A stretch of 36,751 bases of DNA from Candidatus Saccharimonadota bacterium (lineage in GTDB: Bacteria; Patescibacteriota; Saccharimonadia; Saccharimonadales; UBA4665). The translations under genes were made by a program, and so were the position numbers. Below the pieces are notes generated by a model that made no database searches, had not been told where the DNA came from, and saw only the letters and a list, made by a program, of their open reading frames with translations. Shown here in pieces: positions 1-36,751 of the stretch. Position 1 is the stretch's first letter; every line of letters begins with the position of its first letter. The stretch is taken from positions 1 through 36,751 of the forward strand of contig JAICKY010000008.1 of NCBI GenBank assembly GCA_025927655.1, in the 5' to 3' direction.

Positions 1-1587
1 ATCATCGACACCCCAGGCCATGCTGACTTCTCTGGTGAAGTGGAGCGCACCCTAAACATGGCTGACGGTTGTTTGCTGATCGTCGATGCTCAGGAAGGCC
101 CCATGCCACAGACGAAATTCGTGCTGGAAAAGGCTCTGGAAGCCGAACTGACCCCTATTGTTATTATCAACAAAATCGACAAGCCAGGCAGCCGCATCGC
201 CGAAGTCGAAGATGAACTGGCCGATTTGTTCCTGGAGCTGGCCGTACACGAAGACCAGCTGCATTACCCGGTGTATTACGCGATTGGCCGCGACGGAAAA
301 TCGTGGGCGACGGTACCTGCCGATCCAACGGTAGACGCTACACTCGACCCAGTTTTCGACGCCATTATCGAAAAAATCCCGGCACCAAAGATTGAGATTG
401 ATAAGCCGTTCCAGATGCTGGTAACGGCGCTGGCTTGGGACACGTACAAGGGTAAATATGCCATCGGCCGTATTACTCGCGGTAAGGTCAACCCCGGCGA
501 CCAGGTCGTGCTGTGCAAAAAGGATGGAACCCAGCAAAAGGCTAAAGTCGAACTGGTATTTATGAGCCACGGCGTTTCCAAGTTTGAGGTTCCCGGCGGT
601 GTAGCGGGTGACATCGTGCAGCTTACCGGCATAGCCGACGCCAAAATCGGTGAAACTATAGCCGACGCTAACGAACCGGAAGCGCTGCCGGTTATCGAGG
701 TAGAAGCTCCAACCTTGCGTATTTACCTCGGTCCGAACACCAGCCCGTTCAAGGGTCAGGAAGGTGAATTTAACACTTCTCGCCAGATTAGCGATCGGTT
801 GCAGAAAGAACTGGAAATCAACGTCGGGTTGCAGGTGAGCGATGATGGCATTGGCTTTACGGTTGCTGGCCGTGGGGAATTGCACCTTGGCGTGCTTATC
901 GAAACCATGCGCCGCGAAGGTTTTGAGTTCGAGGTTGGCCGTCCGCAGGTGGTGACACACGAAGAAAACGGCCAGATTATGGAACCAGTCGAAGAGGTGA
1001 TCATCGAAGTGCCGGCAGAACACGTTGGTACGGTGCAGATGGAGCTTGGCCAGCGCCGCGCTACGCTCAAAGAACAATTTGCCAGCCCGAAGGGCGTAAC
1101 CAAACTAGTGTACGAAATGCCTACCCGTGCGCTGCTCGGTATGCGCAACATCCTGCTTACCAACACCAAGGGTACTATTGTCATGAACAGCTTAGTGACA
1201 GGTTCTCAGCCTATGGGCTCTGCGTTGCAGCAGCTGCGCAATGGTGTGCTGATTAGCTTTGAACAAGGTGTTACTACGCCATATGCGTTGCAGAACGCCG
1301 AAGCTCGCGGTATTACGTTTGTGGGTCCGGCCGAAAAGGTTTACGCCGGCCAGATTATTGGTTTGAACACCCGCCAGGAAGATATGGAAATAAACGTTTG
1401 CAAGGCAAAACACCTGACTAACATGCGCTCCAGCTCGTCTGACGGCGTGGTGCAGCTGACTCCACCGACTATCTTTAGCCTGGAACAGTGCCTCGATTTC
1501 ATCGAAAACGATGAACTGCTGGAAGTAACTCCAAAGAACTTACGTCTGCGCAAAAAAGAGCTCGACCCCAAAAAGCGTAAACGCTAA
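1..1587 (+). CDS. typA: Translational GTPase TypA/BipA (5' truncated by window edge)
   Basis: Frame 1 is open from base 1 (IIDTPGHADFSGEVERTLNMADGCLLIVDAQEGPMPQT, the G3 DTPGH motif; NKID G4 motif) through a TypA-like C-terminus ending KKRKR. Confidence 0.93.
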   Translation: MIDTPGHADFSGEVERTLNMADGCLLIVDAQEGPMPQTKFVLEKALEAELTPIVIINKIDKPGSRIAEVEDELADLFLELAVHEDQLHYPVYYAIGRDGKSWATVPADPTVDATLDPVFDAIIEKIPAPKIEIDKPFQMLVTALAWDTYKGKYAIGRITRGKVNPGDQVVLCKKDGTQQKAKVELVFMSHGVSKFEVPGGVAGDIVQLTGIADAKIGETIADANEPEALPVIEVEAPTLRIYLGPNTSPFKGQEGEFNTSRQISDRLQKELEINVGLQVSDDGIGFTVAGRGELHLGVLIETMRREGFEFEVGRPQVVTHEENGQIMEPVEEVIIEVPAEHVGTVQMELGQRRATLKEQFASPKGVTKLVYEMPTRALLGMRNILLTNTKGTIVMNSLVTGSQPMGSALQQLRNGVLISFEQGVTTPYALQNAEARGITFVGPAEKVYAGQIIGLNTRQEDMEINVCKAKHLTNMRSSSSDGVVQLTPPTIFSLEQCLDFIENDELLEVTPKNLRLRKKELDPKKRKR

Positions 1588-1627
1588 ATTGTGTCCAGCA
1601 GATGGTGGCCTAGTGATTGAACCGTAG

Positions 1628-1846
1628 TTAGCGATAAAGTTTGACCATAAGCTCCATTTGTGCTAGTATATAAACATTGTTCGTGTAGGCCACAATGGCG
1701 CTTGCACATGAATCCGGAGTTATTTCGTAGTTCTGCTCACAGGATTCCATAACAATCACAGGCAATATGCCTTTGGCACATTTTGGGCGAATAGCTCCAC
1801 TCCTCATGCCGTCGTACCGCTGGTACGCCTCCATTGCGGGGTTCAC
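1628..1846 (-). CDS. Small hypothetical ORF (72 aa, GTG start)
   Basis: Only an open frame in the typA-helicase intergenic region; no family recognised. Confidence 0.2.
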   Translation of the reverse strand: MNPAMEAYQRYDGMRSGAIRPKCAKGILPVIVMESCEQNYEITPDSCASAIVAYTNNVYILAQMELMVKLYR

Positions 1847-1933
1847 TCTTCATCCCAAACTGCACTCAAATGCATCTCGCCTGAATCCACAGAGTAATAA
1901 CCAACTACAAATAACGTAAAAGGATTTATCTTT

Positions 1934-3136
1934 ATGCCTTCAAACCAACGTCGCGGCTATGCTTACAAAAGCACCCGTTCACCATACGCGCGTCCATCAC
2001 GCCCACAGCGCAACAAGGGCCCAAAGCACGGTCAGTACATCGACCCAGCTAAGTTCGTCAAAGTCGCTAACCCCGTAAAAGCAGAAGACTACGTGCCGAA
2101 GCACAAATTTGCTGATTTTAATATAGACAAGCGCCTGCACGAAAACATTGCTGCCAAAGGCTTCGTAAGCCCTACACCTATCCAGGACCAGACGATTGAA
2201 CTGGGGCTGGAAGGCAAGGACGTTATTGGTATCGCTAACACTGGTACCGGTAAAACAGCTGCGTTCCTGGTACCGATTTTGAATAAATTGATGACTGACC
2301 GCAGTAGCAAGGCGCTTGTTGTCGCTCCAACCCGTGAACTTGCGCAGCAGATTGAAACCGAACGCCGTTACCTGAGTAAGAACGGTGGCGTGTACGGTGC
2401 GCTGCTAATCGGTGGTTCGTCTTATGGTCCGCAACTGCGCGATCTGCGCAGTAACCCGAACATTGTCGTCGGTACGCCTGGCCGCATCAAAGATCACATC
2501 GATCAGCGTTCATTGGACCTCAGCCGCTACAGCATTGTAGTGCTCGACGAAGTTGACCGCATGCTGGACATGGGCTTTGTGAACGACGTAAAAGCACTGC
2601 TGGGCCAGCTGGCTCCAAAGCGCCAGTCATTCTATTTTTCTGCCACTATGGACCAGCGTGTCAGTAGTCTGATCGCTACTTTTTCACCGGATGCCGTTAC
2701 GGTTTCAGTAAAGCAGGGCGATACCAGCAGCAACGTACACCAGGATGTCATTCCATTCACCGACAAGCACAACAAAATCGAAGCATTGCACAACCTGCTT
2801 ATCGAACCGCTTGTTACGAAAAGCATTGTGTTCGAAGCAACTCAGCGCAACGTAGAGCGCTTGGAAGATGACCTGCGGGCCCGCGGTTTCAATGTTGCGG
2901 CTATTCACGGTGGTAAAACACAGGGCCAGCGCAAGCGTGCGCTGGATGCCTTCAAGGAAAACAAAGTTTCAACCTTGATTGCGACCGATGTTGCTGCTCG
3001 CGGCATCGACGTGCCAGATGTATCGCACGTCATCAACTATGGTCTGCCACAGACGTACGAAGATTACACGCACCGTATCGGTCGTGCTGGCCGTGCCGGC
3101 AAAGTCGGCTATGCTCTGACGTTTATCGAACGTTAG
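1934..3136 (+). CDS. DEAD-box ATP-dependent RNA helicase
   Basis: Q motif (PTPIQDQTIE), ANTGTGKTAAF, PTRELAQQ, VLDEVDRMLD, SAT, HRIGRAGR motifs; SD-like aaaaggat upstream. Confidence 0.93.
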   Translation: MPSNQRRGYAYKSTRSPYARPSRPQRNKGPKHGQYIDPAKFVKVANPVKAEDYVPKHKFADFNIDKRLHENIAAKGFVSPTPIQDQTIELGLEGKDVIGIANTGTGKTAAFLVPILNKLMTDRSSKALVVAPTRELAQQIETERRYLSKNGGVYGALLIGGSSYGPQLRDLRSNPNIVVGTPGRIKDHIDQRSLDLSRYSIVVLDEVDRMLDMGFVNDVKALLGQLAPKRQSFYFSATMDQRVSSLIATFSPDAVTVSVKQGDTSSNVHQDVIPFTDKHNKIEALHNLLIEPLVTKSIVFEATQRNVERLEDDLRARGFNVAAIHGGKTQGQRKRALDAFKENKVSTLIATDVAARGIDVPDVSHVINYGLPQTYEDYTHRIGRAGRAGKVGYALTFIER

Positions 3137-3155
3137 AGAGCGCTTCAAAGAACCT

Positions 3156-3187
3156 GAAAAGGAAGTCTAGATCTAGACTTCCTTTTC
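3156..3187. terminator. Bidirectional terminator: 32-bp perfect palindrome between convergent genes
   Basis: gaaaaggaagtctaga|tctagacttccttttc, exact 16+16 inverted repeat with T-rich tails on both strands. Confidence 0.8.
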
Positions 3188-3799
3188 TTTTGCAACGAAG
3201 AATATATGCTGTTTTGTACGTGCGTCGACGGGCTGGTAGGAATAATCTACGACGCGGAAACCATAGTCGGCCAAGGTCTTGGTAAAATCATCCTCGCGCC
3301 AGTACACGAACAAGCGCTCCTCGTGCCGCCCATCTTTGTCGCGTACCTCGAAATCCTCTCCGTCGCCATCCTTTAGTACAATTAATCCAACAGCATTTGG
3401 AACCAGTGTACGGTTGGGGGCGGTAAGGGCTTCACCTATCCGCTGCCTGGGGATGTGTAGCAGTACGTTGCAGGCCCAGAACCCGTCGAATTTTGTTTGT
3501 AGTTTTCCTAGATCGTACACGCTTAAATGCCGAAAGATACCCGCGGGCGTAGTGGCTTGTGCGACGGCAATCATTCCCCTGGATGCATCAGTCCCTGTGT
3601 AGTCATAGCCGGCCTTTATAAGCTCGGCCGCATCGCGTCCACCGCCACAGCCGACTTCGAGGATTTTGCCGGTAGGCAGTAGCTCCTGGAGCTTTTGTAT
3701 TGTCTGCGCCCAGTGGTTTTTTGTATGAGAGGCCGCCCATAAAGGGGCGTTATTGTCGTAATTTTCTATGGTCTTGGCTTCGAGGTCGTCGTGATTCAT
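3173..3799 (-). CDS. Class I SAM-dependent methyltransferase
   Basis: ILEVGCGGGRDAAELIKAGYDYTGTDAS motif I region; likely start MNHDDLEAK at 3799 (longest ORF extends to 3850). Confidence 0.85.
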   Translation of the reverse strand: MNHDDLEAKTIENYDNNAPLWAASHTKNHWAQTIQKLQELLPTGKILEVGCGGGRDAAELIKAGYDYTGTDASRGMIAVAQATTPAGIFRHLSVYDLGKLQTKFDGFWACNVLLHIPRQRIGEALTAPNRTLVPNAVGLIVLKDGDGEDFEVRDKDGRHEERLFVYWREDDFTKTLADYGFRVVDYSYQPVDARTKQHIFFVAKEKEV

Positions 3800-3876
3800 G
3801 GTTCTAGCGTACCGCAAAGTTTCATGTGCTGTTTCAGTAGTCGTAAACAAAATGCTGGTCAGCGGGAGCGATACGG

Positions 3877-3882
3877 TACAAT
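3877..3882 (+). promoter_or_regulatory. -10 box TACAAT, 6 nt before the ATG at 3889 (putative leaderless start)
   Basis: tacggTACAATaggcgtATG. Confidence 0.6.
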
Positions 3883-3888
3883 AGGCGT

Positions 3889-4815
3889 ATGACGACTATA
3901 TATTACAGTCGGGCACGTGATAGGGCGCTCCAGACAATCGAAGCGCCACGTGCTGGCACCTGGGTGTATGTGACTGCACCCGATGATGATGAGCTGGACG
4001 AACTAGCAGCAGCGTACGAACTGGACCGCGATAACCTGGAAGACGCAGTTGATATCTACGAAGCGCCGCGTATCGAAGTGGAAGGCGGGTTGGTATATAT
4101 CTACACTCGGTATTGTTACCCGGAGGGCAAAGAAATTGCCACGGAACCGTTGCTTATTATCTATACTGCCGATCGGCTCATCACCGTTGCTCGTGCCCAG
4201 ACGAGCATTCTCGCGCGCCTAAGCCATGACCAGGTAGAGTTTGTTACCACGCAGCGCACGAAGCTATTGCTGCAAATTTTGGTTGAAATAAACCGTTCGT
4301 ACGAATTGCAGGCGCACAAGGTTTCACGCCGGCTGTTACAGCTTCGCGGGCAAATGCGCCAGTTGCGCTTAACCACGCGGGAATTCGTGGGTATTATTGA
4401 ACTGGAGGAAGACCTGAATGAATTCTTGAGCGCCTTGCAGCCGCAGGCGCTTTTGTTTAAATCGCTGCTGAACGGCAAATACCTGCGGTTATACGAAGAC
4501 GACCGTGATATCGTCGAAGATATCGAGCGCTCTACCAGCGAGCTGATTACCCTGGTGCAGGGCCGTCTGCGAACACTGGTCAACATGCGTCAGGCATACG
4601 ACGCCATCGCTACCACTAACCTGAACGCCACCTTCAAGCGGCTGACTTCGATTGCGATCTTCCTGACCATACCGACAATAATCGGCGGTATATATGGAAT
4701 GAATGTCGGCTTGCCGTTGCAGCACGCGCGTTACGCGTTTTTGTTTGTGCTGGCATTGATTGCGGCTACGAGCGGCGGCATGATTTGGTTCTTTCACCGC
4801 AAAAAATGGTTGTAG
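3889..4815 (+). CDS. corA: CorA-family Mg2+/divalent cation transporter
   Basis: C-terminal YGMNVGLP (GMN motif) followed by a second TM helix; typical length of 308 aa. Confidence 0.9.
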   Translation: MTTIYYSRARDRALQTIEAPRAGTWVYVTAPDDDELDELAAAYELDRDNLEDAVDIYEAPRIEVEGGLVYIYTRYCYPEGKEIATEPLLIIYTADRLITVARAQTSILARLSHDQVEFVTTQRTKLLLQILVEINRSYELQAHKVSRRLLQLRGQMRQLRLTTREFVGIIELEEDLNEFLSALQPQALLFKSLLNGKYLRLYEDDRDIVEDIERSTSELITLVQGRLRTLVNMRQAYDAIATTNLNATFKRLTSIAIFLTIPTIIGGIYGMNVGLPLQHARYAFLFVLALIAATSGGMIWFFHRKKWL

Positions 4816-4834
4816 GCCTGCTATACTGGAGGTA

Positions 4835-5875
4835 ATGCCCACAACTTCTTCGGCGAACTCCTCGTTACGTATTTTTGCGTTCTCCGCCCTAGCCAGTCTG
4901 GCAATTTTGGCAGCCGTATTGTTCGGCTTGGGTGCCGGCGCACTGGTGATCACACTTATTTTGGCCGTGGTCGAAATAACGTTTAGCTTCGACAATGCCA
5001 TCATTAACGCCAAGACGCTCGGCAAGCTGTCGCGCCCGTGGCAAACGGCATTTTTGACCGCCGGTATTTTGGTGGCGATTTTTGGGATGCGCATAGTGTT
5101 CCCGATTGCTATCGTTATGATTACGGCGTCGCTAGGCTGGAACGAAGTCGTGAATTTAGCGCTGCACCATCCGCACCAATACGCCCACCATCTCGAACAG
5201 GCGCATGCCTCTATCGCCGCATATGGCGGTGCGTTTTTGCTGATGTTGGCGCTAACGTTCTTTTTCGATGACGAGCGCCAGGTGCACTGGATCACCGTGC
5301 TGGAACGCCAATTCAGCCGTTTTTCACACTGGTTGGCTGCTCCGGCAGTTGCCGTTTTGCTGATAGTTGGTTTTGCGGCGTTGCCGGCTAACACTCATGG
5401 AGCGAGTACCATTGTGGCCGGCTTGCTCGGTGCCGCTACATACATTTTGCTGCAAACGGTGAGCGGTTTGTTTGAGCGCCTGCAAGGCGGTCGGGCACAG
5501 CAGGCCGGGCAAACGGGTTTAGCGGCACTTATGACGCTGCTTTATCTGGAGGTACTCGATGCTAGTTTTAGCTTTGACGGAGTCATCGGCGCGTTTGCCA
5601 TTACCAGCAACATCGTGCTGATTGCGGCGGGTCTGGGAATCGGAGCTTTGTGGGTGCGTTCGCTGACGGTATTCATGGTGCGCCGCCACACGCTCGGCCG
5701 GTACGCATTTATCGAACACGGCGCGCACTATACCGTGCTGCTTTTGGCAGTTATTTTGTTTGCCAGCACCATTTGGAGTATCTCGGACTATGTTCCTGGA
5801 CTGATCGGAGTGTGTGTCATAGCTGCTTCGATAATCGCCTCGGTGCAGCACCGTCGTAATGTAAGCGGCAGCTAG
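4835..5875 (+). CDS. DUF475 / TerC-like integral membrane protein
   Basis: FSFDNAIINAKTLGKLSRPWQ and second repeat ASFSFDGVIGAFAIT; multi-TM. Confidence 0.85.
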   Translation: MPTTSSANSSLRIFAFSALASLAILAAVLFGLGAGALVITLILAVVEITFSFDNAIINAKTLGKLSRPWQTAFLTAGILVAIFGMRIVFPIAIVMITASLGWNEVVNLALHHPHQYAHHLEQAHASIAAYGGAFLLMLALTFFFDDERQVHWITVLERQFSRFSHWLAAPAVAVLLIVGFAALPANTHGASTIVAGLLGAATYILLQTVSGLFERLQGGRAQQAGQTGLAALMTLLYLEVLDASFSFDGVIGAFAITSNIVLIAAGLGIGALWVRSLTVFMVRRHTLGRYAFIEHGAHYTVLLLAVILFASTIWSISDYVPGLIGVCVIAASIIASVQHRRNVSGS

Positions 5876-5885
5876 CACACAGCAT

Positions 5886-6458
5886 ATGCTCGACTGGCAA
5901 TTTTTGGAGCATGCAGCAGAAGAGGCCGCGCCGCGCTTGCTCGGTTGTCTACTGGTGCGCGAACTGGGTGGCCACCGGTTAATCGGCCGGATCGTGGAGA
6001 CCGAAGCCTACGATCAGACCGATGCAGCTAGCCACAGCTACCACGGCCGCACATCTCGAACGGCTGTTATGTTCGGTCCGGCGGGCCACTTATACGTCTA
6101 TTTTACCTATGGCATGCACTACTGCATGAATGTAGTATGCGGTCCTGCCGGCCACGGTTCCGCAGTGCTTATTCGGGCTATTGAACCTGTAGAGGGCGTG
6201 GAATATATGGTAGAAAACCGCAGTGGTAAGAGTGGTGTGCAGGTCACGAACGGTCCGGCTAAAGTATGCCAGGCGCTGAGCGTAAAAGGCATTTTGAATG
6301 GACACGATTTACGCCAGGCACCGCTGCAGTTAGTGCTACAGCCTGCGGCAACACAAACGGAAATTGTGCAAACTACGCGCATCGGTATTTCTCAGGCCAA
6401 AGACGTTCCATGGCGTTTCTATCTGCGTGACAACGTGTATGTTTCTCAAGCCGGCTAG
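5886..6458 (+). CDS. DNA-3-methyladenine glycosylase (Mpg/AAG family)
   Basis: LLGCLLVRE..GRIVETEAYD..DAASHSYHGRTSRTAVMFGPAGHLYVYFTYGMHYCMNVV. Confidence 0.92.
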   Translation: MLDWQFLEHAAEEAAPRLLGCLLVRELGGHRLIGRIVETEAYDQTDAASHSYHGRTSRTAVMFGPAGHLYVYFTYGMHYCMNVVCGPAGHGSAVLIRAIEPVEGVEYMVENRSGKSGVQVTNGPAKVCQALSVKGILNGHDLRQAPLQLVLQPAATQTEIVQTTRIGISQAKDVPWRFYLRDNVYVSQAG

Positions 6459-6623
6459 TAATCTCATGGCTTGCCAGTTGAAACTATGGTCAATATTTAG
6501 AGACTCAAAAATCAGCTGGACAGTCGCTGCTGGAAGCTAAACAGGCGTTCTGCATGCCCGGCGTCACCATATTTTCAAACAGAGGTAGCTCGTGGTACTA
6601 TCAGGGCATTACGGAGGCGGCTG

Positions 6624-8852
6624 ATGAATGTGCTGAGTGTTGAGCTTAATAATTGTTACGGTATAGGTCATTTTCAATATGACTTTGATTTTTCCGTGCC
6701 AAGCGGACCGCATAGGCACTCTAGTGCAAGTCATTCGCAAACAAACATACTGTATGCGCATAACGGGGTTATGAAGACGTCTTTTGCCAAAACCTTTGAT
6801 GATATCGCACATGGGCAGCTGCCGGTTGACCGTGCGTATGGTCGTACGCCCCACTATAGGATTGACGCTGATGGCGTACCTCTAGATCCGGGGGCAATTT
6901 TTGTTGTACGTGCCGACGGTGAATATTTTGAAACCGAGAAGATGGCAACGCTACTCGCCGATAAACCAAGGCAGCAACGGTATGCCACGATTATGGAGGA
7001 CATCAACACTGCGGTAGAGCAGTTGTTCAAGCATGTGGCCGCTGCAATGGGCATACCGAGAGTGGCCGAGGTTACGAAACGGTTCGATGCGCATTTCGGC
7101 ACCAGTGACAGTACCCGATTAAACAAACTAATAAGCCTGCAGTCTGATGTTGAAAAGGCAAACCTGGATTTTCTTCGAGTAGACTATCGAGTGATTGATG
7201 ACCCTAAGGTTGCAGCGTTCTTGGACAAGCAAGCTACGCATCAGATGCTGCGCAGCTACATCGAAACGTTTGAGGCGCTTATGCAGCAGTCAAAATTTTT
7301 CCAGGACGGTGTTTACGACTACACGAACGCGCAGAATGTCCAAATGGCTATCCAGAAGAACAACTTTATGGCTGATGCGGTTAAAAACCGTGTGGTACTG
7401 GTGGACAAAGAGGGTAAGGAAACCACCGTTTCTACTCCTGACGATCTAGAGAAGGCATACGCCGAAGACAAAAATCGGATATTTAGTGATTTAAAGCTCA
7501 AGGTAGCATACGAGAAGTTTGATAAAGAAATCGGCCATAACGAACAGCTCAGAGATTTTCAAAGGTGGATCAAGCGCAATCAAGATCTAATCCCGCAGCT
7601 GCAAACTCAGGACTTTCTAAAGACCTATACCTGGCATGCACTATTAGCTGACGCCGCGGAACTATATACGGCTGCGGTCGATACCTACGAGTCAAACAAG
7701 ACGGAGCTGAACGCCCTCTATGACGAGTCCGATAAGCTTCAGTCACGCTGGGAGGAGGTTGTAGAGCACTTCAACACTAATTTTAGCGTGCCGTTCGTGG
7801 TCTCTGTAAAAAATAAGAAAGACGTAGTACTGGACCGTACCAAACCAGTATTGGAGTTTACGTTTAGTGATGGGCGCGGCAGCAGTAAATCTATTGATGT
7901 GCGGACGTTAACTAGTGATGTACTGAGCCGTGGCGAATCACGCGCATTATTTATCTTGAGCATTATGTTTGAGATTGAATCCCGTATAATCGACGGTGGC
8001 GAGCATGTGGTGGTATTGGACGATGTGGCCGATTCATTTGATTACAAAAATAAATACGCCATCATCGAATATTTACACAGTCTTTCGGATGAGTCGGTCA
8101 ATGGTATCCACTTGATCGTTATGACGCATAACTTTGATTTCTACCGAGCATTCCGACTGCGGTGTTGGGGCAAAGATCAATGCAAGTCGCGAATTGCGAC
8201 TCGCGACTCGGGCGCGGCTATCACGATGCATGCTGGTGGCAGTATCAATGAATTTGACCGCTTTAAACAAGAGGTTGCCAGAGACGAGAAGGTCTTCCTG
8301 GCAATGATACCTTTTGCGCGTAATCTCAGTGAGTATACCAGGGGTACAGCTGGGAATGATGATTATCAAAAGATGACCAGCTGTCTACATCGCAAATCGG
8401 ACACCAGCGCCATTACGGTGGCCGATGTGGCGGCCGTGTTGAATTCAAATATTCACGGGCTTAACCTTACGGCGTTTATGACCACCGAAAAATATGTGGA
8501 CATGCTGACACGCGTGTTGGCAACTATTGTGAATAATCCTGATGAATCTAAACTGGAAGATAAAATAGTGCTTGCCATAGGCATCAGGATGGAAGCCGAA
8601 AAACATATGCTGGGACGTTTCATAGCAGACGCCAAGCCCTACACGACAACGCCCCGCTCCGTACAAACCGCCTGTTGGTTCCGAGAATATTGTGGCTTCT
8701 ATGGTGTGGCCGATCTTGCCGTTAGCGTGCTGAAGCGAGTGATGATCGCCACTCCGGAATCAATTCACCTCAACTCGTTCATGTACGAACCCATTATGGA
8801 CATGTCAGTGGATGAACTCATAAAGCTCTATACTGATGTGCTCTCACTCTGA
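6624..8852 (+). CDS. RecF/SMC-like (AAA_13-type) ATPase with central coiled-coil and C-terminal extension; candidate defence/DNA-processing ATPase
   Basis: P-loop-like ILYAHNGVMKTSFAKTF; ABC signature-like LSRGESRALFIL; Walker B/D-loop VVVLDDVADSFD; switch His IVMTHNFDF; SD ggagg upstream. Confidence 0.85.
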   Translation: MNVLSVELNNCYGIGHFQYDFDFSVPSGPHRHSSASHSQTNILYAHNGVMKTSFAKTFDDIAHGQLPVDRAYGRTPHYRIDADGVPLDPGAIFVVRADGEYFETEKMATLLADKPRQQRYATIMEDINTAVEQLFKHVAAAMGIPRVAEVTKRFDAHFGTSDSTRLNKLISLQSDVEKANLDFLRVDYRVIDDPKVAAFLDKQATHQMLRSYIETFEALMQQSKFFQDGVYDYTNAQNVQMAIQKNNFMADAVKNRVVLVDKEGKETTVSTPDDLEKAYAEDKNRIFSDLKLKVAYEKFDKEIGHNEQLRDFQRWIKRNQDLIPQLQTQDFLKTYTWHALLADAAELYTAAVDTYESNKTELNALYDESDKLQSRWEEVVEHFNTNFSVPFVVSVKNKKDVVLDRTKPVLEFTFSDGRGSSKSIDVRTLTSDVLSRGESRALFILSIMFEIESRIIDGGEHVVVLDDVADSFDYKNKYAIIEYLHSLSDESVNGIHLIVMTHNFDFYRAFRLRCWGKDQCKSRIATRDSGAAITMHAGGSINEFDRFKQEVARDEKVFLAMIPFARNLSEYTRGTAGNDDYQKMTSCLHRKSDTSAITVADVAAVLNSNIHGLNLTAFMTTEKYVDMLTRVLATIVNNPDESKLEDKIVLAIGIRMEAEKHMLGRFIADAKPYTTTPRSVQTACWFREYCGFYGVADLAVSVLKRVMIATPESIHLNSFMYEPIMDMSVDELIKLYTDVLSL

Positions 8853-8976
8853 AATTAGCATAAGCACTTTATGTACTGTAAATAGTACAATTGCAAACGA
8901 ACCGTAAGCGGCGTAGGCTAATTGTAGTGACATGGGCGGTGATGCACTACTTTACTAGAGCCGCAAGGAGGATTCA

Positions 8977-9186
8977 ATGACCAGAACCCCAGTTACCTCA
9001 TCAGACTTAGTCTCCGTAGGATATGACCCGAGCTCAAAAACTCTAGAAATTGAATTTAAAGAAAGCCGGGTATATCAGTATTACGATGTGCCCGCAGAGA
9101 CATATAGCGGTCTCATGGCAGCTCCTTCTCATGGGAAGTATTTCCACGCTTACATCAAAGATAAATATGACTACCGGGAAGTCTAG
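8977..9186 (+). CDS. KTSC domain-containing small protein
   Basis: VTSSDLVSVGYDPSSKTLEIEFKESRVYQYYDVPAETYSGLMAAPSHGKYFHAYIKDKYDYREV; SD aaggagg. Confidence 0.88.
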   Translation: MTRTPVTSSDLVSVGYDPSSKTLEIEFKESRVYQYYDVPAETYSGLMAAPSHGKYFHAYIKDKYDYREV

Positions 9187-9200
9187 GTTATCCTGGATGT

Positions 9201-10496
9201 ATGAATACGATTACCTGTCCGCACTGCGGGAAAGAAGTTGCAGTAGATAAAGCGCTTGAGGGCCAGATAGAGGCCCGGGTTTTGGCTGCTGAACGCCACA
9301 AGCACGAAGCAGCGCTTGCTAAGCTGAAAGCAGAGCAAGCTGAGGCCGTGGCAAAAGCTGGTGCGGCAGCGGCGGAATTTGCCAAGAAGCAGCTGGAAGG
9401 CGAAAAAGAACTGCTGCAAAAGCAGGCTGCGGCCGATTTGGAACTGGAGAAAAGGCGCATTGCGCAGGACCTGGCGAACGAGCAGCGCAAAGCAAATGCC
9501 GAGCAGGAATCCCTGATGAAGCAGCTCAAAGCTGACGCCGAAAGCGCCAAAGAGGACAGCAAGAAACTTCGCGAAGACCTAGGCAAGATGATGGACCAGC
9601 TGCGTGAAAGCAACAAGGCTAAAGATAATGCTGAGCTGGAAGCTAAAAAGAAGCTTGCCGAGGAAGAGGCTAAAATTCGTGCCGAAGTAGAAAAAGTGGC
9701 TGACGAAAAGCACCATCTGCGGCAGCTCGAAATGGAGAAACAGCTCGCCGACACCAAAAAGGCGCTCGAAGATGCCCAGCGCAAGGCCACGCAGGGTTCA
9801 CAGCAAAACCAAGGCGAAGTGCTTGAGCTAGACCTGGAAGGGCGCTTGCGCGAGGAATTCCCGCTCGATGGCATTAGCGAGGTCAAAAAAGGGCAGCGCG
9901 GGGCCGACATAGTACAGACGGTTAAAAACCAAAGTTTTGCAGCTTGCGGCATACTGCTATGGGAAACGAAAAATGGCAAATGGCAACCGGCTTGGGTGCC
10001 GAAATTTAAGCAGGATATACGCGAGGCGAATGCCAATATAGGCGTGATAGTGTCACAGGAGATGCCAAGCGAATACGGAGACATGAAACATCTGGAAGCA
10101 AATGTGTGGGCGGTAAAACCACGCTTAGCCCCAGTGCTGGCAGCGGCGCTTCGCAGTACTATTTTGCAGGTAGATGCGGCCAATAGGAACAGTGAAGGCA
10201 AAGACACGAAAATGGAGGCCCTGTACCAATTTTTGGTTGGGCCAGAATTTAGGCATCGGGTCGAAGCAATTGTAGAAAATTACGGCATGCTACAGACGGA
10301 AATTGAAAAGGAAAAACGTGCCGCAGCATTACGCTGGGCCCATCAGGAAAAGGCTATTCGCGCCGTCATAGACAACACCATTGGTATGTATGGCGACTTG
10401 CAGGGTATCACTAATCGCGCCCTGCCCGCTATTAAAACTCTCGAGCTGGATGCTGGCGACGAAGAACTGGTTACCGAACAGCCTACGCTCCTCTAG
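9201..10496 (+). CDS. DUF2130 domain protein (N-terminal CPHC Cys pair, long coiled coil, C-terminal PD-(D/E)XK-like domain)
   Basis: MNTITCPHCGKEVAVDKALEGQIEAR..., coiled coil, REEFPLDGISEVKKGQRGADIVQTVKNQ...ILLWETKNGKWQPAWVPKFKQDIREA. Confidence 0.85.
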   Translation: MNTITCPHCGKEVAVDKALEGQIEARVLAAERHKHEAALAKLKAEQAEAVAKAGAAAAEFAKKQLEGEKELLQKQAAADLELEKRRIAQDLANEQRKANAEQESLMKQLKADAESAKEDSKKLREDLGKMMDQLRESNKAKDNAELEAKKKLAEEEAKIRAEVEKVADEKHHLRQLEMEKQLADTKKALEDAQRKATQGSQQNQGEVLELDLEGRLREEFPLDGISEVKKGQRGADIVQTVKNQSFAACGILLWETKNGKWQPAWVPKFKQDIREANANIGVIVSQEMPSEYGDMKHLEANVWAVKPRLAPVLAAALRSTILQVDAANRNSEGKDTKMEALYQFLVGPEFRHRVEAIVENYGMLQTEIEKEKRAAALRWAHQEKAIRAVIDNTIGMYGDLQGITNRALPAIKTLELDAGDEELVTEQPTLL

Positions 10497-10601
10497 CCTA
10501 TCCACAAGTGACGCCGCCGTGGTCCCCGTCGTAGTGGTCGGCGCCAATGACATTTCGGCGGTGCAGTAAGAATTATTACTTGTGTTGTCGCATAACACGG
10601 G

Positions 10602-10663
10602 TACTATAGCTATTGGAAACTTGGTTTTCCACGGAAAGGGCCTGACACTACCAGGCCTTTTTT
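10602..10663 (+). ncRNA. Putative short transcript (or tandem-hairpin terminator of the upstream gene) between DUF2130 and fur
   Basis: TACTAT -10-like at 10602-10607, then hairpin TGGAAA..TTTCCA (10614-10631), then GGCCTG..CAGGCC hairpin with T6 (10639-10663). Confidence 0.35.
10639..10663 (+). terminator. Rho-independent terminator
   Basis: ggcctgacactaccaggcctttttt: 6-bp GC stem followed by T6. Confidence 0.7.
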
Positions 10664-10677
10664 AAGTGGCCGGGGTT

Positions 10678-11103
10678 TTAATCTTTGAGCAGGTATTGGC
10701 ACTTTGCGCAGTATCCTTGGAGTTCCAGCTGATGCTTTTCGAGTTGAAAACCAAGTTGCTCGGCCAGACGGTGCAGCTGCTGTTCTACGGCAGAATCCTC
10801 GGCGACCACTTGTGACTGGCCGCATAGCAAACAGGTAGCATGGTGGTGGTGCTCATGGAATTCATCGCTGAGTTCCAGCCGGTATTTCCAGCCAGTTTGC
10901 AGCCGCTGCACAATCCCGAGGCGTTCAAACAATGCAATAGCACGATACACGCTGGCTCTGTCTATCTGAGTGCAGTTGCTGACGATTTCGTGCATGGTCT
11001 GCGGTTCGCGGCCTTGCAAGGCGTCAAATACACAGCGTCGCTGTTTGGTTATACTTTGGCCGTGTTGTTTTAGCACTTGTGCCAGCTGATCGGTAGAGTT
11101 CAT
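10678..11103 (-). CDS. Fur/Zur-family metalloregulator
   Basis: ITKQRRCVFDAL..DRASVYRAIALFERLGIV winged helix; HEHHHHATCLLCGQ and CAKC metal sites; start taken at MNSTDQ (11103). Confidence 0.9.
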   Translation of the reverse strand: MNSTDQLAQVLKQHGQSITKQRRCVFDALQGREPQTMHEIVSNCTQIDRASVYRAIALFERLGIVQRLQTGWKYRLELSDEFHEHHHHATCLLCGQSQVVAEDSAVEQQLHRLAEQLGFQLEKHQLELQGYCAKCQYLLKD

Positions 11104-11121
11104 GTTGCAATCATAGCAGTA

Positions 11122-11140
11122 TTTGCGACACATTTGCAAA
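11122..11140. promoter_or_regulatory. Candidate Fur/Zur operator in the divergent promoter
   Basis: TTTGC-GACACATTT-GCAAA inverted repeat upstream of the regulator's -10 (TATGAT, minus strand 11110-11115). Confidence 0.45.
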
Positions 11141-11169
11141 AAATAATGTTGCTCCAGTAGCATGTATAC

Positions 11170-11235
11170 ATGCATCATGAACCTCACCGCAACTGTTGCG
11201 CGCCACATGAACATTACGCGCACCACCACATGTAG
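11170..11235 (+). CDS. Putative 21-aa His/Cys-rich micropeptide MHHEPHRNCCAPHEHYAHHHM
   Basis: ATG CAT CAT GAA CCT CAC CGC AAC TGT TGC GCG CCA CAT GAA CAT TAC GCG CAC CAC CAC ATG TAG; 8 His + 2 Cys of 21 residues; TAGCAT hexamer 6 nt upstream. Confidence 0.45.
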   Translation: MHHEPHRNCCAPHEHYAHHHM

Positions 11236-11450
11236 CACTGTCACTTGGGCCGGCACACTGCACAGGTGTCTGCGCTCACACGGAACATCAGTAATTCCAG
11301 CTGCCGCAGCTTGTCCGCAACCAACCGCGAGCTGACATATGGAATTCTGTAAAGAAGAAAAAAGAAGGAGGGCTGGCTGAGCGGCTTCACGTGAGCGGGC
11401 ACCGAGAGCTGGCTGAAATACGAACGATCTGTCACAATAGGAAAATAATT

Positions 11451-12173
11451 ATGTTACCGATTTTACTTTCTGCTGGAACTTTTCTATCAACATTACTCGG
11501 AGGGCTAACGGGACTACGCAACCGCGATAAACTGCATCGTCTGCTAGGCTTTACGGCCGGTGTTGTCATAGGAGTGGTGGCGTTTGACTTGCTGCCCGAG
11601 ATCTTTAATTCGCTCGGTCACGGCGTTACGGCACGCGATGCCATGCTCGCACTGGTGTGCGGGTTTCTGCTGTTCCATATCATCGAAAAATCAATCCTGA
11701 TACACCATAGCCAGGAGCACGAATACGAAGTCCATCACCACCCGCAGGTTGGGGTTGCCAGTGCACTCGCGCTTTCCGGGCACAGCTTCCTGGACGGCTT
11801 GGGTATTGGACTGGGGTTTCAGGCCGGCACGTCAGTTGGCATCGCCGTGGCCATTGCCGTAATTGCGCATGATTTCTCGGACGGGCTCAACACGGTGACG
11901 CTCATGCTCATAAACAAAAATAATCGCAAAAAAGCATTTGCGATGTTGATGGTGGATGCCCTGGCGCCGGTTGTCGGTGCAATCGTTGGTACATTGGTCC
12001 ATATTTCGGACGGTGGTCTGACGCTGTATCTTGGCTTTTTCGCAGGGTTCTTGCTGTACATTGGGGCTAGTGAAATTCTGCCGGAAGCACACAGCAAGCA
12101 CTCGTCCTACGTTACTATTGGCCTGACCGTTCTGGGTGCCGCCTTCATGTTTTTTGTAACCAGGTTCGCCTAG
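11451..12173 (+). CDS. ZIP-family metal (zinc) transporter
   Basis: MLPILLSAGTFLSTLLGG..., HSFLDGLGIGLGF and AHDFSDGLNTV motifs, His-rich loop HHSQEHEYEVHHHP; ORF can extend to 11391. Confidence 0.88.
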   Translation: MLPILLSAGTFLSTLLGGLTGLRNRDKLHRLLGFTAGVVIGVVAFDLLPEIFNSLGHGVTARDAMLALVCGFLLFHIIEKSILIHHSQEHEYEVHHHPQVGVASALALSGHSFLDGLGIGLGFQAGTSVGIAVAIAVIAHDFSDGLNTVTLMLINKNNRKKAFAMLMVDALAPVVGAIVGTLVHISDGGLTLYLGFFAGFLLYIGASEILPEAHSKHSSYVTIGLTVLGAAFMFFVTRFA

Positions 12174-12176
12174 GAC

Positions 12177-12182
12177 TATAAT
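12177..12182 (+). promoter_or_regulatory. -10 box TATAAT, 7 nt before the ATG at 12190 (putative leaderless start)
   Basis: gacTATAATaatagccATG. Confidence 0.6.
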
Positions 12183-12189
12183 AATAGCC

Positions 12190-12749
12190 ATGAAGCGTCC
12201 TAGATTCCGCGTTCCGCCATTAGTTACACGCCACAGTTTCGTACTTGCGGTAGTAGCGTTGGTGGTGGCTACCTGTGCAGGTGTATTTGCGCTAAACGCG
12301 CGCTACGGTCCATCGCACGAAGGCAGGATGGTGCAGACTCGGAAAACACCTAAAATAGTGGCGAAGCTGCCAGATCCGACGGCTACCGCTGCTCAGGCTG
12401 CACAGACGGCAGCTTGGCAAACTAGAGCGCCGTCACCACCGGTACCACGCAAATCGTCAATGGGGTCGATAATAACACGCCAACCGGCACCTGGAAAATC
12501 TACAGTAAACAAACCAACACAACCCTAAAGGGCTGCGATGCCAACGGTTGCTGGAACGACCCCGTGCAATACTGGATGCCGTTTGATGATGAAGTTGGCT
12601 TCCATGACGCATCGTGGCAGACTTTTCCATTTGGCGCTAGCGACTACCACGCCGATGGTTCGCATGGCTGTGTACACTTACCGGCCGGCTGTATAGCCTG
12701 GGCATACAACTGGGCGCCCATCGGCACTACCGTTACTGTCAAAGCATAA
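12190..12749 (+). pseudogene. L,D-transpeptidase (YkuD-like), membrane-anchored, split by one frameshift near 12421-12431
   Basis: Frame 1: TM anchor then KIVAKLPDPTATAAQAAQTAAWQT; frame 3 continues SAVTTGTTQIVNGVDNNTPTGTWKIYSK...DYHADGSHGCVHLP...TVTVKA. Confidence 0.8.
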
Positions 12750-12770
12750 GCTATACAGCGCTTGGAGTGA

Positions 12771-12776
12771 TACAAT
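12771..12776 (+). promoter_or_regulatory. -10 box TACAAT, 6 nt before the ATG at 12783 (putative leaderless start)
   Basis: gtgaTACAATagcagcATG. Confidence 0.6.
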
Positions 12777-12782
12777 AGCAGC

Positions 12783-13862
12783 ATGATAATTGCGGTGGTC
12801 GTTCTAGGGGTATTGGTGCTGGTTTTGCTGGCATTAGTGCTTCGCGGCCAAAAGCCCCCTGCGTCCGACGCTAACAGCGCATTGCTGCTCAAGGAAGATC
12901 TGCGGGCATTGTCGCAGGACATAACAAGGCTGAAAGACGGCATGCAAACACAGATAAGCGAGCGCATGGAAAAGAGCCAGGCGATGATGATGGGCAGCCT
13001 GCAAAAACAGTCGAGCGAAAGCAACAAAATTATCACCGAGATTACGCGCAATTTAACCGAGCTGAAGGAATCAAACAAGCGCGTCGTGGATGTAGCTGAC
13101 GAGCTCAAGACGCTGCAAAACGTTCTCCAAAACCCTAAGCAGCGCGGCGGTCTGGGCGAATATTATCTGGAAAATGTCCTCAGCAACGTATTGCCGCCGC
13201 ACCATTACGAAACGCAGTACCACTTCAAAGACGGTGAAATTGTCGATGCGGTCATTAAGCTTGATAAGGGTCGGATTTTGCCGATTGACAGTAAATTTAG
13301 CTTGGAAAATTACAACCGGCTTGTCGAGGAAAAGGACAAAACCCAGCGCGACATTCTTGCTAAAACATTTAAATCGGATCTAAAGGACCGTATCGATGAG
13401 ACTGCCAAATACATCCGCCCTAACGAAGACACGCTTGATTATGCGTTTATGTTTATACCGAGCGAAGCGATTTATTATGACTTGCTTATAAACAACGTCG
13501 GATCTACCGGCACTAACAGCCGGGACCTTATCGAATATGCATTTGTTGACAAGAAAGTAATCATTGTAAGTCCTACAACATTACTAGCGTATTTACAAAC
13601 GGTGATGCAGGGGTTAAAGAGCTTGCAGATAGAGGAGAAGGCCAAGGATATTCAGAAGCGCGTGGGTGAGCTGGGCAAGCACATTGCGGCGCATGAGACG
13701 TTTATGCAGAAGCTTGGTAACTCGCTGGGCACTAGCATCGGTCATTTTAACAGCGCGCATAAATCGCTGAAGGCGATGGACAAAGACGTAGTAAAGATTG
13801 CAGACACAGTCCCCAGTGTGGAACCAGTGTTGCTTGAACGCCCAAGTGCAGAGGACATATAG
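12783..13862 (+). CDS. rmuC: RmuC-family DNA recombination protein
   Basis: N-terminal TM, coiled coil, RGGLGEYYLENVLSNVLPPHHYETQYHFKDGEIVDAVIKLDKGRILPIDSKFSLENY. Confidence 0.92.
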   Translation: MIIAVVVLGVLVLVLLALVLRGQKPPASDANSALLLKEDLRALSQDITRLKDGMQTQISERMEKSQAMMMGSLQKQSSESNKIITEITRNLTELKESNKRVVDVADELKTLQNVLQNPKQRGGLGEYYLENVLSNVLPPHHYETQYHFKDGEIVDAVIKLDKGRILPIDSKFSLENYNRLVEEKDKTQRDILAKTFKSDLKDRIDETAKYIRPNEDTLDYAFMFIPSEAIYYDLLINNVGSTGTNSRDLIEYAFVDKKVIIVSPTTLLAYLQTVMQGLKSLQIEEKAKDIQKRVGELGKHIAAHETFMQKLGNSLGTSIGHFNSAHKSLKAMDKDVVKIADTVPSVEPVLLERPSAEDI

Positions 13863-14188
13863 TGAGGCGCCGATCACCTGATTTTTGGCTGGCTGTTGCT
13901 GCGACACTGTTTTTGATTTGCCTGGCGGGGGTAGCCTATGCACACCGCAGCTATGTGGCGGCCGAAGACACCTATGAGTTTCATCTGGCACACATAACAT
14001 TTTCGCCGCACGCGCATATTCCTGCTACGCTGAACGGCTACGCCCAGGCCGCAGACAGCCGGCTGCGTGTACAGGCGATACTAATTGGCGTAACCTTGCT
14101 GGCGACCGTCAACGTCTTGCTGCAAGTAGCACGCCGCCGGAACGACCGTGTACGTACTGCGGCCGAGCAAGAAATTGCCGAGGAATAG
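13862..14188 (+). CDS. Hypothetical two-TM membrane protein (GTG start overlapping the rmuC stop)
   Basis: PDFWLAVAATLFLICLAGVAYAHRSY ... IGVTLLATVNVLLQVA. Confidence 0.65.
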   Translation: MRRRSPDFWLAVAATLFLICLAGVAYAHRSYVAAEDTYEFHLAHITFSPHAHIPATLNGYAQAADSRLRVQAILIGVTLLATVNVLLQVARRRNDRVRTAAEQEIAEE

Positions 14189-14213
14189 CACGACTGTACC
14201 CAGACAGAGCTAG

Positions 14214-15176
14214 CTAGTCGTTATTGTGGCTAGCATCGCCGTAGCGCAAAGTTTTGATCTGTTCCAGGGTTTCTTCCTGCAATATGCGGTTGGTGCGGGT
14301 CAGGTCGGCAATGACCGAGAGCGCCAAACACAAGAATGCACCGGTAAGTGCAACGCTGCCCAAAATGAGCGACTGAAAATGGTGGCCGGGGTGTTTGTCT
14401 GACAAATACAGCACCAAGTAGCGCAGGAATGATGCCAATCCCACCGCGGCAAAGAGGCTGCCTAACGTGCCGACGACCATGTAAGGGCGGTACATAATGT
14501 AGGCGCGCACGATGGCCGACATCGATTTGAACACGTGTTCCCAGGTGCTTTTGAACAGGCGTGATTCGCGGGTTTTGGCGTTCGTGGTTATCGGGATGCT
14601 GGTGATGGGTATGCGCTTGTTGCCGGCCTGGATGGTGGTTTCCATGCAGTAACTGAACTGCGTGATGATGTTTATGCGGAGCAATGCGGATTTGGAGTAA
14701 GCCCGGAAACCGCTGGCGGCATCGGGAATGTCGGTGCCGGCGGCTTTGTTAACGATGTAGCTGCCAAATCGTTGCAGCAGTTTTTTGGCAGGAGAAAAGT
14801 GGGTGATTTTGCTGGTCTGGCGGTCACCGATGACGATTTCTGCTTTGCCATCCAAAATGGGTTTGACAAGATCGGGGATCCGATCTTGCGGGTACTGATT
14901 GTCGCCGTCGGTGTTTACAACGATATCGGCGCCAAGTTCCAGGGCGCGGTTGGTACCGTCGCGGAAGCTGCGTGCCAGTCCCATCCGCCTGGTGTGGGTT
15001 ACTACGTGATGTACCCCCAGCTTTTTGGCGACTGCAACCGTGTCGTCGGTACAACCGTCATCTATAATCAAATATTCCAACACATCGACGCCCGGGATTC
15101 TCTTGGGCATAGATTCCATAACCAGCGGCAACGTTTGTGCTTCGTTGAGGCAGGGGATCTGCACTATTACTTTCAT
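14214..15176 (-). CDS. Family 2 glycosyltransferase (DPM1/polyprenyl-phosphate type) with C-terminal TM helices
   Basis: VIVQIPCLNEAQTLPLVMESMP, IIDDGCTDDTVAVAKKLG, NTDGDNQYPQDRIPDLVKPI; SD gaggag upstream. Confidence 0.92.
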   Translation of the reverse strand: MKVIVQIPCLNEAQTLPLVMESMPKRIPGVDVLEYLIIDDGCTDDTVAVAKKLGVHHVVTHTRRMGLARSFRDGTNRALELGADIVVNTDGDNQYPQDRIPDLVKPILDGKAEIVIGDRQTSKITHFSPAKKLLQRFGSYIVNKAAGTDIPDAASGFRAYSKSALLRINIITQFSYCMETTIQAGNKRIPITSIPITTNAKTRESRLFKSTWEHVFKSMSAIVRAYIMYRPYMVVGTLGSLFAAVGLASFLRYLVLYLSDKHPGHHFQSLILGSVALTGAFLCLALSVIADLTRTNRILQEETLEQIKTLRYGDASHNND

Positions 15177-15261
15177 CGGTCACGTATCTCCTCTTGGCTA
15201 CCAGTATACTACATCAATGGTGCTGAATATTTGTTGCAAACGGGTGCCGGGCACGACATAT

Positions 15262-16623
15262 TTACTGTTTTTGATGCAACATATCAACGACAAGCGCTGC
15301 GGTCCATGAAAAATTGTGCGCCCCTAACGGCTCACCGGTGACGGGGTCAAAATATTCTGCCACACCGTTTCTGCGCACCATCTCCAGGCTAGTTTCGGTC
15401 AGTGCGGCGGCATGATCGTGATAACCGTAGCGTTTTAGACCGTCGATAATAAGCCAGTTTATGTTCATCCAGCTCGGTCCCTGCCAGTAACGGTCCGGGT
15501 CGAAATTAGGACTATCGAGCGGCACGCTTGGAACAGGGTATGCAGGGCCGAATTTTTTGTCATCTTCCAGCAGGCGAACCAAAACGGCCGCACGTTCTTT
15601 GCTAATGGTACCGGCATACAGCGGCAGCAGGGTTGCTACGCTGGGAACTTTGAGCAAGCGGTGGGTGACGAAATCACGTGACCAGTATGTTTTGGCGTAT
15701 TCGTCCCACAACTTTTCCAGAGCCTGCTCAGATTTTTGGATGCTGGCAAGCAATTCGGCCGGTAGTTCGTGGCGAACTGCCTTAGCGATTTCCTGCAGAT
15801 GCGTGTTGGCGCGAATAAATATACAGTTGTACGTCAGGTCTTGGATGGAAAACAAGCCGTGCCGCAATATTTTGTCCGTGTCGTAAGCTTTGCGGCGCAA
15901 CCGGCGCTGGGCATCGTACAAACTCAGTACTTCAAGCGTGGAGAATCGTTGGCCGGGCGGCGAATAGTGCAGATCGCGCCGGAACAGGTTAACAATGCCA
16001 TCGGTATGCGTAGCACGAATAGCACGGACCCATACGGGCATCACATGCTCGTGCAGCTCGGCCATCCAGGGCGGAGTGTTATCAAGTCCCGTTTCCCACG
16101 GGTGTAGCTGCAAAACCAAACCCTCCTGATGAGGATCACGGTCAGTGTAAAGCCAGGTGTGATACGCAACCAGACTCGGCAGCATTTGTTTGTACCATGC
16201 TTTGCGTTCAGCGGCATTCAGGCGTTGCCCGACCTGCCAGACGGCTTCGGCCAGCATCGGCGGCTGCGTGATGCCGCTGGTAGCCACGCCGTCGGGGGAA
16301 TTTGCATTAAGCCAACTGCGCCATACCCCACGGTCGCGGCGATATTGTGGGGCGTCGCTAAAGATCATATTAGGCAACATGCCATTGCTCCACTGCCCAC
16401 GAAGCAGGCTGGTAAGCTCAGCCTGGGCACGGTCCACATCCAGCCAACGCAGGCCAATGGCAATAAAACAGCTGTCCCACAACCATTGATGCGGATATAA
16501 ATTTTCGGACGGTACGGTGTAATTGCCGCGGTCATTCTGCTTTAAAACAGTAGTAACCTGCTCCAGTAGGTCTGGTGCGGCAGGCTCGTCTGATTCCTCG
16601 GACTCTTTTGGTTTCTCGCTCAT
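15262..16623 (-). CDS. GH63/trehalase-like (alpha/alpha)6 glycoside hydrolase
   Basis: YPHQWLWDSCFIAIGL, RGQWSNGMLPNMIF, YWQGPSWMNINWLIIDGLKRYG motifs. Confidence 0.8.
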   Translation of the reverse strand: MSEKPKESEESDEPAAPDLLEQVTTVLKQNDRGNYTVPSENLYPHQWLWDSCFIAIGLRWLDVDRAQAELTSLLRGQWSNGMLPNMIFSDAPQYRRDRGVWRSWLNANSPDGVATSGITQPPMLAEAVWQVGQRLNAAERKAWYKQMLPSLVAYHTWLYTDRDPHQEGLVLQLHPWETGLDNTPPWMAELHEHVMPVWVRAIRATHTDGIVNLFRRDLHYSPPGQRFSTLEVLSLYDAQRRLRRKAYDTDKILRHGLFSIQDLTYNCIFIRANTHLQEIAKAVRHELPAELLASIQKSEQALEKLWDEYAKTYWSRDFVTHRLLKVPSVATLLPLYAGTISKERAAVLVRLLEDDKKFGPAYPVPSVPLDSPNFDPDRYWQGPSWMNINWLIIDGLKRYGYHDHAAALTETSLEMVRRNGVAEYFDPVTGEPLGAHNFSWTAALVVDMLHQKQ

Positions 16624-16661
16624 GCTTTCCAGTATACTGCACGCTCCGCTATAATTTTGAG

Positions 16662-17037
16662 GTGATTTCCAGAATGTCCACCCACCAACAGATTGTCCTG
16701 AGCATCGCTATAGCGTGTGGGAACTTCTTACTGCTTATGACGGCGCTCTGTATGCTGATCCAACCTGCATTGTTCGATCATCCGCATTGGATGAGTTATT
16801 TTGGCGGCCACCGGGCGGCCCTACTGCCGTACTATCTAGGGCTTGCAATTGTGGTCACCTGCCTGTCGCGAATCACCCGTTTGCTCTGGTCGGTCCAGGG
16901 CCGCTGGCGGCCGCTTCGGATGGTATTTTAGGGCTGTATGCCTGGGGCGAATTGTGCTGTTCATTGGTGCGTTTGCTTGCCTGGGCTTGGCAGGTTTGCG
17001 GGCGGTAAAAGAGTCATCCGATGCAAGTGAGGGTTGA
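16662..17037 (+). pseudogene. Small multi-TM membrane protein, apparently frameshifted at a T4 run (16928-16931)
   Basis: Frame 3: MSTHQQIVLSIAIACGNFLLLM...WRPLRMVF*; frame 1 continues RAVCLGRIVLFIGAFACLGLAGLRAVKESSDASEG*. Confidence 0.5.
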
Positions 17038-17062
17038 CATTTTATAGTACCTTGCATAACAT
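17034..17062 (+). promoter_or_regulatory. Sigma70-type promoter TTGACA-N17-TAACAT with embedded inverted repeat AGTAC-N13-GTACT
   Basis: TTGACA 17034-17039, TAACAT 17057-17062; agtaccttgcataacatagtact overlaps the spacer and -10. Confidence 0.7.
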
Positions 17063-17070
17063 AGTACTGT

Positions 17071-17427
17071 ATGAATAAAGATACGGAACAAACATCGCTC
17101 GTAAATCAGTCCGAAGTACAGATGCGCAAAGGGCTGCTCGTCTACTGCGTACTGCTGTTATGCAAAGACGGCAAGGTGTACAGCTCAGAAATCATAAAAC
17201 AGCTACGCGCCGCCGAGCTGATCGTGGTGGAAGGCACGTTATACCCATTGCTGAGCCGGTTGCAGCGCGACGGAATTATGGACTACGAGTGGCAGGAATC
17301 AGAACAAGGACCTCCCCGGAAGTACTACTGGCTTACCACAGAAGGCCATGCTCTGCTGGCCACGCTCCAAAACACCTACCGCCGCTTACATACATCAGTC
17401 GAACAACTAGAAAAGGACAAATCATGA
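17071..17427 (+). CDS. PadR-family transcriptional regulator
   Basis: MRKGLLVYCVLLLCKDGKVYSSEIIKQLRAAELIVVEGTLYPLLSRLQRDGIMDYEWQESEQGPPRKYYWLTTEG. Confidence 0.92.
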   Translation: MNKDTEQTSLVNQSEVQMRKGLLVYCVLLLCKDGKVYSSEIIKQLRAAELIVVEGTLYPLLSRLQRDGIMDYEWQESEQGPPRKYYWLTTEGHALLATLQNTYRRLHTSVEQLEKDKS

Positions 17428-18734
17428 ACGAAATACACCACATACATCTTGGGCGGCAAGCCTACACCATTTCGGCTGACGCCTACGGCGAGCTCCAGAG
17501 TTACCTAAAAGCTATCAAAAAAGAGACTGGGCAGGAAGTTACCGACGAAGTCGAACTACGAATATCAGAATTACTGATAGAACGTGGTATAACGGGCAAG
17601 AAAGTCGTACTGCAAAAGGACGTCGATTATTTGAAAGAGCAGCTGGGAACTCCCAGTGATTTCAGCGAGGACGTAAATGAAACCGATGACGAAGCCGAAG
17701 ATGCCGGTGCGGCGCGGCGTTTGTTCCGTGATACCGACAAGGCTATGATTGCCGGTGTTGCGGCGGGTTTGGCGAAGTATCTCGGCATCGACGTTATTAT
17801 CGTGCGCTTGCTGTTTATCGCGCTGATTTTCTTCGGCGGCAGCGGCATACTTGTATACATTGTGTTGTGGCTGCTGGTGCCAGAAGCCAAAACCAATAGC
17901 GAACGATTGCAGATGGACGGTCTGGCGGTTACGGTCAATAACATCAAAGAAGTGATAAACAAAGCAGACGTACCGGGCGCGACCCGCCGGGCTAGCAAGC
18001 TCTTTGGTACGGTTGCGACAAAAATTATCCATGTGCTGTTAGCTGTAGTTGGCATTGGATTTATTATTGCCGGGGTCAGTGCATTGCTAACTGGCGCGGT
18101 GATGACTGTCTACGGATTGGTGCGAGGTTTGCAGGTTGGTTCGGTTACGCTGTTTCCAGTAGGTACGGAACAAGTTGCAGTGCTCATATGTGCATTCGTA
18201 ATCGTCGGCTTGGTTGCAGCGATGGTGATCGCTTCCGGACTGGCGCTTGCTCGGCGCAGATGGTCTATGCCAGGCTGGGCGATTGCTGCAATTGTCGGCA
18301 CGTTCATAGTCGCTGCATCTGTCGGTGGCGGTTATGGCGCTGCTATCGCACCGGCTGTGCAGCGGCGATACCAGGACGTGCAGCATAGCCGCCATATTCC
18401 TATTCAGCCGTTTACCAAACTAAACTTTGTGGGCAACAATGTGTTCTATATAAGCCAGCCTGGCCCTACCAGCGATGTCGAAATCCGCACGCTTGGCAAT
18501 GTTAACACCAGCACTATTAAAGTTACTGAAAAAGATGGCGTGTTAACTATCGATACGACAAAGTTTCATCCGAACGCTGGCTGCAACATCGTGTGTCCAT
18601 TTGGTACGTCGAATACCGAAGTGGTAATACAGACACCCGGCGGTGCCCAAGGAATACCTAGCAATGGGACTCCTAGCACCGAGCTTGAAATGTACGGAAC
18701 CGGCGGCCCGTTCCAGCCTACCTATAATTGGTAA
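17424..18734 (+). CDS. PspC-domain multi-TM protein with adhesin-like C-terminus
   Basis: ATGA overlap with padR; RRLFRDTDKAMIAGVAAGLAKYLGIDVIIVRLLFIALIFFGGSGILVYIVLWLLVPE (PspC). Confidence 0.9.
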   Translation: MNEIHHIHLGRQAYTISADAYGELQSYLKAIKKETGQEVTDEVELRISELLIERGITGKKVVLQKDVDYLKEQLGTPSDFSEDVNETDDEAEDAGAARRLFRDTDKAMIAGVAAGLAKYLGIDVIIVRLLFIALIFFGGSGILVYIVLWLLVPEAKTNSERLQMDGLAVTVNNIKEVINKADVPGATRRASKLFGTVATKIIHVLLAVVGIGFIIAGVSALLTGAVMTVYGLVRGLQVGSVTLFPVGTEQVAVLICAFVIVGLVAAMVIASGLALARRRWSMPGWAIAAIVGTFIVAASVGGGYGAAIAPAVQRRYQDVQHSRHIPIQPFTKLNFVGNNVFYISQPGPTSDVEIRTLGNVNTSTIKVTEKDGVLTIDTTKFHPNAGCNIVCPFGTSNTEVVIQTPGGAQGIPSNGTPSTELEMYGTGGPFQPTYNW

Positions 18735-19212
18735 AGCTGGTAGGGAAGTCTAGATCTTGCGCGCGAATGAGCTGCATCACAGACTGTAAATCGTCTTTGC
18801 TGCTGCTCATGACGCGTACGGCGTCACCCTGAATCTGGGTTTTTACTTTCGGATATTCATCACGAATCAGTTTGGTAATCTGTTTTGCCTTGTCCTGGTC
18901 CAGTCCTTGTTTGAATGGTACTTCTTTGGTCGTCTTTAGGTTGCTTTCCACTATGTCCTTACTGGTATCGAGCGTTTTTTGGCTCTGGCCGCGGGTAGCG
19001 AGTTTTTTGCGGACAATGTCCAGAATGGCGTCGATCTGCCATTCGCCGTTCCCGGTTATCTTTAGGCCCTTTTTGTCGTCCAGCCATTCGATGGCAGCCG
19101 GGGTGCCTTTAAAATCGTAGCGGCTGTCCAGCTCGCGCTGTGTTTGGTCGAACACGTTGTTCATCTCCGCCTTGTCGTAATCACTTTCGATGTCGAAACT
19201 AAAATTTGCCAT
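18718..19212 (-). CDS. yajQ: YajQ-family (UPF0234) nucleotide-binding protein
   Basis: MANFSFDIESDYDKAEMNNVFDQTQRELDSRYDFKGT...; start at 19212 with TATACT 6 nt upstream. Confidence 0.93.
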   Translation of the reverse strand: MANFSFDIESDYDKAEMNNVFDQTQRELDSRYDFKGTPAAIEWLDDKKGLKITGNGEWQIDAILDIVRKKLATRGQSQKTLDTSKDIVESNLKTTKEVPFKQGLDQDKAKQITKLIRDEYPKVKTQIQGDAVRVMSSSKDDLQSVMQLIRAQDLDFPTSFTNYR

Positions 19213-19301
19213 ACGTGTAGTATACGACATGAGGAAAATCATACTATTGGCATTGCCACGGAAGAGCGTAGCAATAAAGTAGCGACCCCTGCTATACTGA
19301 T

Positions 19302-20363
19302 ATGGTAATGACGTATCAAAATCCGAAAGTGCAGGGAGCTGCCGGCCTGCTCAAGGGTCGGTTTGCCGACCTTGCAAACAAGGCTGACATACTAAAAGCC
19401 GTGGAACTGAAGGCGTTGTATGCCGAAATCCCACAATTGCCTGACGATCAGCGTGGTGTGTTTGGCAAAGAGCTGAACATGCTTCGGGCCGAGCTACAGC
19501 AGCTAGTGAATGAGGCTGGCGAGCAAGCAGAAGTGCTGCCCGCGATAGATGTCACTGCGCCGTTCGACGTCAATGTGCCGGCCGACAAACGGCCGTCATT
19601 TTTGCCGAGCCAGCATGGCAGCAAGCATCCGCTCATGACCGAGTTGGAACGGGTCCTCGATATCTTTTACCGCATGGGTTTTAACGCAATCGAATCACCT
19701 GAGATTGATGATGACTATCATATGTTCGGCGCACTGAACTTCCCCGAAGGACACCCGGCGCGCGACGATTACGATACGTTCATGACCACTCAGACCGACA
19801 AAAACGGCAAACCGTTGATTGCACCTGCACACACCAGCACCATGCAGAACCGTGTGCTGCGAAAATACGCCGGTAACCTGGAAAAGGGTGAGCCGATCGC
19901 GTGCCTGATCCCGGGCCGCGTATTCCGCAACGAAGACCTGGATGCCCGCCACGAGCACACGTTTTACCAGCTGGAAGGCGTTTACGTGGGCAAGGGCGTA
20001 CATGCCGGCATGTTGGTAGCAACACTCAAGACGTTTTTGCAGGAATATTATGGCAAAGAACTGGATGTTGCAACTCAGCCATTTTACTTCCCATTCACTG
20101 AACCGAGCTTTGAGTTTTCGCTGTCTTGCCCATTCTGCGACAAAAAAGGCTGTAATGTTTGCAGCTACGCCGGTTGGATTGAGTTGCTGGGCTGCGGCAT
20201 GATCCACCCGAATGTCCTGCGCGAAGCAGGCATGGACCCCGAAGTCTACACAGGGTTTGCCTGGGGCTGCGGCCTGGACCGGCTGGTGCTTATGAAGAAC
20301 AACATCGAAGACATCCGCCATTTCGAAAGCGGCAAACTGGACTTCCTGAGGCAATTCTCATGA
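19302..20363 (+). CDS. pheS: Phenylalanine-tRNA ligase alpha subunit
   Basis: HPLMTELERVLDIFYRMGFNAIESPEIDDDYHMFGALNFPEGHPARD, PAHTSTMQNRVL, GCGMIHPNVL, FAWGCGLDRLVLMK; start could be the ATG at 19308. Confidence 0.95.
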   Translation: MVMTYQNPKVQGAAGLLKGRFADLANKADILKAVELKALYAEIPQLPDDQRGVFGKELNMLRAELQQLVNEAGEQAEVLPAIDVTAPFDVNVPADKRPSFLPSQHGSKHPLMTELERVLDIFYRMGFNAIESPEIDDDYHMFGALNFPEGHPARDDYDTFMTTQTDKNGKPLIAPAHTSTMQNRVLRKYAGNLEKGEPIACLIPGRVFRNEDLDARHEHTFYQLEGVYVGKGVHAGMLVATLKTFLQEYYGKELDVATQPFYFPFTEPSFEFSLSCPFCDKKGCNVCSYAGWIELLGCGMIHPNVLREAGMDPEVYTGFAWGCGLDRLVLMKNNIEDIRHFESGKLDFLRQFS

Positions 20364-20685
20364 GTGATTTAAAAGACCTACTGGCACAGGCCGAGGAAAT
20401 CCGGCTGAAATACCAGGAATTAAATGCAAAGCAAGGCAAAACTGCCTGGGGCGTGCGTGACTATGCAATGGGTTTTGTTGGTGATGTCGGTGACCTGCAA
20501 AAGCTGATTATGGCCAAGGAAAACCTGCGTAACATAGATGATGTAGATGCAAAATTGGCACACAAACTGGCTGATTGCCTGTGGTCGGTGCTGGTCATGC
20601 CAACTACTACGGACTTGATCTGGAAAAGGAATTTTTGAAAACGATGGATGTGATTACCGAACGTATCAACGGAGCGAACGCATGA
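20360..20685 (+). pseudogene. MazG-like nucleotide pyrophosphohydrolase, one-base frameshift near 20599-20601
   Basis: SDLKDLLAQAEEIRLKYQELNAKQGKTAWGVRDYAMGFVGDVGDLQKLIMAKENLRNIDDVDAKLAHKLADCLWSVLVM then, in the next frame, ANYYGLDLEKEFLKTMDVITERINGANA*. Confidence 0.8.
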
Positions 20686-23237
20686 AAATTAGCCTAAACC
20701 ATATCCGATATTACCGCAACCAGTACGACTGGTCGGACGACCCAGCCCCTAGTGGCATCGATGCATTAGTAGAAAAAATTGGCGCGCAACTTGGCGCGGT
20801 CGAAGAAGTCGAAGACCTTGGCCAAAAATATCGGGACATCATAGTGGCAAAAGTCGTAAACTGTGTCGACCATCCTGATAGTGATCATATGCATGTCTGC
20901 AAGATAGACGATGGCGGTAAAGCGCAGGACGCCGAGCGGGATGAAAACGGCCTAGTGCAGGTAGTCTGCGGCGCGCCAAATGTCCGCGAAGGCCTGCTGG
21001 TGGCGTGGTTGCCGCCAGGTTCGACTGTGCCAGAGAGCGTGGGCAAAGATCCATTTGTGCTGGGAGCCCGGGAGCTTCGCGGCGTGATGAGCAACGGAAT
21101 GTTGGCGTCTGCCAAAGAACTGGCGCTCGGTGACAATCATGACGGCATTCTGGAAATTGACGAAGCATCCGCCAAACCGGGTGACGATTTCGCCGCCACA
21201 TACCAACTGGACGACTACATCATCGACATCGAAAACAAGATGTTCGCGCATCGGCCGGACTGCTTCGGCATGATGGGCGTGGCCCGCGAAATCGCCGGTA
21301 TCCAGGGCCAGGCATTCAAAAGCCCGGAATGGTATCGGACCGATGTACTCATCGAGACACCAAGTGCACCGAGCCTGAAGCTGACTGTTCGTAACGAACT
21401 GCCCGAATTAGTGCCACGTTTTGTGGCGGTCGCGGTAGCAGACGTAACGATTAAACCTAGTCCATTGTGGTTGCAGATAAACCTGCTTCGATTAGGTGTT
21501 CGACCAATCAACAATGTGGTCGACCAGACAAACTACTACATGCTTCTGACCGGACAGCCACTTCACGCCTACGACTACGACAAAGTTAGGACGCTCGATA
21601 GTGGTGATGGTGCTACGCTGGTTGTCCGAAATCCGAAACCGGGTGAGAAGATAGGGCTGCTTAATGGTAAGGAAATCGAACCTCGTGCCGAAGCTATTAT
21701 GATCGCCACTGAAACCAAATCGATCGGGGTCGGTGGCGTAATGGGCGGCGCAGAAACTGAAGTTGACGAGCATACCAAAAACATCATTTTGGAATGCGCC
21801 ACGTTCGATATGTACTCTATCCGTCGCACCGCTATGGCACATGGCTTGTTTACCGATGCGGTAACGCGTTTCAACAAGGGCCAGAGCCCGCTGCAGAACT
21901 TGGCGGTCACGGACCGGATTATTCATGACATTCTGGAATCTGCTGGCGGCAAAGTCGCTAGCGAGCTGATTGACATAAACCAAGTTCAGGGCCGGGAATG
22001 GGTCCACCTACCCGTGCCGGTGACTATAGCGTTTATTAATGAACGTTTGGGCTTTAACCTGTCTGCGGATGAAATGAAAACGTTGCTCGAGAATGTTGAG
22101 TTTAGTGTTGCCGTCGATAGTGACACCTTAACCGTAACCGCGCCGTTCTGGCGTACTGATATCGAAACTCGTGAGGACGTGGTAGAAGAAGTCGGCCGCT
22201 TGTATGGGTTCGACAAACTGCCGTTGGAGCTGCCAAAGCGCAGCATTAAACCGGCAGAAAAAGATTCGCTGTTTGAACTAAAGAGCCAGGTGCGTGCTGC
22301 ACTGGCCAAGGCTGGTGCGAACGAAGTACTGACCTACAGTTTTGTGCACGGCGATCTGCTGCGTAAAACCGGGCAGGATCCGGACGAAGCCTTCCAGATT
22401 GGCAATGCGCTCAGCCCGGACCTCCAGTATTACCGCCTAAGCCTGACACCGAGCTTGCTCGATAAAGTCCACATGAACATCAAAGCCGGTTACGACGAAT
22501 TTGCACTGTTTGAAATTGGCAAAACACACGGCAAATCTCAGACCGACGAGGAAGGTCTGCCCAAAGAATTTGAACGGCTGGCATTTGTGTTCGCGGCAAA
22601 TTCCAAGCAGGCTGCCAAGGCGGCAGGCGCTCCTTACTACGTGGCGCGTACTTATTTGGTACAGCTGCTGGAATTGTTCGGTATCTGGGAACGTTGCACG
22701 CTTATTCCGTTGAAAGATGCCGATCTCGGTACACAGCCGTTTTTTCTGCAAGTAGTAAAACCGTTTGACCCTGAACGGGCGGCGGCTATTTATGATGGCC
22801 AGCGAATTTTGGGCGTAGTGGGCGAATATACCGCCAGCACACGCCGGGCGCTGAAACTGCCAGCACACAGCGCTGGTTTTGAATTCGGCCTGAACCTCAT
22901 TTTGCAAAATCCATCAGATGGGAGCGGCTATGCGGCATTGCCGCGCTTCCCGAAAGTTACGCAGGATATTACGGTAAAAGTTCCGGCCAGCGTTTCGTTC
23001 CAATCATTGTTTGATCTGCTACAGACGGAGTTAGCCAAGACGCAGCCAGAACAGGTATTGGCGTCGCTAGATCCTATCGATATCTACCAGCGCGAAGGCG
23101 ATGTTACACACAAGCAGCTTACATTCCGCCTGACAATTGCCAGTTACGAAAAAACCATGACCGATGCCGAAGCCACGAAAGTACTCGATGCGATGGCTAC
23201 GGCTGCCCAAAAGCAATGTGGCGCTGAACGAATATAA
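20682..23237 (+). CDS. pheT: Phenylalanine-tRNA ligase beta subunit
   Basis: tRNA-binding-like N-terminus (VEEVEDLGQKYRDIIVAKVVNCVDHPDSDHMHVCKID), RPDCFGMMGVAREIA, B3/B4, B5 and FDX-ACB-like C-terminus. Confidence 0.95.
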   Translation: MKISLNHIRYYRNQYDWSDDPAPSGIDALVEKIGAQLGAVEEVEDLGQKYRDIIVAKVVNCVDHPDSDHMHVCKIDDGGKAQDAERDENGLVQVVCGAPNVREGLLVAWLPPGSTVPESVGKDPFVLGARELRGVMSNGMLASAKELALGDNHDGILEIDEASAKPGDDFAATYQLDDYIIDIENKMFAHRPDCFGMMGVAREIAGIQGQAFKSPEWYRTDVLIETPSAPSLKLTVRNELPELVPRFVAVAVADVTIKPSPLWLQINLLRLGVRPINNVVDQTNYYMLLTGQPLHAYDYDKVRTLDSGDGATLVVRNPKPGEKIGLLNGKEIEPRAEAIMIATETKSIGVGGVMGGAETEVDEHTKNIILECATFDMYSIRRTAMAHGLFTDAVTRFNKGQSPLQNLAVTDRIIHDILESAGGKVASELIDINQVQGREWVHLPVPVTIAFINERLGFNLSADEMKTLLENVEFSVAVDSDTLTVTAPFWRTDIETREDVVEEVGRLYGFDKLPLELPKRSIKPAEKDSLFELKSQVRAALAKAGANEVLTYSFVHGDLLRKTGQDPDEAFQIGNALSPDLQYYRLSLTPSLLDKVHMNIKAGYDEFALFEIGKTHGKSQTDEEGLPKEFERLAFVFAANSKQAAKAAGAPYYVARTYLVQLLELFGIWERCTLIPLKDADLGTQPFFLQVVKPFDPERAAAIYDGQRILGVVGEYTASTRRALKLPAHSAGFEFGLNLILQNPSDGSGYAALPRFPKVTQDITVKVPASVSFQSLFDLLQTELAKTQPEQVLASLDPIDIYQREGDVTHKQLTFRLTIASYEKTMTDAEATKVLDAMATAAQKQCGAERI

Positions 23238-23389
23238 ACTTTGGCACCGCAGACTAGTTTGATGGTTTTTTACGTGCGCCTCGCCTTTCTGTAATTGAAC
23301 CAAAAATAGTATCGTCTCCAGAACTCATCGGGGTATGGCAGCTGATGGGTTTTGGGTGAAGTCCGCGTGGTCGGTTACAATAGGACGTA

Positions 23390-25180
23390 ATGAAGAGTAT
23401 TTGGCGTATTGTACGTTTTACCGGCAGCTTGTGGCGGTATTATCTGGGGATTTCGGTGTTTACTATTCTGGTGGCGGCCATGACACAGCTTATCCCGCTG
23501 TTCACGAAGGCTGCCATAGACGAAATCACTAAGCCAGCTACGGGCGGCCACGTGAGCATTACGCGCGTAGCAGTCTATGCTACGCTAATATTCGTAGTAG
23601 ATATGGTCCAGAATATCGTCAGTAATATTAGCGGCTATTGGGGCGACATGCTGGCGGCCAAACAACAGCGGTTGCTCAGCAATCGGTACTACGAACAGGT
23701 TATGAGCTTGCCGCAACGCTATTTCGATATGGAGCTGACCGGCACCGTCATCAACCGCATGAACCGCGGCATAAACCAGATCACTGGTTACACACAGACG
23801 CTCAGTAACAACTTTTTGCAGTTTATATTCAGTACCGTCTTTACGCTGGTGATCGTGGCGTACTATTCCTGGCCGGTGGCGCTTATATTGCTCAGCCTGT
23901 ACCCGATTTATATTTGGCTGACGACACTCAGCAACGAACGATGGCAAACGTACCAGAAAGATATCAACCGGGACAGCGATGCAGCCAGCGGCCGGTTTGC
24001 AGAGAGTGTTGGTCAGGTCCGGGTGGTGAAGAGCTTTGTGCAAGAAGCATTTGAGCTGCGTGCGTTTGATAAACTCATGCGTAAGGTTGTCCGTACAACC
24101 AGCCCGCAGAGCAAACACTGGCACAAACATGATGTGCTGCGTCGCAGCGTGCTCGCGGTTATCAATTTTGCACTGTACGCGTTTATATTTGTACAAACCG
24201 CCCGCGGACATTACAGCTTAGGTACCATGGTGCTGCTTATCCAGTACGCGCAGCTTATCCGCATCCCGCTGTTTAGCATTAGTTTCCTGGTGTCCCAGAC
24301 TCAGCGTGCTGTTGCCAATAGCCGTGACTACTTTGCGGTAATGGACGAAGAGCCGGAAATACGCGACCTTACCGGTGCCAAGAAGCTACAGATTACAAAT
24401 GGAGCGATTACCTTTGACCGCGTGCATTTTGGCTACGACGCAGCTGCGCCGGTACTCACCGGCTTGTCTTTTACCGTCAAACCAGATAGCAAAGTGGCAT
24501 TGGTAGGTGAAAGCGGACAGGGAAAGACGACAATTACGAGCTTGCTGCTGCGATTGTACGAAGTAAACCAGGGGGCGATAACTATCGACGGCCAAAATAT
24601 TAATGACGTGCAGCAGGTCTCTTTGCGTCAGAATATTGCCGTAGTGTTCCAGGAGCCAGCGTTGTTTAGCGGCACCATCCGCGGCAATATCGCCTATGCC
24701 CGTCCAGAGGCAACTGACGCCGAGGTTGAAGCTGCAGCAGAGGCTGCCAACGCCCACGAGTTTATCAGTAAATTCGAGCATGGCTACGACAGTGAAATCG
24801 GCGAACGCGGACTAAAGCTGAGCGGCGGTCAAAAACAACGGATCGCTATTGCGCGGGCGCTGCTGAAGGACGCTCCGATACTCATTCTGGACGAGGCTAC
24901 CAGCAGCTTGGACACAAAGAGCGAGCGGCAGGTACAGCAGGCCTTGGAGCGGCTGATGAAGGGGCGCACGACGCTTATCATTGCGCACCGGCTTTCTACG
25001 ATCCAGTCTGTTGATGCAATTGTGACACTGGTCGGCGGTAGCGTGGGCGAAATTGGATCGCCAGAAGAGCTGGCCCGTAGCGGCGGTATTTACTCGCAGC
25101 TGCTAGCGCTGCAACAGACCCATACCGAAGCGAGCAAAAAGAAGCTGCAATCCTACGAAATGGAAATGGCGGAGCTATAA
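23390..25180 (+). CDS. ABC transporter, fused permease-ATPase (exporter type)
   Basis: ALVGESGQGKTTI Walker A, LSGGQKQRIAIARALL signature, ILILDEATSSLD Walker B. Confidence 0.95.
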   Translation: MKSIWRIVRFTGSLWRYYLGISVFTILVAAMTQLIPLFTKAAIDEITKPATGGHVSITRVAVYATLIFVVDMVQNIVSNISGYWGDMLAAKQQRLLSNRYYEQVMSLPQRYFDMELTGTVINRMNRGINQITGYTQTLSNNFLQFIFSTVFTLVIVAYYSWPVALILLSLYPIYIWLTTLSNERWQTYQKDINRDSDAASGRFAESVGQVRVVKSFVQEAFELRAFDKLMRKVVRTTSPQSKHWHKHDVLRRSVLAVINFALYAFIFVQTARGHYSLGTMVLLIQYAQLIRIPLFSISFLVSQTQRAVANSRDYFAVMDEEPEIRDLTGAKKLQITNGAITFDRVHFGYDAAAPVLTGLSFTVKPDSKVALVGESGQGKTTITSLLLRLYEVNQGAITIDGQNINDVQQVSLRQNIAVVFQEPALFSGTIRGNIAYARPEATDAEVEAAAEAANAHEFISKFEHGYDSEIGERGLKLSGGQKQRIAIARALLKDAPILILDEATSSLDTKSERQVQQALERLMKGRTTLIIAHRLSTIQSVDAIVTLVGGSVGEIGSPEELARSGGIYSQLLALQQTHTEASKKKLQSYEMEMAEL

Positions 25181-25183
25181 CAC

Positions 25184-25633
25184 ATGCCACGGCACACAGC
25201 ACGAGCAATTGTGACACATAACAACAAATTGCTGCTTATGGAGCGATGGCGTCCGGGGAAGCATTATTTCTCTGTTCCCGGGGGTGGTATTGAACCGGGT
25301 GAGACTCCGGAACAGGCTGTTGTACGCGAATTGGCCGAAGAAACCAGCTGCGTTGTGCGCCCTGTGCGGTTGCTGTATCTGGTGCGGTTTGAAGATCAAA
25401 CCGAACATTCTGTTTTTCTCTGCGACTACATTTCGGGGGAGCCCCATTTGCCAGCCGATGCACCCGAAGCGATTGAACAACATACTGATAATCGGTTCAA
25501 ACCTGGTTGGGTGGCGCTCCAGGATTTGCCAACCACGCCGTTCTTGGTTTGGGAACCGGTAAAGACGCAGTTGCTGTACGATCTGGAGCATGGGTTTTCA
25601 GAATCGCCGCAGACGCTTGCCCGAAAGGACTAG
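25184..25633 (+). CDS. NUDIX hydrolase
   Basis: GGGIEPGETPEQAVVRELAEETS Nudix box. Confidence 0.93.
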   Translation: MPRHTARAIVTHNNKLLLMERWRPGKHYFSVPGGGIEPGETPEQAVVRELAEETSCVVRPVRLLYLVRFEDQTEHSVFLCDYISGEPHLPADAPEAIEQHTDNRFKPGWVALQDLPTTPFLVWEPVKTQLLYDLEHGFSESPQTLARKD

Positions 25634-25680
25634 AGTGTGTCAGTATAGTAGCAACATAGATAAACGAGGGGAGAGTGTGT

Positions 25681-26214
25681 ATGGCGCGGGTGCGTGAACG
25701 ATTATTTGCAGGGTTCGGAGCCTTTTTATTTTTGGCGAGTGCCTGTGCGCTGACTATTTTTGTTATTTTGCAGCCGGGCTCAGATGACACGGCTAGCCAG
25801 ACGGCCCAGCAAACCTGCGATATTAGTACTCCTGTGTCTGCATCACAAGATACTGCACCTGATGTGTATAAGCCAGATGGCGCTATACCGAAGCTGGAAA
25901 CAACCGATCTGCAGGCGGGCACTGGCGCGACCGCTAAAGCTGGCGATTGTTTGGTTATGAAATACCAGGGCAACCTAGCCTCAGACGGTACGGTGTTCGA
26001 TGAGAACTATACAAAAGCTCAGGCTCTGCAGTTTACGCTCGGCCAGGGCCAGGTTATCCCAGGTTGGGATCAGGGGCTCGTAGGTATGAAGGTGGGGGGT
26101 ACGCGCCGCGTGCTTATTCCATCCGCATTGGGCTACGGGGCACAGGCCCAGGGCAGTATCCCAGCCAATTCAGACTTAGTGTTTGTCGTAAAACTACTCA
26201 AGATTAAAAACTAA
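25681..26214 (+). CDS. Membrane-anchored FKBP-type peptidyl-prolyl isomerase
   Basis: N-terminal TM (LFAGFGAFLFLASACALTIFVIL); FKBP motifs GDCLVMKYQGNLASDGTVFDENY, VIPGWDQGLVGMKVGGTRRVLIPSALGYG. Confidence 0.92.
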   Translation: MARVRERLFAGFGAFLFLASACALTIFVILQPGSDDTASQTAQQTCDISTPVSASQDTAPDVYKPDGAIPKLETTDLQAGTGATAKAGDCLVMKYQGNLASDGTVFDENYTKAQALQFTLGQGQVIPGWDQGLVGMKVGGTRRVLIPSALGYGAQAQGSIPANSDLVFVVKLLKIKN

Positions 26215-26229
26215 GGAGGTTTTTAGTAC

Positions 26230-26589
26230 ATGCAAGATTTTACCCCAGTCGATAGCGTTCCGGAACTCAAAAGCGAAGACCGCGTGCCCGGTACCGGCGC
26301 AATTGTAGACCCGGGCGACACGGTAACTTGTCACTACACAGGCGCAATTGCCAAGACAGGCGAGGTGTTTCAGACCTCGCACGACTTCGGTAAGCCTATC
26401 AGCTTTCCGCTCTCGGGTGTAATTGCCGGTTGGACACAGGGCGTGCCCGGCATGAAGGTCGGTGGCACACGCCGCTTGCTTATCCCTGCGGCTATGGCAT
26501 ATGGCTCTACGCCCCCTTATGGTTCTGGCATCCCTGCCAACGCTGATCTGGTCTTTGATATCGAATTGGTCGCTATCGAGGGGAAATAG
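26230..26589 (+). CDS. FKBP-type peptidyl-prolyl isomerase (no signal/TM)
   Basis: GDTVTCHYTGAIAKTGEVFQTS, GVIAGWTQGVPGMKVGGTRRLLIPAAMAYG; SD aaggagg. Confidence 0.93.
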   Translation: MQDFTPVDSVPELKSEDRVPGTGAIVDPGDTVTCHYTGAIAKTGEVFQTSHDFGKPISFPLSGVIAGWTQGVPGMKVGGTRRLLIPAAMAYGSTPPYGSGIPANADLVFDIELVAIEGK

Positions 26590-26820
26590 AGGAGGGAAAC
26601 AGCTCGCGACTTCATCGCTTGCTCCTAATAGTCTGAAGACTAACCCTGCGCGTGGTATTCATGAACAGATCGAAGGATGGGCGATCTATGTACTAAAAAA
26701 CACTACATATAGCGCTATTGACGATTACGCTTACGCTAGAATATACTAGTAGGTAAGACTTTCAACGACTAAAACTAACACGTTCGGGGAAGCCATAAAC
26801 AACCAGTGGAGGGTTACATC

Positions 26821-27069
26821 ATGGTCAAAAACATCACTATTTTTACGACGACAACGTGCGCATATTGCCCGATGGTTAAGAAGTACCTCGGCGCTAAGGG
26901 CCTGAGCTATGACGAAGTCAATCTGGACACCAACCCGGAGCGCCAACAGGAAGCCCTGGCTATTTCCGGCGCGCTTACGGTGCCGGTAACGGTCATTACT
27001 AAGCAGGATGACACACAGGAAGTAGTAGTTGGCTACAACTTAGCAAAACTGGCACCCGCTGTTGCGTAG
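26821..27069 (+). CDS. Glutaredoxin/NrdH-like thiol oxidoreductase
   Basis: ITIFTTTTCAYCPMVKKYLGAKGLSYDEVNLDTNPERQQEAL..SGALTVPVTVI. Confidence 0.9.
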   Translation: MVKNITIFTTTTCAYCPMVKKYLGAKGLSYDEVNLDTNPERQQEALAISGALTVPVTVITKQDDTQEVVVGYNLAKLAPAVA

Positions 27070-27073
27070 AAGC

Positions 27074-27160
27074 TTTTCTGAAGCGCATTACTGCGTTATC
27101 GATTGCGCTGCTCGTTCACCGTACTTGCTGTACGATTCAGTCCGCGCTTCGCTGTCGCCT
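27074..27160. repeat. REP/palindromic-like intergenic element
   Basis: GAAGCGC (27080-27086)...GCGCTTC (27144-27150) outer arms; CGTAC-TTGCT-GTACG inner hairpin (27120-27134). Confidence 0.4.
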
Positions 27161-27223
27161 AGCACTGTGCTCACAAAAATAAGTTCCCAGCCCGGGCTGT
27201 AACTGATAGAATGGAAAAAGAAT

Positions 27224-28183
27224 ATGAGTGAGACAACAGATATCCCAAAACACGATGTAATTATTATAGGTGCTGGCCCGGCTGCACTCAGTGCGGCCAT
27301 TTATACCACGCGTGAAGATATTGATACGCTGCTGTTTGAACGTGCTGTTCCCGGTGGTTTGGCGGCGGTAACCGACTGGGTGGATAACTATCCGGGCTTC
27401 CCGGAAGGCATAGCCGGGCTGGAGCTGGGTACTAACCTGCAAAAGCAGGCCGAGCGATTCGGCGCCGTTATCGAACTGGGCGAAGTGTTGAAACTGCACG
27501 ATGAAGGCAAATGGAAGCGCCTGGAAACTACCAGCGGCGACATGCTTGCGAAGGCTGTTTTGATTGCAACCGGCAGCGACTATAAAAAGATCGGTGTACC
27601 GGGCGAGGCAGAATATTACGCTCGTGGCGTGCATTACTGTGCAACGTGTGATGGTGCGTTTTACCGCGGCAAGCGGTTGGTGGTAGTAGGCGGCGGCAAT
27701 TCGGCTATTCAGGAAGCAATGTTTTTAACGCGGTTTGCATCACATATCGACTTGCTGGTGCGCAGTACTATCAAAGCCAGCGATGTTCTACAGAAGGACC
27801 TGCAAAAGTTTGTTGACGAAGGTAAGGTAACAGTGCATTTGGGCGTTGTCACCGATGAAATCGTAGGTGAAGCTGGCGCTGTCACGAAAGTTGTGGGTAC
27901 ACAAGACGGCAAAAAGATCGATTTCCCGACCGACGGTGTGTTCGTGTTCGTGGGACTCAAGCCCAACAGCGAATTTCTGGAAGGCAGCGGCATTGAACTG
28001 GACCATATCCACCTTATAAAAACAGACGAAAACCTACAGACCAACATGCCTGGCGTGTTTGTGGCCGGAGATATCCGTTCCGGTGCGACTATGCAGATAG
28101 CTAGCGCAGCCGGCGAGGGTGCTACGGCGGCACTCAAAATCCGTGAGTACCTCGAAGGCCACGCTCACCCTATTCAGAACTAG
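27224..28183 (+). CDS. trxB: Thioredoxin reductase-like FAD/NAD(P) oxidoreductase
   Basis: VIIIGAGPAALSAAIYTTR, CATCDGAFYRGKRLVVVGGGNSAIQEA, GVFVAGDIRSG. Confidence 0.95.
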   Translation: MSETTDIPKHDVIIIGAGPAALSAAIYTTREDIDTLLFERAVPGGLAAVTDWVDNYPGFPEGIAGLELGTNLQKQAERFGAVIELGEVLKLHDEGKWKRLETTSGDMLAKAVLIATGSDYKKIGVPGEAEYYARGVHYCATCDGAFYRGKRLVVVGGGNSAIQEAMFLTRFASHIDLLVRSTIKASDVLQKDLQKFVDEGKVTVHLGVVTDEIVGEAGAVTKVVGTQDGKKIDFPTDGVFVFVGLKPNSEFLEGSGIELDHIHLIKTDENLQTNMPGVFVAGDIRSGATMQIASAAGEGATAALKIREYLEGHAHPIQN

Positions 28184-28237
28184 CGCTTACGCATAGTTTG
28201 CCTTAAATTATATCGTTCGGCTGCGTGTGCAACAAGT

Positions 28238-28909
28238 TTAAAGTTCCGTGTAGCCGTCGAAGTAGTCGAATATGATCTGTTCGTGAGGGGTGCCTAATCG
28301 CTCCAGCCCGCTGCGCAGTTCCTCTACGAACCGTTCACTGCCCGAAAGGTATATCAGCGCATCCGGTGGAGTGGAATCTTTGATCTCTTGCGCCGTCAGG
28401 TGGTTTGGTGTAATTGCAATTGTTTTCAGTGCAAGCGGGTAGCTGTCGGCAAGCTCACGGAATATCTGCTCGCTGCGGCTGTGCATGGCATAGAACAGGA
28501 AAATTGCCCGCTCCTCGCGGGTGGCTAGCAACTGCTTTAGCATGCTTGCAAATGAAGCCATGCCAATGCCCCCAGCCACGTAGACTAGGGGAATGTCAGC
28601 CGACTTTGGCAGCACTAAATCGCCCATGGCGTCATCCAGGCGCAGTTCGTCGCCAGTATTCAGATTGTGCAGTGCTTGTTTGTACGGGGTACAAGGCGAG
28701 GGGATTTTCGCGACAAAGCTCACCAGCCGGTCACTCGGCAGCGAGGTGAGGGTAAAAACACGGCTTTGGCCGCGTGGATCTGCAAGCGGCTGCGCTATAT
28801 GAAAGCTAGTGTATTGTCCGGGCGTGAAGTCCACCGGGCGCTCGGGCCGGAAAAAATACTGCCATATATCTGGCGCCAGCTTCTCACGGTGCTCGAACCA
28901 CACTTTCAT
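28238..28909 (-). CDS. Ferredoxin-NADP reductase-like FAD oxidoreductase
   Basis: FTPGQYTSFHI..RVFTLTSLPSD, IPLVYVAGGIGMASFASMLKQL; TACACT 6 nt before the ATG. Confidence 0.85.
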   Translation of the reverse strand: MKVWFEHREKLAPDIWQYFFRPERPVDFTPGQYTSFHIAQPLADPRGQSRVFTLTSLPSDRLVSFVAKIPSPCTPYKQALHNLNTGDELRLDDAMGDLVLPKSADIPLVYVAGGIGMASFASMLKQLLATREERAIFLFYAMHSRSEQIFRELADSYPLALKTIAITPNHLTAQEIKDSTPPDALIYLSGSERFVEELRSGLERLGTPHEQIIFDYFDGYTEL

Positions 28910-28954
28910 AGCTCTAGTGTACCATCCCCGTTTTTACCGATGGAAAGTTCTAGC

Positions 28955-29704
28955 CTACGAAAGAACCTGGCTGCGAGACGAATATTTGGCCAGCAAATCG
29001 GGGCGGCTGGTGCAGAGATCCATGCGGGGATATATGAATAAGAGGACACGAGCAAGGAATGTGCTGCCGATAGAGTAGCAGTACAGCTGCAAACCTCTGC
29101 GCCGTGCCAGGTAGTAGGTGAGGGGGTTTAGCAGCAGTTTATCTATGCCGATGCCTGTGGCATTGATGCTTGTAGCGGTCTGTACCATTTTGATGGGGCG
29201 CGGGACTAACTGCTTAGCTTTCAGGAAATAAATGTACGTGGCGGCCTGCGGCTGGAGCTCCCGGAGGCGCTGCAATTCGGCTGCGATGGCTGACACGAAT
29301 GTTACATTTGCATCAGGGTATGATTGCAGTAAGCTCACAAGTGGTTCGGCGGTACCGGCATCTTTAATATCGATGTAAACAGCGCGGCTGTCTGCTATAG
29401 CCAGCGCCTCTGCCAGTGTAGGTATTTGTTGGCCGTTGTTCAGGCGGATGCTCTGGAGTTCTTTGTAGGTGATGTCGCGGATGCGTTTATTTTGGTCGGC
29501 AACCCGCTTGGTGGTGGGGTCGTGTATGACGACCAGCACATTGTCCCGGGTGCGGTGAATATCGAACTCGATCGCGTCAATGTTGAGTTCCATGGCGGAA
29601 CGGATGCTGGCCACGCTGTTTTCCAGTTCAATACCGCGGGCGCCACGGTGTCCAATGATTTTCACTGGACCGAGCCTATCCTTTTTTTCAGTAGCGAAAA
29701 GCAC
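28955..29704 (-). CDS. Glycerophosphodiester phosphodiesterase
   Basis: VKIIGHRGARGIELENSVASIRSAMELNIDAIEFDIHRTRDNVLVVIHDPTT; start GTG at 29704 or GTG at 29665. Confidence 0.92.
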   Translation of the reverse strand: MLFATEKKDRLGPVKIIGHRGARGIELENSVASIRSAMELNIDAIEFDIHRTRDNVLVVIHDPTTKRVADQNKRIRDITYKELQSIRLNNGQQIPTLAEALAIADSRAVYIDIKDAGTAEPLVSLLQSYPDANVTFVSAIAAELQRLRELQPQAATYIYFLKAKQLVPRPIKMVQTATSINATGIGIDKLLLNPLTYYLARRRGLQLYCYSIGSTFLARVLLFIYPRMDLCTSRPDLLAKYSSRSQVLS

Positions 29705-29891
29705 ATCCAGTGAGTGCCGGCTGTTTGTTTTTGCGAGGAAGCGTAACGGTAGCTACGGTGACGAACAAAACAAGCAGCTGGTGCCGCTAGGGTGCTTTGT
29801 AGCTGGAAAAAAGGATAGGTTGGGTCCATGACTAACAGATAGTGTACAATAGTTTGAAGATAAGTAGTGAGCGTAAAAGGAGTATTTTCGC

Positions 29892-30422
29892 ATGGCAGAT
29901 TATAACCAAGTACTGACCCCAGGTGATTACCAGAACGGCAGTGTCAATACCGTAGTAGAGATCCCACAAGGCAGTTTCCTGAAAATTGAGTGGGACCGCG
30001 AGCGGGCCTGCTTTATGTTGGACCGCGTTGAGCCAAGTATTTACGCTAAGCCGGTCAACTATGGTTTTATCCCACAGACTCGTGATGAAGACGGTGACGA
30101 ACTGGACACGCTGATTGTTTGCGACGAACCGATCCCAACGGGCGTTTGGCTGGAGGCAAAGATCATTGGTGTTATGAACTTTATCGACGGCGGCGAAGCC
30201 GATCACAAGATTGTGGTAGTACCGGCAGATGACCGCAACACCGGCGACAGCATTAAAACGCTGGACGATTTGGGCGAGCGTTGGAAACAAAAGGTCAGCG
30301 AGCACTTCGCGCACTACAAAGACTTGAAGAAGCCAGGTACTACTGTTGTGGAAGGCTGGGGTGATGTAGAGGCGGCCAAGGCTATCATTGCTGCATCTAT
30401 CGAGCGCTGGAACAAAAAGTAA
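29892..30422 (+). CDS. ppa: Inorganic pyrophosphatase (family I)
   Basis: VVEIPQGSFLKIEWD..RVEPSIYAKPVNYGFIPQTRDEDGDELDTLIV; SD aaaggag. Confidence 0.95.
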   Translation: MADYNQVLTPGDYQNGSVNTVVEIPQGSFLKIEWDRERACFMLDRVEPSIYAKPVNYGFIPQTRDEDGDELDTLIVCDEPIPTGVWLEAKIIGVMNFIDGGEADHKIVVVPADDRNTGDSIKTLDDLGERWKQKVSEHFAHYKDLKKPGTTVVEGWGDVEAAKAIIAASIERWNKK

Positions 30423-30441
30423 CACAGCTTACTATGCGAAT

Positions 30442-30475
30442 AAATGACCCGCCAGTCTGGCGGGTCATTTTGTGT
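30442..30475 (+). terminator. Rho-independent terminator after ppa
   Basis: aaatgacccgccagtctggcgggtcatttTgTgTTT, near-perfect hairpin. Confidence 0.85.
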
Positions 30476-30566
30476 TTCAGAGACTGGCCTTTACTTCCTA
30501 CGAACTGCTACGCTACAATTGAAACGTAAGCATTATTAAACTACTGACGAAACAGGGGTGGAGAAT

Positions 30567-31583
30567 ATGAAATCACGTATCGCTATCAACGGTTTTGGGC
30601 GGATCGGCCGCAACGCATTTAAAATTGCGTTTGCTCGCGATGACCTGGAAATTGTTGCTATTAACGACTTAACAGACACTAAAACGCTGGCGTATCTGCT
30701 TAAACATGACAGCAACTATGGCACCTATGACCGCGAAGTTAGCCATGATGACGATAACATTATCGTAGACGGACACAAGGTAAAGGTGCTGGCCGTTAAA
30801 GACCCGTTGGAATTACCATGGAAAGACATGGAAGTCGATGTGGTTATTGAAAGCACCGGCTTCTTTACTGATAAAGAAGGTGCTGGCAAGCACGTTACGG
30901 CTGGGGCGAAGCGCGTGGTTATTTCTGGCCCAACCAAGAGCGACGGTGTCGACACCGTTGTACTAGGTGCAAACGACGACAAACTGGAAGGGGCTACCGA
31001 AGTTATTAGTAATGCCAGCTGTACTACAAACAGTCTGGGTGCGGTGATGGCGCTACTGGAAAGTGAATTTGGTGTTGAAAAATCACTGCTAACCACGGTG
31101 CACAGCTACACCGCCAGCCAGGCACTCCAGGACGCCCCGAAGAAAGATCTGCGCGAGGGCCGCAACGCCGCCGAAAACATCGTGCCAACCAGCACTGGTG
31201 CAGCCATTGCTGTTACGCTTACGCTGCCACAGCTGAAAGACAAGTTCGATGGCCTGAGTATCCGCGTTCCCACCCCGGTGGTTTCGCTGAGTGACGTGAC
31301 CGCACTACTCAAGCGCAACACTACCGTCGAAGAAATTAACGAGGTATTCAAAAAAGCCGCCAAGGAACCATTCTACCAAGGCATTCTCGGTGTATCTGAC
31401 GAACCGCTAGTGAGTTCCGACTACATCGGCAACAGCCACTCCGGTACCGTTGACTTGCTGCTTACTAAAGTAGTCGGTGGCAACTTGGCGAAAGTTATGG
31501 TTTGGTACGATAATGAGTGGGGCTACAGTAACCGTCTCGTGGAAGTCGTTGCCGACACCGGCAAATTCCTGCACAAAGACTAA
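30567..31583 (+). CDS. gap: Glyceraldehyde-3-phosphate dehydrogenase, type I
   Basis: RIAINGFGRIGRNAFKIA, ISNASCTTNSLGAV catalytic Cys, WYDNEWGYSNRLVEV; alternative start 30558. Confidence 0.96.
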   Translation: MKSRIAINGFGRIGRNAFKIAFARDDLEIVAINDLTDTKTLAYLLKHDSNYGTYDREVSHDDDNIIVDGHKVKVLAVKDPLELPWKDMEVDVVIESTGFFTDKEGAGKHVTAGAKRVVISGPTKSDGVDTVVLGANDDKLEGATEVISNASCTTNSLGAVMALLESEFGVEKSLLTTVHSYTASQALQDAPKKDLREGRNAAENIVPTSTGAAIAVTLTLPQLKDKFDGLSIRVPTPVVSLSDVTALLKRNTTVEEINEVFKKAAKEPFYQGILGVSDEPLVSSDYIGNSHSGTVDLLLTKVVGGNLAKVMVWYDNEWGYSNRLVEVVADTGKFLHKD

Positions 31584-31585
31584 AA

Positions 31586-31612
31586 CGGCAGAGCTTGCCG
31601 GCTCTGTTTGGT
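31586..31612 (+). terminator. Probable terminator after gap
   Basis: CAGAGC-TTGCCG-GCTCTG followed by TTTGGTT. Confidence 0.5.
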
Positions 31613-31767
31613 TGCTACGGTCGGCACACTCTCAGCTATCCCACTCACCATTGCAAGTTGCCGTCGTGGGTGGGATTTGTCTTGGAGGCGAAGTTACGGC
31701 GTCACAGAAACAAGCTGGTGAATCATCATTCCGCTTGTGGTACACTGATTCTAGAAAAGGGTAGGAA

Positions 31768-32220
31768 ATGAAAATATACTTGGGTGCGGACCATAACGGC
31801 TTTGAGCGTAAAGCGCAGCTGACTGAATATTTGCAGAAAAATGGCTACGAAGTGGTGGACGAGGGTGGCGGCGAAAAACAGCCCGAGGACGATTTCCCCC
31901 AGTTTGCCGGCCGGGTAGTACAGGCTATGCGGGGCGATGAAGACCCTGCGCAAGCTCGGGGCATACTCATCTGCGGCAGCGGACAGGGCATGTGTATCGC
32001 AGCCAACCGGTTTAAAGGCATGCGTGCCGCACTGGCGTTCGACCAGGAGGAAGCTCGAGCATCCCGCAACGACGAAGACAGCAACATCCTGTGTTTGAGT
32101 TCGCGGTACCTTGATTTTGACCAGACGATTAGCATCATCCATACCTGGCTGATGACGCCATTTGCAGGCGCGCCTCGCTACAAGCGGCGCATACAAGAAC
32201 TGGACGAGCTTGGGGGATAA
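31768..32220 (+). CDS. rpiB: RpiB/LacAB-family sugar-phosphate isomerase
   Basis: MKIYLGADHNGFERKAQLTEYL, ILICGSGQGMCIAANRFKGMRAAL. Confidence 0.93.
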   Translation: MKIYLGADHNGFERKAQLTEYLQKNGYEVVDEGGGEKQPEDDFPQFAGRVVQAMRGDEDPAQARGILICGSGQGMCIAANRFKGMRAALAFDQEEARASRNDEDSNILCLSSRYLDFDQTISIIHTWLMTPFAGAPRYKRRIQELDELGG

Positions 32221-32224
32221 CGGG

Positions 32225-32863
32225 ATGCATGCAACTATATGCCCTACCATCACGACTGACGACCCCGCTGTATATACAAAGCAGATCGAAGAAACATTGT
32301 CGTATGCGCACCGGCTGCATATTGACCTGTCCGACGGTGTTTTTACACGCAATAAGCTCATGGAGATCGAAGATGTCTGGTGGCCTGGCGGTGTGCGTGC
32401 CGACCTGCATGTTATGTACCAGCGACCGTTTGAACATATCACGGCGATGATCGCCCTTCGGCCGCAGCTTATTATTGTGCACGCCGAAGCAGAAGGCGAT
32501 TTTATGGACTTTGCGGCGCGGGTACATCACTATGGGATACAGGTGGGCGTGGCGCTGTTGCCGGAAACGCCCGTAGAGGCTATTCGGCCGGCGCTCGAAG
32601 TCATTGACCATGTATTGATTTTTTCTGGTCACCTTGGTTATTTCGGCGGTCATGCCGATCTTGCGCTGCTAGAGAAAACCCGGCGGCTGAAAGAACTAAG
32701 CCCGCGCCTGGAACTGGGCTGGGACGGCGGTGTGAACGATGAAAACGCCCGGCAGCTGGCGCAGGGTGGCATAGATGTCTTGAATGCCGGTGGCTTTTTG
32801 CATGGAGCCAAAGATTCCGAAGCTGCTTATGCTACACTGAAGGCAGCAATAGAGGAAGGCTAA
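32225..32863 (+). CDS. Ribulose-phosphate 3-epimerase-like TIM barrel protein
   Basis: RLHIDLSDGVFT, ADLHVMYQRP, LELGWDGGVNDENARQLAQGGIDVLNAGGFL. Confidence 0.88.
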   Translation: MHATICPTITTDDPAVYTKQIEETLSYAHRLHIDLSDGVFTRNKLMEIEDVWWPGGVRADLHVMYQRPFEHITAMIALRPQLIIVHAEAEGDFMDFAARVHHYGIQVGVALLPETPVEAIRPALEVIDHVLIFSGHLGYFGGHADLALLEKTRRLKELSPRLELGWDGGVNDENARQLAQGGIDVLNAGGFLHGAKDSEAAYATLKAAIEEG

Positions 32864-32865
32864 AA

Positions 32866-33723
32866 ATGTCCAAAACGTACACGCTAAAACAGCTGGAGCA
32901 AAAAGCAAATACTATCCGTGAAGATATTATCCGGATGCTGGAACATGCCGGGAGCGGCCACAGTGCCGGTCCGCTCGGTTTGACCGATATATTTACGGCG
33001 TTGTATTTCGATGTTATGAAACACGACCCGAAGCGGCCTGATTGGGACGATAGGGACATTTTGCTGCTAAGCAACGGCCACTGTGTGCCAGTGCGTTATG
33101 CGACTATGGCCGAAGCCGGATATTTCCCCAAGAAAGAGTTGCTGACACTCCGCCAGTTAGGATCGCGTTTGCAGGGCCACCCGGAGCGAACTCGTCTCCC
33201 CGGACTGGAAAACACCAGCGGCCCATTAGGCTGCGGCGTGAGCCAGGCGGCTGGCATGGCGCTAGCACTGCGTATGGACAAGCAGATGCATCGCCGCGTG
33301 TATGTAGTAACAGGTGACGGCGAGCTGGACGAAGGAAACGTGTGGGAAGGAATAATGCTGGCTGGGAAATATCAGCTGAACAACATCACGGCCATTGTCG
33401 ACCGTAACAACATTCAGATCGATGGCCCGACCGAAAGCGTGATGCCCCTGGAAGACCTGAAGAGAAAATGGGAAAGCTTTGGCTGGCATGCACTGGAAAT
33501 CGATGGCAACGACATTGAAGCCGTGATTGATGCCTGCAATATGGCCAAGGCTATTACCGAAAAGCCAGTTGTTATCATCGCCTACACGGTGCCGGGCAAG
33601 GGTGTGGACTTTATGGAATATGACTTCCACTGGCACGGTGCGCCGCCGAACCACGAACAGGCTGTAAAAGCACTGCACGAACTTCGCACGTTGGGCGGTA
33701 AAATCAGGAGCGAACACGAATGA
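32866..33723 (+). CDS. Transketolase N-terminal (TPP-binding) subunit
   Basis: GSGHSAGPLGLTDIFTALYFDVM, VTGDGELDEGNVWEGIMLAG..NNITAIVDRNNIQIDG. Confidence 0.94.
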   Translation: MSKTYTLKQLEQKANTIREDIIRMLEHAGSGHSAGPLGLTDIFTALYFDVMKHDPKRPDWDDRDILLLSNGHCVPVRYATMAEAGYFPKKELLTLRQLGSRLQGHPERTRLPGLENTSGPLGCGVSQAAGMALALRMDKQMHRRVYVVTGDGELDEGNVWEGIMLAGKYQLNNITAIVDRNNIQIDGPTESVMPLEDLKRKWESFGWHALEIDGNDIEAVIDACNMAKAITEKPVVIIAYTVPGKGVDFMEYDFHWHGAPPNHEQAVKALHELRTLGGKIRSEHE

Positions 33724-34697
33724 GCGATTTACATTTAGTTGATATTACCGCAAAAGATCTGGCAAGCGAACCGATTCGCAAAGGGTTCGGCCGGGGGCTT
33801 AAAAAGGCAGGCGAGCTGGACATAAACGTAGTGGCTGCTTGTGCCGATCTTACTGAAAGCACGCAGATGAGCTTGTTTAAAGAAGCGTTTCCGGACCGAT
33901 TTGTGGAAATTGGCGTTGCAGAGCAAAATCTGGTGACCGTTGGATCGGGCCTGGCAGCTATGAACAAGATCCCATTCGTCAGCAGCTATGCCGCATTCAG
34001 CCCAGGGCGCAACTGGGAGCAGATTCGCACTACCATTTGCCTGAATGACCGTCCGGTCAAGGTGGTGGGCAGTCATGCCGGTGTCTCTGTGGGTCCTGAT
34101 GGCGCCACGCACCAGATGCTCGAAGATATCGCGCTGATGCGCGTGCTGCCAAACATGGTAGTGATTGTACCGGGGGACAGCGTAGAGGCAGAAAAAGCTA
34201 CATTAGCTATGGCTAATGATCACCGGCCAAACTATCTGCGGCTGGCCCGCGAGGCGACGCCCATTATTACTACCGAAGCAACACCGTTTGAAATCGGCAA
34301 AGCGTATGTGTACACACCAGGTACCGATGTTACCATCATCGCTACCGGCATTATGACGTATCAAGCACTGCTGGCGGCCGAGCAACTGTTCAAAGACGGT
34401 GTAGATGCCGAAGTTGTGCACGTGCCAACCATCAAGCCGCTCGACGGTGAAACTATCCTGAAGAGCGTGCGTAAAACCGGCTGTGTTGTAACGGTCGAAG
34501 AAGCCCAGATGGCTGGTGGCCTGGGTGGTGCTGTTGCCGAGCTGCTGGCAGAAAATCACCCGGCATTTATGCACCGCATTGGTATGCAAGACCGTTTTGG
34601 GGAATCCGGTGGTCCGGACGAACTATTGCATTATTTCGGACTGGATGCCAAACACATTCGTCTTGCCGCTCATCATATAGTAGAAAGGAAGAAATAA
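33720..34697 (+). CDS. Transketolase C-terminal subunit
   Basis: RFVEIGVAEQNLVTVGSGLA, SHAGVSVGPDGATHQMLEDIALMR; ATGA overlap with the upstream gene. Confidence 0.94.
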   Translation: MSDLHLVDITAKDLASEPIRKGFGRGLKKAGELDINVVAACADLTESTQMSLFKEAFPDRFVEIGVAEQNLVTVGSGLAAMNKIPFVSSYAAFSPGRNWEQIRTTICLNDRPVKVVGSHAGVSVGPDGATHQMLEDIALMRVLPNMVVIVPGDSVEAEKATLAMANDHRPNYLRLAREATPIITTEATPFEIGKAYVYTPGTDVTIIATGIMTYQALLAAEQLFKDGVDAEVVHVPTIKPLDGETILKSVRKTGCVVTVEEAQMAGGLGGAVAELLAENHPAFMHRIGMQDRFGESGGPDELLHYFGLDAKHIRLAAHHIVERKK

Positions 34698-34698
34698 C

Positions 34699-35247
34699 AT
34701 GGCCCGGAAAAAGGTAACGAAGTCGAAAACGCCACAGTGGAGGGCGGTTGTGCTAGGCGCTATTTTGTTTGTAGGACTCGGCATTGGACTGATCGCTACG
34801 TACAAAGCCGGTGCAAACCAGCAGAGTACCTATATGCCGTTTACCGCGACTGGCCGGCAACTGGAGGCGGCTCGAACTGCTATTGCCAACCAGTATTTGG
34901 CATCAGGCACCACGTGTCCTGCGTCTGACAATGTTACGCCGGAGCAGCAATCGGTAGTTTTCTATAAATATCTGCGAGTTAATATACATGACGACCGCGC
35001 CGTAATACGTGGGTGCGACGACCATGACAGTTTGCTGGCGTATATAGATGGGCAGTGGCAGATGACCGAAGTAAATATGAGTTTGGACACTGCGGCTAAC
35101 CCAGTCTGGCAAAAGGCCTGCGACATCACGGACATTACCCGTGCGGACACAAAGGTACGGCCCGAAAACAACAGCATTGATGACGATAACCTCAAGATGT
35201 GCCAGTCACTCCAGAACAACAAAATTTTACGCGTGCAGGATCTATAG
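34699..35247 (+). CDS. Hypothetical membrane-anchored extracytoplasmic protein with four Cys
   Basis: N-terminal TM AVVLGAILFVGLGIGLIATY; TTCPAS, IRGCDD, KACDIT, KMCQSL. Confidence 0.7.
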   Translation: MARKKVTKSKTPQWRAVVLGAILFVGLGIGLIATYKAGANQQSTYMPFTATGRQLEAARTAIANQYLASGTTCPASDNVTPEQQSVVFYKYLRVNIHDDRAVIRGCDDHDSLLAYIDGQWQMTEVNMSLDTAANPVWQKACDITDITRADTKVRPENNSIDDDNLKMCQSLQNNKILRVQDL

Positions 35248-35255
35248 GAGGAACT

Positions 35256-36170
35256 ATGCCGATTACACTACAACAAGTTCGCGTGAACTGCGCTAAAGCC
35301 CGTTCCCGTATGGAGCAAGCGCGTGCTGAACATTGGGCGTTTGGCGCGTTTAATTTGGACGATGAGCCTACTCTAAAAGCAGTTGCTCTGGCCGCCAAGG
35401 CAAAGAACGCGCCGGTGCTGGTAGAAGTGAGCGCTGGCGAGGTGAGTGACATCGGTATCCAGAACGTGCGCGATATGGTCGACAACTTTAAGTATGAGTA
35501 CGGCGTGGAAATGTACATAAACCTCGATCACAGTCCGAGCGTCGAAGACGCCAAACGGGGCATCGATGCCGGGTTTGAATTCATCCACATCGATTACAGC
35601 CAAGCCAAAAAGGATGCCACCGAAGAAGAAATCATCGAAGCGACGAAAGAGATTGTAGCCTACGCGAAATTCACCGGCGCTCTGGTGGAAAGCGAACCGC
35701 ACTACTTTGGCGGGAGCAGCAACCTGCACACCGAAAAGATTGACTACGAAGAAATCCGGAAGACGTTCAGTACGCCGCAGGACGCATTGACATTTGTGGT
35801 CGAGACGGGTGTCGATACGTTCGCAGCCGCCGTCGGCAACCTGCACGGGAAGTACCCCGTGCCTAAAAAACTGGACCTCGATCTGTTACAGCAAATTCGC
35901 GACATCTTGCCCTGCAATATTAGCCTGCACGGTGGCAGCGGTACCCCTGGCCATTATTTTGAAAGTGCCGTAAAAATTGGCGTGACCAAGGTTAACATCA
36001 ACAGTGATATGCGCGTAGCCTACCACGATACATTGCTCAAAACACTCAAGGACAATGCCAGCGAATACGCTGTAGCCAAATTAATCAACCGGGATGTGGT
36101 GCCTGAAGTGCAAAAAGTAGTGGAGGCGAAGCTAGCGTCATTTAATGCAGCCGGGCGCGCCGTCGTATAA
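35256..36170 (+). CDS. Class II fructose-bisphosphate aldolase-like
   Basis: WAFGAFNLDDEPTLKAVALAAKAKNAPVLVEVS, YINLDHSPSVEDAKRGIDAGFEFIHIDYSQ, LHGGSGTPGHYFESAVKIGVTKVNINSDMR; SD aggagg. Confidence 0.92.
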   Translation: MPITLQQVRVNCAKARSRMEQARAEHWAFGAFNLDDEPTLKAVALAAKAKNAPVLVEVSAGEVSDIGIQNVRDMVDNFKYEYGVEMYINLDHSPSVEDAKRGIDAGFEFIHIDYSQAKKDATEEEIIEATKEIVAYAKFTGALVESEPHYFGGSSNLHTEKIDYEEIRKTFSTPQDALTFVVETGVDTFAAAVGNLHGKYPVPKKLDLDLLQQIRDILPCNISLHGGSGTPGHYFESAVKIGVTKVNINSDMRVAYHDTLLKTLKDNASEYAVAKLINRDVVPEVQKVVEAKLASFNAAGRAVV

Positions 36171-36171
36171 T
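36166..36171 (+). promoter_or_regulatory. -10 box TATAAT, 6 nt before the ATG at 36178 (putative leaderless start)
   Basis: gtcgTATAATacagtcATG; overlaps the fba stop codon. Confidence 0.6.
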
Positions 36172-36177
36172 ACAGTC

Positions 36178-36384
36178 ATGGGTTTTTTAAGTGATCTGGC
36201 AAAGTTGGCTGACAAAGGCCTGAATGCTGTCGAAAACGGCGCGGTAGAAAAGGGCTTGGCCGGGGCGCTCGACAAACTTGAATCCGGCTTGGATAAGGCA
36301 ATAAAAAATGCCGAAGCGGCGGCCGACAACGTTGAAAAACAAAGCGAAAAAATCGACGATGCACTGCGCAAATTGCCGGAGTAA
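36178..36384 (+). CDS. Small Ala/Lys-rich helical hypothetical protein
   Basis: MGFLSDLAKLADKGLNAVENGAVEKGLAGALDKLESGLDKAIKNAEAAADNVEKQSEKIDDALRKLPE. Confidence 0.65.
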   Translation: MGFLSDLAKLADKGLNAVENGAVEKGLAGALDKLESGLDKAIKNAEAAADNVEKQSEKIDDALRKLPE

Positions 36385-36465
36385 TTTCCATACTTGCGTG
36401 CATGCCAGCCATATGACACAATAATCATAAGCAATACTAATTACTTTTAGCGGGGTGGGGTAACT

Positions 36466-36751
36466 GTGAAACAAATAGATGTGCTGAGCGTAGGCGATAT
36501 CGTCACTGACGCGTTTATTAAGCTGATTGACGATGAAGCGCAAACTTACGTCGATGACAAAGGGGTAAAGACACTGGCTATGAAGTTTGGCACCAAGCTG
36601 CCATACGACCATGTGGAAGTATTGGATGCCGTCGGTAATGCGTCAAACGCTGCCGTGTCATTTAGCCGGCTGGGGTTAACTGCCGCATTTGATACAAACG
36701 TCGGTGGAGACCAGGCTGGCCGCGATATGATCGCTACCCTGAATAAGGAAG
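36466..36751 (+). CDS. PfkB/ribokinase-family carbohydrate kinase (3' truncated by window edge)
   Basis: GTG start; VKQIDVLSVGDIVTDAFIKL...GNASNAAVSFSRLGLTAAFDTNVGGDQAGRDMI. Confidence 0.85.
   Translation, partial: MKQIDVLSVGDIVTDAFIKLIDDEAQTYVDDKGVKTLAMKFGTKLPYDHVEVLDAVGNASNAAVSFSRLGLTAAFDTNVGGDQAGRDMIATLNKE

What the first reader, a model, noticed from the sequence alone, without database searches (positions are those of the whole stretch)
11170..11235. His/Cys-rich 21-aa micro-ORF between a Fur/Zur-type regulator and a ZIP transporter
Seen: ATG..TAG encodes MHHEPHRNCCAPHEHYAHHHM, with 8 His and 2 adjacent Cys in 21 residues. It falls below usual gene-caller length cut-offs. It starts 6 nt after a TAGCAT hexamer, the same spacing as other putative leaderless starts here, with TTGCAA 18 nt further upstream. 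Knowledge: His/Cys clusters are typical metal ligands, and both neighbours are metal-homeostasis families. Inference: a metal-binding micropeptide or metal-sensing leader peptide controlling zip expression. Caveat: an overlapping 58-codon frame starting at 11162 (MYTCIIMNLTATVARH...) is also open, so the coding frame is unproven.
Basis: partly seen in the sequence, partly recalled or inferred. Interest (0 to 1): 0.8.

Follow-up and report, generated by a model that had tools for sequence, protein, structure and literature searches.

The report
Histidine-rich micro-ORF heading a metal-transporter transcript
In one Saccharibacteria genome, a tiny 21-residue open reading frame very rich in histidine starts exactly where relatives start their metal-uptake gene, directly behind a conserved metal-regulator switch, so it is probably translated, but no relative carries it and its function is untested.

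Summary
In detail: 11170-11235 encodes MHHEPHRNCCAPHEHYAHHHM, the only ORF of its kind in the window. In-frame His is above chance even when local dinucleotides are preserved (P about 3e-4; 0 of 300 simulated windows). Comparison across 71 operator sites next to this fur-family gene in Saccharibacteria explains its position. An operator, TTGCRACnnATTTGCAA, lies between the fur-family gene and zip or znuA. Its right half, TTGCAA, is the -35; a TAnnnT -10 follows 16-19 nt after the box; the downstream gene starts about 30 nt after the box (28-31 nt in 37 of 55), without a leader. In the window the ATG at 30 nt is the micro-ORF's, the mirror image of the fur start codon. Zip lies 281 nt further on, with a Shine-Dalgarno. 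The rival frame at 11162 begins inside the -10 and should not be on the mRNA. The micro-ORF and the sequence behind the box are absent from all relatives, including the sister species (ZIP 87% identical), so selection cannot be tested. Fur remnant, RNA element and intrinsic attenuator found no support. Best reading: a lineage-specific leaderless leader ORF of a metal-repressed zip transcript, probably translated; a metal-binding or cis-regulatory role is plausible but unproven.

The parts
10678..11103 (-). fur-family metalloregulator gene (141 aa), leaderless start ATG at 11103
   Evidence: Pfam FUR 4e-16; only FUR-family gene found in this 87%-complete genome; TTGCAA-18-TATGAT-6-ATG
11110..11115 (-). 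-10 hexamer TATGAT of the fur-family gene, 6 nt before its ATG
   Evidence: sequence
11123..11139 (.). operator TTGCGACACATTTGCAA (inverted repeat TTGC-N9-GCAA) shared by both divergent promoters
   Evidence: 11101-11148 is the only stretch of the intergenic region conserved in family genomes; consensus next to 71 fur-family genes
11134..11139 (.). TTGCAA, right half of the operator and -35 hexamer for both directions
   Evidence: sequence; spacing of 18 to each -10
11158..11163 (+). -10 hexamer TAGCAT, 18 nt after the operator
   Evidence: TAnnnT 16-19 nt after the box in most relatives
11170..11235 (+). His/Cys-rich micro-ORF MHHEPHRNCCAPHEHYAHHHM, ATG at the predicted transcript start
11236..11450 (+). 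lineage-specific spacer without recognisable coding, RNA family or terminator
   Evidence: no family-wide DNA match, no Rfam match, folding z +1.8, no + strand promoter or terminator in the spacer
11439..11442 (+). Shine-Dalgarno-like AGGA, 8 nt before the zip ATG
   Evidence: sequence
11451..12173 (+). zip, ZIP-family metal transporter (240 aa), under purifying selection
   Evidence: Pfam Zip 2.5e-21; ZupT-like by NCBIfam, below cut-off; codon-position differences 33/13/148 against the sister species

Best explanation
The micro-ORF is the first, leaderless reading frame of the transcript that a fur-family metalloregulator represses at the operator 11123-11139. When the regulator is metal-free it leaves the box, RNA polymerase uses TTGCAA-18-TAGCAT and starts at about 11170, and 70S ribosomes start on the 5' AUG and make the 21-residue peptide. 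In relatives this start position belongs to zip or znuA itself; here about 280 nt of new sequence separate it from zip, which is translated from its own AGGA site. Shown: sequence, position, non-random His content, absence from relatives. Inferred with good support: promoter, transcript start, translation. Inferred only: that the peptide matters, most likely as a metal-binding leader whose translation tunes zip on the same mRNA, less likely as a free micro-chelator.
For: In 37 of 55 loci with operator and zip or znuA, the downstream gene has a start codon 28-31 nt after the box (mode 30), with TAnnnT at 16-19 nt; the micro-ORF ATG is at exactly 30, with TAGCAT at 18. The ATG is the mirror image of the fur start about the shared TTGCAA (each hexamer-18-TAnnnT-6-ATG). 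Leaderless TAnnnT-N5-7-start layouts occur at 16 of 36 long ORFs of the window, by a lenient search of in-frame starts, against 4.8% of random start codons. In-frame His is non-random. Zip is intact and constrained and has an SD-like site, as expected for a second cistron. An RTG triplet at the transcript start is necessary and sufficient for leaderless initiation in mycobacteria (PMC4633059).
Against: A single genome with no homologue of the ORF: among 71 boxes next to fur-family genes no other has a His/Cys-rich ORF at this position. The sister species manages without it. His/Cys richness continues past the stop codon. The 215-nt spacer and the absence of structure or a terminator give no visible coupling to zip. 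No expression data.
Confidence: 0.5

Rival explanations
1. Non-functional by-product: an insertion displaced zip from its old leaderless start; the old ATG stayed next to the promoter and now opens a meaningless frame that is His-rich by accident or by a local CA-rich bias.
For: No homologue in any relative; His/Cys continue beyond the TAG; the region is unusually CAY-rich; only one genome.
Against: In-frame His improbable even with local dinucleotides kept (3e-4); His codons are mixed and strongly in one frame (8:1:1).
Confidence: 0.38
2. Trans-acting micropeptide: a cytoplasmic metal buffer or chaperone co-expressed with zip (Met-His-His N-terminus would be an ATCUN-type site; CC plus His clusters could bind Zn, Ni or Cu).
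For: Composition; predicted repression by the same regulator as the transporter; lack of hairpin or terminator argues against classical attenuation.
Against: 21 residues, no homologue, no known family; binding not tested.
Confidence: 0.15
3. Remnant of a longer gene (for example a duplicated fur C-terminal domain, or a Cys/His protein interrupted by the TAG).
For: In-frame continuation HCHLGRH...; HEH..HHH resembles the HEHHHH motif of the fur-family protein; an imperfect inverted copy of the fur start at 11171-11189.
Against: Alignment to the fur-family protein is near the shuffle level (P 0.04-0.10, driven by His); no credible Pfam match; nucleotide comparison with fur not significant, with zip only marginal (0.03 in each orientation, among four tests).
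Confidence: 0.1
4. The coding frame is the overlapping 57-residue ORF at 11162, not the micro-ORF.
For: It is open.
Against: Its ATG overlaps the -10 hexamer, upstream of the predicted transcript start; no SD; no family match.
Confidence: 0.03

Closest known systems
Leaderless Cys-rich upstream ORFs of mycobacteria (PMC4633059)
   Same: Very short leaderless ORFs at the transcript start, enriched in one kind of residue, heading operons of related function
   Different: Those are conserved and Cys-rich, proposed to sense cysteine or redox supply; this one is His-rich, in a metal-uptake context, 215 nt from the next gene, and not conserved
CruR (DUF2946) copper-responsive uORF (PMC9426467)
   Same: A first cistron with metal-ligand residues heading a metal-transport operon
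   Different: CruR is a widespread family with CXXC and a C-terminal RAPP arrest motif and Rho-dependent termination; neither motif is present here and Rho dependence was not testable
CutF-like copper-responsive nascent exported proteins (PMC9973294)
   Same: Small upstream metal-binding cistron controlling a downstream metal-homeostasis gene
   Different: CutF has a signal peptide, a stalling-like C-terminal motif and an mRNA stem-loop over the next ribosome-binding site; the 21-residue ORF shows no signal peptide by eye, and folding shows no unusual structure
Histidine operon leader peptide HisL (from general knowledge)
   Same: Short, His-rich leader ORF
   Different: No his gene downstream and no terminator/antiterminator found

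Membership tests
Leaderless upstream ORF | AUG at or next to the transcript start | tested here: inconclusive
   Position matches the conserved leaderless start of the regulon; no RNA data
Leaderless upstream ORF | Conserved ORF or conserved codon composition among relatives (usual evidence of function, not strictly required) | tested here: not met
   Absent at the other fur-adjacent boxes examined, including both genus mates
CruR/DUF2946 | CXXC plus C-terminal RAPP, DUF2946 profile | tested here: not met
   No Pfam match; sequence has neither motif
His-type attenuator leader | Terminator/antiterminator downstream | tested here: not met
   No terminator in the leader, no Rfam match, folding z +1.8
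Fur superfamily (regulator) | FUR profile and Cys4 structural site | tested here: met
   Pfam 4e-16; CxxC...CxxC in the protein and nearly all homologues
Zur (zinc-specific Fur) | Cys ligand in the sensor site | tested here: not met
   Position aligned with VcFur Glu is Glu in the window protein and all 27 homologues aligned; that Zur carries Cys there is from general knowledge
Zur (zinc-specific Fur) | Controls zinc-uptake genes | tested here: inconclusive
   Operator faces zip or znuA-family genes in 55 loci, but both families also carry other metals

The most novel reading that the evidence does not exclude
A de novo, lineage-specific leaderless leader peptide: after zip was displaced from its promoter, a His/Cys-rich frame arose at the regulated start and acts as a second, translational metal sensor (nascent peptide or His/Cys decoding) on top of the fur-family repressor.
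Probability: 0.2. Interest if true: 0.75.

Novelty: new variant of a known kind. Interest (0 to 1): 0.42.

Why it matters
If translated and functional, it would be a metal-linked leaderless leader peptide in an uncultivated, reduced-genome phylum, born recently enough that sister species lack it. Independently of the peptide, the work defines an operator-promoter unit for a fur-family regulon in Saccharibacteria (TTGCRACnnATTTGCAA, about 17-18 nt, TAnnnT, 5-7 nt, start codon), in which many metal-uptake genes lack a leader; I found no description of it in the papers searched.

Tried and rejected
Homologue searches of the intergenic DNA in 93 family genomes: only the operator region matches significantly. 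Pattern TTGCAA-gap-ATGCAYCAY in 393 order genomes: scattered matches; the only other one seen to sit at this box is G147, where it reads towards the regulator gene itself. Degenerate peptide pattern in viral contigs: none. Rfam: none. RNA folding: less stable than shuffles. Fur remnant and zip duplication: not significant, or marginal for zip. Weak Pfam matches MVD-like_N (0.008, below the curated cut-off) of the read-through frame and DUF4502 (0.03) of another frame: judged chance. Repeat element: the own-genome matches to the insert that were listed are 15-nt matches only. G018, with two genes between fur and zip, one ending in a His-rich tail, shows no more than a short chance-level match in the DNA search. 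Structure prediction not possible at 21 residues. A short query of the regulator's sensor segment against solved structures returned only purification-tag matches.

Full report
Observation. The micro-ORF is exactly as described. It is the outlier of the window: the next best ORF has 17% His, and none of 600 simulated windows holds one of at least 38%. Among 3,377 distinct ORFs of 15-60 codons in the fetched loci it is also the most His-rich, the next being 29%. Because the local region is CA-rich, the stricter test is a shuffle of the ORF itself with dinucleotides kept: 8 or more in-frame His in 0.03% of trials. A caution is that three further in-frame His and a Cys follow the TAG.

Context. 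The window is a whole contig of an 871-kb, 87%-complete genome; relatives found by its ZIP protein are largely titled Candidatus Saccharibacteria. The gene to the left, on the minus strand, is a fur-family regulator, the only FUR-profile match found in this genome; the gene to the right is a ZIP transporter. No ZnuA-family match was found in this genome. The divergent pair is widespread in the order. In the sister species G002 the ZIP is 87% identical and the two genes are about 100 nt apart; in the other genus mate G001 the same operator faces a znuA-like gene.

Operator and promoter. Only 11101-11148 is conserved in DNA. Its core is TTGCRACnnATTTGCAA. Over 96 distinct operator-like sites, 71 lie next to a fur-family gene and 55 of those face zip or znuA. 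The downstream start codon lies 28-31 nt after the box in 37 of 55 (27 at exactly 30 by nearest candidate start) and a TAnnnT -10 lies at 16-19 nt in all but four. The start positions were taken as the nearest in-frame candidate, so a few may be misassigned. The palindromic TTGCAA at 11134-11139 serves as -35 in both directions: fur reads TTGCAA-18-TATGAT-6-ATG, the other side TTGCAA-18-TAGCAT-6-ATG. The two ATGs are mirror images about that hexamer.

The position of the micro-ORF. In the window, the ATG at 30 nt is that of the micro-ORF, and zip begins 281 nt further on with AGGA 8 nt before its ATG. No promoter was found on the plus strand in the spacer by a simple scan, though the same scan also misses TAGCAT, so it is weak evidence. 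Other leadered members of the regulon have leaders of a few tens of nucleotides; none has a short His/Cys-rich frame at the start site. Leaderless-type starts are common in the window itself (16 of 36 long ORFs by a lenient search, against 4.8% of random start codons). The 57-residue frame at 11162 starts inside the -10 and so should not be on the mRNA.

Mechanism. Shown: sequence, composition, conserved operator, position. Well-supported inference: derepression under metal limitation starts a transcript at about 11170 whose first codon is the micro-ORF AUG; leaderless initiation needs only an RTG at the 5' end in mycobacteria (PMC4633059). Open: whether the peptide acts. Cis-control has precedents in metal biology (CruR, PMC9426467; CutF, PMC9973294) and in Cys-rich leaderless uORFs, but the motifs and structures that define CruR and CutF are absent here. 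A trans-acting metal-binding peptide is possible. A by-product of zip displacement is nearly as likely as function.

Regulator identity. By its partners the regulator is Zur-like, but the sensor position where characterised Zur proteins have Cys is Glu here and in all aligned homologues, and some sites in the order face genes that look like a nickel/cobalt-type transporter or a P-loop ATPase by eye. I therefore call it a fur-family metalloregulator, metal unknown.

Limits. One genome; no expression data; the MAG could be misassembled in the insert; conservation of the ORF cannot be tested with the genomes held.

Noticed in passing
11123-11139 and 70 homologous sites: A conserved operator with a fixed-distance leaderless promoter for a fur-family regulon across the Saccharibacteria order; it predicts regulon members and transcript starts.
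   Followed up: partly
L132, L133, L136-L138, L206; L170, L172, L179: In some relatives the same box next to the fur-family gene precedes a membrane protein with a GITPDEH motif (NicO-like by eye) or a P-loop ATPase (MKIAFVGKGGSGKST), so the metal of the regulon may not be zinc everywhere.
   Followed up: no
L090:1913-3140 (G018): Two genes stand between fur and zip, the first starting at the leaderless position after the box, the second ending in a His/Lys-rich tail (KSHDHDDHNHTPHE...KKKKKK).
   Followed up: partly
11236-11256: In-frame His/Cys (HCHLGRH) directly after the TAG stop of the micro-ORF: possible once longer ORF or local bias.
   Followed up: partly
11365-11372: Strong Shine-Dalgarno-like AAGGAGGG with no standard start codon at a normal distance.
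   Followed up: no
11140-11147 and 11442-11449: AAAATAAT occurs just after the box and just before zip, bracketing the insert; the sister species has AAAATAATTAT after its box, like the copy before zip here. Possible duplication or recombination trace, seen after the fact.
   Followed up: no
11161-11174: Perfect 14-bp palindrome GCATGTATACATGC across the end of the -10 and the micro-ORF start.
   Followed up: no
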